The notes under the pieces were generated by a model. The model saw only the letters and a program-made list of their open reading frames with translations. It did not search any database and was not told where the DNA came from. From NCBI GenBank assembly GCA_016865035.1, contig CP018227.1:1706001-1770000 (forward strand): a stretch of DNA of 64,000 bases, written 5' to 3'. The stretch is from Kordiimonadales bacterium IMCC3096. GTDB lineage: Bacteria; Pseudomonadota; Alphaproteobacteria; Minwuiales; Minwuiaceae. The position numbers and the translations under genes are program-made. This document shows positions 1-64,000 of this stretch, piece by piece. Position 1 is the stretch's first letter. Every line of letters starts with the position of its first letter.

Positions 1-2
1 TC

Positions 3-3000
3 GATATCCGCCTGTCGATCTCCAGCCTGCTGCTGGGCGATGTGGTGGCGAACCGGGTCACCCTGATCCGTCCGCAGCTCAATCTGGTGACCCTGGCGAA
101 CGGGCGGCGCAATCATGCGGGGATCGGGCATCTGACCGACATGCTGGGCCAGCCGGGGGGCGAAGGCGCCGTTGGTGCCGCCGCCGATGCACCGATCCGG
201 CACGTGGATTTCGTCGATGGGCTGATCGACCTGAAGAACGCCAGGACCGGTGTCGATGTCACCCTGACGGAAATGGCCGGGACGCTGGAGGCGGAACGGG
301 AGGGCAGACCGCCAACCCTGCGCATGGCCGGGCGCATGGTCGGGCTGCCGCTGGCGGTGGAGGTCAATGCGACCGCCCCGGCCAGCGGCACCCGCCTGTC
401 GGTGGTGCTGAACGATGAAACCGGCGGCACGGCGACATTCCGGGGGAAGGTCACGCCCGAGGCACCGGGGCGGATGCGCGGATCCCTGACGGCAGAAACA
501 CCGGACCTGCTCGCCAGCCTGCGCCTGCTCGGCATCGACCTGACCGATGACCGGATTCCCGATCCCGTGCCGGGCAACATCATTGGCGACATGACCTTCA
601 CCGACGAAGGCGCGGTGATGGAGAAGATGACCTTCGACATCGCGGGGATCGAGGGCCGGGGCCGGGTCACCGCCACCCTGCCCACCGGGCCGGGCGCAGG
701 GGATGCGCCGGTCCTGGATATCAGCATCGGGTTCGAGCAACTGAACGGCGATGACCTGCTGCGCCGCGCCAGGCCCCTGCTGTCCGGTGACGGCCCCCCC
801 GGGCCGACCCTGCCGACCGGGATCACGGCGGCGCTGCGCCTGGATGTGGGCGTGGTCTCGCTCGGCGGCAGCCAGCTGCGCCAGCTCGCCTTTGACGCGG
901 CCCTGTCACGGGGGGACCTGACGATCGGCCGGCTCAGCACGCTGCTGCCGGGCGGGTCCGATCTCGCCTTCACCGGCAAGCTGCGGACCCCGACCGGGCA
1001 CCCGCGCCTGGACGGCACCCTGGAAGCCGCGACCGACAACCTGCGCGCGCTGCTGGACTGGAGCGGGCTGACGGTCACGGACCGGGCGGCGGACCGGCTG
1101 CGCAACGCCAGCATCACCGCCACCATCAGCGCCACCGACGACGTGATACAGGCCTATGGGCTGGACATGCGGCTGGACCGGTCGCGGGTCAGTGGCGGAT
1201 TCGCCGTGGCGGTGCGCGATCGCCCCTCCTTCAGTCTCGACCTGCGCGTCGACCAGCTCAACGCCGATGCCTACCTGCAGGCGCTGGGACTGGACGGGCA
1301 TGTGCGCCGCATCAGCGGCGTCGATGGGCCGCCGGATGTGAGCTTCCTCAGCGGCCTGGATACCAACAGCAGGCTTGCCGTGGATCAGCTCTGGCTGAAC
1401 GGGCGCACCTACAGCGACCTCACGCTGGACGCCAGCCTGATCGGCGGCCAGCTTTCCCTCAACGGCCTGCAGCTCTACCTGCCCGGCGGGGCACGCCTGA
1501 CGCTGGACGGGTCGCTGGACAATCCGGAGGACCCCCGGTTTGCCCTCAACGGGACGGGCTCGGGCGATGACCTGCGCGCGGTGCTGCTGGCCTTCGGCCT
1601 GCCGCTGGACAGTGTCGCCGCGCGGTTCGGGGCATTCGAGACCGGGTTCAGCCTGGAGGGTTCCCTTGACGCCGTGCAACTGACCAGCCGGATCGAGCTT
1701 TCCGCTGCCCGGCTGTCGGTAGAGGGCGGCGCGACCGGCTGGCTGACCGATCCGCGCTTCGACCTGACGGTGGCGGTGGACAACGCGCGGCTGCTGTCGG
1801 GGCTGGATCTGCTGTTCCCCGACCTGCGCTGGCCCGACCATCTGGACGACACGATGGTCGCCGACCTGCGGCTCGACGGTACGGTCGCCGACTATCGCCT
1901 GCTGGGTCATGTCGATGCCCTGTCGGCCCGGATGGAACTGGACGGCAGCATCAGCGGGCCGCCGGAACAGCGGCGCTTCCGGGGGGGCGTGGCGCTGCGG
2001 CACCAGAATCTCTCGGCACTGGCCGTGGCCCTGTTTCCTGACCTGTCACCGACCGTGGCCAACACCGGGCCGGTGGAAGTACTGGGCACCCTGACGATCA
2101 CGCCGGGAGGGCTGGAGATCAGCGGCATGGACCTCGGGTCCGCACCGCTCAACCTGCGGGGCGACCTGCGCTGGGACAGCGGGGCGCAGCGGCTGACCGG
2201 CGCAGTGGCGGCGGGCAGCATCGCACTCGACCCCCTGTTGCCGGCGGCCGACAGTGGCGCCGCCCTGGCCGCGCTGCAGTCCGATACGGCAAGGCGCTGG
2301 TCGCGGGCGCCGCTCGACCTGCTCTGGATGACACGCATGCAGGGCGCGATGGACCTGCGGCTGGACCGGCTGGAAGTACGTGGCCTGATCCTGCACGATC
2401 TCGCCGCATCGGCCAGCCTGGAGGCCGGGTCGCTGGCGCTCTCCGATCTGAGGGCGCGGATGGCGGATGGCGATGTGCGGGGCACGCTGCGCCTGACCGG
2501 CGGCACCCGACCGGAACTGGACCTGGACCTCACCTGGCGGGATGCCGATGTCGGTGCGCTGATCACCCTGGCCACGGCGACCAGCGTGATTGCCGGGCGC
2601 GGGGACCTGGATCTCGACCTGCGTGCCCGTGGTGTCGCGCCCTTCGACATGGTCCGGGCGGCGGAGGGAGACGTGCACCTTGCGATGCAGCCGACCGTGG
2701 TTCAGGGCATCGATGTTCCGGCGTGGCTGCAGGTCACGAGCGCCGACGCTTCCGAGGCGGCCCTGCGCGGCGGCCGGACCGAACTCGCCGGGTTCCGCTC
2801 CGGCCTGAACATACGGGCAGGCATCATCTCACCCGTCGCGCCGATCAGCATCGCGGCAGGCGCGGCACGCACCACCTGGCGCGGCAATGCCGACATCGCC
2901 GACTGGACGCTGGATCTGGAGGCCCTGCTGGAGACGCCCGAGGCCAGCGACCGGGGGACGGTCCTGTCATTCACGGGTCCGCTGAATCAGCCACGGCTGC

Positions 3001-3020
3001 GGATTGCGCCGCAGCCGTGA
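3..3020 (+). CDS. AsmA-like family protein, C-terminal part (5' end outside window)
   Basis: The reading frame is already open at the left edge, so the true start lies upstream; about 1005 residues are visible. The protein is a long series of beta-rich repeats with many D-x-R/D-L-x-L strands and no catalytic motif. Near the end it has the AsmA C-terminal type pattern in which a low-rank base term is followed by repeated GxxDLDLDLRARG-like strands (roughly residues 855-960). AsmA-like proteins are inner-membrane anchored, extend into the periplasm and belong to the bridge-like lipid-transfer superfamily involved in phospholipid movement to the outer membrane. The membrane anchor would be in the missing N-terminus. 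It stands alone and is followed by a palindromic repeat. Confidence 0.8.
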   Translation, partial: DIRLSISSLLLGDVVANRVTLIRPQLNLVTLANGRRNHAGIGHLTDMLGQPGGEGAVGAAADAPIRHVDFVDGLIDLKNARTGVDVTLTEMAGTLEAEREGRPPTLRMAGRMVGLPLAVEVNATAPASGTRLSVVLNDETGGTATFRGKVTPEAPGRMRGSLTAETPDLLASLRLLGIDLTDDRIPDPVPGNIIGDMTFTDEGAVMEKMTFDIAGIEGRGRVTATLPTGPGAGDAPVLDISIGFEQLNGDDLLRRARPLLSGDGPPGPTLPTGITAALRLDVGVVSLGGSQLRQLAFDAALSRGDLTIGRLSTLLPGGSDLAFTGKLRTPTGHPRLDGTLEAATDNLRALLDWSGLTVTDRAADRLRNASITATISATDDVIQAYGLDMRLDRSRVSGGFAVAVRDRPSFSLDLRVDQLNADAYLQALGLDGHVRRISGVDGPPDVSFLSGLDTNSRLAVDQLWLNGRTYSDLTLDASLIGGQLSLNGLQLYLPGGARLTLDGSLDNPEDPRFALNGTGSGDDLRAVLLAFGLPLDSVAARFGAFETGFSLEGSLDAVQLTSRIELSAARLSVEGGATGWLTDPRFDLTVAVDNARLLSGLDLLFPDLRWPDHLDDTMVADLRLDGTVADYRLLGHVDALSARMELDGSISGPPEQRRFRGGVALRHQNLSALAVALFPDLSPTVANTGPVEVLGTLTITPGGLEISGMDLGSAPLNLRGDLRWDSGAQRLTGAVAAGSIALDPLLPAADSGAALAALQSDTARRWSRAPLDLLWMTRMQGAMDLRLDRLEVRGLILHDLAASASLEAGSLALSDLRARMADGDVRGTLRLTGGTRPELDLDLTWRDADVGALITLATATSVIAGRGDLDLDLRARGVAPFDMVRAAEGDVHLAMQPTVVQGIDVPAWLQVTSADASEAALRGGRTELAGFRSGLNIRAGIISPVAPISIAAGAARTTWRGNADIADWTLDLEALLETPEASDRGTVLSFTGPLNQPRLRIAPQP

Positions 3021-3072
3021 TGCATCCGTCTGGCGTCGGAGTGGTTTGCTGACCGCTCCCGGTCTATCGGTT

Positions 3073-3158
3073 GACCGTTCCGCCCCTCTCCCCCTCCCGG
3101 CCACCCACGCAAGTATCCTGAAATGGGTGGCCGGGAGGGGGAGAGGGGCGGAACGGTC
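3073..3158. repeat. Long-stem palindromic repeat, family 1, copy 1
   Basis: Two perfectly complementary 35-nt arms (3073-3107 and 3124-3158) flank a 16-nt loop. The arms are runs of C and CT on one side and G and GA on the other. In RNA either strand would fold into a 35-bp hairpin. Related copies lie at 5232, 10319, 12978, 45884, 49012 and 52641. There is no T-tract, so it is not a classical terminator. It separates the AsmA-like gene from the convergent aldolase gene. Confidence 0.95.
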
Positions 3159-3172
3159 CCCGAACGACTACA

Positions 3173-3940
3173 TCAGTCGCGGAAGCTCGGGTCGATGCGG
3201 TCCAGCTTGCGCAGCAGGCCGGGCCAGTCGCGATGGCCAAGGGGTGAAAACTTCTCGAACTGCTTTGCGGTGTGCTCGCAGACTTCCTCGCTCGGCAGTT
3301 CCAGTTCGACACCACCGGACAGGGCATCGATCTGCGACTGGCAGGCCTTCTCCAGATAGGCCAGCACGTTGAACGCCTCCGGCACCGTCTCGCCCACGGA
3401 CAGCAGACCGTGGTTGCGCAGGATCATGGCCTTGTTGGTACCCAGGTGGCTGATCAGGCGGTCCCGCTCCGAATGGTCCAGCGCCACGCCCTCGTAGGGG
3501 TGATACGACAGACGCTTGTAGAAGCGCAGGGCCGTCTGGTTCAGCGGCAGCAGGCCGTCCTTCTGCGCCGAGATCGCCATGCCGGCACGGGTGTGGGTAT
3601 GGGCGACGGAGAACACGTCGGGACGACCGGACAGCACGGCGGAATGAATGGTGTAACCGGCCGGGTTGGCCCCGAAGTCACCCTGCATCAGCACATTGCC
3701 GTCATAGTCCAGCTTGATCAGGCTGGAGGCGGTGATCTCGTCGAAGAAAAGGCCATGCGGGTTCAGCAGGAAGGCATCTTCTCCCGGCACGCGGGCGGAG
3801 ATGTGGGTGGCGGTCAGGTCATCCCAGCCGTTCAGGGCCACCAGGCGATAGAATGCGGCCAGGTCGACACGGACCGCCCATTCCTCTTCTGAGACCTTGT
3901 TGCGGACTGACTTCACGATTGGTGCGGTATCCGGCATCAT
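3173..3940 (-). CDS. Class II aldolase/adducin domain protein
   Basis: A 255-residue protein of the zinc-dependent class II aldolase/adducin fold (FucA/AraD-like). The HTHTRAG segment (His114 and His116) and the later RNHGLL segment supply the three metal-binding histidines of the family, and the ILRNHGLLSVG context is typical. Such enzymes cleave or epimerise phosphorylated sugars or decarboxylate small acids; the substrate cannot be read from the sequence. Two adjacent ATG codons follow a GGGAGG site, and the second (3937) has the better spacing. It is a single gene, convergent with the AsmA-like gene and divergent from the enoyl-reductase-like gene. Confidence 0.88.
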   Translation of the reverse strand: MMPDTAPIVKSVRNKVSEEEWAVRVDLAAFYRLVALNGWDDLTATHISARVPGEDAFLLNPHGLFFDEITASSLIKLDYDGNVLMQGDFGANPAGYTIHSAVLSGRPDVFSVAHTHTRAGMAISAQKDGLLPLNQTALRFYKRLSYHPYEGVALDHSERDRLISHLGTNKAMILRNHGLLSVGETVPEAFNVLAYLEKACQSQIDALSGGVELELPSEEVCEHTAKQFEKFSPLGHRDWPGLLRKLDRIDPSFRD

Positions 3941-4183
3941 TTCCTCCCGGTTTCGCTGAGTTTCCTGATGTTCCGCCGATCATCGCCGACGGTCGTTTGC
4001 CCCCTGGACCGGGGCCATTTCCTGCAAACTGACGCAAGGAAAGCCCACACACAAGTACAGATGCTGCACGGTGACCCTTCGCCTGCCGCAATCCCGGGCC
4101 CGGAGAACACATGCACCGGCGCGATTCCCTCCGGCGCCGCCCTGCTGTATCGTCACCCGATCAATCCGGGGAGGGGTTTCATC

Positions 4184-5167
4184 ATGAAGGTCATGCAGTT
4201 CTCGCGCTTTGGCGTGCCGCACGAGGTTGTCGAGCTTGTCGAGGTCGATGCGCCGGGTGCGCCGGGACCGGGCCGGGTCAATGTCCAGGTGCTGGCCAGC
4301 CCGATCAATCCGGCCGACCTGCTGAACATGGAAGGCCGCTATGGCGCCGAGCTGCCGACCCTGCCGATGACGCAGGGGGCGGAGGGTGTCGGTCGTGTCA
4401 CGGCAGTGGGCGAAGGCGTCGACAATGTGAAGGTCGGTGATCTGGTGACGCCACCGGCGCGCGGACTCTGGCGGGAGCAGGTGCAGGGTCCGGCGCGGGG
4501 GCTGGTGCCGCTGCCGGCGGAGGCCGACATGCTGCAGCTCGCCATGCTGCGCGCCAACCCGGCCACCGCCTGGCTGATGCTGACGAAATACGTGACGCTG
4601 GAGGCCGGGGACTACGTGATCCAGAACGCCGCCAACTCCGCCGTGGGCCGCCATCTGATCCGGCTGGCGCGGGCGTCCGGCTGGAAGTCGGTCAATGTCG
4701 TGCGGCGGCCCGAGCTGGTGGCGGAACTGACCGAACTGGGTGCCGACGTGGTGCTGGTGGACGGCCCGGATCTGGCTGACCGGGTGGCAGAGGCAACCGG
4801 CGGCAACCTGCCGAAGCTGGCCATCGATGCCATCGGCGGCAGCGCGGTGCAGCGGCTGGCACAGGCCACCGCCGACAAGGGTACCGTGGTCAACTATGGC
4901 CTGCTGTCGGGCGATCCGCTGATGATCGACGCGCGGGAGACCGTGTTCCGCGACATCACCGTGCGCGGCTTCTGGCTGGCCCCCTGGTTCGCAGAGGCGA
5001 CCCCGCAGGAGATCGGCGAAACCTACCGCTTCCTGTCGGAGAAGGTCGCAAGCGGCGACCTGTTCGTGCCGGTGGAAGCCACCTACGACCTCAGCAAGGT
5101 CGCCGACGCCCTGCGCCACGCCGCGAAGGAAGGCCGCGACGGCAAGATCATCATCACGATGGAATAG
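4184..5167 (+). CDS. MDR-family NADPH-dependent reductase, 2-enoyl thioester reductase-like
   Basis: A 327-residue zinc-independent medium-chain dehydrogenase/reductase. The N-terminal GroES-like fold carries SPINPADLLN and GAEGVGRVTAVGEGV, and the Rossmann half contains NAANSAVGRHLIRLA. The NPAD segment, the lack of zinc-ligand cysteines and the HLIRLARASG stretch resemble mitochondrial/bacterial ETR (MECR) enzymes, which reduce trans-2-enoyl thioesters with NADPH; quinone reductase is the alternative. An upstream in-frame start exists at 3968, but ATG 4184 has a GGGGAGGGG ribosome site and matches the family N-terminus. It is transcribed alone and ends at a palindromic repeat. Confidence 0.85.
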   Translation: MKVMQFSRFGVPHEVVELVEVDAPGAPGPGRVNVQVLASPINPADLLNMEGRYGAELPTLPMTQGAEGVGRVTAVGEGVDNVKVGDLVTPPARGLWREQVQGPARGLVPLPAEADMLQLAMLRANPATAWLMLTKYVTLEAGDYVIQNAANSAVGRHLIRLARASGWKSVNVVRRPELVAELTELGADVVLVDGPDLADRVAEATGGNLPKLAIDAIGGSAVQRLAQATADKGTVVNYGLLSGDPLMIDARETVFRDITVRGFWLAPWFAEATPQEIGETYRFLSEKVASGDLFVPVEATYDLSKVADALRHAAKEGRDGKIIITME

Positions 5168-5231
5168 GTTGCGCCGACCCCGCGTCTGAATCGTTTGCTG
5201 ACCCCGGCCAGCCCTGTCCCGGATTCTCCGT

Positions 5232-5318
5232 GGACCGTGCCAGCCCACTCCCCCTCCCGACCACCCATAAGGATAATCCCGTGGGTGGTCGGGAGGGGGA
5301 GTGGGCTGGCCGGGGACC
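5232..5318. repeat. Long-stem palindromic repeat, family 1, copy 2
   Basis: A perfect 28-bp stem (5240-5267 with 5282-5309) and a 14-nt loop of a second type (TAAGGATAATCCCG), extended by imperfect pairing on both sides. Fragments of the right arm are repeated just downstream (about 5310-5358), so this insertion looks composite or partly duplicated. Confidence 0.9.
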
Positions 5319-5415
5319 GCAAACAATTCCCGAGAGGGCAGGCCGGGGACCACGAATGAATCGCTACCGCACCGAAGCATCTTGCGCTTGATTGCTGCAC
5401 GCGCGAACATTGCGC

Positions 5416-6219
5416 ATGCCTGACAAGGAACAGCCTCCCGCTTCGTCACCCGACACGGTCCTGCTGGTCGTGCATCAGCGCCATTCCGACCCCGGTCGGG
5501 TCGGCCTGCGCCTGCGCACCATGGGCTATCGCGTCGACATCTGCCGTCATGCCTGCGGCGAGCCGCTGCCGGAGAACCTCGACCGTTACGCCGGGGTCGC
5601 GGTCTTCGGCGGGCCGATGAGTGCCAACGACGTGCACGAGGACTACATCCGCAACGAGATCGACTGGATTCCAAAGGTGGTGGAGAGCGGCACGCCGTTC
5701 CTCGGCATCTGCCTGGGTGCCCAGTTGCTGGCCCGCGCGGCGGGCGGCACGGTCGCCGAGCATCCGGAGGGACGGGTGGAGATCGGCTATTACCCCGTGC
5801 GCGCGACCGAGGCGGGAAAGGCGTTCTTTCCCGACGAGATGCGGATCTTCCAGTGGCATCGCGAAGGTTTCACGACCCCGGAAAGCGGCACCCTGCTGGC
5901 CACCGGCGACTGCTTTCCGGAGCAGGCCTTCGCCATGAACGGCAACGCCCTGGCGATCCAGTTTCATCCGGAGGTGACGGAGCAGATGAACCGGCGCTGG
6001 CTGATCGGCGGCGCCGCCCGGCTGGTCTGTCCCGGTGCGCAGCAGCCGGACGAGCACATGGCAGGCCGCCGCCAGCACGATCCGCATGTGGATGGCTGGG
6101 TGGATGGATTCCTGCGCGGCTGGCTCGCCCTGGACCGGCGCGACCCGGATCAGCTTTCGGGGCATGACCATGAACGGAACGGGATCGCAGGCGATGCAAC
6201 AGCGGCCGCAGGTGCCTGA
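5416..6219 (+). CDS. Class I glutamine amidotransferase-like protein
   Basis: A 267-residue triad-type amidotransferase. The nucleophile elbow is GICLGAQ (Cys about residue 103) and the His-Glu pair is in QFHPEVTEQ, so all three catalytic residues are present. FGGPMSANDVHEDY is the oxyanion-side motif of GMP-synthase-like stand-alone glutaminase domains. A C-terminal extension of about 60 residues rich in His and Asp follows the domain. The ammonia acceptor is unknown; stand-alone members include gamma-glutamyl hydrolases and amidotransferase partners. ATG 5416 is chosen over a TTG at 5392. There are no close operon partners. Confidence 0.87.
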   Translation: MPDKEQPPASSPDTVLLVVHQRHSDPGRVGLRLRTMGYRVDICRHACGEPLPENLDRYAGVAVFGGPMSANDVHEDYIRNEIDWIPKVVESGTPFLGICLGAQLLARAAGGTVAEHPEGRVEIGYYPVRATEAGKAFFPDEMRIFQWHREGFTTPESGTLLATGDCFPEQAFAMNGNALAIQFHPEVTEQMNRRWLIGGAARLVCPGAQQPDEHMAGRRQHDPHVDGWVDGFLRGWLALDRRDPDQLSGHDHERNGIAGDATAAAGA

Positions 6220-6285
6220 AACTTGACTCTGTTTACCGGAACAGACGCGAACAAAGTCGGATAATCCGGACACTGAAAACGAATC

Positions 6286-6305
6286 GATTCGCGGGCCCGC
6301 GAATC
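6286..6305. promoter_or_regulatory. Perfect 20-bp palindrome, candidate operator
   Basis: GATTCGCGGGCCCGCGAATC is a perfect palindrome 27 nt before the acyl-CoA dehydrogenase start. It overlaps a 10-bp palindrome (GAATCGATTC, 6281-6290) and follows an 11-nt CGGAT-A-ATCCG palindrome (6259-6269). Such symmetry just before a start is typical of a dimeric repressor site (TetR or GntR type). No regulator gene is adjacent, so the binder is unknown. Confidence 0.5.
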
Positions 6306-6331
6306 TTGCGGGTCGGGGAGGGCCCCAGCAG

Positions 6332-7483
6332 ATGATCTTTCGTGATCCTTCACAGATGACCGAGGAACTGGGGATGCTGCGCGATACCGTGCAGCGCTTC
6401 GTGGCGGAGGCCGTGACACCGCATGGTGACGCGTGGGAGGCGGAGGGCCGCAGCCCGAAATCGGTGCTGAAACAGATGGGCGATCTCGGCCTGCTGGGCG
6501 TGCGCTACCCGGAAAGCTACGGGGGCTCCGCCCTGGACACGCGGGCCACGGTGACCCTGCATGAGGAACTGGGCCGCGCCACCTTCGGCGGCTTCAACGC
6601 CATGGTGGCGGTGCATACCGACATGGCCTCCCCGCACCTGGCCCGCTATGGCACCGATGAGCAGAAGGACCGGCTGATGCCCGGTATCGTTTCCGGTGAC
6701 ATCCTGACGGCGGTTGCCGTGACCGAGCCCGGCGCCGGATCGGACGTGGCCGGCATCACGACAAAGGCGGTGCGCGACGGCAACGGTTGGCGGCTGAACG
6801 GATCGAAGGTGTTCATCACCAACGGGGCCACGGCGGATGTGCTGTTCGTCGGGGCCAAGACCGATACCGACGTCAAGGGCAGCCGCGGCATCTCCATATT
6901 CATCGTGCCGCGCGACACGCCGGGTTTCAGCGTGGCCCGCACCCTGGACAAGACCGGCTGGCGGTCGTCAGACACGGCGGAACTGGTATTCGAGGACGCG
7001 TATCTGCCCGCTGACGCCCTGCTGGGGGAGGAGAACCGCGGTTTCTACGCCATCATGGACAATTTCCAGAACGAGCGGCTGACCCTAGGCGCCATGGCCG
7101 TCGGCATGGCCATGGCCGGGATCGAGCTGACGCTGGACTGGGTGAAACAGCGTCAGGCCTTCAGCAAGACCCTCTGGGACATCGGCGCGATCCGCCAGCG
7201 CCTGTCCATGGCGGCGGCGGAGGTTGAGGCATCGCGCCAGTTGCTCTGGCATGCCGCCTGGCTGGATTCACAGGGTCAGGACTGCGTGCGCGAGGTCTCC
7301 ATGGTCAAGGCCCTGACCGGGGAAATGGTGAACAAGGTGCTCTACGACTGCACCCAGTTCTTCGGCGGCATGGGTTTCATGCGGGAGAACCCGGTGGAAC
7401 GCCTCTATCGCGACGCCCGCGTCATGTCGATCGGGGGCGGCGCGACAGAGGTCATGCTGGAGGAAGTGGCGAAGCGGCTCTAG
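6332..7483 (+). CDS. Acyl-CoA dehydrogenase family protein
   Basis: A 383-residue FAD flavoprotein that would introduce the alpha-beta double bond into an acyl-CoA and pass electrons to ETF. The full ACAD fold is visible: an N-terminal helical domain, the beta-domain with TAVAVTEPGAGSDVAG and NGSKVFITNG, and the C-terminal domain with QFFGGMGFMRENPVERLYRDAR. The C-terminal loop reads IGGGATE instead of the YEGT of medium-chain enzymes, so the catalytic base is probably at the alternative isovaleryl/long-chain position. The substrate is unknown; branched or terpenoid acyl chains are possible. ATG 6332 follows a GGGAGGG ribosome site. Confidence 0.92.
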   Translation: MIFRDPSQMTEELGMLRDTVQRFVAEAVTPHGDAWEAEGRSPKSVLKQMGDLGLLGVRYPESYGGSALDTRATVTLHEELGRATFGGFNAMVAVHTDMASPHLARYGTDEQKDRLMPGIVSGDILTAVAVTEPGAGSDVAGITTKAVRDGNGWRLNGSKVFITNGATADVLFVGAKTDTDVKGSRGISIFIVPRDTPGFSVARTLDKTGWRSSDTAELVFEDAYLPADALLGEENRGFYAIMDNFQNERLTLGAMAVGMAMAGIELTLDWVKQRQAFSKTLWDIGAIRQRLSMAAAEVEASRQLLWHAAWLDSQGQDCVREVSMVKALTGEMVNKVLYDCTQFFGGMGFMRENPVERLYRDARVMSIGGGATEVMLEEVAKRL

Positions 7484-7507
7484 CCGGTCCGTGCGGTCGA
7501 CCGGGCG

Positions 7508-7963
7508 TCAGTCGCGCGTTTCGACCACGAACTCGATCGGCACACGCCCGGCATCGCGGAAGATCAGCACCAGATCATGGGAATAGTCTGCCTGCAGCCC
7601 TGCCTTCAGGCCCATCAGCATGATGTGGTCGCCGCCCGGCTGCAGCTTTGCCTCGCCGCCCGCGGGGATCGCAATCTGTTCCACCGGGCGCATCATCATG
7701 CGCCCGTTCTCGTGGATGTGGGTATGCAGTTCCGCCCGTGCGGCGTCCCCTGATTCAACACCCAGCAGCGCGTCATCCTTCGCACCGTCATTGCGCAGGG
7801 TGACGAAGACCGCCCCGGCGCGCGCCGCACCGATGGTGGCGTAGGCGTAGGGGTGAAGGATGCTCAGATCACCCTTCTGGTATTCATGTGCCGATGCGTT
7901 CTGCAGTCCCAGGCCGAGCAGGATCGCCAGCATGGGAATGATGCGTGTCATGTGTCTGTACAT
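7508..7963 (-). CDS. PCuAC-type periplasmic copper chaperone
   Basis: A 151-residue secreted protein with a signal peptide ending near NASAHEY. The copper-site pattern of the PCu(A)C family is present: His/Met residues in ELHTHIHENGRMMMR followed by the HIM of GGDHIMLMGLK. PCuAC carries Cu(I) in the periplasm and helps metallate the CuA or CuB centre of cytochrome oxidase. It is the last gene of a minus-strand trio with an outer-membrane barrel and a DUF2946-like protein, which supports a copper role for the whole locus. A GGAAAG site precedes ATG 7963. Confidence 0.92.
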   Translation of the reverse strand: MYRHMTRIIPMLAILLGLGLQNASAHEYQKGDLSILHPYAYATIGAARAGAVFVTLRNDGAKDDALLGVESGDAARAELHTHIHENGRMMMRPVEQIAIPAGGEAKLQPGGDHIMLMGLKAGLQADYSHDLVLIFRDAGRVPIEFVVETRD

Positions 7964-8038
7964 CGTGTCTTTCCTTTGTTTCCGGATTTGCCACGCCCGT
8001 GCCGATGTCTCGATCTCCGGGCGTGGCGGGTTGCAGGT

Positions 8039-9214
8039 TCACCAGGCGTATTGCAGGCCCAGTGTCAGGATCAGGTCCGTGTCCATCTGCGGACCGTTGA
8101 GGTTCTGGTAGACGGGCACGGTCGCTTCCATGGCGAGCCGCAGCCCGCGCAGGTCACCGCGCTGCGCCACCAGGTTGACGCCGAGGGAGACATCCAGCCG
8201 CTCGCCCCCGTAATTGTCCGGGTCGGCAGTCTGGTTCGGCACCGCGATGCGGTTGTCGATCCCCTCGATCTGCCCCTCCGACTGGGCCCCGATCCGCAGC
8301 GATGTGCTGGCCCAGGGTGCCCACTGCCTGGAGGCCCAGACATCCAGCCGCAGCCGGTCACCATAGGCGTAACCCTGGCTGTTGCGGTAGGGATGGATAC
8401 GGGCAGCGAGCTGTCCGCCCCAGCCCAGATCGCCATCCGTACCGGTATAGGTGATGCCCGGCATCAGGTCGAAGGTGCCGGTGCCAAGCTGCATGGCATA
8501 GGGCACCCGCAGCACCGGTCGGGCATTGTTCGGCGCCACGATGGCCGCTTCCTCCTCGATGGAACCGGTCGGGATGCTGAGGCCGAGATTGAGATGCAGG
8601 TGATGCATGTCGTCGTCGAACAGGCGCACCAGACCGGCGACGCTGGTGTCACCCAGGCCGCTGGTGTTCACGTCGAACTTGGCCAGTCGGGTTGCCCCCG
8701 CCCCACCGGCGAAGGTGATATGGCCCATGCTCTTCTCGACGTAGTTGCCCATGACCATCAGGGTCAGGTCATCGGTCGGCGCATACATGGCACCGAACAT
8801 GTGCATCTGCATTTCCATGTCGGTCGGCACCACGCGCAGGGTCGGCGGCTGGCCCGGCTGGCCGAAGAAGCGGTTGGGCACGGTGGTGGCGATGGTTTCG
8901 GCCGAGATCTGGCTGTCACCATCCAGATTGCCCCGCATCAGCATCGCCATGTAGCGGTAGGAGACCATCCACTCCCCCGCGTGATGCATGTGATCGCCCA
9001 TGACCCCGATGGGGGCGTGGGAATCCGCGCGGATTGCACTGTGCGGCGCGCCGCTGATGCTGACCGTTGCATGATCGGTGTCGTGGTTTGCCGGAGAAGC
9101 TGCAGGCGGTTGCCCTGCCTTCTTCTCGTGGGCTTCCGTGGGACTGGAGAGCGCCAGCATGGCCACCCCCAGGGCAGCGAGCATGTGGCTCGCCGCGAAT
9201 AGTGTTGTTCGCAT
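8039..9214 (-). CDS. Outer-membrane beta-barrel protein of a copper locus
   Basis: A 391-residue secreted protein. The signal peptide (to about residue 30, cleavage near TEAHEKK) is followed by a His-rich linker with many H-x(n)-H pairs and a GDHMHHAGEW segment. Alternating hydrophobic strands follow, ending in LGLQYAW, a C-terminal aromatic typical of outer-membrane barrels. The pattern fits the MetA-pathway-of-phenol-degradation-like porin group that often sits beside copper chaperones. Transport of copper or another small solute is inferred from context only. ATG 9214 with a GAGG site is preferred over an upstream start at 9241. Confidence 0.75.
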   Translation of the reverse strand: MRTTLFAASHMLAALGVAMLALSSPTEAHEKKAGQPPAASPANHDTDHATVSISGAPHSAIRADSHAPIGVMGDHMHHAGEWMVSYRYMAMLMRGNLDGDSQISAETIATTVPNRFFGQPGQPPTLRVVPTDMEMQMHMFGAMYAPTDDLTLMVMGNYVEKSMGHITFAGGAGATRLAKFDVNTSGLGDTSVAGLVRLFDDDMHHLHLNLGLSIPTGSIEEEAAIVAPNNARPVLRVPYAMQLGTGTFDLMPGITYTGTDGDLGWGGQLAARIHPYRNSQGYAYGDRLRLDVWASRQWAPWASTSLRIGAQSEGQIEGIDNRIAVPNQTADPDNYGGERLDVSLGVNLVAQRGDLRGLRLAMEATVPVYQNLNGPQMDTDLILTLGLQYAW

Positions 9215-9315
9215 GAATATCCTCGCGTTCAGCGCGATCACGCACTGCGTTTCCGGCCCCGGCGGGGTCGGCGAACGTCAGACGTGCCGCTGCTGACAGT
9301 TTCCAACTGTCGAAA

Positions 9316-9720
9316 TCAGGTGATGTCGATGCCGGAAACCGGTGGCGCGCGCGGGCGCGACCGGGCGAGGATGAAGGACGGGCGGGCCGGTTCGGCGGCG
9401 AGCCGCTCTGCCAGCACAAGTTCCGCGACAGTGGTCGGATGCAGCGACTGCGCGGAAGGGGCGGCCAGACCGCCGCCGCACATCTGGCTGCAATCCGGGC
9501 AGGTCTCGGTGGAAGGTGCCTTTGTCGTGCCGTCAGGCAGCACCGTCGGCTGCAGCCCCTGCGGCGTACAGATCAGGATGCTGAGATCCGCCGTCGATGA
9601 GCCCGTCGCCTGGTGCGTCGTCTGCACGGCACAGGCCACCCAGAACCAGGCGTGAAACGCCAGCGCCACCACGGCGATGGCGCAGACGACAGGCTGGATC
9701 ATGTACATTCGGGCATGCAT
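9316..9720 (-). CDS. DUF2946-like small membrane-anchored protein
   Basis: Up to 134 residues. One hydrophobic segment at residues 8-31 is followed by a Cys-containing region with CPDCSQMCGGG. Short proteins of this shape, with a leading helix and a C-terminal Cys or His cluster, are common first genes of copper-resistance or copper-assembly operons and are grouped with DUF2946. The start is uncertain: 9720, 9708 and 9702 are all ATG and no strong ribosome site is visible. It lies about 100 nt upstream of the barrel gene on the same strand. The function is unknown; metal sensing or binding is a guess from context. Confidence 0.6.
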   Translation of the reverse strand: MHARMYMIQPVVCAIAVVALAFHAWFWVACAVQTTHQATGSSTADLSILICTPQGLQPTVLPDGTTKAPSTETCPDCSQMCGGGLAAPSAQSLHPTTVAELVLAERLAAEPARPSFILARSRPRAPPVSGIDIT

Positions 9721-9820
9721 CGGGCGGCATTCGGTTCCGTCAACGGGTGGGGCAGGATAGACCGCCCCGCCATCGGAACGGGATGCGGCGGAATGGCATC
9801 GCGGGCCGCGCGCCTGCAGA

Positions 9821-10273
9821 TCAGGACTTGCGCATGCGCCGCAGGACGGAGGAACAGGTCAGGATGACGCGCTCGTCGGTGTAGATCTCGCCACGGACGA
9901 AGACCATCTGGCCGGTGCGCCGCACTACCTCGGCCCTTGCCTTGATGACCTCGCCCCGGTTGCCGCTGGCCATGAACTCGGCATTGAAGGAGACGGTGAA
10001 GACGCCATTGTCTTCCGTGCCCTCGGTCCCCGTGGCGCACATCATCAGATCCGCGAAGGTCATCAGCAGGCCGCCGTGGACGATGCCGCCGGAATTGCAG
10101 TGCTTCTCCTCCGCCTCGAAGGCAAAGCGCAGGCGACCGTCGCGCTTGCGCCAGAAGAACGGACCGGTATTGGTCTCGTGCGGGTCCTTCGGATCGAAGA
10201 CCTTGTAGCGGTCGCCGGGATTGCGCTTCGCGGCGAAATAGTCGGTATCCCTGTCCAAGATGGTCTCCTTCAA
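9821..10273 (-). CDS. PaaI-family hotdog thioesterase
   Basis: A 150-residue single hotdog domain. The family signature NSGGIVHGGLLMTFADLMM is present, with the conserved HGG turn and an acidic Asp on the central helix. FTVSFNAEFMASGNRGEVIKARAEVVRRTGQMVFVRGEIYT supplies the later strands. The enzyme should hydrolyse acyl-CoA thioesters, with the chain type not readable. It stands alone between the copper locus and an amidase gene on the same strand; a decayed palindromic repeat lies upstream. Confidence 0.88.
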   Translation of the reverse strand: MKETILDRDTDYFAAKRNPGDRYKVFDPKDPHETNTGPFFWRKRDGRLRFAFEAEEKHCNSGGIVHGGLLMTFADLMMCATGTEGTEDNGVFTVSFNAEFMASGNRGEVIKARAEVVRRTGQMVFVRGEIYTDERVILTCSSVLRRMRKS

Positions 10274-10318
10274 GAGCGTCAGGTGCCCGGTGCCCTGCCA
10301 CGGGAGTCATTTGCCGGC

Positions 10319-10391
10319 CTGTTCCGTCCCTCTCCCGGGCACCCGCGGAAGCATACTTGTTGGGAGGCCGAGAGAGGGGAAAAGACCGTTA
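10319..10391. repeat. Long-stem palindromic repeat, family 1, decayed copy 3
   Basis: The left arm (CCGTCCCTCTCCC) and the right arm (GAGAGGGGA) of family 1 are recognisable, but the middle of both arms is shortened and mismatched. The loop resembles the reverse complement of the copy-1 loop. This looks like an old copy that has lost pairing. Confidence 0.6.
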
Positions 10392-10401
10392 TCGACTCTC
10401 C

Positions 10402-11856
10402 TCAGTCAAACCCTTCCGGAGCCTGGAAGCCCCCGGTCAGGCTTTCGATCACGCGGGCCACGGCCAGGGTGCGGCGATCCCCCATTTCCGGCCCGACGAC
10501 CTGGATGCCGATCGGCAGCCGTCCCTCGGTCATGCCGCCGGGCACCACCGTGCCGGGCAGGTAGCTGACGCCGGTCATGCCGGCCCAGAACAGCTGGTCG
10601 AAATAGGACACGGTCTTGCCGTTCACCGTCAGGGTGCGGGCATTCATGTCCTCCGATTCGTCATGCGGGAAGGCCGGCACGGAGGCCACGGGACAGAGCA
10701 GCACGTCATAGTTCTCGAAGAAATCCGCCCAGGCATAGCGCATGCGGGTCCGCGCCTCGTTGGCGGTGGCCCAGTCCCGGTGGCGGATCGTCTGGGCCCG
10801 CAGGACCTGCGCCCCGTCGGACATGTCGTCCGGCGAAAGACTCTCCAGCCGCCGGATGTTCTGCTCGAACAGCGCCTGCGGCTGCCGGGCCGCCATGGCG
10901 GAGAACAGCAGCGTCCGGTAGGTATCCATGCAGTGCTGCGGCGTGAAGTCGGGCCGGGCCTGGTCATCGACGATGGCACCTGCCTCGGACAGGGCCTCGG
11001 CGGCATTGCGCAGGACCGCCTGCACGCTGTCATCGACAGCCGCAATGGGGTCATCGCACCAGAGCGCGACCCGGAGGCCCTCCGCCCCCTCCACCTCGGA
11101 CGGCGCCAGGTCCAGCTTCCAGCCCGGTTCGTGCAGCCGGTCGGAGCCTGCGGTCAGTTCCAGCGCCAGTTCCAGATCATCGATGCTGCGTGCCAGCGGA
11201 CCCACGACGGAGATGTCGGTGGGCGTCAGGGCGCCGGTCAGCGCATGGCCGCGCATCGGCACGATGCCCCAGGTGGGCTTGTGCCCGCAGACACCGGAAT
11301 AATGCGCCGGGTTGCGGATGGAACCGCCGATGTCGGAGCCATATTCCAGCGCCGTGAACCCGGCTGCCAGCGCCGCCGCGCCACCGCCCGACGACCCGCC
11401 TGGCGTATGGCCCTGACGATGCGGATTGTGCGTGGTGCCATAGACGGCGTTGTAGCTCTGGAAGTCGGCCAGCATCAGCGGCACGTTGGTCTTGCCGAAG
11501 ATCACCGCACCGGCATCCTTCAGCCGCTGCGGCACCACGCCGTCGCGGGCCGCGATATTGTCCTTCATTTCCGGCACGCCCCAGGTGGTCGGCAGCCCGG
11601 CGAGGTCGAAGCTTTCCTTCACCGTCATCGGCACACCGTGCAGCGGGCCATGCGACACGCCGCGCCGTGTCGCGGCATCCGCCTCATCGGCGGCGGCCCG
11701 GGCACGGTCGAAATCGCGCACGACGACGGCATTGACCTGATTGTCGTAGCGCTCGATCCGTTCGATCATGTGATCCAGCAGTTCGCGGGAGCCAAGGCGG
11801 CGCGCGCGGATCAGACCGGCAAGCTCGGTTGCCGATTTCCAGGCAAGTTCAGACAT
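10402..11856 (-). CDS. Amidase signature family enzyme
   Basis: A 484-residue amidase. The Ser-cisSer-Lys triad is intact: Lys80 in GVPMTVKESFD, the cis-Ser in GGSSGGGAAAL and the nucleophile Ser in YGSDIGGSIRNPAH. The family hydrolyses carboxamides to acids and ammonia, with the substrate not predictable here. A start at 11880 is possible, but ATG 11856 sits 7 nt after GGGGGAGGGAG and gives the usual N-terminus (SATELAGLIRARRLGSRELLDH). It is followed on the same strand by nothing close and preceded by a TauD-like dioxygenase gene 69 nt upstream, possibly one operon. Confidence 0.93.
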   Translation of the reverse strand: MSELAWKSATELAGLIRARRLGSRELLDHMIERIERYDNQVNAVVVRDFDRARAAADEADAATRRGVSHGPLHGVPMTVKESFDLAGLPTTWGVPEMKDNIAARDGVVPQRLKDAGAVIFGKTNVPLMLADFQSYNAVYGTTHNPHRQGHTPGGSSGGGAAALAAGFTALEYGSDIGGSIRNPAHYSGVCGHKPTWGIVPMRGHALTGALTPTDISVVGPLARSIDDLELALELTAGSDRLHEPGWKLDLAPSEVEGAEGLRVALWCDDPIAAVDDSVQAVLRNAAEALSEAGAIVDDQARPDFTPQHCMDTYRTLLFSAMAARQPQALFEQNIRRLESLSPDDMSDGAQVLRAQTIRHRDWATANEARTRMRYAWADFFENYDVLLCPVASVPAFPHDESEDMNARTLTVNGKTVSYFDQLFWAGMTGVSYLPGTVVPGGMTEGRLPIGIQVVGPEMGDRRTLAVARVIESLTGGFQAPEGFD

Positions 11857-11925
11857 GACACTCCCTCCCCCAACAGACATTGCACAGGGAGGATAACGCC
11901 AAATCGCCCGGCGGCAACGTCGGGA

Positions 11926-12822
11926 TCAGGCAGCCAGCGCGGCTTCGGTTTCCGGGCTGCCGGCAATCCGGCTGTGCCACATGCGGCGCGCCTGGGTGAA
12001 GGGCCAGGGCGTCGCCTGATGCATCAGACGACGGTTGTCCCAGATCACCACGTCGCCGGGTTCCCAGTCATGGTGATAGACCCGCGGCGGCTGGCAGGCG
12101 AAATCCACCAGTTCCTGCAGCAGCTTCTCGGACTCCTCAGGCGCCATGCCGATGATGTCATAGGCGTGCCGCCCCACCAGCAGGTTCGGCCTTCCGGTCT
12201 CCGGATGCACCTTCACCAGCGGGCGGATCGAGACGGGACCTTCGTGAAAGCCGTAACCGCCATAGGTCTTGCCGGAATCATCGTCCGTATTGACGCTCGA
12301 ATCCTTCACAGGCGCCGCCTGATGCCCGACCTTGGCCTGCGAATGATAGAGTGAATGGTGGCACCGCAGCCCCTCGAGCCGGGCCTTCATGGCGGCGTCG
12401 AGGGCGTCGTAGGCGTGGCGCATGTCGGCGAAGCCGGTCTGCCCGCCTTCCTGCGGCACGATATCCGCCGTGAAGACCGCACCCTTGGCCTGCACCGGCA
12501 TGTAGGTGCTGTCATGGTGCCAGCCCATGTTGCCGCGATTGATCTTCATCATGTCGTCGGAGCCATCGTCGGGACGCAGGCTGCCGTCCTTGCGCATGTT
12601 GCCGATCTCGGCAATGTCGAACTCCAGATCGCCGAAACGCTTCGCGAAGGCCACCTGCTGTCCCCTGTCGAGGAACTGCCCGCCAACGATCAGCAGCCCG
12701 TACTCCAGCCACCGGTCATAGAACGTCCGGAAGCTGTCGGCATCCATGTCCGCCAGCGTCACGCCGGAGACCCGTGCGCCGAAACAGACATCGTCCAGGG
12801 GCTCGAAGGTCATGCCGCTCAT
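11926..12822 (-). CDS. TauD/TfdA-family Fe(II)/2-oxoglutarate dioxygenase
   Basis: A 298-residue non-heme iron oxygenase. The facial triad is visible as the HxD of NMGWHHDSTYM and the distal His of DNRRLMHQATPW; the following Arg (QARRMWHSR) binds 2-oxoglutarate. Family members hydroxylate taurine, aryloxyacetates or sulfate esters so that they fragment. The start at 12822 follows GGGAGG by 5 nt; an upstream start at 12882 adds residues unlike the family. With the amidase downstream it may form a small catabolic unit for an amide- or amine-bearing compound. Confidence 0.92.
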   Translation of the reverse strand: MSGMTFEPLDDVCFGARVSGVTLADMDADSFRTFYDRWLEYGLLIVGGQFLDRGQQVAFAKRFGDLEFDIAEIGNMRKDGSLRPDDGSDDMMKINRGNMGWHHDSTYMPVQAKGAVFTADIVPQEGGQTGFADMRHAYDALDAAMKARLEGLRCHHSLYHSQAKVGHQAAPVKDSSVNTDDDSGKTYGGYGFHEGPVSIRPLVKVHPETGRPNLLVGRHAYDIIGMAPEESEKLLQELVDFACQPPRVYHHDWEPGDVVIWDNRRLMHQATPWPFTQARRMWHSRIAGSPETEAALAA

Positions 12823-12977
12823 GTCATCCTCCCACAAATGCACGCGCATCAACTGTCGCAATTGTGCCGTCTCCCGAACCACCTGCCAAGCGATCCAGCG
12901 CAGGGCTGCCGCGCGTCTGGGGATGAGTTGGGGAAACCTTGCCCCGACCGTTCCACCCCTCGGGAGGTTCGTTTGTG

Positions 12978-13061
12978 GACCGTTCCTCCCCTCTCCCCCT
13001 CCCGACCACCCATAAGGATAATCCCGTGGGTGGTCGGGAGGGGGAGAGGGGAGGAACGGTC
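12978..13061. repeat. Long-stem palindromic repeat, family 1, copy 4
   Basis: Perfect 35-nt arms (12978-13012 and 13027-13061) with the 14-nt TAAGGATAATCCCG loop shared with the copy at 5232. A partial left arm directly upstream (12949-12966) suggests nested insertion or recombination between copies. Confidence 0.95.
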
Positions 13062-13091
13062 AGCCACCGAATCCAGAGCCTGCGGCAATCA

Positions 13092-13123
13092 GGGGGTCAC
13101 GCGGAACCGTGTTCGTGACCCCC
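13092..13123. promoter_or_regulatory. Isolated GC-rich hairpin
   Basis: GGGGGTCACG at 13092-13101 pairs perfectly with CGTGACCCCC at 13114-13123 across a 12-nt loop. No T-run follows on either strand. It may be a small structured element or a symmetric protein site; its role is unknown. Confidence 0.5.
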
Positions 13124-13307
13124 CGACCGCAGAACGGGCACTAGGCTTGGCCCGGCCGATTGACGGCCCGTCCGCAGAATCCGGACACGCCATGGCTCAG
13201 GGCTGCCATGTCCGTGTCCGAACGCCCCCGACCCCACCAGGTGGCGGCGCCTCGTTCGCCGCGCCGCGCAGGAGGACGCGGCTGGGCGATCTCTTTTCCG
13301 GTTCCGG

Positions 13308-13328
13308 CCGGGATTTCAGAAATCCCGG
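13308..13328. promoter_or_regulatory. Perfect palindrome upstream of ECF sigma gene
   Basis: CCGGGATTTC and GAAATCCCGG flank a central A, giving a perfect 21-nt inverted repeat 175 nt before the sigma factor start. A candidate binding site for a dimeric regulator of the sigma/anti-sigma operon. Confidence 0.45.
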
Positions 13329-13503
13329 GAAGGGATGCCGGAGCCGGCAATTTCATCAACCGGAGTCAGGGGGTATTCGCGAACTCTCCGAGATGGTGCG
13401 GTATCATAATGCCGCGCAACTGGTAATTTCGTTCGTGCCCCTGAGCGGTCTTCGCTAGACTTGCCCGAACAACACACCGGACCGGGTGCTTATTCATATC
13501 GTC

Positions 13504-14046
13504 ATGACGGATGTCGATCACGAAACTGTGAGAGATGGGTTGGAAGCCCATCTGCCGCGCCTCTGGCGGTATGGCCTTTCCCTCAGCCGCAACCCGTCCG
13601 TGGCGGAGGATCTGGTGCAGTCCACCTGCGTGCGGGCCCTTGAAAGACAGGCACAATTCCGTCAGGGCACCAACCTGCGCGCGTGGTTGTTCACCATTCT
13701 CTCATCAATCTGGAAGAATAATCTGCGGGCAGAGAAGGTCCGTACCGGTGGCGGCTTTGCCGACCCGGAGACGGAACTGGTGTTCGACGGATCCGCCAGC
13801 ATGGAAACGAATAATTTGTTTCAACGCGTGTTGAGTGAGGTGTCGGAACTGCCGGAAGCGCAGCGACAGGCTGTGATGCTCGTTTACGTGGAAGAGTTTA
13901 CCTATCGTGAGGCGGCTCACATTCTGGATGTTCCAATCGGTACTATCATGAGCAGGCTGTCTGCCGCGCGGGGCAAACTGGCCGGGCTTGATCCCAGCGC
14001 AACTTGTGCGCGAAGAACCCGCGATGGTGAGGTCGAGGAAAACTGA
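13504..14046 (+). CDS. ECF-type RNA polymerase sigma factor
   Basis: A 180-residue sigma factor with only regions 2 and 4. Region 2 runs from about residue 10 to 80 (LWRYGLSLSRNPSVAEDLVQSTCVRALER, then LRAWLFTILSSIWKNNLRAEK). Region 4 runs from about 115 to 165 (LPEAQRQAVMLVYVEEFTYREAAHILDVPIGTIMSRLSAARGKLA). It directs RNA polymerase to a stress or envelope regulon. The next gene overlaps by one base (TGATG) and encodes a membrane-anchored anti-sigma-like protein, the normal arrangement for autoregulated ECF pairs. ATG 13504 is chosen over an upstream start at 13486. Confidence 0.94.
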   Translation: MTDVDHETVRDGLEAHLPRLWRYGLSLSRNPSVAEDLVQSTCVRALERQAQFRQGTNLRAWLFTILSSIWKNNLRAEKVRTGGGFADPETELVFDGSASMETNNLFQRVLSEVSELPEAQRQAVMLVYVEEFTYREAAHILDVPIGTIMSRLSAARGKLAGLDPSATCARRTRDGEVEEN

Positions 14047-14936
14047 TGTCATCCGCCGGCAAGGCAGATCATCCGAGAGACGAGGACCTGGTGGCCTACC
14101 TGGACGGGGAGCTGTCGCTTTCCGACCGGCAGCTGATCGACCGGGCTCTTTCGGATTCCGCCGAACTGCGGCAGAGGCTGGAACTGTTGCGGCAGGGCGA
14201 CCGGCCCTTCCGCGCGGCATTCGACACACTGCTTGACCAGGCCCCGATGGACCGGCTGCTGGCGGCATTGCCGGAACCGACATTGACTGCCTCGGTCATT
14301 TCCACCACCCAGGCACCGCCGCCGCGTCCGGCGAACGACTGGCACTCGATCGGTGTCGCGGCCATGTTGCTGCTGACGCTGGGTATCGGCTTTGCCGTCG
14401 GTTTCGGCACCAGTGCGGACCGGGCCGGGCAGCGGGAAATCGCCCTGCTGGCGGAACTGGACGAGATGGAGGCGGAGCTGGAGGAAGCCGAGGCCGCAGC
14501 CGATGCGGCACCGGTCGTCGCCGCGAAGGGCTGGCGCCAGGCGGTGGCCGACTACCAGATGCTGTTCACCACCGACTCCCTGACGCCGGACCAGGGTGGT
14601 AATGCCGCCCTGGCGCTGGCCTCGGAACGGGTCGGACTGCCGCTGGATCCGGCGACCCGGGCCGCGACCGGGCTGGAATTCCGCCGCGCGCAGTTGCTCG
14701 CCTTCAACGGCAAACCCCTGGTTCAGCTTGCCTATCTGGGCGACGACGGCGTGCCTGTTGCCTTCTGCATCATCGCCTCCAACAAGCCGGAGGCGGATAC
14801 GCAGTATGAGGTCCGCAATGGGCTGGGGATCGTGCACTGGATCATCGGCGGCTACGGCCTGATGGTGATCGGCGACCTGCCGGAGGACCGCCTGAGCCGC
14901 ATCGCCAGCGAACTGCGCAAGAGCATCGACCTGTAA
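14046..14936 (+). CDS. Membrane-anchored anti-sigma factor-like protein
   Basis: A 296-residue partner of the upstream ECF sigma factor. The N-terminal part (DEDLVAYLDGELSLSDRQLIDRAL) is an anti-sigma domain without the zinc-binding H-x3-C-x2-C motif. A proline-rich linker leads to one transmembrane helix (about residues 100-120). A short acidic coiled coil (AELDEMEAELEEAEAA) and a periplasmic domain of about 150 residues follow, so the signal is probably sensed outside the cytoplasm. Its start overlaps the sigma gene stop, implying coupled translation. Confidence 0.88.
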   Translation: MSSAGKADHPRDEDLVAYLDGELSLSDRQLIDRALSDSAELRQRLELLRQGDRPFRAAFDTLLDQAPMDRLLAALPEPTLTASVISTTQAPPPRPANDWHSIGVAAMLLLTLGIGFAVGFGTSADRAGQREIALLAELDEMEAELEEAEAAADAAPVVAAKGWRQAVADYQMLFTTDSLTPDQGGNAALALASERVGLPLDPATRAATGLEFRRAQLLAFNGKPLVQLAYLGDDGVPVAFCIIASNKPEADTQYEVRNGLGIVHWIIGGYGLMVIGDLPEDRLSRIASELRKSIDL

Positions 14937-15016
14937 TCGCTGATCCTACCGGGTGGGCGCGGCCCCACGGCCCGGCCCGTGGCGGCAACCGGAAAGGTCA
15001 CCGCCGCCGGTGGGTG

Positions 15017-16036
15017 TCAGGCCGGATCGGGGCCGAGGCGGATGATCTGCTTGCCGAAATTCTCGCCCTTCAGCATACCGATGAAGGCAGCGGGGGCATT
15101 GTCGATGCCTTCCGCGATGGTCTCGCGGTACTTCAGCTTGCCGGCACGCATCCAGCCGGTCATGTCGGCGATGAAGCCGGGCAGCCCGTCGAAATGCTCC
15201 GAGATGATGAAACCGCGGATCATGGCGCGGTTGATCAGCAGCGACTGGAGATTGTTGATCCCCTCCGGCTGGGTCAGGTTGTACTGGCTGATCATGCCGC
15301 ACAGCGCGATGCGCGCGTAGGGATTGATGTTGGCCAGCACCGCGTCCAGCATGGCACCGCCGACATTCTCGAAGTAGATGTCGATGCCGTCCGGGCAGTG
15401 CTCCCGCAGCGCCTCGGTGTAGGAATCGACCTTCTTGTAGTTGAAACAGACGTCGTAGCCGCAGGCTTCCATGGCCCAGGCGCATTTCTCGTCATCCCCG
15501 GCGGAACCGACCACCCGACACCCCTTGATCTTCGCCACCTGGCCCACGACCTGGCCGACGGCACCGGACGCTGCCGAGACATAGACGGTCTCGCCCGGCT
15601 TCGGCTCACCGATCTTCAGCAGGCCGTAGTAACCGGTGAAGCCCGGCATGCCGAGAATGCCGAGGTAGTAGGACAGCGGTGCCGCCTTGGCATCCACCGG
15701 CATCAGGCCGGCCCCGCCCTTCACCAGGGAGTGGGTTTCCCACCCGAGCATCCCGTTGACCACCGTGCCCACGGGGACATTGTCGTTCTTCGAGGCAATG
15801 ACCTCCCCCACCGCACCGGCATTCATCACCTTGCCCAGCTCGAAACCGGCGGCATAGGACTTCCGGTCCGACATGCGGCCGCGCATGTAGGGATCGACGG
15901 ACATGACGATGTTGCGGGTCAGCACATCGCCGTCGGCAAGTTCCGGAATCGGTGCATCCTCGATCCGGAAGCAGTCCGGCGTCACCCAGCCCTCGGGCCG
16001 TCTGGCAAAGATCACGCGGCGGTTGGTGTCGGTCAT
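15017..16036 (-). CDS. NADP-dependent MDR oxidoreductase (CurA / leukotriene B4 dehydrogenase type)
   Basis: A 339-residue zinc-free reductase. Key segments are NIVMSVDPYMRGRMSD near the N-terminus, the nucleotide-binding VSAASGAVGQVVGQVAKIKGCRVVGSAGDDEK, the FNYKK segment and the YFENVGGAMLDAVL stretch typical of prostaglandin/2-alkenal reductases. It should use NADPH to reduce conjugated aldehydes or ketones. ATG 16036 begins the conserved MTDTNRRVIFARRPEG; upstream in-frame sequence is unlike the family. It is divergent from the EamA transporter gene. Confidence 0.93.
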   Translation of the reverse strand: MTDTNRRVIFARRPEGWVTPDCFRIEDAPIPELADGDVLTRNIVMSVDPYMRGRMSDRKSYAAGFELGKVMNAGAVGEVIASKNDNVPVGTVVNGMLGWETHSLVKGGAGLMPVDAKAAPLSYYLGILGMPGFTGYYGLLKIGEPKPGETVYVSAASGAVGQVVGQVAKIKGCRVVGSAGDDEKCAWAMEACGYDVCFNYKKVDSYTEALREHCPDGIDIYFENVGGAMLDAVLANINPYARIALCGMISQYNLTQPEGINNLQSLLINRAMIRGFIISEHFDGLPGFIADMTGWMRAGKLKYRETIAEGIDNAPAAFIGMLKGENFGKQIIRLGPDPA

Positions 16037-16233
16037 GGCGGTCGTTCCCTCTGAATTTTCTGTTGGCCTGTAGATAAGGCAACGCGCGCCGATTGGAACG
16101 GAAAATCCGAAGCCGGGAAGGGGCGCGACGCAGCATCCGCCCGAACGGGGATGTCGCATTCAGGCGGCCATTGCGCTCCCGGTCCTGCCAGTCTGGCGCA
16201 AAGACGGTTCCAACGGATCTCCCGGAAACAATC

Positions 16234-17142
16234 ATGAGCCAGGTTTCAGCCGCGGCGGATGGACGCCGCAACGGTATCCTGCTGGTCCTCGGGGCCGGTG
16301 TCCTCTGGTCGACGGTCGGACTCGGCATCCGGCTGATGGATGATGCGACGGTCTGGCAGATCCTGCTCTACCGCTCGGTCAGTCTCTCGCTGTTCCTCTA
16401 CCTCGTGATCCGCATCCGGTCCGGCGAGAGCCCGATCCACCAGGTCAGCCGTGCCGGTCTTCCCGCCGTGATCGCCGGGCTGGCGCTGACGGCCGCCTAT
16501 GCCGGCGGCATCTATGCGATCCAGGTCACCTCGGTCGCCAGCGCGATGCTGCTGTTCGCCACTGCGCCTTTCATGACAGCCGTGCTCGGCTGGATCGTGC
16601 TGCGGGAACCGGTGCGGTCGGCAACCTGGCTGGCGATCGCCGTCGCCATCGCCGGGATCGGCATCATGGTCGCCGACCGGACGGGCAGCGTCGCTCTGGC
16701 AGGCAGCCTTGCCGCGCTCGGTTCGGCGTTCGGCTTCGCGATCTTCACCGTGGCCCTGCGCTGGGGACGGTCGGGGGAGATGCTGCCGGCCGTATTCATG
16801 TCGGGCCTGTTCGCCATCGTCATCATGGCGGCGATCTGCCTGATCCAGGGGCTTCCCCTCGTCCTGTCCCCCCGCACCGGCGGCATCGCGACGGCAATGG
16901 GGGTCTTCCAGGTCGGTGCCGGGCTGATCCTCTACACGCTGGGGTCCAGAAGCCTGCCGGCGGCCGAACTCGCCCTGCTCTCGCTGGCGGAGGTGTTGCT
17001 GGCACCGCTCTGGGTCTGGCTGCTGCTGGGGGAGACGGCGACCGTCAACACGCTGATCGGCGGCGCGGTCCTGCTGGGCGCGATTGTCGGCAACGCCCTG
17101 TCGGGCAAGCGGCGCAAGCCGCCACCGATCACGACACCCTGA
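16234..17142 (+). CDS. EamA/DMT-superfamily transporter
   Basis: A 302-residue inner-membrane protein with ten predicted transmembrane helices in two five-helix EamA repeats. The first repeat starts at GILLVLGAGVLWSTVGLGIRLM, the second at SLAALGSAFGFAIFTVALRWGR. The motif LLALAEVLLAPLWVWLLLGE-like (here SLAEVLLAPLWVWLLLGE) is the usual end of the second repeat. These carriers export amino acids, nucleotides or other metabolites; no substrate can be assigned. ATG 16234 gives the canonical N-terminus. Convergent with the SDR gene. Confidence 0.92.
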   Translation: MSQVSAAADGRRNGILLVLGAGVLWSTVGLGIRLMDDATVWQILLYRSVSLSLFLYLVIRIRSGESPIHQVSRAGLPAVIAGLALTAAYAGGIYAIQVTSVASAMLLFATAPFMTAVLGWIVLREPVRSATWLAIAVAIAGIGIMVADRTGSVALAGSLAALGSAFGFAIFTVALRWGRSGEMLPAVFMSGLFAIVIMAAICLIQGLPLVLSPRTGGIATAMGVFQVGAGLILYTLGSRSLPAAELALLSLAEVLLAPLWVWLLLGETATVNTLIGGAVLLGAIVGNALSGKRRKPPPITTP

Positions 17143-17160
17143 GGGGCGCGGGGAGCGGAC

Positions 17161-17901
17161 TCAGTTCACCGTGCGGGATGCCCTGGCGATCTCGTCGGCG
17201 GCGATCCAGAGGCCGTTGCCGTCGAACTGGGGCATCACGGCCTGGATGAAGCCTTCCATGATCTCCTCCGGCGCCGGCAGGGTCATCGGGTCCTCACCGG
17301 GGAAGGCGCCCGCGCGCAGGGCGGTGCGGGTGGGGCCGGGATTGATGACATTGACCCGCACCTTCGTCTGTTTCATCTCGGTCGCGTAGGTCTCCGCCAT
17401 CTTCTCCAGCGCCGCCTTGGTCGCGCCATAGAGGCCCCAGAAGGGGGAGGCGACACGGGTGATGCCGCTGGTGACGAACAGCACCCGCCCGGCGTCGGAG
17501 GCCCGCAGCAGCGGGTCCAGCGCCCGGATCAGCCGCCAGTTGGCATGGACATTCAGCTTGAAGGTCTTTTCCCACACATCCGGCGGAAAGTGCCCCATGG
17601 GCGAAAGCTGGCCCAGCATCGCGGCATTGCCGACCAGCACGTCGAGGTGGCCATAGCGCTCCAGCAGCGGTGCGGCGAGCCCGTCGATGGCAGCCCATTC
17701 GGTCAGGTCCATCGGCACCAGTGTGGCGGTGCCGCCAAGACCGTTGATCGCATCGTCCAGGCTTTCCAGCCCGGCGGTGTCACGGGCAAGGGCGATGATG
17801 TGCGCACCCTCTGCCGCATAGGCCATGGCGATGGCACGCCCGATCCCCTTCGATGCCCCGGTGACCAGGGCGATGCGGCCTTCCAGACGTTTCAGGCTCA
17901 T
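17161..17901 (-). CDS. SDR-family NAD(P)-dependent oxidoreductase
   Basis: A 246-residue classical short-chain dehydrogenase. The cofactor motif TGASKGIGRAIA is at residues 14-25, NAA is at about residue 91, the catalytic Ser is in FVTSGITR and the YxxxK motif reads YGATK. The NPGPTRTALRAGAFPGEDP loop resembles the YciK-like group. The start overlaps the purF stop by four bases (ATGA), so it is the last gene of the radA-cvpA-purF run and probably translationally coupled to it. The substrate is not known. Confidence 0.93.
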   Translation of the reverse strand: MSLKRLEGRIALVTGASKGIGRAIAMAYAAEGAHIIALARDTAGLESLDDAINGLGGTATLVPMDLTEWAAIDGLAAPLLERYGHLDVLVGNAAMLGQLSPMGHFPPDVWEKTFKLNVHANWRLIRALDPLLRASDAGRVLFVTSGITRVASPFWGLYGATKAALEKMAETYATEMKQTKVRVNVINPGPTRTALRAGAFPGEDPMTLPAPEEIMEGFIQAVMPQFDGNGLWIAADEIARASRTVN

Positions 17902-19397
17902 CGCTGACCCTCGCGGAACAGGCTGCCCTGATCGGCCTCGACGCCCTTGTCGTTCTCGTCCAGCAGCGGAATGGCATAGTCGCCGCTGAAGCAGGCATCG
18001 CAGTATCCGGCCTCCATGCTGCGTCTGGCTTCGCCCACCGCGCGGTACAGGCCGTCGATGGAAAGATAGGCCAGGCTGTCGACCTTGATGGCACGGCGGA
18101 CCTGATCCAGCGATTCGAACTGGTTGTAGATCAGCTCCGACTTGGAGGGCGTATCGACACCATAGAAGCAGGGGCTGACGGTCGGCGGGCTGGCAATGCG
18201 CAGATGCACCTCCGTCGCGCCGGCATCGCGCACCATCTCCACGATGCGTTTCGAGGTGGTGCCGCGCACGATCGAATCATCCACCAGCACGACCCGCTTG
18301 CCGCGCAGCAGGCCCCGGTTGGCATTGAGTTTCCGCAGCACCGCGAGATCGCGATGCTGCTGGTCCGGCTCGATGAAGCTGCGCCCGACGTAGTGATTGC
18401 GGGTGATCGCCAGCTCGAAGGGAATGTCCAGGACCTCCGCATAGCCCAGCGCCGACGGCGTGCCGGAGTCCGGCACCGGCACCACCATGTCGGCGGAGAC
18501 CACTTCCTCCCGCGCCAGTTCGCGCCCGATGTTGCGGCGGATGGAATAGACGTCCTTGCCGTTCACCCGGGAATCCGGGCGCGAGAAATAGACATATTCG
18601 AAGATGCAGAAATGCCGCGGCTCCTCCGCCAGCGGGAAATGACTTTCCATCCCGCTCTCGTCGATGACGATCATCTCCCCCGGCTTCACGTCGCGCACGA
18701 AGTCGGCACCGATGATGTCGAGACCACAGGTCTCCGACGACACCACCCAGGCTTCGTCCAGCCGCCCCAGCACCAGCGGGCGTACCCCGGCGGGATCACG
18801 GGCGGCAATCAGCTTCTTCTTCGACAGGGCGACCAGCGAATAGGCACCGACGATGCGCTTCATGGCGCTGACCAGCCGCTTGACGAGCTGGCGTTCGTCG
18901 CTGCGCGCCACCAGATCCAGGATCACCTCCGTATCGGTGGTCGACTGGAACCGCCGCCCCTCCGCCCGCAGTTCCTTCTTGATCTGCCGGGCATTGGTCA
19001 GGTTGCCGTTGTGGGCCAGCGCGAAGCCGCCGGATTCGTCCAGATCGGTCCAGAGCGGCTGGATGTTGCGGATCATGGTCCGCCCCGACGTGGCATAGCG
19101 GGTGTGGCCGATGGCGGCCCGCCCGGTCAGCCGCGCGATCGGACTGTTGCTGTCGCTGTCCGCCGAGCCCTTGCCGAACACGTCGCCGACAAGTCCCAGC
19201 GCGCGATGCACGTTGAAATGGCCGCTGTCGAAGGCGACGATACCGCAGGCTTCCTGCCCGCGATGCTGCAGGGCATGCAGGCCGAGGGCCGTCAGTCCGG
19301 CGGCGCCGTCGGCACCCCAGACGCCAAAGACGGCGCATTCCTCGTGGAAATGGTCATCGTCGAAAGGGAGGGTCGTCCCGGAAGAGATGGTGCTCAT
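17898..19397 (-). CDS. purF: Amidophosphoribosyltransferase
   Basis: A 499-residue enzyme of the first committed step of purine synthesis: it makes phosphoribosylamine from PRPP and glutamine. An N-terminal propeptide of 20 residues precedes Cys21 in HEECAVFGV, which becomes the N-terminal nucleophile of the glutaminase half after cleavage. The phosphoribosyltransferase half has the PRPP loop VVLVDDSIVRGTTSKRIV. Length and motifs match the family fully. It overlaps cvpA upstream by four bases and the SDR gene downstream by four bases, so the three are one operon. Confidence 0.98.
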   Translation of the reverse strand: MSTISSGTTLPFDDDHFHEECAVFGVWGADGAAGLTALGLHALQHRGQEACGIVAFDSGHFNVHRALGLVGDVFGKGSADSDSNSPIARLTGRAAIGHTRYATSGRTMIRNIQPLWTDLDESGGFALAHNGNLTNARQIKKELRAEGRRFQSTTDTEVILDLVARSDERQLVKRLVSAMKRIVGAYSLVALSKKKLIAARDPAGVRPLVLGRLDEAWVVSSETCGLDIIGADFVRDVKPGEMIVIDESGMESHFPLAEEPRHFCIFEYVYFSRPDSRVNGKDVYSIRRNIGRELAREEVVSADMVVPVPDSGTPSALGYAEVLDIPFELAITRNHYVGRSFIEPDQQHRDLAVLRKLNANRGLLRGKRVVLVDDSIVRGTTSKRIVEMVRDAGATEVHLRIASPPTVSPCFYGVDTPSKSELIYNQFESLDQVRRAIKVDSLAYLSIDGLYRAVGEARRSMEAGYCDACFSGDYAIPLLDENDKGVEADQGSLFREGQR

Positions 19398-20098
19398 TGG
19401 CGCTCCGTCACGGAATCCATCAGGCGTTCGAGGTCTCGTTTCTGCTGCTTCGTATAGCCCTTCTCGGGCTCCGCGTCCTGTGCTTCCCCGTCGCGGCTGT
19501 CATTCGTGCCGTCACTGTCGTCCTGCCGGTCCAGCAGCGGCCGCAGGATGCGCGCCGCCCGGTTCGCATCCTCCGCCGCGCCCCGCGCATCATCCGCGGA
19601 TCCGCGCGTCTGTTCCCGCACCCGGCGTGGAATGACGGAGGTGACATAGTCCGTCGCCATGATGACATAGGGCAGCGACCGCGACTCCCGTACCGTCTTC
19701 GGCGGGTTGTCCGGCATCAGGTAATCGATCACCAGCCAGGCGGCGATGATCACCAGCGCCCCGCGCCCGATACCGAACAGGATGCCCAGCGACCGGTCCA
19801 GGGTGCCGATGGCGCGGCTGTCGCGTACCCGGCTGGCAATCCTGTGGGTGATCAGGATCAGCACGATCAGCGCGCCGAGGAAGATGACCAGGGCGGAGAC
19901 AATGTCGGCGGCGGTGGGGTCGCCAATCTGTTCCAGCGCGAAGGGCCGCAGCAGCGGCTGGCCGTACCAGGCCGCGACTCCGGCGCCGATCCAGCTTCCC
20001 AGCGACAGCACCTCGCGCGTGAACCCGCGCATCAGGCCGAAGACGGCGGAGAGCGTGATGATCCCCAGGACGATCAGGTCGGCAAAGGTCAGAGCCAT
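19394..20098 (-). CDS. cvpA: CvpA family membrane protein
   Basis: A 234-residue inner-membrane protein. Four hydrophobic segments fill residues 1-135 (FADLIVLGIITLSAVFGLMRGFTREVLSLGSWIGAG is the family signature). A charged cytoplasmic tail rich in Asp, Arg and Glu follows. CvpA was named for colicin V production and is linked to envelope stress and purine operons. The start at 20098 lies directly after the radA stop, with a GAGGGG site inside radA; a start at 20113 would overlap radA. It overlaps purF by four bases. Confidence 0.93.
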   Translation of the reverse strand: MALTFADLIVLGIITLSAVFGLMRGFTREVLSLGSWIGAGVAAWYGQPLLRPFALEQIGDPTAADIVSALVIFLGALIVLILITHRIASRVRDSRAIGTLDRSLGILFGIGRGALVIIAAWLVIDYLMPDNPPKTVRESRSLPYVIMATDYVTSVIPRRVREQTRGSADDARGAAEDANRAARILRPLLDRQDDSDGTNDSRDGEAQDAEPEKGYTKQQKRDLERLMDSVTERQ

Positions 20099-20099
20099 C

Positions 20100-21467
20100 T
20101 CAACGCCCCTCATCCAGCGGGAACAGCGCCGCCAGCGCGTCGAGGCGGTCGATTTCCGTCACCCGCAGCAGGTCGCGCCCCTCCGACCCCGCCGGGGCGA
20201 TGGCATGACGGAACCCGAGCTTGGAGGCTTCCTTCATCCGCGCCTCGGCGCGGGCAACCCGGCGGACCTCCCCCGACAGGCCGATCTCTCCGAAGACGAC
20301 CGTCGCAGCGCGTACCGGATCATCGGACAGCGAGGAGAGCAGCGCCGCCGCCACGGCCAGATCGGCGGCAGGTTCGTTGATGCGCAGGCCACCGGCAACA
20401 TTCAGATAGACCTCGTTCTGGCCCAGCGACAGGCCCAGCCGGGTATCCAGCACGGCCAGGATCATGGCCAGCCGTCCGGCGTCCCATCCCACCACGGCGC
20501 GGCGCGGCGTGGCCAGCGGTGACGGCGCCACCAGCGCCTGTATCTCCACCAGGATCGGGCGGCTGCCCTCCATCCCGGCGAAGACAGCGGCCCCGGCCAC
20601 CGGCTCCTCCCGTTCCCCCAGGAACAGGGCGGACGGGTTCGGGGTCTCGATCAGCCCGGCCTCCGCCATCTCGAAGACCCCGATCTCGTCGGCGGCCCCG
20701 AAGCGGTTCTTCACCGCGCGCAGGATGCGGAACTGATGGCTGCGGTCGCCCTCGAAATAGAGCACCGTGTCCACCATGTGCTCCAGCACCCGCGGCCCGG
20801 CGATCTGGCCGTCCTTCGTCACATGGCCGACCAGCACCACGGCGGTGCCGGACTTCTTGGCATGCTGGATCAGCTCGTGGGCGGTGGCGCGCACCTGGGC
20901 GACCGTGCCCGGCGCGCTTTCCAGTGCCTCGGAAAACACGGTCTGGATCGAGTCGATGATCACCAGGTCGGTATCGGCATGTTCCTGCAGGGTGGCGAGG
21001 ATCTCCCCCAGTCCGTTGGCATTCGTGACCTGCACCGGGGCGCCATCGACACCCAGCCGGCGCGCGCGCATGGCGATCTGGGTCGTCGCCTCCTCCCCCG
21101 AGACATAGATGATCCTGGCGCCGGTCGCGGCCATGGCGGTCGCGGTCTGCAGCAGCAGCGTCGACTTGCCGATGCCCGGGTCGCCACCGATCAGGATGGC
21201 GGAGCCGCGAACCAGTCCGCCGCCCAGCACCCGGTCCAGCTCCCCGATCCCGGTGCCGCGCCGGGGTTCGTCCAGCGTCTGCACGGACAGGTCGGTCAGG
21301 GGGGCGGGACGGCTGCGGCTGCCGCCGACGACGCCGAAGGCGCGGGGCCGGGGCGTCACCGTCTCCTCCTCCACCGAGGACGCGCCGCACGCGTCGCAGA
21401 TGCCACGCCACTTGGGGTAGCTGGCACCGCAATCGCGGCAGACATATCGGATGCTCGCCTTGGCCAT
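20100..21467 (-). CDS. radA: DNA repair protein RadA
   Basis: A 455-residue RecA-like branch-migration ATPase. A four-cysteine zinc finger (Cys10, Cys13, Cys24, Cys27) is followed by the Walker A GGDPGIGKST at residues 94-103, the RadA-specific KNRFG motif at about 257, and a C-terminal Lon-protease-like domain (GLRINEPAADLAVAAALLSS, then FGEIGLSGEVR). RadA (Sms) speeds strand exchange and processes recombination intermediates. It is the first gene of the radA-cvpA-purF-SDR unit. Confidence 0.98.
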   Translation of the reverse strand: MAKASIRYVCRDCGASYPKWRGICDACGASSVEEETVTPRPRAFGVVGGSRSRPAPLTDLSVQTLDEPRRGTGIGELDRVLGGGLVRGSAILIGGDPGIGKSTLLLQTATAMAATGARIIYVSGEEATTQIAMRARRLGVDGAPVQVTNANGLGEILATLQEHADTDLVIIDSIQTVFSEALESAPGTVAQVRATAHELIQHAKKSGTAVVLVGHVTKDGQIAGPRVLEHMVDTVLYFEGDRSHQFRILRAVKNRFGAADEIGVFEMAEAGLIETPNPSALFLGEREEPVAGAAVFAGMEGSRPILVEIQALVAPSPLATPRRAVVGWDAGRLAMILAVLDTRLGLSLGQNEVYLNVAGGLRINEPAADLAVAAALLSSLSDDPVRAATVVFGEIGLSGEVRRVARAEARMKEASKLGFRHAIAPAGSEGRDLLRVTEIDRLDALAALFPLDEGR

Positions 21468-21571
21468 CGTTTCCGGTTCAAGCCCTGTGTCGGATGGGCG
21501 GGTCTGGTGCGCTCAGCACCGGGAATCAGTTTCTGCCTACAAGCCATGCCACGCCGGGGCGGCAGACGGAA

Positions 21572-22366
21572 TCACAATTTCCGGACCTGCATCTGGATCG
21601 GCCCCTCGGCGCGGCCATTGATGAACTGGTCCACATGGTCATTGCCGGAGTGATCCACATCCCCCGCCATGCCATGCCAGATGATCCGCCCCTCGTATAT
21701 CATCGCCACACGGTCGGCGATCTTGCGGGCGGAAGCCATGTCATGGGTGATCGACATGGTCGTCGCCCCCAGCTCCCTGACGCATTTCACGATCAGGTCG
21801 TTGATCACGTCGGCCATGATCGGGTCCAGGCCCGTGGTCGGTTCATCGAAGAAGATGATTTCCGGATCCGTGGCGATGGCGCGGGCCAGACCGACACGTT
21901 TCTGCATGCCGCCGGACAGTTCGGCCGGCGACAGCTCGCCCACGTCCGCGCTCAGGCCGACCTGGGCCAGCTTGGCCATGGCAATGTCGCGGGCCTTGTC
22001 GCGCTGCATGCCCTTGCCCTGGATCAGGCCGAAGGCGACGTTCTCCCAGACCTTCAGGCTGTCGAACAGCGCCCCGCCCTGGAACAGCATGCCCATCCGG
22101 GCCATGACCTGTTCCTGCTCCCGCCCCTTCAGGTGGGTCACGTCCTGGCCGTCGATATGGATGCTGCCGCCCGTCGGATGCAGCAGGCCAAGGATACATT
22201 TCAGCATCACCGACTTGCCGGTCCCGGACCCGCCGATGATGACCAGCGACTGGCCGCGCTGCACCTCCAGATCGATGCCGCGCAGGACCTGTTTCGGCCC
22301 GAAATGCTTGGTCACGCCCTTCAGGCTGATCTTCGGATGTCCGGTGCTGGGGGCTGCGGTGCTCAT
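21572..22366 (-). CDS. mlaF: Mla-type ABC transporter ATP-binding protein
   Basis: A 264-residue ATPase. Walker A is GGSGTGKSV, the Q-loop is MLFQGGALFDSLKVWENVAF, the signature is LSGGMQKRVGLARAIA and Walker B is IIFFDEPTTGLDPI. The FQGGALFDS segment marks the MlaF/Ttg2A group. With MlaE it forms the inner-membrane core that moves phospholipids between the inner and outer membranes. It overlaps mlaE upstream by four bases (22363-22366). The MlaD, MlaC and MlaB partners are not in this window. Confidence 0.93.
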   Translation of the reverse strand: MSTAAPSTGHPKISLKGVTKHFGPKQVLRGIDLEVQRGQSLVIIGGSGTGKSVMLKCILGLLHPTGGSIHIDGQDVTHLKGREQEQVMARMGMLFQGGALFDSLKVWENVAFGLIQGKGMQRDKARDIAMAKLAQVGLSADVGELSPAELSGGMQKRVGLARAIATDPEIIFFDEPTTGLDPIMADVINDLIVKCVRELGATTMSITHDMASARKIADRVAMIYEGRIIWHGMAGDVDHSGNDHVDQFINGRAEGPIQMQVRKL

Positions 22367-23142
22367 TGGGCGAAGAACAGTTCGGTGATGATGTAATTGG
22401 CGGTCAGGATCATGATGGAGGCGGAAACCACGGCGTTGGTAGTGGCGCGCCCGACGCCCTGCGCCCCGCCCCGGCTCATGAAGCCGTGGTAGCAGCCCAT
22501 CAGGGAGATCAGGAACCCGAAGATGGAGGCCTTCACCAGGCCGGAGACGACGTCATCCACATGCAGGAAGTCGATGGTGTTCTGCAGGTAGATGCCGACG
22601 TTGAAGCCGAGCTTCTCCGTGCCGACGACGAAGCCGCCGAAGACCCCGATGACATCAGCCACCAACACCAGCAGCGGCAGCATGGTGGCACCCGCGATCA
22701 GCCGCGGCGCCACCAGATACTTGAAGGGATTGGTGGACAGCGTGGTCAGGGCGTCGATCTGTTCGGTCACCCGCATGGTGCCGATCTCCGCCGCCATGGC
22801 CGCCGAGACCCGCCCGGCGACCATCAGGCCGCCGATCACCGGCCCCAGTTCGCGGGTGATGCCGAGCACGACGATGGAGGACACCAGGCTTTCCGCGTTG
22901 AAGCGCGCGCCGCCGATGTAGATCTGCAGCGCCAGCACTGCGCCGGTGAAGAAGGCCGTGAGACCGATCACGGGCAGCGAGTAATAGCCGATCTGCAGCA
23001 TCTGGCGCAGCAGGATGCGCGGATAGAACGGTGGCGTCACACAGTGCAGCAGCCCCTTGCCGGTGAAGATCGCCAGGCGACCGACCGCGCCGAAGAACTG
23101 GAGGATGACGCTGCCGATCAGGGCAAGGAAATTCCAGCGCAT
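22363..23142 (-). CDS. mlaE: MlaE family ABC transporter permease
   Basis: A 259-residue membrane protein with five to six hydrophobic segments. The family stretch GPVIGGLMVAGRVSAAMAAEIGTMRVTEQIDAL is complete, as is the later ALISGLVKASIFGFLISLMGCYHGF-like segment. It forms the membrane channel of the phospholipid-trafficking ABC complex with the downstream ATPase, with which it overlaps by four bases. It begins three bases after the alr stop, so alr, mlaE and mlaF are probably cotranscribed. Confidence 0.94.
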   Translation of the reverse strand: MRWNFLALIGSVILQFFGAVGRLAIFTGKGLLHCVTPPFYPRILLRQMLQIGYYSLPVIGLTAFFTGAVLALQIYIGGARFNAESLVSSIVVLGITRELGPVIGGLMVAGRVSAAMAAEIGTMRVTEQIDALTTLSTNPFKYLVAPRLIAGATMLPLLVLVADVIGVFGGFVVGTEKLGFNVGIYLQNTIDFLHVDDVVSGLVKASIFGFLISLMGCYHGFMSRGGAQGVGRATTNAVVSASIMILTANYIITELFFAQ

Positions 23143-23145
23143 GGC

Positions 23146-24243
23146 TCAGACCGCCCCCTGGCCGCTGTAGATCCGGGCATAACGCGGACCCAGTCCGGCC
23201 AGAAGCTCATAGGCGATGGTGCCGCCGGCCTCGGCCAGCGCATCGACATCGACGCCGCCGCCAATCAGGGAAATCTCCGCACCCGGACAGGAAAGCTCCT
23301 CCGGCACGCCCGAGACATCAAATGTCGAAAGATCCATCGAAACGCGCCCCACCAAAGGCACCACATGGTCGCCGATCCGACCGACTGCCTGACCACTGAG
23401 TGAACGGGGATACCCGTCCGCATAGCCGACACCAACGGTCGCGATCCTGGCAGGCCCGGCCACCGGATGGGTCGCACCGTAGCCAACGGTCCGGGGGGTG
23501 TCAACGCGATGGGTTTGCAGGATTTTTGCTTTCAAATGAACCACTTCCCGCATTCTGACGGTCGCGACGGGTGAGGGGTTGGCGCCATAGAGGGCCACGC
23601 CGGGCCGGATCAGGTCGAAATGCCGGTCCGGCCCCATGTGCAGGGCGGGCGAATTGCAGAACGATGCGGGTGCGGGCGGCAGCAGGGCCAGCCGCGCCCG
23701 GAACCGCTCAAGCTGGGTCCGGTTCAGCGGGTGATCGGGCAGGTCGGCACAGGCCGGATGGGTCAGCCAGAGCACCACCTGCAGCCCCTGCAACCGGGTC
23801 AGCTCCGCCGCCAGCCGCTCCGTATCCGGCCCGCGCAGGCCCAGCCGGGTCATGCCCGTATCAAGCTGGATCGCGGCGGGCAGCACGGTTTCCTGCCGTG
23901 CCGCCCAGGCCTGCCAGCGTTCGATGTCCGCCAGATCATTCAGCACCGGAATCAGGTCATGGCCGGTGAAGCTGGCCTCGCTGCCCGGCAGCAGACCGTT
24001 CAGCACGAAGATGCGCGCCTGGCCGTCCGCGCGCCGCAGCCGCAGGGCCTCGTCGATGGTGGCGGTGAAGAAGGTCCGGCACCCGGACGCCGCGAAGGCC
24101 CGCACCGCCGGTTCCAGTCCGATACCATAGGCATTGGCCTTCACCACCGCGGCCGTCTCCGCCGCCGGTGCCAGTGCCGCCAGCGTGCGCCAGTTGGCCG
24201 CCAGCGCGTCCAGATCAATGTGAAGGCTCGCCGCCGCCGTCAT
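23146..24243 (-). CDS. alr: Alanine racemase
   Basis: A 365-residue PLP enzyme that makes D-alanine for peptidoglycan. The PLP lysine is Lys35 in AAVVKANAYGIG, and the TIM-barrel and beta-domain motifs (LDTGMTRLGLRG, SPALHMG, RPGVALYGANPSP, VGVGYADGYPRSLSG, GRVSMDLSTFDVS) are all present. The frame stays open upstream to 24429, but that stretch is encoded by a repeat and is unlike the family; ATG 24243 gives the normal N-terminus. It lies three bases before mlaE. Confidence 0.97.
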   Translation of the reverse strand: MTAAASLHIDLDALAANWRTLAALAPAAETAAVVKANAYGIGLEPAVRAFAASGCRTFFTATIDEALRLRRADGQARIFVLNGLLPGSEASFTGHDLIPVLNDLADIERWQAWAARQETVLPAAIQLDTGMTRLGLRGPDTERLAAELTRLQGLQVVLWLTHPACADLPDHPLNRTQLERFRARLALLPPAPASFCNSPALHMGPDRHFDLIRPGVALYGANPSPVATVRMREVVHLKAKILQTHRVDTPRTVGYGATHPVAGPARIATVGVGYADGYPRSLSGQAVGRIGDHVVPLVGRVSMDLSTFDVSGVPEELSCPGAEISLIGGGVDVDALAEAGGTIAYELLAGLGPRYARIYSGQGAV

Positions 24244-24290
24244 GCCAGCCGGACGTCCGGGGACAGGGACGATGCGATGCCGTCTGCACT

Positions 24291-24411
24291 CCTTCCCCCT
24301 CGACGGGGGAAGGTCGGGAAGGGGGTGCGCGGCGGTTGTTGCCGGTTCATGTGATGGACCTGAAACACCGGGCCTCCCCCCCACCTCGATCCTCCCCCGC
24401 CAGGGGGGAGG
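24291..24411. repeat. Two-hairpin repeat element, family 3
   Basis: Two short C-run/G-run hairpins (24291-24313 with a 9-bp stem, and 24391-24411) about 78 nt apart, bounded outside by near-identical GGACGATGCG(A/G)TGC segments at about 24267 and 24415. The left hairpin has the CCTTCCCCCTCGACGGGGG core that is common in alphaproteobacterial intergenic elements. It fills the alr-dnaB gap and differs from the long-stem family 1. Confidence 0.7.
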
Positions 24412-24438
24412 AAGGACGATGCGGTGCAACTGGAAGCC

Positions 24439-25950
24439 TCAGTGCACATCGCGGGGGTCGTGGATGCGGTCATAGTCCTTGAAGGTCGTGTATTCGGGTT
24501 CGAAGAACAGTTCGATCGTGCCGGTCGGGCCATGGCGCTGCTTGCCGATGATGACCTCGGTCTTGTTGTAGATGCGGCCCATCTTTTCCTGCCACTCCTC
24601 CATCGCCACCTGGTCGGTCTCGTCGGGCTTGTTCTTCTGCTCGTAATAGGCCTCGCGATAGATGAACATGACCACATCCGCGTCCTGCTCGATGGAGCCG
24701 GATTCACGCAGGTCGGAAAGCTGCGGGCGCTTGTCGTCGCGCTGCTCCACCGCGCGGGAGAGCTGCGACAGGGCCAGCACCGGAACTGCCAGTTCCTTGG
24801 CCACCGCCTTCAGGCCCTGGGTGATCTCCGTGATCTCCTGCACCCGGTTCTCGGTCCGCTTTGCACCGGAGGGCCGCATGAGCTGGATGTAGTCGACGAT
24901 GATCATGCCCAGACCATGCTGGCGCTTCAGCCGCCGTGCGCGGGAACGGAGCTGGGAGATCGAGATCGCGGGCGTGTCATCGATGTAGAAGGGCAGGTCC
25001 ACCAGTTGCTGCGTCGCCGGAACCACGGTGTTGAGATAGGTCTCCCGGTCGATGGTGCCCTTGCGCAGATCGTTGGAGCGGATGCGGGTCTGTTCGGAAA
25101 CCACGCGCGTGGCGAGCTGCTCGCGCGACATTTCCAGGCTGAAGAAACCGACGACCGCCCCCTCCGTATCCACCACATTGCCCGTATCGTCGCGGATCTG
25201 GCGGTAGGCGCGTGCGGCATTGAGCCCGATGGTGACCGCCAGCGAGGTCTTGCCCATGCCCGGTCGGGCCGCCAGCACCAGCATGTCGGTGCGGTGCAGC
25301 CCGCCCAGCCAGTTGTCCAGGTCGCGCAGTCCGGTGGTGACGCCGACGAGCTGCCCCACCCGGCGATAGGCGGCCTCGATGCTTTCCAGGCTTTCGGTCA
25401 CCGCCTGGCGGAACGGGCGCAGGTCGTTCTGCGCCTCCCCGGCCTCGGCCAGTGAATAGAGGCTGGCTTCCGCCGCCTCGATCTGCTTTTCCGCCGTATC
25501 GGAAAGGTCGGCGCTGTGGCTGCGCTCCGACATCTCGTCCGACAGCAGGATGATCTGGCGACGCAGATAGAGGTCATAGAGGATACGGGCATATTCCTCG
25601 GCCCGGATGGCGTTCACCGCCCGCGCGCTCAGGTCCACCAGATAGCCCGCGCCACCCAGTTCCCGCATCGCCGCATCCTGCTCGAACCGGGTCTTCAGGG
25701 TCACCGGGTTGGCCAGTTCGCCGCGATCGACCAGGGTCAGGATCGCGTCATAGATGCGCCCGTGCAGCGGCTGGAAGAAATGCTCCGCCCGCAGGAAATC
25801 CAGCAGCCGCGCCGCCGCGTCATTGTTGTAGAGCAGGGCGCCGAGCAGTTGCTGCTCCGCCTCCAGATTGTGCGGCAGTTCCCTTGGCGCGTCCTCCTGC
25901 GCGGAGGTCTCGTCCCGGTCGATCAAGCGTGCGTCTATGATGTCAGCCAT
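24439..25950 (-). CDS. dnaB: Replicative DNA helicase DnaB
   Basis: A 503-residue hexameric helicase. The N-terminal primase-interacting domain starts at LPHNLEAEQQLLGALLYNN. The RecA-like domain has Walker A ARPGMGKTS at about residue 229, the DEAD-equivalent IIVDYIQLM, and the DnaB stretch LSQLSRAVEQRDDKRPQLSDLRESGSIEQDADVVMFIYR. There is no intein. It unwinds DNA ahead of the replisome. A pair of inverted DnaA-box-like sequences lies 67-90 nt upstream of its start. Confidence 0.98.
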   Translation of the reverse strand: MADIIDARLIDRDETSAQEDAPRELPHNLEAEQQLLGALLYNNDAAARLLDFLRAEHFFQPLHGRIYDAILTLVDRGELANPVTLKTRFEQDAAMRELGGAGYLVDLSARAVNAIRAEEYARILYDLYLRRQIILLSDEMSERSHSADLSDTAEKQIEAAEASLYSLAEAGEAQNDLRPFRQAVTESLESIEAAYRRVGQLVGVTTGLRDLDNWLGGLHRTDMLVLAARPGMGKTSLAVTIGLNAARAYRQIRDDTGNVVDTEGAVVGFFSLEMSREQLATRVVSEQTRIRSNDLRKGTIDRETYLNTVVPATQQLVDLPFYIDDTPAISISQLRSRARRLKRQHGLGMIIVDYIQLMRPSGAKRTENRVQEITEITQGLKAVAKELAVPVLALSQLSRAVEQRDDKRPQLSDLRESGSIEQDADVVMFIYREAYYEQKNKPDETDQVAMEEWQEKMGRIYNKTEVIIGKQRHGPTGTIELFFEPEYTTFKDYDRIHDPRDVH

Positions 25951-26016
25951 GATCCGCAGAACCTATCATTCCGGGGGCGGCACCGCAGGCGTCGCACGCC
26001 GGACCTGTCCCACTTT

Positions 26017-26040
26017 CCTGTGGACATATTTATCCACAGG
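26017..26040. promoter_or_regulatory. Inverted pair of DnaA-box-like sequences upstream of dnaB
   Basis: CCTGTGGA at 26017-26024 is the exact reverse complement of TCCACAGG at 26033-26040. The right half contains a perfect TTATCCACA box (26030-26038) and the left half a variant in the opposite orientation. The site lies in the region expected to hold the dnaB promoter, so DnaA-linked control is plausible. Confidence 0.55.
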
Positions 26041-26111
26041 GCAGCGAGAAGCGGGGATAGCCTGAAAATCCGGCTGTTTCGTGGCGGTTTGGCGTCGCGT
26101 CAGCCTGTGGC

Positions 26112-26597
26112 CTATTCATGCTCCTGGATGACGAAGGGCGCACGCATCCGCACCCCCCAGAACTCGTAGATCACGTAATAGCGCCGACCGGTCTCCAGCA
26201 GGCTGCGGTGCAGCAGCAGGCTGTTGGTGGCGTAGATCGTCTCCCCCGGTGCCAGCTTCAGCACGGATTCGCTCGGCTCGCAGTCGGTGTCGCCCCGGGT
26301 CGCGATCAGGTCATTGTTGGGATAGACGATATGATAGTTGTGCACGTCGCAGATGCTGGGGGCCTTGATCTCCAGGGGCTCCGGGCCCGTGTTCGTGAGT
26401 TCGAGGTTCACCGGTATGCGGGCGGCCGCGCCACCCTGCGGCAGCCGGACCCGGCGATCGACGATGATGCGGCCTTGCAGGAACTCATCCGTCACGGCGG
26501 TCTTTGCCTCTGCCGGCGCAGAGGTCGCGACGGCGAACATGGCCACGAATGCTGAAGCAAGCAGCGCGAGGCCGGTGACAAGTGCGGGTCGAAGCAT
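26112..26597 (-). CDS. Secreted protein of unknown function, beta-sandwich-like
   Basis: A 161-residue protein with a clear signal peptide (residues 1-31, cleavage near APAEAKTA). The mature part is beta-rich. PVNLELTNTGPEPLEIKAPS is the pattern of an immunoglobulin-like fold seen in BsuPI-type or secretion chaperone-like domains. SVLKLAPGETIYATNSLLLHR and YYVIYEFWGVR follow, with two cysteines (CDVHNYH and DCEPSE) that could form a disulfide. No enzyme motif is visible. It lies between bpt and dnaB on the same strand. ATG 26597 is chosen because it starts the signal peptide. Confidence 0.7.
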   Translation of the reverse strand: MLRPALVTGLALLASAFVAMFAVATSAPAEAKTAVTDEFLQGRIIVDRRVRLPQGGAAARIPVNLELTNTGPEPLEIKAPSICDVHNYHIVYPNNDLIATRGDTDCEPSESVLKLAPGETIYATNSLLLHRSLLETGRRYYVIYEFWGVRMRAPFVIQEHE

Positions 26598-26670
26598 TCT
26601 CGGTACTCCAGGGAAACTGTCGTTGCCCCAAGTGTGGTGAGCCGGGCCGGTCACCACAACCCTGCAGCCG

Positions 26671-27444
26671 TCACGTTCTCTGGTCTTCGCCGGCCTCCGC
26701 CGGCAGGCCCTGGTCTTCGCCGCTCTCCGCCGTCAGGTCCGTCCAGCCGTCGGGCGTCAGCTGTTCCAGCGGGCGGAAGGCGGACTTGTAGGCCATCTTG
26801 CGGCTGCCCGGGATCCAGTAGCCGAGGTAGACGTTTGTCAGTTCCTCCGACAGGGCATGCCAGACATGCCACTGCAGGACATAGACGCCGAGACTGCGCC
26901 GTTCGTCCTCCGTATCGAAGAAGCTGTAGACGAGGGAGAATCCGTCCTGCATCCGGTCCGTCAGACAGACCGCGTGCAGTTTCAGGTCGGCATCCCGGAA
27001 CTCCACCAGGAAGGTATCGACCGGCGTATCCTCCACCATGGCGCGATAGTCACCGAAGCGCATGTCGGCCATCCCGCCCTCCGCATGGCGGGTGGTGAGA
27101 TACTGGCGGAACAGCATGTAATGCTCCCGCGTCGCCAGTGCGGGCACGATGCGGGCACTCAGATCCTGGTTGCGCCGCCAGTTGCGCCGCTGGGTGCGGT
27201 TCGGCCTGAACCGCGCCACCGGCACGCGCACGGGAATGCAGGCGTTGCAATTGTCACAGGCCGGGCGGTAGGCGAGATCCTGGCTGCGCCGGAAACCGGC
27301 GGCCGACAGCGCGCTGTGCAGCTGGTCCGGTTCCTCCCCCGACAACAGGGTCACGACCTTCCGCTCCATGCGACCAGGCAGGTACGGGCAGGGGGTTGGC
27401 GGCGTGGCAAAGAAGTGCCGCAACGGGATCTGAACGCGCTTCAT
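26671..27444 (-). CDS. bpt: Aspartate/glutamate leucyltransferase (Ate1-like, N-end rule)
   Basis: A 257-residue aminoacyl-tRNA-protein transferase that attaches Leu to N-terminal Asp or Glu so that ClpS/ClpAP can degrade the protein. The Cys cluster YRPACDNCNACIPVRVP and the later MADMRFGDYRAMVEDTPVDTFLVEFRD and LGYWIPGSRKMAYKSAFRPLE are diagnostic. The last residues (GEDQGLPAEAGEDQRT) arise from a short duplication. The start at 27444 fits the family; in-frame sequence up to 27612 does not. It is divergent from the guanidine operon. Confidence 0.93.
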   Translation of the reverse strand: MKRVQIPLRHFFATPPTPCPYLPGRMERKVVTLLSGEEPDQLHSALSAAGFRRSQDLAYRPACDNCNACIPVRVPVARFRPNRTQRRNWRRNQDLSARIVPALATREHYMLFRQYLTTRHAEGGMADMRFGDYRAMVEDTPVDTFLVEFRDADLKLHAVCLTDRMQDGFSLVYSFFDTEDERRSLGVYVLQWHVWHALSEELTNVYLGYWIPGSRKMAYKSAFRPLEQLTPDGWTDLTAESGEDQGLPAEAGEDQRT

Positions 27445-27634
27445 GGCCGAAAGCGTAATCCAGCCGAACGCGCCGTGCAGCATATTCTTGCAGCCGATTT
27501 TCGACCATTTGCCGATATGCCTGAACAAGGGGCGAAAAATGCGGCATTGCCCAACATTCGGGCATTTTTCCGTGCCCGCTGATTCGGCGCCTCGGCAAGC
27601 GGCTGATTCCAATGATGAATCCGCAAGGCACTTA
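27445..27634. other. Divergent intergenic region between bpt and the guanidine operon
   Basis: About 190 bases that hold no gene. It includes an AATGC-G-GCATT palindrome (about 27539-27549) and a short TGCCC/GGGCA stem followed by five T residues (about 27547-27569). It must carry the bpt promoter and would be where an enhancer-binding activator of the sigma-54 promoter binds, but I could not identify a specific site. Confidence 0.5.
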
Positions 27635-27651
27635 CTGGCACATGGTTTGCG
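27635..27651 (+). promoter_or_regulatory. Sigma-54 (RpoN) type -24/-12 promoter
   Basis: CTGGCAC-ATGGT-TTGC matches the sigma-54 consensus YTGGCACGNNNNTTGC with exact spacing: GG at 27637-27638 and GC at 27649-27650. The predicted transcript start, about 12 bases after the GC, falls near 27662, immediately before the guanidine riboswitch. Sigma-54 promoters commonly serve nitrogen assimilation, which suits a guanidine-degrading operon. Confidence 0.75.
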
Positions 27652-27665
27652 CTGTGTCAGGACAA

Positions 27666-27778
27666 CAGGCGACTAGGGTTCCGGCGGGCCGCAAGGGCAC
27701 GTGTCTGGTCCGAGAGTTGCCATCCCGCCGATGACACGGCGGGACACACGGCGGGCCAAAATCCCGGGAGATCTTGCG
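27666..27778 (+). ncRNA. Guanidine-I (ykkC) riboswitch
   Basis: The two most conserved blocks of the ykkC/guanidine-I aptamer are present in order: ACTAGGGTTCCG at 27672-27683 and CTGGTCCGAGAG at 27705-27716. They are followed by the ACACGGCGGG motif and AAAATCCCGGGAGA at 27759-27772. GC-rich arms between the blocks pair to form the expected helices (for example GGCGGG with CCCGCC). Guanidine-I riboswitches turn genes on when guanidinium binds. The aptamer is 84 nt before the binding-protein gene on the same strand. No clear terminator follows, so control could act at termination through weak structure or at translation. Confidence 0.92.
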
Positions 27779-27861
27779 CGGCGATGCATGCCGGACGCGG
27801 TCTTTCCCGACCTCCGAAGTCCGGTGACCAGAGCCAGACAGTGACGATTGAGGAGGGTGTG

Positions 27862-28926
27862 ATGAAACGAATTGCTGCATTGATGACGGGACTGGCGCTG
27901 CTGGGCGCGGTCTCCCTTTCCCCGGCGGAGGCCGCGAAGAAGGACAGCTTCCGCGTGGCCTGGTCGATCTATGTCGGCTGGATGCCCTGGGGCTACATGT
28001 CCGATTCCGGCATCATGAAGAAGTGGGCCGACAAGTACGGCATCGACGTCGAGATCGTGCAGATCAACGACTATATCGAATCGATCAACCAGTACACTGC
28101 GGGGGCCTTCGACGGCGTTTCCGCCACCAACATGGACACGCTGTCCATTCCGTCCGGTGGCGGCATCGACACCACCGCGCTGATCGTCGGCGACTTCTCC
28201 AACGGCAATGACGCGGTGCTGGTGAAGGGCGACGGCGGCTTCAAGGCGCTGGCCGGCAAGCCGATCAATCTGGTGGAACTGTCCGTTTCGCATTACCTGC
28301 TGGCCCGCGGGCTGGAGAGTGCGGGCATGTCGGAGGCTGATATCAGCGTCGTGAACACTTCCGACGCCGACATGGTCGCCGCCTTCGCCACACCGGACGT
28401 GCAGGCCGCCGTGACCTGGAACCCGCTGGTCTCCACCATCATGGAGATGCCGGGTGTCTCGAAGATCTACGACAGTGCCGACATTCCGGGCGAGATCATC
28501 GACCTGATGGTGGTGAATACCGAAACGCTGGCCGACAACCCGGCCTTCGGCAAGGCGCTGGTGGGTGCCTGGTACGAGGCCATGCAGGTCATGTCCTCCG
28601 ACACGCCTGCCGGTATCGCGGCGCGCGAGAGCATGGCCGCCGCATCGGGCACCGATCTGGCAGGCTATGACGCCCAGCTGGCCACCACGCAGATGTTCTA
28701 CCAGCCTGCCGCCGCCGTGGCCTTCACGCAGGATGCGAAGCTGATCCAGACCATGGATTTCGTCCGCAAGTTCCTGTTCGAGCATGGCATCCTGGGCGAG
28801 GGCGCGCAGTCGGTGGATGACATCGGTATCGCCTTTCCCGGCGGCAAGAGCCTGGGTGACAAGGGCAACATCACCTTCCGCTTCGACCCGACCTACATGC
28901 AGATGGCCGCCGACGGCGCCCTCTGA
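27862..28926 (+). CDS. ABC transporter periplasmic substrate-binding protein, guanidine/urea-carboxylase-region type
   Basis: A 354-residue secreted binding protein with a signal peptide at residues 1-24 (cleavage after AEA). The mature protein begins KKDSFRVAWSIYVGWMPWGYMSDSGIMKKWADKYGI and has NDYIESINQYTAGAFDGVSATNMDTL. This matches the NitT/TauT-like binding proteins encoded beside urea carboxylase genes, many of which are now known to act on guanidine. It is the first gene behind the guanidine-I riboswitch, so guanidinium is the likely ligand. ATG 27862 has an AGGAGGGTGTG ribosome site. Confidence 0.9.
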   Translation: MKRIAALMTGLALLGAVSLSPAEAAKKDSFRVAWSIYVGWMPWGYMSDSGIMKKWADKYGIDVEIVQINDYIESINQYTAGAFDGVSATNMDTLSIPSGGGIDTTALIVGDFSNGNDAVLVKGDGGFKALAGKPINLVELSVSHYLLARGLESAGMSEADISVVNTSDADMVAAFATPDVQAAVTWNPLVSTIMEMPGVSKIYDSADIPGEIIDLMVVNTETLADNPAFGKALVGAWYEAMQVMSSDTPAGIAARESMAAASGTDLAGYDAQLATTQMFYQPAAAVAFTQDAKLIQTMDFVRKFLFEHGILGEGAQSVDDIGIAFPGGKSLGDKGNITFRFDPTYMQMAADGAL

Positions 28927-29017
28927 CCGGGCAGGCCTGACCGCAACCGCCACGCTGGGTGAACCGCATCCGGCGTGGCGCGCGGTCCGGGCCGTGGCCT
29001 GAACGGAACAATCTGTC

Positions 29018-29839
29018 ATGCGCTGGATCAACAGACGCCCCGGACGCCCCCTGCTGTTCGTGCTGGCCGCCCTGCCGTTCGTGCTGACCCTGCTGGCCTA
29101 TGTCGTCGGTTCCGACATCCGCCGTGCGGCCAACCCGAACGACAAGCTGCTGCCGGCGCTGGAGAAGGTGATCGACCGCGCCCAGGCCCTGGCGACCGAG
29201 CCGGACCGCCGGTCGGGGGAGATCCTGCTGTGGCAGGACACGGCGGCGAGCCTCCAGCGGCTGGCCATCGGGGTCACCTGTGCCGCGCTCATCGGCGTGG
29301 CTTTCGGGCTGCTGATCGGGCTGTTCCCACTGGCACGATCGACATTGGCCTCCTACATCGCCGTGCTGTCGCTGATCCCGCCGCTGGCGCTGCTGCCGGT
29401 CCTGTTCCTGGTCTTCGGACTGGGGGAGACGGCGAAGATCGTGCTGATCGCTGTCGGCATCACCCCGTTCCTGATCCGCGACCTGGGCCAGCGGGTGCTG
29501 GAGATCCCGCTTGAGCAACTGGTGAAGGCGCAGACGCTCGGGGCCTCGTCCTGGCAGATCATGACCCGTGTGGCCCTGCCCCAGCTTGCCCCGCGCCTGA
29601 TCCAGGCGGTGCGGCTGTCGCTGGGTCCGGCCTGGCTGTTCCTGATCGCGTCGGAGGCCATCGCCGCGCAGGCCGGTCTCGGCTACCGCATCTTTCTGGT
29701 CCGCCGCTACCTCGCCATGGACATCATCATCCCCTACGTCCTCTGGATCACGGTACTGGCCTTCCTGATCGACTGGTCGCTGCGCCTGACCTCGCGCCGC
29801 GCCTTCCGCTGGGCGCATGTGGAGGGGGAAAGCCTGTGA
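29018..29839 (+). CDS. ABC transporter permease (guanidine operon)
   Basis: A 273-residue inner-membrane permease with about six hydrophobic segments, beginning with RPLLFVLAALPFVLTLLAYVVG. The BPD_transp_1 coupling loop is EQLVKAQTLGASSWQIMTRVALPQLAPRLIQAVR, of the TauC/SsuC type. A periplasmic insert of about 50 residues follows the first helix. It forms the membrane pore for the upstream binding protein. Its stop overlaps the GTG start of the ATPase gene (GTGA). Confidence 0.92.
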   Translation: MRWINRRPGRPLLFVLAALPFVLTLLAYVVGSDIRRAANPNDKLLPALEKVIDRAQALATEPDRRSGEILLWQDTAASLQRLAIGVTCAALIGVAFGLLIGLFPLARSTLASYIAVLSLIPPLALLPVLFLVFGLGETAKIVLIAVGITPFLIRDLGQRVLEIPLEQLVKAQTLGASSWQIMTRVALPQLAPRLIQAVRLSLGPAWLFLIASEAIAAQAGLGYRIFLVRRYLAMDIIIPYVLWITVLAFLIDWSLRLTSRRAFRWAHVEGESL

Positions 29840-30486
29840 GTACCGTGACCGTCCGTGAACCCGGCCCCGACCGGGGCGTGGTGTTCCAGCGTTACTCCGT
29901 CTTTCCGCACCTCAGCGTGCGCGACAACCTGATCCTGCCGGTGTCCTTCCGCGATGCGCCGATCCTGGGACGCCTGTTCGGCTCCGCCCTCCGCAAGGCC
30001 GAGGCGGAGGCGAACGCGACGCTGGAACGGGTCGGCCTGGCCCATGTCGCCGATGCCTGGCCAAGCCAGCTCTCCGGCGGCATGCAGCAGCGGCTGGCCA
30101 TTGCCCAGGCGCTGGTACGCCGCCCGCGCGTGCTGCTGCTGGACGAGCCCTTCGGCGCGCTGGACCCCGGCACGCGGCTGTCCATGCATGACTTCCTGCT
30201 CGACCTCTGGCGGGAAAGCGGCATGACCATCTTCATGGTCAGCCACGACCTGTCGGAGGCCTTCAAGCTCGGCACCCGCGTCGTCGTCTTCGACAAGCCG
30301 CGCTGGGACCCCCAGGACCCCAGCCGCTACGGCGCGACCATCACTCATGACTTCAGACTTGGCGACAAGAAGGGGGAGACTTCCAATGACCCGACCCATG
30401 ACTCCGACCGAGAGACGGCAGCAGCGGCAATCCGTGATGCCGATGCGGCAAGGCCCGGCGGAAACCCGGCGGCACCACCATCCTGA
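29836..30486 (+). CDS. ABC transporter ATPase lacking the Walker A region (probable internal deletion)
   Basis: A 216-residue NitT/TauT-type ATPase. The Q-loop Gln is already at residue 18 (DRGVVFQRYSVFPHLSVRDN), the signature LSGGMQQR at 79-86, Walker B VLLLDEPFGALD at about 99-110, and the H-loop His at 137. Family members have about 60-70 residues before the Q-loop, including GPSGCGKST; here only MSTVTVRE precedes PGPDRG. The Walker A and first strands are therefore missing, and the gap of about 28 bases cannot hide them in another frame. The GTG start couples to the permease stop. As read it should not bind ATP normally. The last about 33 residues overlap the hydrolase gene. Confidence 0.85.
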   Translation: MSTVTVREPGPDRGVVFQRYSVFPHLSVRDNLILPVSFRDAPILGRLFGSALRKAEAEANATLERVGLAHVADAWPSQLSGGMQQRLAIAQALVRRPRVLLLDEPFGALDPGTRLSMHDFLLDLWRESGMTIFMVSHDLSEAFKLGTRVVVFDKPRWDPQDPSRYGATITHDFRLGDKKGETSNDPTHDSDRETAAAAIRDADAARPGGNPAAPPS

Positions 30487-31669
30487 CCTGACCAAGCTGC
30501 TCGGCTGGAAGGCGGCGCGGGCGGAGGCGGAACTGCCCTCCGGCGAATGGGACAAGGAACGCCAGTGGGCGCTGCGCATGGGCCTGACCGCCGCCGACAG
30601 CGTGCAGGACCGCTCCATCCCGACCTTCGCGCGGGGCGAACTGCCCCATTATGCCGGCATCAATACCTTCCTGAAGGCACCCTATGCGGAGGACGTGACC
30701 GACGTCGGCCATTTCGACGCCACGGTGCTGGGCGCGCCGTTCGACGGCGGCACCACCTACCGCCCCGGCACCCGCTTCGGGCCGCAGGGCATCCGCAAGA
30801 TCTCCGCGCTCTACACCCCCTACAACTACGAGCTGGGCGTCGACCTGCGCGAACAGATGACCCTGTGTGACGCAGGCGACATCTTCACGATTCCGGCGAA
30901 TATCGAGAAGACCTTCGACCAGATCTCGCGGGCCTGCTCCCACGTCTTCTCCAGCGGCTCCATGCCGATCATCCTGGGCGGTGACCATTCCATCGGTTTT
31001 CCCACCGTGCGCGGCATCGCCGAATGTACCTCCAAGACCATCGGCATCATCCATTTCGACCGCCATGCCGACATTCAGGAGAAGGACCTGGACGAGCGCA
31101 TGCACACCACGCCCTGGTTCCATGCCACCAACCTGCCGAATGTCCCGGCGAAGAACCTGGTGCAGATCGGCATCGGCGGCTGGCAGGTCCCGCGTGAGGC
31201 GGTGGCCGTGGCGCGGGAGCGCAATACCAACATCATCACCATGTCCGACGTGGAACAGCTCGGCCTCGACCGGGTTGCCGACATGGCGCTGGAGATGGCC
31301 TGGGATGGCGCGGACATGGTCTACCTGTCCTTCGACATCGACTGCGTCGACTGCGGCTTCGTGCCCGGCACCGGCTGGCCGGAGCCCGGCGGCTTCCTGC
31401 CGCGCGAGGTGCTGCATCTGGTCTCCCGCGTCGCGGCGGAGGGACTGTGCGGCATGGAGATCGTGGAGGTATCACCGCCCTACGACACCTCCGACATCAC
31501 CGCCCTGTTCGGCACGCGGGTGATCGTGGATGTGCTTGGCTCCATGGTGGCGGCGGGCAAGCTTGGCGCGCACAAGGGCCATATCGACAAGCCCGTGACC
31601 GTGCCGATGGGCGATTATGACGCCGCCCGCGACGGCCACCGCTGGTCGAACAAGCCGAAGGGAGCCTGA
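30386..31669 (+). CDS. Ureohydrolase-family enzyme, probable nickel-dependent guanidine hydrolase
   Basis: A 427-residue member of the arginase/agmatinase fold. All six metal ligands are in place: His201 (GGDHS), Asp225, His227 and Asp229 (HFDRHAD), Asp317 and Asp319 (SFDIDCVD). The segment SFDIDCVDCGFVPGTGWPEPGGFLPRE and the long N-terminal extension resemble cyanobacterial guanidine hydrolase (GdmH), not the usual 300-320-residue agmatinase. The predicted reaction is guanidine plus water to urea plus ammonia. The riboswitch and importer support guanidine over agmatine. ATG 30386 follows AAGGGGGAG and lies inside the ATPase gene; a start at 30347 is also open. Confidence 0.85.
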   Translation: MTRPMTPTERRQQRQSVMPMRQGPAETRRHHHPDLTKLLGWKAARAEAELPSGEWDKERQWALRMGLTAADSVQDRSIPTFARGELPHYAGINTFLKAPYAEDVTDVGHFDATVLGAPFDGGTTYRPGTRFGPQGIRKISALYTPYNYELGVDLREQMTLCDAGDIFTIPANIEKTFDQISRACSHVFSSGSMPIILGGDHSIGFPTVRGIAECTSKTIGIIHFDRHADIQEKDLDERMHTTPWFHATNLPNVPAKNLVQIGIGGWQVPREAVAVARERNTNIITMSDVEQLGLDRVADMALEMAWDGADMVYLSFDIDCVDCGFVPGTGWPEPGGFLPREVLHLVSRVAAEGLCGMEIVEVSPPYDTSDITALFGTRVIVDVLGSMVAAGKLGAHKGHIDKPVTVPMGDYDAARDGHRWSNKPKGA

Positions 31670-31672
31670 GCC

Positions 31673-32158
31673 ATGCCGCATGACCATCATTCCCACACGC
31701 ATGGCCACAGTCATGGTCCCGGTCACGGGCACGGCCACACCCACGGGCACCCGCACGGCACCGGCCACAACCACGCGGCGGATGCCCCCATGCACCTGCA
31801 CTCGCACATGGAGGAGGAGGACGCGGCCACCGAGATCGGCATGCTCTGCGAGCAGTTCATCGAGGGCTTCCGCGACGCCACCGACAAGGCCACCTTCCTG
31901 CGTCTCGCCGGTGTCGCCTTCGAGATGCCCGGCACCGCCGGCGACCCGTCACTGAAACTGGTGGACGTGAAGGTGGAGACCGCCTGGCAGGTCGGCGCAG
32001 CCTCCCCTGCCTTCGGCAGCGCCGAACTGTCCTACCTGCCGTTCCCCGGCACGATGATCCGCGAGCGCACCAACTGCGCCCTGGTCTATGTCTCGAAGCA
32101 GGAACGCCGCGATCTCGACCTGCGGGAATTCATGCAGCAGAAACGGTCGACAATGTAG
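31673..32158 (+). CDS. Histidine-rich protein, putative nickel-binding accessory of the guanidine hydrolase
   Basis: A 161-residue protein. The first 46 residues contain 18 histidines, mostly as HGH and HxH repeats (HSHTHGHSHG and similar), a pattern seen in nickel storage or insertion proteins such as HypB and UreE tails. The remaining about 115 residues form a soluble alpha/beta-looking domain (CEQFIEGFRDATDKATFLRLAG, then FPGTMIRERTNCALVYVSKQERRDLDL) that I do not recognise. It starts three bases after the hydrolase stop. Known cyanobacterial guanidine hydrolase needs HypA/HypB-like helpers; none is here, so this protein may replace them. This is inference. Confidence 0.75.
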   Translation: MPHDHHSHTHGHSHGPGHGHGHTHGHPHGTGHNHAADAPMHLHSHMEEEDAATEIGMLCEQFIEGFRDATDKATFLRLAGVAFEMPGTAGDPSLKLVDVKVETAWQVGAASPAFGSAELSYLPFPGTMIRERTNCALVYVSKQERRDLDLREFMQQKRSTM

Positions 32159-32175
32159 ATCGCCGCGCCCGGGGG

Positions 32176-32235
32176 CCTGTCCCTCAGGGACCGGTCCCTC
32201 AGGGCCGTGTCTCTCAGGGTCGTGTCTCTCAGGCG
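32176..32235. repeat. Tandem repeat of four 15-bp units at the 3' end of fba
   Basis: Units start at 32176, 32191, 32206 and 32221 and share the core GTCTCTCAGGG or GTCCCTCAGGG. The last unit includes the fba stop codon (32229-32231). The array lies between the convergent His-rich protein gene and fba. Confidence 0.85.
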
Positions 32236-33248
32236 GCGTCTTCCATCGCGGCTTCCCATTCACCCCGTGCGGCCAGCCAGTTCATGCGGGCGCGGTGCAG
32301 GTAGGCGGCCTGGGCGGCGTCGACATTGCCGGTCTGGCCGACCCACGCCTTCAGGGCCGACTGCTGCAGCGCGCGGCCGTAGGAAAAGCTCAGCGCCCAG
32401 GGCAGCGGCCCCATGCGGTTCATCGCGTCCAGATGGGCGGTCGCCTCGACCTCGGTCTGGCCACCCGAAAGGAAGACGATGCCCGGAACGGCGGAGGGCA
32501 CGCAGCGCTTCAGGGTGGCGACGGTGGCGGCGGCGACGGCCTGCACATCGGCACGATCGGCGGCGTCCTGACCGGAAATCACCATGTTCGGCTTCAGCAG
32601 GATGCCTTCCAGCTCCACACGCTGGGCGTAGAGCTCGTTGAAGACCGCATCCAGCGTATCCTCGGTGACCTTCTGGCAGCGGGCCAGGTCGTGGTCACCG
32701 TCCATCAGCACCTCGGGCTCCACGATCGGCACGATGCCGGCTTCCTGCGACAGCTTCGCGTAGCGGGCCAGCGCATGGGCATTGGTGTCGATGCAATAGG
32801 CGGAGGGAATGTCGTTCGTGATCTTGATGACCGCGCGCCACTTGGCGAAGTCGGCACCCAGCTCGCGGTACTCGGCGAAGCGTTCGCGCAGGCCGTCCAG
32901 ACCCTCGGTCACGGTCTCGCCCTCGGCACCGGCCAGCGGCTTGGCGCCCATGTCCACCTTGATGCCCGGTGCCACGTTCTCCGACCGGATCAGGTCCACC
33001 AGGGTGGTACCGTCGGCCGCCTTCTGGCGCAGGGTCTCGTCATACAGGATGACACCGCCGACATGCTTGCCGTGACCCGCCGTGCGGAACATCAGCTCAC
33101 GATAGTCGCGGCGGTTCTCTTCAGTGTTCTCGACCCCGATGGAATCGAAGCGCTTCTTGATGGTGCCGGTCGATTCGTCGGCGGCAAGCACACCCTTCCC
33201 ATTCTCGACGATCCCACGGGCAATGGCATTCAGGTCACGGTCAGACAT
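32229..33248 (-). CDS. fba: Fructose-bisphosphate aldolase, class I
   Basis: A 339-residue Schiff-base aldolase that interconverts fructose 1,6-bisphosphate with two triose phosphates. GKGVLAADESTGTIKKRF is the class I N-terminal signature, KWRAVIKI and LEGILLKPNMV contain the catalytic lysines (the second forms the Schiff base), and FLSGGQTEVEATAHLDAMN binds phosphate. The start at 33248 follows GGAGG by six bases; a GTG at 33266 would skip that site. It is the last gene of the tkt-gap-pgk-fba cluster. Confidence 0.96.
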   Translation of the reverse strand: MSDRDLNAIARGIVENGKGVLAADESTGTIKKRFDSIGVENTEENRRDYRELMFRTAGHGKHVGGVILYDETLRQKAADGTTLVDLIRSENVAPGIKVDMGAKPLAGAEGETVTEGLDGLRERFAEYRELGADFAKWRAVIKITNDIPSAYCIDTNAHALARYAKLSQEAGIVPIVEPEVLMDGDHDLARCQKVTEDTLDAVFNELYAQRVELEGILLKPNMVISGQDAADRADVQAVAAATVATLKRCVPSAVPGIVFLSGGQTEVEATAHLDAMNRMGPLPWALSFSYGRALQQSALKAWVGQTGNVDAAQAAYLHRARMNWLAARGEWEAAMEDAA

Positions 33249-33315
33249 CGGTTCCTCCACACTCACTCACATACGTTCCTGCGACCGCGCCGTACGCGCC
33301 GGTCGCCAATCCGGT

Positions 33316-34533
33316 TCAGTCGTCCTGGTGCATCAGCACGGCAACGCCGGGCAGTTCCTTGCCCTCGATCCATTCCAGGAATGCGCCACCCGCTGTCGAT
33401 ACATAGGAAAAATCGTCTGCCACACCGGCATGGTTCAGCGCCGCAACGGTATCCCCGCCACCTGCCACCGAGCGCAGCTTTCCGGCGCGGGTCTGCTTCG
33501 CCGCCGCCTGGGCAACGGTCACGGTCGCCGCATCGAAGGGCGGAAACTCGAACGCGCCCATGGGGCCGTTCCACATCAGCGTGCGGCATTCGCCGATGCG
33601 CCGCACCGCCTCCGCCGCGCTTTCCGGGCCGACATCCAGGATCATCCGGTCGGCGCTGACACTGTCGATGGACACGGTCTCCGTCGCCGCGCCCTTCTCC
33701 AGCTTCGCTGCCACCACGGCATCGACCGGCAGCAGCACATCGCAGCCATTGGCCTGCGCCTGCTTCAGGATCTTCGCCGCGACGTCCACCAGATCCGGTT
33801 CCGCCAGCGAGGCACCCACATCCTTCCCCTGCGCCAGCAGGAAGGTATTGGCCATGGCCCCGCCGATGATCAGCAGATCGACCTTCGCCGTCAGGTTGGT
33901 CAGCACGTCCAGCTTGGTCGAAACCTTGGCACCGCCGACCAGCGCCGCCGCGGGCCGCTCCGGATCGCTCAGTGCCGCCTGCAGTGCCTCCAGCTCCGCC
34001 TGCATGCAGCGCCCGGCAGCACTCGGCAGCCGCCGCGCCAGCCCCTCCGTCGAGGCATGGGCGCGATGGGCGCAGGAGAAGGCATCGGCGACGAACAGGT
34101 CGCCCATGGCCGCCAGCCGGTCGGCGAAGCCCTTGTCGTTCTTCTCCTCACCCGAATGGAAGCGGGTGTTCTCCAGCAGCACGACATCGCCATTGTCCAT
34201 GGCGGAGATCGCGGTTTCCGCCTTCGCACCGATGCAATCCTCGCCGAATCCGACATCCTGGCCCAGCAGCCGCTGCAGCGCGGCGGCGACCGGGCGCAGC
34301 GTCATCTCCGGCACGACCTTGCCCTTGGGCCGGTCGAAATGGGCCAGCAGCACAACCTTCGCACCCCGTTCCGACAGGTCGCGGATCGTGGGCAGAACCC
34401 GCTCGATCCGCGTCGTGTCGCCGACGGCACCATCCTTCACCGGTACGTTCAGATCGACCCGTACCAGCACGCGCCGACCCGCGACCTCCAGGTCATCGAT
34501 GGTCTGGAACGCGGACATCGCCTTCTGGCCCAT
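33316..34533 (-). CDS. pgk: Phosphoglycerate kinase
   Basis: A 405-residue enzyme that interconverts 1,3-bisphosphoglycerate plus ADP with 3-phosphoglycerate plus ATP. The N-terminal signature is [15 protein letters not shown], followed by [34 protein letters not shown] and the C-terminal nucleotide loop [12 protein letters not shown]. The start is either 34533 or 34518; both give a normal N-terminus. It lies 23 bases after gap and 67 bases before fba in the same direction. Confidence 0.97.
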
Positions 34534-34556
34534 GCTTTCGCCCAACCCTGCGCCGG

Positions 34557-35564
34557 TCAGATCAGCGCGGCCATGGCGCGGGCGGTGTCGCCCATGCGGT
34601 TGGAGAAGCCCCATTCATTGTCGTACCAGCTCAGCACCCGCACGAAGGTACCGTCGATGACCTGGGTCTGGGTCAGGTCGAAGGTGGAGCTGGCCGGGCA
34701 ATGGTTGAAGTCGATGGAGACCAGCGGCGCGTCATTCACGTCCAGCACACCCTTCAGGCGACCCTCGGCGGCCTTGATCATGGCCTCGTTGATCTCCTCC
34801 GCCGTGGTCTCGCGACCGGCGTTGAAGGTCAGGTCGATCAGGGAGACATTGTTGGTCGGGACGCGGACGGAGGTGCCGTCCAGCTTGCCCGCCAGTTCCG
34901 GCAGCACCAGGCCGACGGCCTTCGCGGCACCGGTGGTGGTCGGGATCAGCGACGACGCCGCGGCACGGGCGCGACGCATGTCGCTGTGCAGGGTGTCGAC
35001 GGTGCGCTGGTCGCCGGTATAGGCGTGGATGGTGGTCATGAAGCCCTGCTGGATACCCACCAGGTCGTTCAGCACCTGCGCCACGGGGGCCAGGCAGTTG
35101 GTGGTGCAGGACGCGTTGGAGACAACGGTGTGGTCAGCCGTGAGCTGGTCATGGTTGACGCCATAGACCACGGTCAGGTCGGCATTGCTGGCCGGGGCCG
35201 AAACCAGGACGCGCTTGGCACCCGCGTCCAGATGCATCGCGGCCTTGTCGCGGCTGGCGAAGATGCCGGTGCATTCGAAGGCGATATCGACGCCCAGCTC
35301 GCCCCAGGGCAGCTTCGCCGGGTCACGCTCCGACGTCACCCGCACATCGCCCGCGCCATAGTTCATGCTGTCGGCGGTGGTGGTGATCTTCGTCGGAAAC
35401 CGGCCATGGACGGTATCGTACTGCAGCAGGTGGGCATTGGCCTCGACCGAGCCGAGGTCGTTGATCGCCACGATCTCGATGTCGTCACGACCCGACTCGG
35501 CAATGGCGCGCAGCACCAGCCGACCGATACGTCCAAACCCGTTGATTGCAACACGTACTGTCAT
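34557..35564 (-). CDS. gap: Glyceraldehyde-3-phosphate dehydrogenase, type I
   Basis: A 335-residue enzyme. [13 protein letters not shown] binds NAD(P), and [17 protein letters not shown] holds the catalytic cysteine, with the His in the following HAYTGDQ segment. [19 protein letters not shown] closes the protein. It oxidises or forms glyceraldehyde 3-phosphate in glycolysis and gluconeogenesis. It lies 14 bases after tkt and 23 bases before pgk, clearly one operon. Confidence 0.98.
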
Positions 35565-35578
35565 GGTTCTCGTCTCCC

Positions 35579-37558
35579 TCAGGAAAGGCTGTCCTTTACG
35601 GCGGCCGCAACGTGGGCTGCCGTGATACCGAAATGTTCGTAGAGTTCAGGTGCCGGGGCGGAGGCACCGAAGCTGTCCATGGCGATGATGACGCCATCCG
35701 TGCCGACATAACGCTCCCAGCCCCAGGCTGCGGCGGCCTCGACCGCGACCTTCAGCGTGTCGGTGCCCAGGATCTCGTCGCGATAGTCGCGGCCCTGGGC
35801 GTCGAACAGCTCCGTGCAGGGCATGGACACGACGCGGGTCGGAATGGACTCGGCCTGCAGCAGCTTGCGGGCGTCCAGCGCGGTCTGCACCTCGGTGCCG
35901 GTGCCGATGATGGTCACCTGCGCGGCCCCGCCGGTGGCCTCTTCCATGATGTAGCCGCCGCGCGCGGTCAGATTCTCGTTCACCCGGGTGCGCAGCGTCG
36001 GCGTGCCCTGACGCGACAGCGCCAGCAGGGACGGACCGTCGCGATGCTCCACCGCCAGCTTCCAGGCCTCCGAGGTCTCCACCGCGTCGGCGGGGCGGAA
36101 GACCCGCAGGCCGGGCATGGCGCGCAGCGAGGCCAGATGCTCCACCGGCTGATGCGTCGGGCCGTCTTCGCCGAGACCGATCGAATCATGGGTCATGACA
36201 TAGATCACCTGCTGCCCCATCAGGGCGGACAGGCGGATCGACGGGCGGCAATAGTCGGTGAAGACCATGAAGGTGCCGCCGAAGGGCAGGATGCCGCCAT
36301 GCAGCGCCATGCCGTTCATGATCGCGGCCATGCCATGCTCGCGCACGCCATAGAAGACATAGGATCCGCCGAAGTCCGATGCCTCCACCGGGGTCATGCC
36401 GCCGGTGCGGGTCAGGTTCGACCCGGTCAGGTCGGCGGAACCGCCGACCATCTCCGGCAGGTGCGGCTGGATCGCGGCGATCGCGTCCTGGGAGGCCTTG
36501 CGCGTGGCAACCTTCGGCTTCTCCGCCACCAGATGCTCCAGATGCGTGATCAGGGCCTTGTCCCAGCCTTCCGGCAGCTTGCCCGCCAGCACGCGCATCA
36601 GTTCGTCGCGACGGTCGCGATCCATGCCGGCCACGGTCTCTTCCCAGGCGGCGGAACGGGCACCGCCACGGGCACCGACCAGACGCCAGGCGTCCAGCAC
36701 CGCATCCGGAATCACGAAGGGCTCGGCGTTCCAGCCCAGGCGCGTGCGGGTGGCCGCGATCTCGTCGGCGCCCAGCGGTGCGCCATGGGTGGCCGCAGTG
36801 CCTTCCTTGTTGGGGGAGCCGTAGCCGATGGTGGTGCGGCAGGCGACCAGCGACGGGCGCGGGTCATTGCGCGCGGCCCCGATGGCCTCCTCAATCGCCT
36901 TCGGGTCATGACCGTCGCAGTCCAGAACATGCCAGCCGGAGGCGGCGAAGCGCGCGAGCTGGTCGTCGGACACGGACAGGTCGGTCGGCCCGTCGATGGA
37001 GATGTGATTGTCGTCGAACAGCACCACCAGCTTGCCCAGCTTCAGGTGCCCGGCCAGGCTCGCCGCCTCGTGGCTGATGCCTTCCATCAGGCAGCCGTCA
37101 CCGGCGATGCAATAGGTGTAATGGTCGATGACCTTCTGCCCGAAGCGGGCGGACAGGATGCGCTCCGCAAGCGCGAAACCGACGGCATTGGCAATGCCCT
37201 GACCCAGCGGCCCGGTGGTGGTCTCGATCCCGCTGGCGTGGCCGAACTCCGGATGGCCGGCCGTCTTCGCGCCCAGCTGGCGGAAATTCCGCAGCTCGTC
37301 CATCGTCATGTCGGGATAGCCCGTCAGATGCAGCAGCGAATAGAGCAGCATAGACCCGTGGCCCGCGCTCAGCACGAAGCGGTCGCGGTTGGCCCAGTCG
37401 GGGCGGCGGGGATCGAAGTGCAGGAACTTCGAGAACAGCACGGTCGCCACATCGGCCATGCCCATCGGCATGCCGGGATGACCCGAGTTTGCCTGCTGGA
37501 CAGCATCCATCGACAGGGCGCGGATGGCATTGGCCATGGCGCTGTGATCAACTTTCAT
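35579..37558 (-). CDS. tkt: Transketolase
   Basis: A 659-residue thiamine-diphosphate enzyme moving two-carbon units in the pentose phosphate pathway. [24 protein letters not shown] is the N-terminal signature, [13 protein letters not shown] is the TPP/metal motif, [18 protein letters not shown] is the pyrimidine domain motif, and [18 protein letters not shown] lies near the C-terminus. The start at 37558 is chosen because upstream in-frame sequence to 37711 is not conserved. It is the first gene of the tkt-gap-pgk-fba operon and divergent from the zapA pair. Confidence 0.98.
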
Positions 37559-37760
37559 GACGGGCCTCTGGATATTCTGGATGCCGGATGCGTCGGGCGG
37601 GCTGACGTTAGGACACCGCCGGACCGAAGCCCGACCGTGTCGCGGCGTGGTGTACTGCTTTCCTGTCGCGGGCGCAAATATTCGCCACACTGCCCACGGG
37701 TTCACCGGCAAATCGGGCAGGGGGTGAGGGCGGGCACCGAATTTGGCCCCTTCGGTGTTG

Positions 37761-37790
37761 TTGACGCTTCGCCCGCGCTGTTTCTATAGT
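37761..37790 (+). promoter_or_regulatory. Sigma-70 type promoter for the coiled-coil gene and zapA
   Basis: TTGACG (37761-37766) and TATAGT (37785-37790) are separated by 18 bases, close to the housekeeping consensus. The expected transcript start (about 37797) is about 20 bases before the ATG at 37818. Confidence 0.65.
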
Positions 37791-37817
37791 TACCCGTCAA
37801 CGACGTGATCTAACTGC

Positions 37818-38123
37818 ATGACAGGCAACCAGCTTTTGACTCCGGTTTCTGAAGATGACGAGGACGGAAAACTGCTCGCCCGGATCGAGGCGGCGCTGGA
37901 CCGGCTCGACCGGTTGACGGACGCCGAAGCCTTGCGGCGAACAGCCGCAGAGGCTGATGCAAATGGCAGTGATTCCATGGGCTTGCAGGCGGAGAACGCC
38001 GACCTGAAACAGCGGCTGGAGATGCTGGAAGGTCGGGAAGCCTCCCGCCGCGCGACCATCAGTGACGTCACCGCGCGGGTGGATCGTGCCATCGGCAATC
38101 TCGACACCGTCCTGAAAGGCTGA
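37818..38123 (+). CDS. Small coiled-coil protein upstream of zapA
   Basis: A 101-residue acidic and helical protein. Heptad-like segments (KLLARIEAALDRLDRLTDAEALRR and LQAENADLKQRLEMLEGREASRR) suggest a coiled coil; there is no membrane segment or enzyme motif. Small coiled-coil proteins just before zapA are a conserved arrangement in alphaproteobacteria and are assumed to relate to the division apparatus, but the function is not established. It lies six bases before zapA. Confidence 0.8.
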   Translation: MTGNQLLTPVSEDDEDGKLLARIEAALDRLDRLTDAEALRRTAAEADANGSDSMGLQAENADLKQRLEMLEGREASRRATISDVTARVDRAIGNLDTVLKG

Positions 38124-38129
38124 CCGGTC

Positions 38130-38477
38130 ATGGCGACAACAGTCACGGTTTCCGTCGGCGGACAGAACCACACCATCGGCTGCGGCCCGGGGGAGGAAGC
38201 GCGGGTCACCGAGCTTGCCGAATATCTGGATTCACGCGCCGCCGAACTGACCGCCAGCGGTGCACAGCCGTCCTACAACCGGCTGCTGCTGATGACCGCG
38301 CTGATGATTGCCGACGACCTGGCCAATGCCCTGGATGATGTCGACCGGGCCCGCGAGCAGGCGGCGGCGGAGACTGCCGGGACCGCACCGGCCGCCGCAC
38401 CGCCGGTGGACCGCGCCCGTCTGGCCAGCATCGCGGAGCGGCTGGAAGCCTATGCCGACCGGCTGGAGTCCGACTGA
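38130..38477 (+). CDS. zapA: Cell division protein ZapA
   Basis: A 115-residue ZapA. VTVSVGGQNHTIGCGPGEEARVTELAEYLDSRAAEL is the globular head motif and YNRLLLMTALMIADDLANALDDVDRAREQ begins the coiled-coil tail. ZapA bundles FtsZ filaments at the division site. It is cotranscribed with the upstream coiled-coil gene. The 6S RNA gene follows, as in many proteobacteria. Confidence 0.93.
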   Translation: MATTVTVSVGGQNHTIGCGPGEEARVTELAEYLDSRAAELTASGAQPSYNRLLLMTALMIADDLANALDDVDRAREQAAAETAGTAPAAAPPVDRARLASIAERLEAYADRLESD

Positions 38478-38579
38478 GACGCCTCGCCAGCCCCCGCAGA
38501 CCTGCCCCCTGACAGGCGCGCGTGGACAGCCATGTCCGACACATCATTTCCTTATGGGCCGCGCATCGCTATATACGTC

Positions 38580-38750
38580 GCTCGGGCGGGTTCTGTAGGG
38601 TACGACAGGCACGCATAGCCCCTGGGCCAATATCGCTCTCTCGGGAGCTGTCCCTCGCTGGAACCCTGGTTCCGATGACACGGCACCCACCTGGTAACCC
38701 AGGTCCAAGAGGCGCTTTCAAGCCACCGGCCTGAATGGTCCCGCCCGAGC
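38580..38750 (+). ncRNA. ssrS: 6S RNA
   Basis: The ends form a perfect closing stem: GCTCGGGCGGG (38580-38590) with CCCGCCCGAGC (38740-38750), giving an RNA of about 171 nt. Internal hairpins fit the long, bulged 6S rod (for example ACCTGGTAACCCAGGT at about 38689-38704). A TATATA -10 box lies at 38570-38575, the right distance from the 5' end. Position directly after zapA is the established location in many proteobacteria. 6S RNA mimics an open promoter and binds sigma-70 RNA polymerase in stationary phase. Confidence 0.85.
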
Positions 38751-38879
38751 CAGCCCCCCCAAAGAGTCACGCCTGGCGAATGCCTCCCCCCCGCATCGCG
38801 CGAACAGATGGCAACCCGCGTCGGAAATCGGCTATCCTGTTGATCTGTCGGCAAATGCGTGCGGGGGCGAGGGAAGGCC

Positions 38880-40643
38880 ATGCATGAAGGTTCTGACCTT
38901 CTTCGTGAGGTGCTGGTGTTCCTGGCGGCCGCCGGTGTGGTCGTGCCGATCCTGCAGCGGCTGCGCGTCAGCCCCGTCCTCGGCTTCCTGATCGTCGGCA
39001 TCATCGTCGGGCCGTTCGGGCTGGCCCGTTTCTCCGAATCCGCGCCCTGGCTGCACCATGTCTCCATCGGTGATCCGGAATCCGTGCGCTCCATCGCGGA
39101 ACTGGGCGTGGTCTTCCTGCTGTTCATGATCGGGCTGGAGCTCTCGCTGGAGCGGCTGCGGGCGATGCGGCGGCTGGTCTTCGGACTGGGTGGCGCGCAG
39201 GTGCTGGTCACCGGCACGGTGATCGGCCTGATCGCGTCCTGGTTCGGCAACAGCCCGGCCACCTCCATCGTGCTGGGTGCCGCCTTCGCGCTCTCCTCCA
39301 CCGCCGTGGTGATGCAGTTGCTGTCGGAGGGCGGGCGCATGGCGTCCCCCACCGGTCGTACCGGCTTCGCGATCCTGCTGTTTCAGGACCTGGCCGTGCT
39401 GCCGATCCTGTTCCTGGTGGTGGCGCTGGCGGCGCAGGGTGACGGTTCCCCCGTGCTGGCCTTCGCGCTCGCCATGGGGTAGGCGCTGGTTGCGGTCGTT
39501 GTCATTCTGGTCGTCGGGCGGTTCGTCATCCGGCCCGTGTTCCGGGTGCTGGGGCGGGAAGCCGGGCCGGAGATGTTCCTGGCACTGGTGCTGCTGCTGA
39601 TCATCGGCATCGCGGTGGCAACGGAAATGGCCGGGCTTTCCATGGCCCTCGGGGCCTTCCTGGCCGGGCTGCTGATGGCGGAGACCGACTACAGGCATCA
39701 GATCGAGGTGGATATCGAACCCTTCAAGGGCCTGTTGCTGGGCCTGTTCTTCGTCTCCGTCGGCATGAGCATCGACATCGCCAGCCTGGCCAACCGGCCC
39801 GAATGGCTGCTCGCCTCCGTCCTGGGGCTGGTGATCATCAAGGCCCCGATCATCCTGGTGCTCGCCCGCGCCTTCGGCCAGCCGCTGCCGGTGGCGGTGG
39901 AGACCGGCATCCTGCTGTTCCAGGGCGGTGAATTCGCCTTCCTGGTCGTGGCCATGGCGCTGGACGTCGGCCTGATGCCCGAGGAGACGGCGCAGTTCAT
40001 GCTGATCGTCGCCAGCCTGAGCATGATGGTCACACCCCTGCTGGCCAATCTGGGAATGCGGCTGGCACTGGAGCTGGAGGACCGCTCGGCCAAGCGCGGC
40101 GTGACGGGCATGGAATCCACCGATGATCTGACGGATCATGTCATCGTCGTCGGCTACGGCCGGGTCGGGCGCTCGGTCGCCGGTACCCTGTCCTCGCAGG
40201 AGATCGACCACATCAGCATCGATATCGATGCCGCCCGCGTCGCCCGCTATCGCCGGGAAGGCCGGGGCGTGGTCTTCGGCGATGCCAGCCATCCGGAGAT
40301 GCTGAAACGGCTGGGGGCGGGCAGGGCCCTGGCGCTGGTCGTGACCCTGGACCGGCAGACGGATGCCGAACGGATCGTCGAGGTTGCCTCACACAACTGG
40401 CCGGACCTGGTCATCCATGCCCGCGCCCGTGACAATGCCCACGCCACGCGCCTGACCACCCGCGGCGCGGATCGCGTGGTGCCGGAGGCGCTGGAGGCCG
40501 GGCTGCATCTGGCGGAAGGTCTGCTGATCGACATCGGCATGCCCCAGACCGCCGCCCGCCAGGCCGTCGAGGCCCGCCGCCAGCTTGCACAGGCCGACCT
40601 GCAGGAACGCCTCGACAAGGCGAGCCACCAGAATCCTGCCTGA
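38880..40643 (+). pseudogene. KefB/YbaL-like CPA2 cation:proton antiporter, interrupted by an in-frame amber codon
   Basis: One continuous frame of 588 codons is broken only by TAG at 39480-39482. Before the stop are six or so membrane helices (LREVLVFLAAAGVVVPILQRLRVSPVLGFLIVGIIVGPFG onward); after it the antiporter domain continues (ALVAVVVILVVGRFVIRP) and leads to a cytosolic TrkA-N/RCK domain (DHVIVVGYGRVGRSVAGTLSSQ). Restoring one sense codon, such as AAG, gives a full-length CPA2 protein. A GTG at 39537 could start a C-terminal fragment. It is a young pseudogene, a sequencing error or a readthrough case. ATG 38880 follows GAGGGAAGG. Confidence 0.9.
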
Positions 40644-40681
40644 GGCGGTCGATCCTCTATCGACCCTGCTTCGACGACCCC

Positions 40682-41836
40682 TCAGGCCGCGAAGGCCCGG
40701 GCGGCGCCGACCAGCGCGGCGTCAGTGCCTGCACCGCCCATCAGTGACAGACCGACCGGCGCGCCATCCGACAGGCCCGCAGGCATGCTGACCTGTGGCA
40801 GACCGGCGTGACCGGCCAGACAGGTCAGCGCGATGATGCGGTAGCGGAAGGCGTCGAGCAGTGCCGGGTCCCAGTTCATCACCGGCGCGGGACCGGGCGC
40901 GGTGGGCATGACCAGCACGGTGCCGTCGGCCAGCAGATCCGTCAGACGCTGGCGCAGCGCGTTTCGTACCGGCTGCATCTCCGCCACCTCCGCATCCGTG
41001 ATTGCCGCCGCCATGCGGAACCGGTCCACGACACCGGGGCCGAAAACGGGCTGCACCTCTGTCACCCAGTCGCCATGCACCTCCCAGATCTCCCGCGCCT
41101 GCAGGATGCGGAAGGCCTCCTTGAAGCGTTCCGCATCGAAGCCGATGTCGACGCTTTCAACCGGCATGCCCAGGGCATCCACCGCCCGGTTCAGGGTTCC
41201 GGCGGTGGCCGGGTCGCACAGGGCGAACAGCGCCGGATCGGTCACCAGCCGCTTTGGCCGCGATGGTGTCACAGGCCGGTCGAGCAGCACCGTGCCGACC
41301 TTCGCGAAGGTCTCCGCATCCCGCGCGAACCAGCCGCAGGTGTCGAAGCTGGGGGCCAGCGGCATGCAGCGGTCCAGCGGAATGGCCCCGAAGGTCGTGC
41401 GGATGCCGTAGAGACCACAGTAGGTCGCCGGAATGCGGACGGAGCCGCCGGTGTCGGAACCGATGGCGAAATCCACCAGACCCGCCGCCGTGACACTGGC
41501 GGAGCCGGAGGAGGAGCCGCCGGGAATCCGGCCCGGTGCCGCCGGATTGACCGGCGTGCCGTAGTGCGCGTTCTCCCCGTTCAGGCTGTAGGCCAGCTCG
41601 TCGGTGTGGGTGATGCCGGTCAGCCGCGCACCGGCGTCCAGCAGGCGGGCCAGCACCGAACAGTCGGATTCCGCCGCAGGATGGGTGCGTTGCCAGTCCG
41701 GGTTGCCGCAGCCGGCGACGCGTCCGGCCACGTCATAGAGATCCTTCAGCCCGAAGCCGAGGTCGTCCAGCGGACCGGAACCTGTCGGCGCACGGTCCAG
41801 CCGCTCGATGAACCCTTCGACCGGCGCGGCACTCAC
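40682..41836 (-). CDS. Amidase signature family enzyme (second copy type)
   Basis: A 384-residue, shorter amidase. The triad is visible as Lys in LGFGLKDLYDVAG, the cis-Ser in GRIPGGSSSGSAS and the nucleophile in AIGSDTGGSVRIPAT. FDTCGWFARDAETFAKVG resembles the indoleacetamide or allophanate hydrolase-like group. The substrate is unknown. It overlaps the upstream PhyH-type dioxygenase gene by four bases, so the two are one operon and perhaps one pathway. Confidence 0.92.
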   Translation of the reverse strand: MSAAPVEGFIERLDRAPTGSGPLDDLGFGLKDLYDVAGRVAGCGNPDWQRTHPAAESDCSVLARLLDAGARLTGITHTDELAYSLNGENAHYGTPVNPAAPGRIPGGSSSGSASVTAAGLVDFAIGSDTGGSVRIPATYCGLYGIRTTFGAIPLDRCMPLAPSFDTCGWFARDAETFAKVGTVLLDRPVTPSRPKRLVTDPALFALCDPATAGTLNRAVDALGMPVESVDIGFDAERFKEAFRILQAREIWEVHGDWVTEVQPVFGPGVVDRFRMAAAITDAEVAEMQPVRNALRQRLTDLLADGTVLVMPTAPGPAPVMNWDPALLDAFRYRIIALTCLAGHAGLPQVSMPAGLSDGAPVGLSLMGGAGTDAALVGAARAFAA

Positions 41837-42630
41837 TCTGCGGCCGCCCGTGCCCGGGCCAGGTCGCGCAGGCAGTCGTCATCCAGCGGTTCGATGGGGG
41901 TGAAGTCGCGGTGGGCGATCCATTCCTCCCGCTTGAACTGGCGGATGTGGTTGTCCACGTGGCAGAGCGACAGATAGACGATGGTCCGCCCCCACGGCCC
42001 GATGTTGGGCGAACTGGCGTGCACCAGGTTGGAGTGGAACATCAGCACCGACCCGGCCTTGCCCTTGGCGGAGAACATGCCGTGCCGGTTCGCCAGCTCG
42101 GCGACGCTGGCCTTGTCCAGGGTCCAGAGCGGGTAGGAGGTGGTGGCCAGATCGTGCCCGGCCTCCAGCACGCCCTGCTTGTGACTGCCCGGAATGACCC
42201 AGAGCGGGCCGTTGAATTCCGTCACGTCGTCGATGAACAGGGCGATGTTCATGGCCCGGGGTTCCGGCATCTGGTCGTCGCGCGCCCAGGTGCCATAGTC
42301 CTGATGCCACTGCCAGACATCGCCGTCGAAGGCGGCCTTGGCGTTGATCTTGTACTGGTGGATGTAGACGTCCCCGTCCAGCAGCTGCTGCACCGGGCCG
42401 ATCAGGCGCGGATGCGCGCCGATGCAGCGGAATGGTTCGCTGTAGCGGTGGGCGGCGAAGGCGGTCCGCACCACGCCCGTGCTTTCCCGCCAGACCTCCG
42501 GCCGGTCCATGGCGTAGATGCGCGGCAGTTCCTCCTGCAGGACGCCGACCTCCGCAGGGTCGAAGACATCCTGCAGCATCACGTATCCCAGTTCGTCGAA
42601 CTGTTGCAGCTGTTCCGCTGTCAGTTTCAT
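41833..42630 (-). CDS. Phytanoyl-CoA dioxygenase (PhyH) family protein
   Basis: A 265-residue Fe(II)/2-oxoglutarate oxygenase. The metal triad is in WQWHQDYGTWARDD (HxD) and in HSNLVHASSPN (distal His); the FNGPLWVIPGSHKQG stretch is the family core. HQDYGTW and the surrounding layout resemble ectoine hydroxylase EctD, but no ectoine genes are nearby. It overlaps the amidase gene by four bases. The ATG at 42630 begins a typical helix (MKLTAEQLQQFDELGYVML). Confidence 0.92.
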   Translation of the reverse strand: MKLTAEQLQQFDELGYVMLQDVFDPAEVGVLQEELPRIYAMDRPEVWRESTGVVRTAFAAHRYSEPFRCIGAHPRLIGPVQQLLDGDVYIHQYKINAKAAFDGDVWQWHQDYGTWARDDQMPEPRAMNIALFIDDVTEFNGPLWVIPGSHKQGVLEAGHDLATTSYPLWTLDKASVAELANRHGMFSAKGKAGSVLMFHSNLVHASSPNIGPWGRTIVYLSLCHVDNHIRQFKREEWIAHRDFTPIEPLDDDCLRDLARARAAAE

Positions 42631-42766
42631 GGCCTGTCCTCCCCTGGCGTCCGCCGGACGCTTGCTGCGTTCTGTCGGCGGTCACTATAGACCCGATCCG
42701 GCGGAGACATAAATGCCGTCGCAGCCTATCCTGTCCGCCCAGCTTCACCTGAACGGAGGGTTTCCG

Positions 42767-43189
42767 ATGCGTATCCTATCCCTGTTCGCCGCGTCCCTGT
42801 TCCTTCTGGGCGGCACCGCCCTGGCCCAGTCTCCTGCGCCGGACGGCGCACGGGCCTACATCATCAGCCCTGCCGATGGTGCCACCGTCACCTCTCCGGT
42901 CACCGTGCGGTTCGGCCTCTCCGGCATGGGTGTCGCACCCGCCGGCATCGACAAGGCCAATACCGGTCACCATCACCTGCTGATCGACCGCCCGCTGCCG
43001 ACGGGGGAGGACCTGGAGTTCTCCCTGCCCGCGGAGGACGGCCTGCGCCACTTCGGTGGCGGCCAGACGGAGGTGACCCTGGAGCTGCCGAAGGGCCGGC
43101 ACACCCTGCAGATGCTGCTCGGCGACCACAATCACGTGCCGCATGTGCCGCCCGTGGCCTCCGAAGTCGTCACGATCACCGTTGAATAG
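42767..43189 (+). CDS. DUF4399 domain secreted protein
   Basis: A 140-residue protein with a signal peptide (residues 1-22, cleavage near ALAQ). The DUF4399 features are GARAYIISPADGATVTSPVTVRFGLSGMGV, then NTGHHHLLID and GRHTLQMLLGDHNHVPH. The conserved GHHHLLID and GDHNH histidines suggest metal binding, but the family has no established function. ATG 42767 follows CGGAGGG; an earlier start at 42713 would hide the signal peptide. Divergent from the PhyH gene. Confidence 0.87.
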   Translation: MRILSLFAASLFLLGGTALAQSPAPDGARAYIISPADGATVTSPVTVRFGLSGMGVAPAGIDKANTGHHHLLIDRPLPTGEDLEFSLPAEDGLRHFGGGQTEVTLELPKGRHTLQMLLGDHNHVPHVPPVASEVVTITVE

Positions 43190-43210
43190 GCGCGCGGCCC
43201 GCCTGCAGTC

Positions 43211-43792
43211 ATGAGTGCTGGTCCCCGCCTCTATCTCGCCGGGCCGGATGTGTTCGCGCCGGACGCGCTGGCGCGCGGTGCACGGATGCGGGAGATCTGT
43301 GCCGGGCTGGGGGCCGTCGGCCTGTTCCCGCTGGACAATGACCCGCCGCCGCCCGACCTGGATCCGGCCCGAATGGCGCATCACATCTACCGGGCGAATA
43401 TCGCGCTGATGCACGGTGCGGACGGCTGTGTCGCCAACCTGTCGCCCTTTCGCGGACCCAATGCCGACGACGGCACGGCGTTCGAGCTGGGCTGGATGAT
43501 CGCCGCGGGCAAGCCGGTCTTCGGCCATGTCGGCGACCCGCGCCCGCTGACCGCACGCAGCGCCCTTGCCGGGGCAACGGATGCACAGGGCCGCGCGGTC
43601 GATGCGGATGGCTGGTGGGTGGAGGATTTCGGCTGGCCGGTGAACCTGATGCTGGTGGCGGGGGCGGAGCAGAACGGCGGCAAGGTCTTCGTGCAGTCCC
43701 CCGATGACGCCCCGATGGCCGCATTCCGCCGCGCCGTGAAGGCGGCGGTACGGCTGTTTCAGGAACAGCAGCGGTTCCGCGATGATCCGTGA
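43211..43792 (+). CDS. Nucleoside 2-deoxyribosyltransferase
   Basis: A 193-residue enzyme that exchanges bases on deoxyribonucleosides or hydrolyses them. RLYLAGPDVFAP is the first strand and substrate loop, MHGADGCVANLSPFRGPNADDGTAFELGWMIAAGKPVFG carries the catalytic Glu (in AFELG) and the Asp of NADDGT. Length and motifs fit the NDT family. It lies 21 bases after the DUF4399 gene on the same strand; no functional link is apparent. Confidence 0.92.
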   Translation: MSAGPRLYLAGPDVFAPDALARGARMREICAGLGAVGLFPLDNDPPPPDLDPARMAHHIYRANIALMHGADGCVANLSPFRGPNADDGTAFELGWMIAAGKPVFGHVGDPRPLTARSALAGATDAQGRAVDADGWWVEDFGWPVNLMLVAGAEQNGGKVFVQSPDDAPMAAFRRAVKAAVRLFQEQQRFRDDP

Positions 43793-43816
43793 GACGTCAG
43801 CGAAGGGGCAGCGCCC

Positions 43817-44092
43817 TCAGCCTGCCGCTTCCTCCGGCGTCAGGGTTTCGAGGGCCAGGGCATGGACACGTTCATCCATCTCCGCCCTCAGCAGCTTGTA
43901 GACGTTCCGCTGGCGATTGACGCGGCTCTGACCGGCGAAGGCCGCCGAGACGATACGGACGTGGAAATGGGTCTCCCCCTCCGGCCGGGCACCGACATGG
44001 CCCTTGTGCAGGTGGGACTGGTCCTCGATCTCCAGCGTTTCCGGTGACAGGGCCTCCGTCAGGCGTTGCTGGATGCGTTCGGCATAGGTCAT
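43817..44092 (-). CDS. BolA family protein
   Basis: A 91-residue BolA. RIQQRLTEALSPETLEIEDQSHLHKGHVGARPEGETHFHVRIVSAAFAGQSRVNRQRNVYKLL shows the K-homology-like fold and the conserved RxxxR-x-VY segment; the His residues can join monothiol glutaredoxin in holding a [2Fe-2S] cluster. BolA proteins act in iron-sulfur trafficking or gene regulation. It is divergent from the J-domain gene, which is also common in alphaproteobacteria. Confidence 0.94.
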   Translation of the reverse strand: MTYAERIQQRLTEALSPETLEIEDQSHLHKGHVGARPEGETHFHVRIVSAAFAGQSRVNRQRNVYKLLRAEMDERVHALALETLTPEEAAG

Positions 44093-44203
44093 TCTGGTTC
44101 CCGCAGGGTTGGTTGATGGGCCTTTCAGCGGCCCGACCGTGAGACTCTATTGTCGCGCCTGTCAAGCTTGCCCGTGCCAGTCCGCCTCACCATAATCCCG
44201 CGC

Positions 44204-44794
44204 ATGGCAAGGACGCAGCAGAAACGCCGGACCCGCTACGGGGGCCGCATCCATTTCGAGGAAGCCAACGCCAGGCCCTGCGAGAAGGCAGGCTGTCTGG
44301 AGCTGGGGGAGTTCCGTGCGCCGAAATCCCGCGACGGGGCCGACGGCTATCACCTGTTCTGCCTGGAGCATGTGCGGGAGTACAACAAGGCCTACAATTA
44401 TTTCGCCGACATGCCGGCGGAGGAAGCGGCCTCGTTCCAGCACTCCGCCGCCTATGGCCACCGCCAGACCTGGCCGATGGGCCATCGCACCGCCACCATG
44501 CGGGCCAATGCCAGCTTCACCGACCCCTTCGGTTTCGCCGATGAGCGGGCGGAACGGCAGGCCGCGAAGGAAGCCGAGAAACGCCGCCAGAGGCGTCAGT
44601 ACACGCCCGAGCAGAGGGATGCGTTCCGAACACTGGACATAGACCCGACCGATGACTTGCACGCGCTCAAGAGACACTATAAGCAACTGGTCAAAAGGTT
44701 TCATCCGGATGCCAATGGCGGCGATCGCCGCGCCGAGGACCGGCTGAAGAACATCAACCAGGCCTTCAGCGTGCTCAACGCCGGTCTTTCCTGA
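44204..44794 (+). CDS. J-domain (DnaJ-like) protein
   Basis: A 196-residue protein. The C-terminal J domain spans about residues 145-196, with the HPD motif at 167-169 (VKRFHPDANGGD) needed to stimulate DnaK. The N-terminal part has a CEKAGC...FCLEHV segment that could bind zinc and is of unknown role. ATG 44204 starts MARTQQKRRTRYGG; an upstream in-frame start at 44150 is possible. This gene sits between bolA and cobS in many alphaproteobacteria. Confidence 0.9.
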   Translation: MARTQQKRRTRYGGRIHFEEANARPCEKAGCLELGEFRAPKSRDGADGYHLFCLEHVREYNKAYNYFADMPAEEAASFQHSAAYGHRQTWPMGHRTATMRANASFTDPFGFADERAERQAAKEAEKRRQRRQYTPEQRDAFRTLDIDPTDDLHALKRHYKQLVKRFHPDANGGDRRAEDRLKNINQAFSVLNAGLS

Positions 44795-44863
44795 CGACCC
44801 TCGCGGTCGGGGCGTGTTCCCCGGATGCGGTCAGCGGTCCCTTACACCATTCAGGGGAAACGA

Positions 44864-45865
44864 ATGTCTCACTCGGATTATGACGATCTGCCGAGCCTGC
44901 CGTCCGGCGCACCGGACATGATGCTTTCGGTGCGCAAGGTCTTCGGGATCGACAGCGACATGGAAGTGCCCGCCTTTTCGGAATCGACGGACCGCGTGCC
45001 GCCGACCGATCCGGCGTACCTGTTCGACAAGGAGACCACGCTGGCCATCCTTGCCGGGTTCAAGCACAACCGCCGCGTCATGATCCAGGGCTTCCACGGC
45101 ACCGGCAAGTCGACCCATGTCGAACAGATCGCCGCGCGGCTGAACTGGCCCTGCGTGCGCGTCAACCTGGACAGCCACATCAGCCGTATCGACCTGGTCG
45201 GCAAGGACGCCATCGTCCTGCGCGACGGCCAGCAGGTGACGGAATTCAAGGACGGCATCCTGCCCTGGGCGCTGCAGAACCCGGTCGCCATGGTGTTCGA
45301 CGAATATGACGCCGGTCGCCCGGACGTGATGTTCGTGATCCAGCGCGTGCTGGAGCATGACGGCAAGCTGACCCTGCTGGACCAGAACCGCGTGCTGCAT
45401 CCGCATGCGTGCTTCCGTCTGTTCTCCACCACCAACACCATCGGTCTGGGTGACACGACGGGCCTCTATCACGGCACGCAGCAGATCAACCAGGGCCAGA
45501 TGGACCGCTGGAACATCGTCACCACGCTGAACTATCTGGACCATGATGCGGAGGCCGGGATCGTGCTGGCCAAGGCCCCGTCCTATGACACGCCGGAAGG
45601 CAAGAAGCTGCTCAGCGCCATGGTCAATGTCGCCGACCTGACCCGCGCCGGTTTCGTCTCCGGCGATATCTCCACCGTCATGTCGCCGCGTACCGTGATC
45701 ACCTGGGCGGAGAACACGGAGATCTTCGGCGATGTCGGCTTCGCGTTCCGCGTCACCTTCCTGAACAAGTGTGACGAGACCGAACGCAGCATCGTTGCCG
45801 AGTATTTCCAGCGCAGCCTGGGCATGGATCTGCCCGAGTCCGCCGCCAGCGTGACGGTGAACTAG
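44864..45865 (+). CDS. cobS: Cobaltochelatase subunit CobS
   Basis: A 333-residue AAA+ ATPase. Walker A is GFHGTGKST (about residues 76-84), Walker B is [10 protein letters not shown], and [26 protein letters not shown] is the CobS stretch. With CobT and CobN it inserts cobalt into hydrogenobyrinic acid a,c-diamide in aerobic B12 synthesis. It is followed, after a palindromic repeat, by cobT on the same strand. ATG 44864 is preceded by AGGGGAAACGA. Confidence 0.96.
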
Positions 45866-45883
45866 GGGCACGATTGGTCGTCT

Positions 45884-45969
45884 GACCGCTCCACCCCTCT
45901 CCCCCTCCCGGCTACCCATTTCAGGATACTTGCGTGGGTGACCGGGAGGGGGAGAGGGGTGGAGCGGTC
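45884..45969. repeat. Long-stem palindromic repeat, family 1, copy 5 (inside the cobS-cobT operon)
   Basis: Arms 45884-45918 and 45935-45969 pair over nearly all 35 positions. The loop (TTTCAGGATACTTGCG) is the reverse complement of the copy-1 loop, so this copy is inverted. It fills the gap between two genes that work in one complex. Confidence 0.92.
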
Positions 45970-45992
45970 CACAACAAGAGGATACCGCCGAC

Positions 45993-47834
45993 GTGAGCAA
46001 GGGTGCGGAGGGACCGACAGAACCGTTCAAGCGCGCCGTTGCGGCAGCGATGCGGGCCATGTCGGGGGAGAAGGATCTGGAGGTCAGCTATGGCCCCGAG
46101 ACTCCGACCCTGCGTGGCAAGCGCGCGCGCCTGCCGGTGCCCGGACGTGCCATGGACAAGGCGGAGCTGGCACAGGTACGCGGCACCTCCGACGCCTTCG
46201 CGCTGCGGCTGAAGCATCACGATCGCGGCGTCCACCTGCGCAACATGCCCCAGGGCGGCACCGCCCGGGCGATCTTCGAATCCATCGAGCAGGCGCGGGT
46301 GGAGGCCATCGGCTCCCGCCGGATGCAGGGTGTTTCCGACAATCTGCATGCGGCGCTGGAGGAACGCTGCCGCGTGCGTGGCTATGGCCGCCTGCGCGAC
46401 CAGTCGGAGGCCCCGCTGTCGGAGGCAGTGGGCATGCTGATGCGGGAGGCCCTGTCCGACCGGGAACTGCCGGAGGACGGGCGCAACCTGCTGAACCTCT
46501 GGCGCGACGACCTGGTGGAGAAGGCGGGCGGCGATCTGGACAGCCTGCTGTCCAACCTTGACGACCAGGCCGCCTTTGCCAGGGCCGCACGGCAGCTCAT
46601 CCGCGACCTCGGCTACATGGAAGACGAGCAGACCGACGGCGACGAGGATGAGGACGAGGAGTCCGAGGAGAGCAGCGAGCAGCAGCAGCAGGGCGAGGAA
46701 GAGGGCCAGGACGGCAGCCAGGATGCCGCCGAACCGCAATCGGCCGAAGCCGGTGACGGGGAGGATGCCGCCGACCAGCAGGGCGAGCAGGTCCAGTCCT
46801 CCGGCGAGGACGAGATGGAAGGGGAGGGTGACGAGGCCGGCAAGGGCCGCCGCCCGCTCTATCCGGACGACTTCTCCAACGAGCCGCCGCGCCCGGCCTA
46901 TCGCCCCTTCACCACCGACTTCGACGAGGTCGTGGAGGCCGGCGATCTCTGCGACAACGAGGAGCTGACCCGTCTGCGCGGACAGCTCGACCAGCAGCTG
47001 CATCACATGCAGTCCGTCGTCAGCAAGCTGGCCAACCGGCTGCAGCGCCGCCTGATGGCGAAGCAGAACCGGTCCTGGGACTTCGACCTGGAAGACGGCT
47101 ATCTGGATACCGCCCGGCTGGCCCGCGTCGTCGCCAATCCGTCGCTGCCGCTGTCCTACAAGATGGAGCGCGACACCGATTTCCGCGACACGGTCGTCAC
47201 CCTGCTGGTGGACAATTCAGGCTCCATGCGCGGTCGGCCCATCACCGTCGCGGCCATGTGCGGCGACATCCTGGCCCGCACGCTGGAGCGTTGTGCGGTG
47301 AAGGTGGAGATCCTGGGCTTCACGACCCGCGCCTGGAAGGGCGGGCAGTCGCGCGAACGCTGGCTGGCGGCCGGCAAGCCGCTCAATCCCGGCCGTCTGA
47401 ACGACCTGCGCCACATCGTCTACAAGCCGGCGGACATGCCCTGGCGCCGGGCGCGCAAGAACCTCGGCCTGATGCTGCGCGAAGGGCTGCTGAAGGAGAA
47501 CATCGACGGCGAGGCCCTGCTCTGGGCCCACGACCGCGTGATCGGCCGCCCCGAGCAACGCCGTATTCTGATGGTCATCTCCGACGGGGCACCGGTGGAT
47601 GATTCGACCCTGTCGGTGAACACCGGCAACTACCTGGACCGCCACCTGCGCGAAGTCATCGAGCATATCGAGACCCGCAGCCCCGTGGAGCTGATCGCCA
47701 TCGGCATCGGCCATGACGTCACCCGCTACTATCGCCGCGCCGTCACCATCGTCGACGCGGAACAGCTCGGCGGTGTCATGATGGACAAGCTCGCCGAACT
47801 CTTCGACGACGATCCGGGCGCGAAGCGGCACTGA
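45993..47834 (+). CDS. cobT: Cobaltochelatase subunit CobT
   Basis: A 613-residue subunit. The N-terminal part contains [20 protein letters not shown], then an extremely acidic region (about residues 210-290, Glu/Asp/Gln/Ser-rich), then [28 protein letters not shown]. The C-terminal von Willebrand A domain has the MIDAS motif DNSGSMRG at about residue 407. CobT and CobS form the AAA+ motor of cobalt insertion. The start is GTG at 45993, 24 bases after the palindromic repeat; the ribosome site is weak (AAGAGGAT). Confidence 0.95.
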
Positions 47835-47907
47835 GGACGGGTCGCGCGGATCCCGGCAGGGAGACTCCATCCGACAGGCCCAGTTCGACAGCATCCGGTT
47901 TGACGCA

Positions 47908-48037
47908 ATGCCGAGAGCTGGGCTCGCGGATCAGGTCCGCGAGCGGCGTGGTGGGAGGGGGAAGCATTGCTGCTCATCGCTCCCCACCCCACTGACGCTG
48001 TGCCCGGGCTTGACCCGGGTACCCAGCGTGCCGCAGC
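47908..48037. repeat. Two-hairpin repeat, family 2, isolated copy
   Basis: It contains the GCTCGCGGA-TCAGG-TCCGCGAGC hairpin and the CCCGGG-CTTGA-CCCGGG hairpin, ending with CAGCGTGCCGCA, as in the cluster at 55686-56715. It lies between cobT and the convergent DUF962 gene. Confidence 0.9.
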
Positions 48038-48076
48038 GATTTCAGCAAGTGGACAGGTGTGCTCCTGCCGCCGCTC

Positions 48077-48451
48077 TCACCCCGCCCTGGCGTGGGTGTC
48101 CGGTTCTTCCAGGTCGATCTCGGCCAGGCATCCGGCGCGTTTCAGTTCGGGTTGCAGGCGGTCGGCGAGCCACATGAAGAACATGCGGAAGTCGCTGATC
48201 AGGGACCAGAAGGGATAGCGGAAGGTGGCGGGGCGGTTCTTCTCCACGAAGAAATGCGCGAACCAGGCCGGGGCGTAGCCGCAGACGGCGGCACCCAGCA
48301 GGTACCAGGCATCCCAGTTGGCCACGGCCATGATGATGCCGATGATCGCAAGGCCGGTGCCGAAATAGTGGATGCGCCGGGTCAGGATGCGGGAATGCTC
48401 GCGCAGGTAATAGGGCCAGAACTGACGGAAATTCGTGGGCTGGCTGGACAT
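48077..48451 (-). CDS. DUF962 (Mpo1-like) membrane protein
   Basis: A 124-residue protein with two or three hydrophobic segments (LAIIGIIMAVANWDAWYLLGAAVCGYAPAWFAHF). The family motif HYFGT near the N-terminus and AHFFVEKNRPATFRYPFWSLISDFRMF are complete; conserved His residues bind iron in the yeast homologue Mpo1, a dioxygenase of alpha-oxidation of phytosphingosine. The bacterial role is unknown. It is divergent from the MerR regulator gene. Confidence 0.9.
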   Translation of the reverse strand: MSSQPTNFRQFWPYYLREHSRILTRRIHYFGTGLAIIGIIMAVANWDAWYLLGAAVCGYAPAWFAHFFVEKNRPATFRYPFWSLISDFRMFFMWLADRLQPELKRAGCLAEIDLEEPDTHARAG

Positions 48452-48498
48452 GCACGGCTTCCGCTATCGCTATTGCGGGAAAAGAGACGGCCCGCCAC

Positions 48499-48527
48499 TT
48501 GACGTTTACGTCAACGTAACCTAACTA
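48499..48527 (+). promoter_or_regulatory. Promoter with overlapping MerR/LiuR-type operator
   Basis: TTGACGT-TT-ACGTCAA (48499-48514) is a perfect inverted repeat of the kind bound by LiuR-type MerR proteins. Its first six bases also serve as a -35 box (TTGACG), and TAACTA at 48522-48527 is a fair -10 box at 17-base spacing. Repressor binding would block the -35, which fits autorepression of the next gene. Confidence 0.65.
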
Positions 48528-48585
48528 CGCTGGTAACCGGCGCAGCACCTGCGTCATCCATCGGACGGCCAGAGAATACAACATC

Positions 48586-48990
48586 ATGAGCGAAACGAAA
48601 ACCTACTCGATCCGTGACCTGTCGCTGGAGTACGACATCACCCCGCGCACGCTGCGTTTCTACGAGGACAAGGGCCTGTTGAGCCCGCTGCGCAAGGGTA
48701 CCCAGCGCATCTATGACCGCCGCGACAAGGGGCGTCTGGCGCTGATCCTGCGCGGCAAGCGTCTCGGCTTCAGCCTGGCGGAGATCCGCGACTGGCTGGA
48801 GCTCTACGAACTGCGCGACGGCCAGGTTGCCCAGGCCCGCATGCTGCTCGACGCCTCGGAGGACCGCATGGCGAGCCTGCTGCAGCAGCGCGTCGAACTG
48901 GATGAGACCATCGAGGAACTGAAGGCGCAGATGCGCCAGGTGGAAGGCTGGCTGGACGCACAGGGCCTCGCCGCCGAAGCCGCCGACTGA
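48586..48990 (+). CDS. MerR-family regulator, LiuR-like
   Basis: A 134-residue regulator. The N-terminal MerR helix-turn-helix is YSIRDLSLEYDITPRTLRFYEDKGLLSP with the wing RIYDRRDKGRL; the C-terminal part is a long dimerisation helix (about residues 75-122). No Cys-rich metal site is present, in line with the LiuR group that controls branched-chain amino acid and fatty acid breakdown and responds to acyl-CoA-type ligands. The downstream thiolase, multifunctional beta-oxidation enzyme and acyl-CoA dehydrogenase support this. Confidence 0.9.
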   Translation: MSETKTYSIRDLSLEYDITPRTLRFYEDKGLLSPLRKGTQRIYDRRDKGRLALILRGKRLGFSLAEIRDWLELYELRDGQVAQARMLLDASEDRMASLLQQRVELDETIEELKAQMRQVEGWLDAQGLAAEAAD

Positions 48991-49011
48991 TCCGAGTCTG
49001 ACTGTCTGACC

Positions 49012-49097
49012 GACCGTTCCTCCCCTCTCCCCCTCCCGGCCACGCACGCAAGTATCCTGAAACGGGCGGCCTGGAGGGGGAGAGGGGAGGAACGGTC
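49012..49097. repeat. Long-stem palindromic repeat, family 1, copy 6
   Basis: Left arm from 49012 and right arm ending at 49097 pair with three or four mismatches around the CGCAAGTATCCTGAAA loop, which is in the same orientation as copy 1. It lies between the MerR gene and fadA. Confidence 0.92.
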
Positions 49098-49138
49098 CAC
49101 AAACAAGCACGCTACACCTGCGAGGGAGCACCCCCGAC

Positions 49139-50275
49139 ATGACCAACGTGGTAATCGCTGGATACCAGCGCTCACCCTTCACCTTTGCCCACAAGGGCGC
49201 GCTGGCGAAGGTTCGCCCCGACGAGATCACCGCCCAGGTGGTCCGGGCCCTGGTCGAGAAGACCGGCGTCGAGACGGCGGATCTGGAAGACCTGATCGTC
49301 GGCTGCGCCTTTCCCGAGGGCGAGCAGGGCCTGAATGTCGCCCGCCTGATCGCCTTCCTGGCCGACCTGCCGCTGACCATCGCCGGTACCACGGTGAACC
49401 GTTTCTGCGGGTCCTCCATGACCTCCATCCACATGGCGGCCGGTGCGATTTCCATGGGTGCGGGCCAGGCCTTCATCTGTGCCGGTATCGAGAGCATGAG
49501 CCGCGTGCCGATGGCCGGCTTCAACCCCGCCCCGCATCCGGCGCTGTACCAGCGCTATCCGGAGGCCTATGTCGGCATGGGTGTCACCGCCGAGAACCTG
49601 GCGAAGAAGTACGACATCCCCCGCGCCGACCAGGAAGCGGTCGCCGTGGAGAGCCATGCCCGTGCCGCGAAGGCGCAGGCCGAGGGCAAGCTGGCCGACG
49701 AGATCGTCGCCATCGTCGACGGCAACATCCGCGTCGAGGAAGACGGCTGCATCCGCCCCGGCACCACCGCCGCGGACCTTTCCGGCCTGAAGCCGGCCTT
49801 CGACCAGAACGGTTCGGTGACGGCCGGTACCTCCTCCCCGCTGACCGACGGTGCCTCCGCGGTGCTGGTCTGCTCCGAGGAATATGCCGATGCGCACGGG
49901 CTGGAGAAGCTGGCCCGCATCCGCTCCACCGCCGTTGCAGGCTGCGCGCCGGAGATCATGGGCATCGGCCCGGTCCCGGCCACGGAGAAGGCACTGGCGC
50001 GGGCCGGAATCACGGTCGCCGACCTGGACATCATCGAGCTGAACGAGGCCTTTGCGGCCCAGGCCCTGTCGGTGATGAAGGAAACCGGCATCAGCTTCGA
50101 CAATACCAACATCGACGGCGGCGCGCTGGCGCTGGGTCATCCGCTGGGGGCCACCGGCGCCCGGATCACCGGCAAGGCCGCGGCGCTGCTGAAGCGTGAG
50201 GGCAAGGGTCTGGCGCTGGCCACCCAGTGCATCGGTGGCGGTCAGGGCATCGCCACGGTCCTGGAGGCCTGCTGA
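49139..50275 (+). CDS. fadA: Acetyl-CoA C-acyltransferase (thiolase)
   Basis: A 378-residue thiolase for the last step of beta-oxidation. The acyl-carrying cysteine is Cys90 in TVNRFCGSSMTS; IELNEAFAAQ, GGALALGHPLGATGAR (catalytic His) and ATQCIGGGQG (proton-shuttling Cys) complete the active site. It ends one base before the ATG of the 3-hydroxyacyl-CoA dehydrogenase/enoyl-CoA hydratase gene. The two should form the trifunctional complex. Confidence 0.95.
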   Translation: MTNVVIAGYQRSPFTFAHKGALAKVRPDEITAQVVRALVEKTGVETADLEDLIVGCAFPEGEQGLNVARLIAFLADLPLTIAGTTVNRFCGSSMTSIHMAAGAISMGAGQAFICAGIESMSRVPMAGFNPAPHPALYQRYPEAYVGMGVTAENLAKKYDIPRADQEAVAVESHARAAKAQAEGKLADEIVAIVDGNIRVEEDGCIRPGTTAADLSGLKPAFDQNGSVTAGTSSPLTDGASAVLVCSEEYADAHGLEKLARIRSTAVAGCAPEIMGIGPVPATEKALARAGITVADLDIIELNEAFAAQALSVMKETGISFDNTNIDGGALALGHPLGATGARITGKAAALLKREGKGLALATQCIGGGQGIATVLEAC

Positions 50276-50276
50276 T

Positions 50277-52613
50277 ATGGCCGAGATCAGGAAGGTAGCG
50301 GTCATCGGCGCAGGCGTGATGGGGGCCGGCATTGCCGCCCACATCGCCAATGCCGGTGTCCCGGTGGTGCTGCTCGACATCGTGCCGAAAGGCGCGAACG
50401 ACCGCTCCACCATCGCAAAGGGCGCGGTCGCCAAGATGCTGAAGACCAACCCCGCCCCGTTCATGCACAAGCGCAATGCGAAGCTGATCGAGACCGGGAA
50501 CCTGGAAGACGATCTGGGCGCGCTGTCCGATTGCGACTGGATCTGCGAGGCGATCATCGAGAACCCGCAGATCAAGCGCGACCTCTACAAGCGCCTGAAC
50601 GAGGTCCGCAAGCCCGGCTCCATCGTCACCTCCAATACCTCCACCATTCCGCTGAACGTGCTGACGGAAGGGCTGGGGGAGGATTTCGCGGGCGATTTCG
50701 CCATCACGCATTTCTTCAATCCGCCGCGCTACATGCGGCTGCTGGAAGTGGTGAAGGGGCAGAAGACCCGCGACGATGCCTTCCAGGCGCTGAAGCAGTT
50801 CGGTGACGTGAAGCTGGGCAAGGAAGTGGTCGACTGCAAGGACACGCCGGGCTTCATCGGCAACCGCATCGGCATCTTCTGGTCCACCGTCGCCACCCGG
50901 TCCGCCTATGACCTGGGCCTGACGGTCGAGGAAGCGGATTCCATCGTCGGCAAGCCCACGGGTGTGCCGAAGACCGGCATCTTCGGCCTCGGCGACCTGA
51001 CCGGTATCGACCTCGGCCCGCACGTCATTGCCTCGATGATCGACCTTGTCCCGGCGGACGATCCGCTGCGCGATTTCGTCGATCCCGATCACCCGCTGAC
51101 GAAGCTGACGCAGAAGATGATCGCCGACGGCTACACCGGCCGGAAGGGCAAGGGCGGCTTCTATCGCCGCACCAAGATCGACGGCAAGACGGTCAAGCAG
51201 GCCATCGACCTGAAGACCGGCCAATATCGTGCCGAGCAGCGTTCCACGCTGGCCAGTGCCCGCGCCGCGAAGAAGGGGCTGCGCGCCTTGGTGACGCATG
51301 AGGACAAGGGCGGCCAGTACGCCTGGACCGTGCTGAGCCACGTGCTGAGCTATTCCGCTGACCTGGTGCCTGAGATCTCCGACGATATCCGCGGTGTCGA
51401 TCTGGCCATGAAGACGGGTTACGCCTGGAAGTGGGGCCCGTTCGAGATGATCGACATGCTGGGTGCCGACTGGCTGGCCGACAGGCTGGCGGCGGAAGGC
51501 CGCCCGGTCCCGGCCCTGCTGGAAACGGCGCGGGGCAAGACCTTCTACAAGGAAGAGGGCGAGAAGGCCTATATCCTGACCACTGCGGGCGACTATGCCG
51601 AGATCGCGGTGTCGGAGGACGCCTGGACCCTGGCCGACAAGAAGCGCGGCAAGCAGCCGATCAGGTCCAATGCCTCCGCCTCGCTGTGGGACGTGGGTGA
51701 CGGTGTCGCCTGCCTGGAATTCCATTCCAAGATGAACAGTCTGGACGAGAATTCCATTGCCATGATCGTGGCCGCGTCGAAGATCGACAAGCTGGGCTTC
51801 AAGGCGCTGATCATCGGCTCCGACGCGGACAATTTCTCCGTCGGTGCCAATGTCGGCGTGGCCCTGTTCGGGGCCAATGCCGCCATGTGGCCGGTGATCG
51901 AGAATGGCGTCGCGACCGGCCAGAAGGCCATGCAGGGCCTGAAGAACAGCCCGTTCCCCGTCGTCGCGGCACCCGCCGGCATGGCGCTGGGCGGCGGCTG
52001 CGAGGTCTGCCTGCATTCCAACGCCATCCAGGCCCACGCCGAAAGCTACATGGGTCTGGTGGAGGTCGGTGTCGGCCTGCTGCCCGGCTGGGGTGGCTGC
52101 AAGGAACTGACGATCCGCAACCTGGCCAACAAGCGGCGCCCGCAGGGCCCGATGCCGGCCCTGTCGGCGGCGTTCGAGGCGATTTCGACGGCCAAGGTGG
52201 CGACCAGTGCGCAGGAAGCGCGCGACATGCAGATCCTGCGCGAAGGCGACGGCATCTCCATGAACCGCCGCCGGGTGCTGGCCGATGCCAAGAAGAAGGC
52301 GCTGTCGATGGTGGAAGGCTACGCCAGGCCGGAACCGATCGAGGTCAACCTGCCGGGTCCGACCGCGGCCACCGCGTTCCGGATGGCAGTGGAAGGCTTC
52401 GCCCTGCAGGGCAAGGCCACGGCCTATGACGTGGAAGTGGCGGCCCAGGTGGGACGCGTGCTTTCCGGCGGCGACACCGACATCACGGAAGTGGTGACGG
52501 AGAAGCAGCTGCTGGCGCTGGAACTCGAAGGCTTCATGCATCTGATCCGACAGGAAAAGACGCTGCAGCGGATCGAACACATGCTGACCAAGGGCCGCCC
52601 GCTGCGTAACTGA
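50277..52613 (+). CDS. Multifunctional 3-hydroxyacyl-CoA dehydrogenase / enoyl-CoA hydratase
   Basis: A 778-residue beta-oxidation enzyme. The N-terminus is the dehydrogenase (AVIGAGVMGAGIAAHIANAG at residues 8-27, then TSNTSTIPLN and FNPPRYMRLLEVV). The C-terminal half carries the hydratase fold (AALIIGSDADNFSVGANVG-like segment, then MALGGGCEVCLHSN with the oxyanion-hole glycines). This order is the reverse of E. coli FadB and matches the alphaproteobacterial type. It forms an operon with the thiolase. ATG 50277 gives the intact Rossmann N-terminus. Confidence 0.95.
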   Translation: MAEIRKVAVIGAGVMGAGIAAHIANAGVPVVLLDIVPKGANDRSTIAKGAVAKMLKTNPAPFMHKRNAKLIETGNLEDDLGALSDCDWICEAIIENPQIKRDLYKRLNEVRKPGSIVTSNTSTIPLNVLTEGLGEDFAGDFAITHFFNPPRYMRLLEVVKGQKTRDDAFQALKQFGDVKLGKEVVDCKDTPGFIGNRIGIFWSTVATRSAYDLGLTVEEADSIVGKPTGVPKTGIFGLGDLTGIDLGPHVIASMIDLVPADDPLRDFVDPDHPLTKLTQKMIADGYTGRKGKGGFYRRTKIDGKTVKQAIDLKTGQYRAEQRSTLASARAAKKGLRALVTHEDKGGQYAWTVLSHVLSYSADLVPEISDDIRGVDLAMKTGYAWKWGPFEMIDMLGADWLADRLAAEGRPVPALLETARGKTFYKEEGEKAYILTTAGDYAEIAVSEDAWTLADKKRGKQPIRSNASASLWDVGDGVACLEFHSKMNSLDENSIAMIVAASKIDKLGFKALIIGSDADNFSVGANVGVALFGANAAMWPVIENGVATGQKAMQGLKNSPFPVVAAPAGMALGGGCEVCLHSNAIQAHAESYMGLVEVGVGLLPGWGGCKELTIRNLANKRRPQGPMPALSAAFEAISTAKVATSAQEARDMQILREGDGISMNRRRVLADAKKKALSMVEGYARPEPIEVNLPGPTAATAFRMAVEGFALQGKATAYDVEVAAQVGRVLSGGDTDITEVVTEKQLLALELEGFMHLIRQEKTLQRIEHMLTKGRPLRN

Positions 52614-52640
52614 CGCTGCACTGGATTGTCTGAGGGCTGC

Positions 52641-52716
52641 TCCGTCCCTCTCCCCCTACCGGCCACCCACGCAAGTATCCTGAAAGGGGTGGCCGGTAGG
52701 GGGAGAGGGACGGGAC
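52641..52716. repeat. Long-stem palindromic repeat, family 1, copy 7 (inside the beta-oxidation cluster)
   Basis: GTCCCTCTCCCCCTACCGG and its continuation (52644-52668) pair perfectly with 52687-52711; the loop is the copy-1 type. The change CCTCCC to CCTACC in one arm is matched by GGTAGG in the other, a compensatory change that argues that pairing itself is maintained or that arms are copied from each other. Confidence 0.93.
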
Positions 52717-52747
52717 AGGCCACGAAAAACCCACAGGAGAAACGCGA

Positions 52748-54544
52748 ATGCCCGCGACCTATCAGGCCCCTGTACAGGACTTCAAGTTCCTGCTGCACGA
52801 GTTCATCGACCTGCAGCGCTATTCCAACCTGCCCGGCTTTGCCGATGCGACCCCCGATCTGGTGGACGCGATCCTGGAGGAGGGCGCGAAGTTCTTCGAG
52901 AACGAGCTGGCGCCGCTGAACGCCGTCGGCGACACCGAAGGCTGCACCCGCCATGATGACGGCAGCGTCACCACACCGACCGGTTTCAAGGAAGCCTACC
53001 AGTCCTATATCGAGGGCGGCTGGGGCGGTCTGACCGCAGACCCCGAATATGGCGGGCAGGGCCTGCCGCATGTGCTGGGTTTCGCGGTCTCGGAGATGGC
53101 ATCGTCGGCCAACATGGCCTTCGCCATGTATCCGGGCCTGACCCATGGCGCCTATGAGGCGATCCACCACTGGGGTGACGATGCGCAGAAGCAGGCGTAC
53201 CTGCCGAAGATGGTCACCGGCGAATGGACCGGTACCATGAACCTGACGGAGCCGCATTGCGGTACCGACCTGGGCCTCATGCGCACGAAGGCCGAGCCGC
53301 AGGACGACGGCAGCTATCTGGTCACCGGGCAGAAGATCTTCATCTCCGCCGGTGAGCACGACATGTCCGAGAACATCATCCATCTGGTGCTGGCCAAGAT
53401 CCCCGGCGGGCCGGAGGGCATCAAGGGTGTCAGCCTGTTCGTGGTGCCGAAGTTCATCCTGGACGAGAACGGCGAACCGGGGGAGCGCAACAGCCTGCAG
53501 TGCGGTGCCATCGAGCACAAGATGGGCATCCACGGCAATTCCACCTGCGTCATGAACTATGACGGGGCGAAGGGCTGGCTGCTGGGCGCGCCGCACAAGG
53601 GCATGCGGGCCATGTTCACCATGATGAACGCCGCCCGCCTGGGCGTCGGCATCCAGGGTCTCAGCCAGGCCTCCGCCGCCTACCAGAACGCCGTGACCTA
53701 CGCCAAGGACCGCGTGCAGGGCCGCTCCCTGACCGGTGTGAAGGCCAAGGACAGGCCCGCCGACCCGATCATCGTGCACCCGGACGTGCGCCGCATGCTG
53801 ATGAAGCAGAAGGCCTTCGTGGAGGGCGCGCGGGCGCTGGCGCTCTGGACCGGCCTGATGATCGACTTCGCCTCCAAGCACCCGGACCCGGACGAGCGGC
53901 AGCAGGCCGACGACTTCGCCGCCTTCATCACCCCGGTCGTGAAGGCCTATCTGACTGACATGGGCTTCGAATGCACCGTCGATGCCATGCAGGTCTATGG
54001 CGGCCATGGGTTCATCCACGAGTGGGGCATGGAGCAGTACGTCCGCGACGCCCGCATCACCATGATCTACGAGGGCGCGAACGGCATCCAGGCGCTGGAC
54101 CTGGTGGGACGGAAACTGCCCGACGGCATGGGCCGGCTGATGCGCCGGTTCTACCACCCGGTGGATGCCTTCATTCAGGCCAACATGACGAAGCCGGAGA
54201 TGAAGGATTTCGTCATGCCGCTGGCCAAGGCCTTTGCCCGGCTGCAGTCCGTGACCGCCGACATCGGCCCGAAGATGATGGCCAACCCGGACGAGGCGGG
54301 TGCCGCCTCTACCGATTACCTGCGCTGCGTGGCGCTGGTCGCCATCGGTTTCATGTGGGCGCAGATCGCAGAAAAGGCACAGGCGAAGCTGGCCGCCGGT
54401 GAGGGCGAGAGTGCCTTCTACGAGACCAAGCTGGCCACGGCGCGTTTCTTCATGGAACGCATGCTGCCTGACATGCATGCCCATGCCGCCAAGGCCATGT
54501 CCGGCGGGGCCACCCTGATGGCCCTGTCGGAGGACGCCTTCTGA
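52748..54544 (+). CDS. Acyl-CoA dehydrogenase with extended C-terminus
   Basis: A 598-residue flavoprotein of the large ACAD class (FadE5/ACAD C-terminal DUF type). The core has MNLTEPHCGTDLGLMRTKA, VTGQKIFISAGEHD and the catalytic ITMIYEGANGIQALDLVGRK, in which Glu of YEG is the base. About 120 further residues form the C-terminal helical domain. It probably oxidises medium- or long-chain acyl-CoA in the MerR-led beta-oxidation cluster. ATG 52748 follows AGGAGAAACGCG. Confidence 0.95.
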   Translation: MPATYQAPVQDFKFLLHEFIDLQRYSNLPGFADATPDLVDAILEEGAKFFENELAPLNAVGDTEGCTRHDDGSVTTPTGFKEAYQSYIEGGWGGLTADPEYGGQGLPHVLGFAVSEMASSANMAFAMYPGLTHGAYEAIHHWGDDAQKQAYLPKMVTGEWTGTMNLTEPHCGTDLGLMRTKAEPQDDGSYLVTGQKIFISAGEHDMSENIIHLVLAKIPGGPEGIKGVSLFVVPKFILDENGEPGERNSLQCGAIEHKMGIHGNSTCVMNYDGAKGWLLGAPHKGMRAMFTMMNAARLGVGIQGLSQASAAYQNAVTYAKDRVQGRSLTGVKAKDRPADPIIVHPDVRRMLMKQKAFVEGARALALWTGLMIDFASKHPDPDERQQADDFAAFITPVVKAYLTDMGFECTVDAMQVYGGHGFIHEWGMEQYVRDARITMIYEGANGIQALDLVGRKLPDGMGRLMRRFYHPVDAFIQANMTKPEMKDFVMPLAKAFARLQSVTADIGPKMMANPDEAGAASTDYLRCVALVAIGFMWAQIAEKAQAKLAAGEGESAFYETKLATARFFMERMLPDMHAHAAKAMSGGATLMALSEDAF

Positions 54545-54794
54545 GCCTGAACTGACCGCGCGGTCACGACCGCCAAACCTGTCAGCCGCCCGCCCGGACC
54601 CGGTCCGGCGGGCGGTTTCGTTTCGGGAATATCCACAGGAATCAGTCGCTTTGCGCCCCGGCTGGTGGCTGTCAGACCGGTTATCCACAATATATTGGAC
54701 GAATCAGGCCATTCCTGCTTGGTCTGGATTCCCTGATCCCGTATCTTGTTAGCCCTGAGCTGGTATTAACCAGATATAGCGCGGGAGACGGATC
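54545..54794. promoter_or_regulatory. gcrA promoter region with DnaA box and three GANTC sites
   Basis: It contains a perfect DnaA box TTATCCACA (54681-54689), a one-mismatch box (ATATCCACA, about 54629-54637), and three GANTC methylation sites: GAATC at 54639 and 54701, GATTC at 54727. In Caulobacter-type circuits DnaA activates gcrA and CcrM methylates GANTC, so the layout is meaningful. An exact -35/-10 was not assigned. Confidence 0.75.
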
Positions 54795-55220
54795 ATGTCG
54801 GCAGGCTGGACGGAAGAGCGGGTTTCACGACTCAAGGAGCTCTGGGGTACGGGCATGACCGCTGCCCAGATCGCGGAACAGCTTGGCAATGTCACGCGCA
54901 ACGCCGTGATCGGCAAGGCGAACCGGCTTGGCCTGTCGAAGCCCGGCCGTCCCCGTGTCGCCAAGGCCCGGCCCGCAGCGCAGCAGCAGCGCCCCCGTTT
55001 CACCCGCCCGGCCCCGAAGCCGGAGCCGGAGGAAGTCATTCCCCAGGCACCCGCCGTCGCGCCGCCGCCGCCGGGCGCCCTGCCGCAGCATCGCCGTTGC
55101 CAGTTCCCCGTCGGACATCCGGGGGAGAGCGACTTCCACTTCTGCGATCACGAGACGCTGACCGGCAAGCCGTACTGCGACTATCACTGCTCCATCGCCT
55201 ATCGCCAGAAGGTTGCGTGA
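54795..55220 (+). CDS. gcrA: GcrA family cell cycle regulator
   Basis: A 141-residue regulator. The N-terminal DNA-binding domain is WTEERVSRLKELWGTGMTAAQIAEQLGNVTRNAVIGKANRLGLS; a proline-rich linker follows, then the C-terminal RNA polymerase-sigma interaction part with RRCQFPVGHPGESDFHFC and PYCDYHCSIAYR (possible zinc-binding Cys/His). GcrA binds methylated GANTC promoters and recruits sigma-70 polymerase to cell-cycle genes. Its stop overlaps the next gene (GTGA). Confidence 0.95.
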   Translation: MSAGWTEERVSRLKELWGTGMTAAQIAEQLGNVTRNAVIGKANRLGLSKPGRPRVAKARPAAQQQRPRFTRPAPKPEPEEVIPQAPAVAPPPPGALPQHRRCQFPVGHPGESDFHFCDHETLTGKPYCDYHCSIAYRQKVA

Positions 55221-55687
55221 GCGGGCCCGTTCCCAGCTTCCGGCCCGCGACTGCCGCTGACGTTGCCGCCATCGTCGGCCTGCTGGCCGATGACCAGCTC
55301 GGTGCCGCGCGGGAAGACGCCTCCCTGCCCCTCGACGAACGCTACATCCGGGCCTTCGATGCCATCGACCGCGATCCGAACCAGATGCAGGTCGTGGCCG
55401 ATCTGGAGGGCCAGGTTGTCGGCTGCCTGCAGCTCAGTTTCATCCCCGGCCTGTCCTTCATCGGCACCTGGCGCGGCCAGATCGAGAGCGTCCGCATCCA
55501 CAGCAGCATGCGCGGCAGCGGCCTGGGTCAGCAGATGATCACCTGGGCGGTCGGCGTCTGCCGCGAACGCGGCTGCGGCCTCGTCCAGCTCAGCACCCAC
55601 CAGAGCCGCGAAGACGCCGTCCGCTTCTACGAGAAGCTTGGCTTCACCAACAGCCACTTCGGCATGAAACTGTCACTGGACACCTGA
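55217..55687 (+). CDS. GNAT family N-acetyltransferase
   Basis: A 156-residue acetyltransferase. The acetyl-CoA loop reads VRIHSSMRGSGLGQQMITWAV (R-x-x-G-x-G/A), the final strand pair is VRFYEKLGFTNSHFGMKLSL. The GTG start at 55217 overlaps the gcrA stop by four bases, so translation is probably coupled; the frame is open upstream inside gcrA but without homology. The substrate is unknown. Confidence 0.92.
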   Translation: MSGPVPSFRPATAADVAAIVGLLADDQLGAAREDASLPLDERYIRAFDAIDRDPNQMQVVADLEGQVVGCLQLSFIPGLSFIGTWRGQIESVRIHSSMRGSGLGQQMITWAVGVCRERGCGLVQLSTHQSREDAVRFYEKLGFTNSHFGMKLSLDT

Positions 55688-55728
55688 CCCCGGGTACCCA
55701 GCGTGCCGCACCGGCATCGGCGATGACC
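55686..55728. repeat. Family 2 repeat, truncated right end
   Basis: Only the right half (CCCCGGGTACCCAGCGTGCC and following) of the family 2 unit is present, directly after the GNAT stop codon. Confidence 0.85.
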
Positions 55729-55762
55729 TTCGGTCGCGCATCGTGGCGATCCCGGGGATGCC

Positions 55763-55908
55763 GTGCCGAGACCTGGGCTCGCGGATCAAGTCCGCGAGCT
55801 ACGTGGGAGAGAGGTGAAGCGTTTGGTGCTCATCGCTCCCACCCCACCGACGTCGTACCCGGGCTTGACCCGGGTACCCAGCGTGCCGCACCGGCATCGG
55901 CGATGACC
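55763..55908. repeat. Family 2 repeat, copy C
   Basis: A full unit: hairpin GCTCGCGGA-TCAAG-TCCGCGAGC, a spacer with GCTCATCGCTCCCACCCCAC, hairpin TACCCGGG-CTTGA-CCCGGGTA, then CAGCGTGCCGCACCGGCATC. The next copy starts 180 bases further on. The two loop sequences (TCAAG and CTTGA) are reverse complements of each other. Confidence 0.95.
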
Positions 55909-55942
55909 TTCAGTTGCGCGTCGGTGCGAGCCGGGTGACGCA

Positions 55943-56073
55943 GTGCCGAGACCTGGGCTCGCGGATCAAGTCCGCGAGCAACGCGGTGGAAGGGGTGAAA
56001 CGGTTTGTGCTCATCGCTCCCACCCCACCGACGCCGTGCCCGGGCTTGACCCGGGTACCCAGCGTGCCGCACC
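55943..56073. repeat. Family 2 repeat, copy D
   Basis: Nearly identical to copy C over both hairpins and the spacer. It ends about 36 bases before the GIY-YIG coding region. Confidence 0.95.
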
Positions 56074-56109
56074 GTGAGCTCCTGATCGTCAACAGCCCGG
56101 TCACCGGCC

Positions 56110-56400
56110 ATCTCCCGCTACTACGTCTATATCCTCGCCAGCAGGCGCAATGGCACTCTCTACATTGGTGTCAGCCGTGACCTGCGGCGGCGTCTCGGTG
56201 AGCATCGGACGGGATGGTCACAGTTCACCGACCGCTACCAGATCCACCGGCTGGTCTGGTTCGAAACCCACGAGAGCGTGGTCATCGCCCGACAGCGCGA
56301 ACGGACGCTGAAGCACTGGAAACGGGACTGGAAACTTCAACTGATCGAGGCGCGGAACCCCGACTGGCGCGATCTCGCAGGGGAGATCCCGTTCGATTGA
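56110..56400 (+). pseudogene. GIY-YIG nuclease family coding region without a normal start codon
   Basis: 96 codons that read YYVYILASRRNGTLYIGVSR, then DLRRRLGEHRTGW, then RLVWFETHESVVIARQRERTLKHWKRDWK and end NPDWRDLAGEIPFD, a full single-domain GIY-YIG protein of the UPF0213/YhbQ size. The GIY-YIG pair reads YVYIL...LYIGV. Family members start M-x-x-YYVYIL; the expected codon is ATC (56110-56112) and the frame closes at TGA 56083-56085 with no ATG, GTG or TTG between. The gene is therefore silent, uses a rare ATC start, or carries a sequencing error. It lies between family 2 repeats. Confidence 0.8.
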
Positions 56401-56430
56401 GGACGGTTGGTGACAGATGGATCAACGCAG

Positions 56431-56557
56431 TGCCGAGACCTGGGCTCGCGGATCGAGTCCGCGAGCAACGTGGTGGGAGGGAAGGAATTGCTGCTCACCG
56501 CCCGGACCCCAAAAAACGTCGTACCCGGGCTTGACCCGGGTACCCAGCGTGCCGCGC
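56431..56557. repeat. Family 2 repeat, copy E
   Basis: Both hairpins are present; the spacer between them has diverged (CCGCCCGGACCCCAAAAAAC). It begins about 30 bases after the GIY-YIG stop. Confidence 0.93.
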
Positions 56558-56608
56558 CGACATCTACGATGACACTCCAGGGTGGATCGGTACGCGCCGG
56601 GTGACGCA

Positions 56609-56715
56609 GTGTGGGGACCTGGGCTCGCGGATCAGGTCCGCGAGCGGCGTGGGGATGGGGGTTGGGCTACCGGAACTCACCGCCACCCCCCACTGCCGCC
56701 GTACCCGGCTTGCCC
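56609..56715. repeat. Family 2 repeat, copy F (right end truncated)
   Basis: It begins 178 bases after copy E. The first hairpin is intact, the second is cut to TACCCGGCTTGCCCGAG, and the unit stops just before the convergent cysNC stop codon. Confidence 0.88.
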
Positions 56716-56727
56716 GAGCTGCGATCC

Positions 56728-58590
56728 TCAGGTCTGGGTGAAGGTGCGGTCAACGTAGGCGGAGACGCGGGCGACGCTTTCCTCGACGGACAGGTCCGAG
56801 GTATCGACGGTCAGTTCCGCAGCCTCCGGCGCCTCATAGGGGGCCGAGATGCCGGTGAAGTCCTTGATCTCGCCCGCCCGCGCCTTCTTGTAGAGGCCCT
56901 TCGGATCGCGGCTCTCGCAGGTGGCCACGTCGGCGTCGATGTGGATCTCGTGGAAATCCTCTCCCGCCGCCGCCCGCGCCCGGTCACGGTCGGAGCGGTA
57001 GGGGGAGATGAAGGCGGTGACGACAATGAAACCGGCCTTGGCCATCAGGGCCGCGACCTCGCCCACACGGCGGATGTTCTCCGCCCGGTCCTCCGGGCTG
57101 AAGCCCAGGTCGGCGTTGAGGCCAAAGCGCACGTTGTCGCCGTCCAGCACGAAGACCTGGTAGCCCTTGTCGAACAGCCGCCGCTCCGTCGCCACGGCAA
57201 TGGTCGACTTGCCGGCGCCGGACAGGCCGGTGAACCAGAGCACGCCGCCCTTGTGGCCATTGCGCTTGTGACGCTCCTCCGGCCCGATGGCGGCCTCGAC
57301 CTTGGTCACGTTGGTGGCGCGGACGGTGATCAGGCTGCGCTGGTCGGCATAGCCTTCCATGGAGATGATGCCGCCGCCCGCAATGTCGAAACCATCCACC
57401 AGCACGAAACGCCCGGTCTTCTGGTTGTTGCGGAATTCATCCAGCGCCAGCATCTGGCGGGAGCGGATGGTGACCTCCGCCACCGCGTTCCGCTCCACCC
57501 GATCGGACTGTACATGGCTCAGGTCGCCGGTATCGATGACCCGGTCGATGGACTGCACGGTCACCCGCGCCTCCGCATTCGCCAGCTTCATCTTGTAGGT
57601 CTTGCCGGTGACCAGCGCGTCGTCGCCCAGCCAGAAGACATGGGCGCGAAAGACATCGGTCTCGACCGGCGGCTGGTTCTCGTGACTGGCGATATGGCCA
57701 CGCTCGATGAACAGCTGCTCGTCCAGCGTGATGCCCACCGACTGTCCGGCAGAGGCCTTCATGGGCAGCTGATCGACGTTCCAGGCCTCGATGGTGCGGA
57801 CCTTCGCGGTCTTGTTGATGGGCGAGAACAGCAGCGTGTCGCCGACCCGGATGGTGCCGCTTTCGATCCGGCCGGCAATGATGCGGCGCTCATCGAACTT
57901 GTAGACGTCCTGCACCGGAAACCGCAGTGGCTGGTCCGTGGCCGGCAGCGGCACGCGGAACCCGTCCAGCGCCTCGGTGAGGCTGGGCCCCAGGTACCAG
58001 GGCATGCGCTTCGACGGGCCGGTGATCAGGTCGCCCTCACGCCCCGAAACCGGAATGACGTGGTTGGGCGCCACACCGATGCTGGTCAGATAGGCGCGGA
58101 ATTCCTGCTCGATCGCCTCGAAGCGGCTCTGGGAATAGTCCACCAGGTCCATCTTGTTGACGCAGACCGTGACCTGGCCGATGCCCATCAGATGCAGCAG
58201 ATAGCCGTGGCGGCGGGACTGTTCCTGCACGCCCTCGTTGGCGTCGATCACCAGGATGGCGGCGTCCGCCGCCGCCGCGCCGGTGATCATGTTCTTCAGG
58301 AATTCCTTGTGGCCCGGCGCGTCGATGATGACGTAGTCGCGCTTGGCCGTCTTGAACCAGATCTGCGAGGTGTCGATGGTGATGCCCTGGTCCCGCTCCG
58401 CCTGCAGCGCGTCCATCAGGAAGGCATATTCGAACGGCATGCCGCGCCGCTCGCACATCTTGCGGATTTCCTCCACCCGGCCGTCGGGCAGCGAGTCGGT
58501 GTCATGGAACAGGCGCCCGACCAGGGTGGACTTGCCGTGGTCCACATGGCCGACGAAGACGGTCTTCAGGGATTCGCGATGGTTGCTCAT
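56728..58590 (-). CDS. cysNC: Bifunctional sulfate adenylyltransferase subunit 1 / adenylylsulfate kinase
   Basis: A 620-residue fusion. Residues 1 to about 440 form the CysN GTPase (GHVDHGKST at 14-22, [17 protein letters not shown]). From about residue 450 comes the APS kinase CysC ([49 protein letters not shown]). With CysD it makes APS from sulfate and ATP and then PAPS. It lies 12 bases after cysD in the same direction. The stop is next to the family 2 repeat cluster. Confidence 0.97.
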
Positions 58591-58602
58591 GGTCCGGACC
58601 CC

Positions 58603-59397
58603 TTACATGTAGCCGTCGGCACGCAGACGCTCGAACGCGTCCTCGGCCTCGTGATCCATGGCCCGGCCGGACCGTTCGGAGACCCTGGTGGTCCGCAGCT
58701 CCTCGATGATCTCGTCCAGTGTCTCGGCGTTGGAGTCCACCGGGTTGGTGATGTCCTTGTCCCCCAGGGAGCGGTACCGCTTCCCGTTCTTGGCGAAATA
58801 GAGGTCGATGACGGGAATCTTCTCCCGCTTCGTGTAGAGCCAGATGTCCATCTCGGTCCAGTGCAGCAGCGGGTGGATGCGCACATGGGTACCGGGGGGA
58901 AAATCGGTATTGAACTGGTCCCAGAACTCGGGTGGCTGATCGCGGAAGTTCCAGGCACCGGTGGCCCCGCGCGGGCTGAACACCCGTTCCTTGGCGCGGG
59001 TCGCCTGCTCGTCGCGGCGGATGCCGGCGAAGATGCCGTCAAAGGGATTGGCGGCCAGGAAGTTCTTCAGCCCCTCGGTCTTGCGGGCGGCGGAGCGTGC
59101 GGCGGGCGGCAGGCTGGGATCCATCTCCTCGATCGGCGGGCATTTGCCGCTGAGGAAGTTCAGGTTCCATTCCTTGATGTAGCGGTCCCGGAACTCGTAC
59201 ATCTCCGGGAACTTCTTCTCCGTATCGACATGCATCACGGGGAACGGCACATGGCCCAGGAAGGCCTTGCGCGCCAGCCAGATCATGACGTTGGAATCCT
59301 TGCCCAGCGACCAGAGCATGCCGACACGACCGAGGCGGTTGAACGCCTCCCTGAAGATATAGACGCTCTGGCTTTCCAGCCGGTCGAGATGATCCAT
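58603..59397 (-). CDS. cysD: Sulfate adenylyltransferase subunit 2
   Basis: A 264-residue PP-loop ATP sulfurylase. MLWSLGKDSNVMIWLARKAF is the PP-loop (SxGKDS); HVDTEKKFPEMYEFRD and GIRRDEQATRAKERVFSPR are the substrate segments, and HPLLHWTEMDIWLY is conserved. It is shorter than the about 300-residue E. coli enzyme, mainly from a compact middle region and C-terminus. ATG 59397 gives the normal MDHLDRLESQSVYIFREAF start; 59415 is also open. First gene of the cysD-cysNC operon. Confidence 0.96.
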   Translation of the reverse strand: MDHLDRLESQSVYIFREAFNRLGRVGMLWSLGKDSNVMIWLARKAFLGHVPFPVMHVDTEKKFPEMYEFRDRYIKEWNLNFLSGKCPPIEEMDPSLPPAARSAARKTEGLKNFLAANPFDGIFAGIRRDEQATRAKERVFSPRGATGAWNFRDQPPEFWDQFNTDFPPGTHVRIHPLLHWTEMDIWLYTKREKIPVIDLYFAKNGKRYRSLGDKDITNPVDSNAETLDEIIEELRTTRVSERSGRAMDHEAEDAFERLRADGYM

Positions 59398-59544
59398 GGC
59401 AGACTTCCGTGTCAATCTGTTACTGCGGCGCGCAGGCGCATCCGGTCATCAACTATGCGAGGATAAGCCGGGGGGCAAGGGACGGATAAGCGCAACCGTC
59501 TCAACAGTCACGTTTCGCGTGTCCATTCATGTGCAGCGTGATGC

Positions 59545-59562
59545 CTGACGCCCGGGCGTCAG
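59545..59562. promoter_or_regulatory. Perfect 18-bp palindrome at the stop of the outer-membrane protein gene
   Basis: CTGACGCCCGGGCGTCAG is fully self-complementary and covers the stop codon of the gene ending at 59559. With no loop and no T-run it is a poor terminator, so its role is unclear. Confidence 0.5.
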
Positions 59563-60398
59563 AACTGGATGCGGGTGCCCAGGAAGATCAGCGCGTCGCG
59601 GTTGGCCTCGCTGTCCAGACCGGCGGACGAGCCCTGATCCCAGAACTGGATGCCGCCCACCAGGCCGATGGAGCCGTTGAGCTGCCAGGCGCCGCCGATC
59701 TCCAGCGCGTCGGCTGTATCGGGGATCTGCTGTTCGCGCTCCGACAGGCTGCGGACATATTTCAGGCCGACCTGCCAGTTGGTCCCGGCATAGCTCATGC
59801 CCAGGCGGTAGTCGGTCAGCAGGCGACCGAGCTTCAGGTCATCGCCCTGCGCCAGGTCGGCCCCGAAGGAAAAGCCGTCATAGCCAATGCGGCCACCGAC
59901 CTGCCAGGCGTTGCCACGCTCCGGGTCGAAGGTCGGATCGACCGATGCGGCCGAAAGCGCGAAACGGGCCACCGGCTCGGCCGGGGCCAGAGAGGAGACG
60001 CCATAGCGCTGCGCCGTGTCGCCGACGCTGCCGAACAGGGTGAAATCGACACCAAGGGCCCTGTCGGTGAAGTCGACGCCCACGCGGGGGGTCCCTGTCT
60101 GCGTTTCCGAAGGTTCGACCGAAAGGTTCAGGCCACCGCCGATCTGCCTGCCATCCCGCGGGGTCAGGGTCAGCAGATCAACCAGTGCAGGCGCGACGGA
60201 GCCGCGGATGCGCCCGACCGAGGGAACCGACTGTTCGGAAGGGGTCACGAGCTGAAGCGTACCGCCAGCCTTCAGATCCGGGCCGGCAAGCGCGCTGCCG
60301 CCCCCAAGCGTGACAAGCACGGCAATGGTGCCGCACAGACGGCGGAGCCATTCGCGATCAGGACCTGTCGATGCAACTGCACTGGGCATGGGGCGCAC
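59559..60398 (-). CDS. Putative outer-membrane beta-barrel protein
   Basis: A 279-residue protein with a probable signal peptide (hydrophobic LCGTIAVLVTLGGGSALA, cleavage near residue 38). The mature part is a series of amphipathic strands with Gly-rich turns (GGRIGYDGFSFGADLAQGD, YRLGMSYAGTNWQVGLKYV), ending in Phe (LGTRIQF) as expected for BAM-dependent barrels. It resembles the porin_4-like proteins of alphaproteobacteria, but I cannot assign it a substrate. It is convergent with nothing and divergent from the DUF3576 gene. Confidence 0.75.
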   Translation of the reverse strand: MRPMPSAVASTGPDREWLRRLCGTIAVLVTLGGGSALAGPDLKAGGTLQLVTPSEQSVPSVGRIRGSVAPALVDLLTLTPRDGRQIGGGLNLSVEPSETQTGTPRVGVDFTDRALGVDFTLFGSVGDTAQRYGVSSLAPAEPVARFALSAASVDPTFDPERGNAWQVGGRIGYDGFSFGADLAQGDDLKLGRLLTDYRLGMSYAGTNWQVGLKYVRSLSEREQQIPDTADALEIGGAWQLNGSIGLVGGIQFWDQGSSAGLDSEANRDALIFLGTRIQF

Positions 60399-60558
60399 GA
60401 TTTCAGCAAACTATGAAGACGCGGTTACTCGAAAAGTGAACTACACACTCACCTGCCGTGAATCAATCCCGCCGCGCGCGGTGACAGCGCCTGTTGTGGT
60501 CTCGCGGAACGTCGGATAGAACCGGAACGAGCATGTTCAGAACATCGGAATTGCAGAC

Positions 60559-61041
60559 ATGAAAGCACGTTTCGGCGGGGCCAGGGTGCTCCTGATCCTC
60601 GCCACGCTGACCCTTGGCGCGTGCGCGTCGCTCAATCCCTTCAGCGACAGCGATGGGGAATCCGTTGAGAGTCAGCGCGTTGCGGCACGTGAGCAGCAGC
60701 AGGCCGTATCCGCACGCTCTGTCGTCAACCCGTTCCTGTGGACGGCATCGCTGGAGACACTCGGCTTCCTGCCCATCACAGAGGCTTCGGAAAGCGAAGG
60801 CCGGATCCGGACCGAATGGTATGTCCCCGCCGCCGCACCGACGGAGCGTTTCCGTGTGAATGTGACATTTACCTCACGGTCCCTGTCACCGGATGCCTTC
60901 TCTGTTGGTCTTGTCCGACAGGAGCTGCGTGGCACCGGCCAGTGGATCGATCTGCCCGCCACCGAGAAGGTGCGCACGAACCTGGAGGAGACGATCCTGT
61001 TCCGCGCCCTGCAGCTCCGCCAGGAATCCGGCCTGCTATGA
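60559..61041 (+). CDS. DUF3576 lipoprotein
   Basis: A 160-residue lipoprotein. The lipobox TLGAC places the lipid on Cys22. The folded part (FLWTASLETLGFLPITEASESEGRIRTEWYVP, then ERFRVNVTFTSRSLSPDAFSVGLVRQEL) is the DUF3576 domain of unknown function. In alphaproteobacteria this gene is a regular neighbour of leuS and lptE, which suggests a link with outer-membrane biogenesis. It lies 131 bases before leuS. Confidence 0.92.
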   Translation: MKARFGGARVLLILATLTLGACASLNPFSDSDGESVESQRVAAREQQQAVSARSVVNPFLWTASLETLGFLPITEASESEGRIRTEWYVPAAAPTERFRVNVTFTSRSLSPDAFSVGLVRQELRGTGQWIDLPATEKVRTNLEETILFRALQLRQESGLL

Positions 61042-61172
61042 TCGGGGACGGGTCACGCGCCATCCGGCTGCCGTGACGCGCCCCCCGCCCAAGGACTGAC
61101 CCGCACGCCAGGCCGCCGCGCGCGAATCGGCTGACCGGGCCCCGCCATGATCCGATTTCCCATCGCCGACAG

Positions 61173-63790
<2,618 letters not shown>

Positions 63791-63791
<1 letters not shown>

Positions 63792-64000
63792 TGCCGGATA
63801 GCGAACGCACATGGGGAATCGGACGACAGGCAGGCCGCGCGCGTGCCGGTGCCGGAGGTCTCTCCGCGCTGCTGCGCACGGGCCTCCTGGGTCTGGTGCT
63901 GGTGTGCGCCGCCTGCGGGTTCGAACCGGTCTATGCCCCGGGCGGCGGATCTGTCGCCGACAGCCTGCGCACGGTCAGTGTGGACCAGCCCCCGGGCCGG
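63791..64000 (+). CDS. lptE: LPS assembly lipoprotein LptE, N-terminal part (3' end outside window)
   Basis: 70 residues are visible. A hydrophobic signal (LLRTGLLGLVLVCAACGFEPVYAP) with lipobox CAAC and the CGFEPVY motif right after it are typical of alphaproteobacterial LptE, the lipoprotein plug of the LptD channel that inserts LPS in the outer membrane. The gene overlaps the leuS stop by one base, the common leuS-lptE(-holA) arrangement. Confidence 0.88.

Follow-up and report, generated by a model that had tools for sequence, protein, structure and literature searches.

Within a 64,000-nt stretch of the genome of Kordiimonadales bacterium IMCC3096 (contig CP018227.1, positions 1,706,001 to 1,770,000; hereafter the window), alternating inverted palindromes of two types, A and B (55686-56722), surround a gene for a single-domain GIY-YIG nuclease (56086-56400). 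This arrangement raises the question of whether the nuclease and the repeats are partners, and what kind of element such a partnership would form. The original prediction was a 180-bp two-hairpin element, itself non-autonomous, and an endonuclease that may move or maintain it. The locus is a CGTC-like REP array with its probable cognate GIY-YIG nuclease, and the fuller reading favoured here, with moderate confidence, is that A, the gene and B form an autonomous mobile element whose nuclease cuts REPs in single strands.

The repeat array and its genomic family

The array begins immediately after a GNAT-family gene with an end fragment (55686-55757, plus strand), in which half an A palindrome (55686-55702) and a spacer are read directly. 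Between 55777 and 56645, four B and three complete A palindromes follow in alternating orientation, all located by pattern match: B at 55777-55799 (minus strand), A at 55851-55881 (plus strand, tag CGTC, tail CCAG), B at 55957-55979 (minus), A at 56032-56062 (plus, tag CGCC), B at 56440-56470 (minus, with the tag CGTT on that strand), A at 56517-56547 (plus, again CGTC and CCAG) and B at 56623-56645 (minus). The A palindrome with tag CGCC and the B palindrome with tag CGTT are the left and right ends of the gene-bearing cassette, and a degenerate A palindrome, read directly at 56701-56722 (plus strand, start at ~56701), closes the array. The predicted lone unit is also present, as a B palindrome (47922-47944, minus) and an A palindrome (48000-48022, plus) found by pattern match; calculated with DNA energies, the stretch 47922-48022 folds as a cloverleaf (z -6.4). 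Elsewhere in the window, two long imperfect palindromes (~49018-49098 and 52643-52710) with a common central CACGCAAGTATCCTGAAA stretch represent another, C-rich family.

The B sequence, GCTCGCGGATCNNGTCCGCGAGC, starts at 55777, 55957, 56444, 56623 and 47922, and a chance origin of these matches is excluded (10 matches, from five places on both strands, versus 0.01 expected from shuffles). The A sequence, GTACCCGGGCTTGACCCGGGTAC or a form with one mismatch, starts at 55855, 56036, 56521 and 48000, and its core has four exact and two inexact matches versus 0.53 expected. Complete hairpins have a 9-bp stem and a 5-nt loop. Read from the tag, A is CG..-GTACCCGGGCTTGACCCGGGTAC-CCAG and B, on the other strand, is CG..-GCTCGCGGACTTGATCCGCGAGC-CCAG; the two belong to a single REP family, of which they are different sequence types running in opposite directions. 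The loops are reverse-complementary, as had been noticed, because B is the same kind of element as A, inverted. The regular spacing was likewise borne out: the unit-to-unit distances are 180, 487 and 179 bp, and the 487-bp interval consists of an ordinary unit of ~180 bp plus ~307 bp that carry the GIY-YIG gene.

CGTC REPs are described by Di Nocera et al. 2013 (PMC3733652) as multi-copy palindromes with a short unpaired tag (CGTC, TGTC or CCTC) at one end, a CCA tail at the other, stems of 8-9 bp and loops of 4-5 nt, which occur mostly in alphaproteobacteria, in five phyla and all alphaproteobacterial orders examined, and apparently have no dedicated transposase. The repeats studied here are REPs resembling this family in palindrome and tail; they differ from that description in the GIY-YIG gene that stands between them. 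In the window's Minwuia-like genome (G000, 4.29 Mb, one contig), the common REP pattern has 107 matches versus 3 control matches, with the stem and loop lengths given above, and REPs occupy at least 41 places in the stretches examined. Among 119 copies in those stretches, the tail is CCAG or CCAT in 95 and CCGG in 15, whereas the tag is looser than that of CGTC REPs: CGCC is the commonest (48), ahead of CGTC (19), CGAC (13) and CGAT (10). The CGTC tag, found on two of the three complete A copies of the array, is thus carried by a minority of the copies examined in the genome.

As with CGTC REPs, the copies occur mostly as inverted dimers: neighbouring REPs in G000 form 38 tails-in pairs, 38 tags-in pairs (62-125 bp apart) and 2 pairs in the same orientation. 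The tails-in spacing is 53 or 54 bp in 31 pairs, 43 bp in one, 101-103 bp in five and 408 bp in one, the last being the pair that encloses the GIY-YIG gene. The idea of a special 180-bp element is therefore dropped: the unit breaks down into two inverted REPs, and tails-in pairs in this genome usually have a spacing of 53-54 bp. The 101-103-bp spacers resemble the gene-bearing spacer at both ends (CCAGCGTGCCGC.. and ..GCCGAGACCTGG), most closely in the two that flank the gene, and therefore look like gene-less derivatives of it.

The GIY-YIG gene and its relatives

The frame at 56086-56400 (plus strand, 104 codons from stop to stop) lies between an A palindrome and the next B palindrome and matches PF01541 with 48.2 bits (E = 1.3e-12), the only Pfam family at E ≤ 0.001, which confirms the predicted repeat cluster around one GIY-YIG gene. 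Genome-wide counting, the first check proposed, gives one standalone GIY-YIG gene above the Pfam cut-off in G000 beside the 107 REP copies; the other PF01541 match above the cut-off has a frame of 666 aa and is taken to be UvrC, and one more match, in a 247-aa frame, falls below the cut-off. The UPF0213 proteins 1zg2 and 1ywl, of similar size, give profile matches over the domain (E = 3e-11 and 1e-7). The residues Y5, Y16, G18, R26, H30, E62, K73 and N81 are invariant wherever aligned among 145 sequences including that of the window, and are presumably those of the GIY-YIG active site.

Pairwise dN/dS among the four Minwuia copies is 0.08-0.23, and by this measure the gene is under purifying selection. 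In the copies of G000, G008 and G004 (these and the other genomes compared, G002-G008, include relatives of the same genus), no ATG, GTG or TTG precedes the motif. At the codon where ATG is commonest, these copies (56110-56112 in G000, and loci L163 and L091) have ATC in G000 and G008 and ATT in G004; of the 144 other members, 119 have ATG, 18 have only GTG or TTG, 4 have none of these and 3 are unalignable there. ATC or ATT is, judging from the alignment, probably the start codon in these three Minwuia genomes. A pseudogene, to which the lack of a standard start before the motif might point, is rejected on the dN/dS values and the invariance of the catalytic residues. A non-standard start in a gene under purifying selection may mean low or autoregulated expression.

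A homologue in N. gonorrhoeae, 55% identical to the window protein, is flanked by CGTC-ATTCCCGC..GCGGGAAT repeats and stands among dRS3-like repeats. This frame, unannotated in its record, is taken here to be Ssn. Ssn proteins, reportedly the subject of work by Chenal et al. in 2025, are said to be GIY-YIG nucleases of Neisseria that cut single strands at specific sites and whose target is repeated in the genome; Ssn modulates transformation in Neisseria. The window protein has the features presumed for Ssn, namely a small, single GIY-YIG domain with an intact active site, a Neisseria homologue among its own repeats and a repeated genomic target, and cleavage is predicted for it. By its homology to the Neisseria protein it is probably of the Ssn type, and with its ~95 residues it most likely acts as an endonuclease on single strands, specific for both structure and sequence. 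The Ssn family probably already covers the enzyme. On the repeat side, PMC3733652 equates dRS3 of Neisseria with one CGTC REP family. Among the papers searched, none was found that joins GIY-YIG with extragenic palindromic repeats or with dRS3; no priority is claimed for the pairing.

Pairing of nuclease and repeat across bacteria

Whether GIY-YIG genes are flanked by repeats beyond chance was examined in two sets of loci, with regions of up to 20 kb around the genes. The alphaproteobacterial set covers 57 of the 73 genomes that have the gene, with 60 subfamily genes (three extra from one genome), and adds six genes from the window's family; the multi-phylum set holds the best 79 of at least 557 relatives, ranked by similarity to the query. 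A locus passes the flank test when the 200 bp before and the 200 bp after the gene have a repeat in common. Two loci with flanks that are too short, L164 (G002, broken frame), and L050 and L058 (long frames) stand outside the test set. L171, which is the same place as L163, is excluded from the final flank test, the stem and loop distances, and the residue, dN/dS and untagged-hairpin counts; it is included in the counts of hairpin density, tag orientation and distant flanks.

In the alphaproteobacterial set 53 of 65 loci pass, in the multi-phylum set 66 of 77, and 100 of 123 still pass after proteins that are at least 80% identical are dropped. Among other genes in the alphaproteobacterial regions only 13 of 867 pass, and none of six UvrC genes does. 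With the duplicate locus counted, 120 of 143 loci pass, versus 1 of 143 for the distant-flank null. The association foreseen for GIY-YIG genes, tested for this subfamily, thus exceeds chance; a partnership between enzyme and repeat is probable, and both may belong to a single mobile element. At 23 of the 142 loci, no common flank repeat is found at the threshold. A canonical tagged hairpin, by our own rule, is near the gene at 74 of 144 loci, and the loci that pass without one have longer or diverged repeats. Around eight Bradyrhizobium genes (L174, L176, L180, L190, L194, L196, L216 and L227), a longer branched palindrome keeps the outer pattern of tag and tail; in most of the eight it is CGTGTCCCGGACGCGG..GCCGGGACCCAG.

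The hairpins are concentrated next to the gene. Recurrent hairpins occur at 2.49-2.85 per kb within 250 bp of it, on both sides and in both sets, and at 0-0.37 per kb beyond 500 bp, save for one sequence-poor edge bin; hairpins with a (C/T)GTC tag and a CC tail occur at 1.4-2.3 per kb within 300 bp versus 0-0.18 farther away, with the same kind of exception for one sequence-poor edge bin. In a search that did not require the tag, GTC is at an edge of 147 of 194 recurrent hairpins within 300 bp; the GTC tag is also on 72 of 155 recurrent hairpins more than 1 kb away. Tagged hairpins stand on both sides at 41 loci; judged by the nearest ones, 26 of these loci have both tags outward, 4 have both inward and 11 have them in a common direction, and the outward share has p = 2e-7 against one quarter. 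L171 has no tagged hairpin upstream and so is outside these 41 loci. The position of hairpins close to both ends of the gene would also suit a purely regulatory role, as terminators or mRNA structures that insulate a toxic nuclease and limit its expression, and low expression would be in keeping with the ATC or ATT that three Minwuia genomes have where the start codon is usual. Such a role is nonetheless very improbable as the whole explanation, for it leaves the genome-wide copies, the common tag and tail, and the matching of repeat to gene unaccounted for.

As controls, seven other standalone GIY-YIG genes were picked by hand; three pass the flank test, and the seven show no peak of tagged hairpins. 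These genes score below 65 bits, whereas the relatives of the window protein score above 85 bits, among the matches listed. The three that pass (L152, L154 and L157) are perhaps a second GIY group with repeats of its own. On plasmids, the two flanks have a repeat in common at nine of ten named loci, which were chosen from 33 records. Two records filed as plasmids, NZ_CP119142.1 (N. gonorrhoeae, 2.17 Mb) and CP090106.1 (S. meliloti, 3.7 Mb), look like chromosomes. On plasmid p1 of Planktothrix agardhii (L343), the homologue has an MmeI-type restriction gene on one side and the DISARM gene drmA on the other, and its two flanks share a repeat. A tree labelled by host phylum has 33 label changes when 'unranked' is counted as a group (minimum 19) and 28 without the unranked rows; few of its forks are resolved, and no firm claim of transfer is made from it.

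Within the genus, the type of repeat tracks the gene. A different palindrome, ATCCCCGCN5GCGGGGAT, flanks one GIY gene of G003 and that of G007; when no more than one mismatch is allowed, these two genomes contain it at 6 and 8 sites, respectively, and G000, G004, G005, G006 and G008 at none. Among 69 loci, protein distance shows a weak correlation with stem distance (r = 0.19, p = 0.003), which persists once GC is removed (r = 0.18, p = 0.006), and no correlation of protein distance with loop distance, as loop coevolution would give, is found. A class-wide count of one REP type in 241 genomes, which are not phylogenetically independent, finds ten or more copies in 25 of 73 genomes with the gene versus 12 of 168 without it (Fisher p = 3.5e-7; size-stratified p = 2e-4); above 5 Mb the trend is opposite (0 of 10 with the gene versus 4 of 15 without). 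Additionally, G005, of the same genus, has 84 REPs and no detectable standalone gene. The gene is therefore not needed to keep REPs, as G005 and the 12 gene-less genomes with at least ten copies indicate, and a simple requirement is rejected. Of the original prediction, the pairing of nuclease and repeats is supported, and movement by the nuclease would be a further step.

A second pairing involves DUF559 endonuclease genes, which stand between C-rich CCCTCTCCC..GGGAGAGGG palindromes at 24 of 30 loci (null 3 of 30), or at 22 of 27 (null 1 of 27) without three loci that are cut short. The loci are L311 (833-1243) and L313-L342, among them G000:C1:1097527-1097838 (L319), and G000 has one DUF559 gene at E ≤ 1e-10. 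No paper on a DUF559-palindrome pairing was found among the titles and abstract openings returned by a literature search. The result hints that such pairing may extend beyond GIY-YIG genes. On a broader and more tentative view, somewhat less than evenly probable, the enzymes that palindromic repeat families seem to lack are small single-domain nucleases: GIY-YIG genes would pair with CGTC-type REPs and travel across phyla as REP-gene-REP cassettes, and DUF559 genes would pair likewise with C-rich palindromes; these would be minimal mobile elements apart from the HUH REPtrons and would spread via hairpin cuts in single strands.

Occupied and empty sites, and a model

Azospirillum lipoferum 4B has the gene between sufB and sufC, with a REP pair on each side of it. 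The cassette is absent and the sufB-sufC gap is short in A. ramasamyi, A. oryzae, Azospirillum sp. B510, A. argentinense and A. thermophilum; the intergenic DNA of these relatives has diverged, so that exact insertion junctions and target duplications are unreadable. The sufB-sufC interval of Shinella sp. PSBB067 also holds a cassette, in the minimal form CGTC-REP - gene - REP-GACG; its REP is a different one, its protein is only 45% identical to that of the window, and we infer it to be an independent arrival. Six A. lipoferum plasmids together hold the A. lipoferum REP at 40 places, and among the plasmids examined no other Azospirillum strain has it at more than four. For Sinorhizobium and Rhizobium plasmids, the matches listed (40 of 134 and 30 of 103 records) include no usable cassette-free sites.

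REP places are also polymorphic between species within the genus of the window's organism. The comparison for empty sites proposed at the outset thus finds sites without the cassette in Azospirillum and places without the REPs in this genus. The REP place at 1518125 in G000 has no REP in G008 or G005, and the lone unit of the window is missing in G004 and G005, which have other DNA of ~0.8-1 kb at the site; global alignment of whole REP places gives noisy junctions. The array locus is the same in G000 and G008, and an A-gene-B-like cassette is at a different location in G004.

These sites bear on a reading in which the protein is a domesticated Ssn-type nuclease, by which the host trims or limits incoming single strands in natural transformation or recombination, with the REPs as genomic recognition sites and nothing now mobile. 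The purifying selection on the gene, its shared locus in G000 and G008, and the N. gonorrhoeae homologue among dRS3-like repeats, together with the role of Ssn in transformation, would all suit such a host function. The presence of the gene is patchy within the genus and the class, however, several genes with different repeat types occur in some genomes, five Azospirillum relatives are without the cassette, and the tags point outward. Domestication is therefore considered unlikely, though it is the strongest of the rivals to a mobile element.

Synteny with G005 breaks at the array site: what follows the GNAT gene and cysNC in G005 is found side by side in G000, but ~46 kb away. This arrangement looks like what an inversion of ~46 kb would give. 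The breakpoints of such an inversion (L270, L271 and L292) would be the array (55688-56726) and G000:C1:1808346-1808632, which holds a long C-rich palindrome in G000. The two flanks of the cassette in G004 likewise lie apart in G000, although the right one matches there at only 77% and could be a paralogue. REP arrays at rearrangements are thus seen in two cases, which make no rule. Both cases would also fit a reading in which a small nuclease gene persists by hitchhiking in tolerant, recombination-prone REP arrays without acting on the repeats, and most REP places are indeed gene-less, with the nuclease beside a REP at one of the ~41 places examined in G000. This account is improbable, as it is opposed by the excess of flanked subfamily genes (53 of 65) over other genes (13 of 867), by the repeat type that follows the gene within the genus and by the correlation of protein and stem distances.

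The mobile-element reading has a known parallel. REPtrons combine REPs with the RAYT tyrosine transposase and stand beside the REPINs in the literature (PMC3733652, PMC2817692 and PMC3116915). The present locus is like a REPtron in that an enzyme gene is flanked by REPs that it may move and in that inverted REP pairs have a fixed short spacing. It is unlike one in that the enzyme is a GIY-YIG nuclease and not an HUH tyrosine transposase; no RAYT is found in the gene, whose sole Pfam family at E ≤ 0.001 is GIY-YIG. By analogy, the locus may work like a REPtron with a different enzyme class.

Under the mobile-element reading, the nuclease would recognise the REP hairpin in DNA that becomes single-stranded during replication, repair or transformation, and the cut would fall near the CG.. 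tag. The A - gene - B arrangement with tags outward would be the autonomous form, and the A-B pairs 53-54 and 101-103 bp apart across the genome would be forms derived from it that lack the gene. After a cut at a REP, repair or recombination by the host would place copies of cassettes and REPs at new sites and would also turn REP arrays into rearrangement points. The data show the association, the repeat-gene matching within the genus, the cassette anatomy, the conserved catalytic residues, the purifying selection and the occupied and empty sites; the binding, the cutting, the copying route and the spread of REPs by the nuclease are steps that we infer.

For the CGTC REPs, the gene that lies between repeats at most tested loci is a concrete candidate enzyme. 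If the proposed mechanism is true, many bacterial intergenic palindromes would be footprints of minimal nuclease-based elements, and REP arrays would have a mechanism by which they act as rearrangement points.
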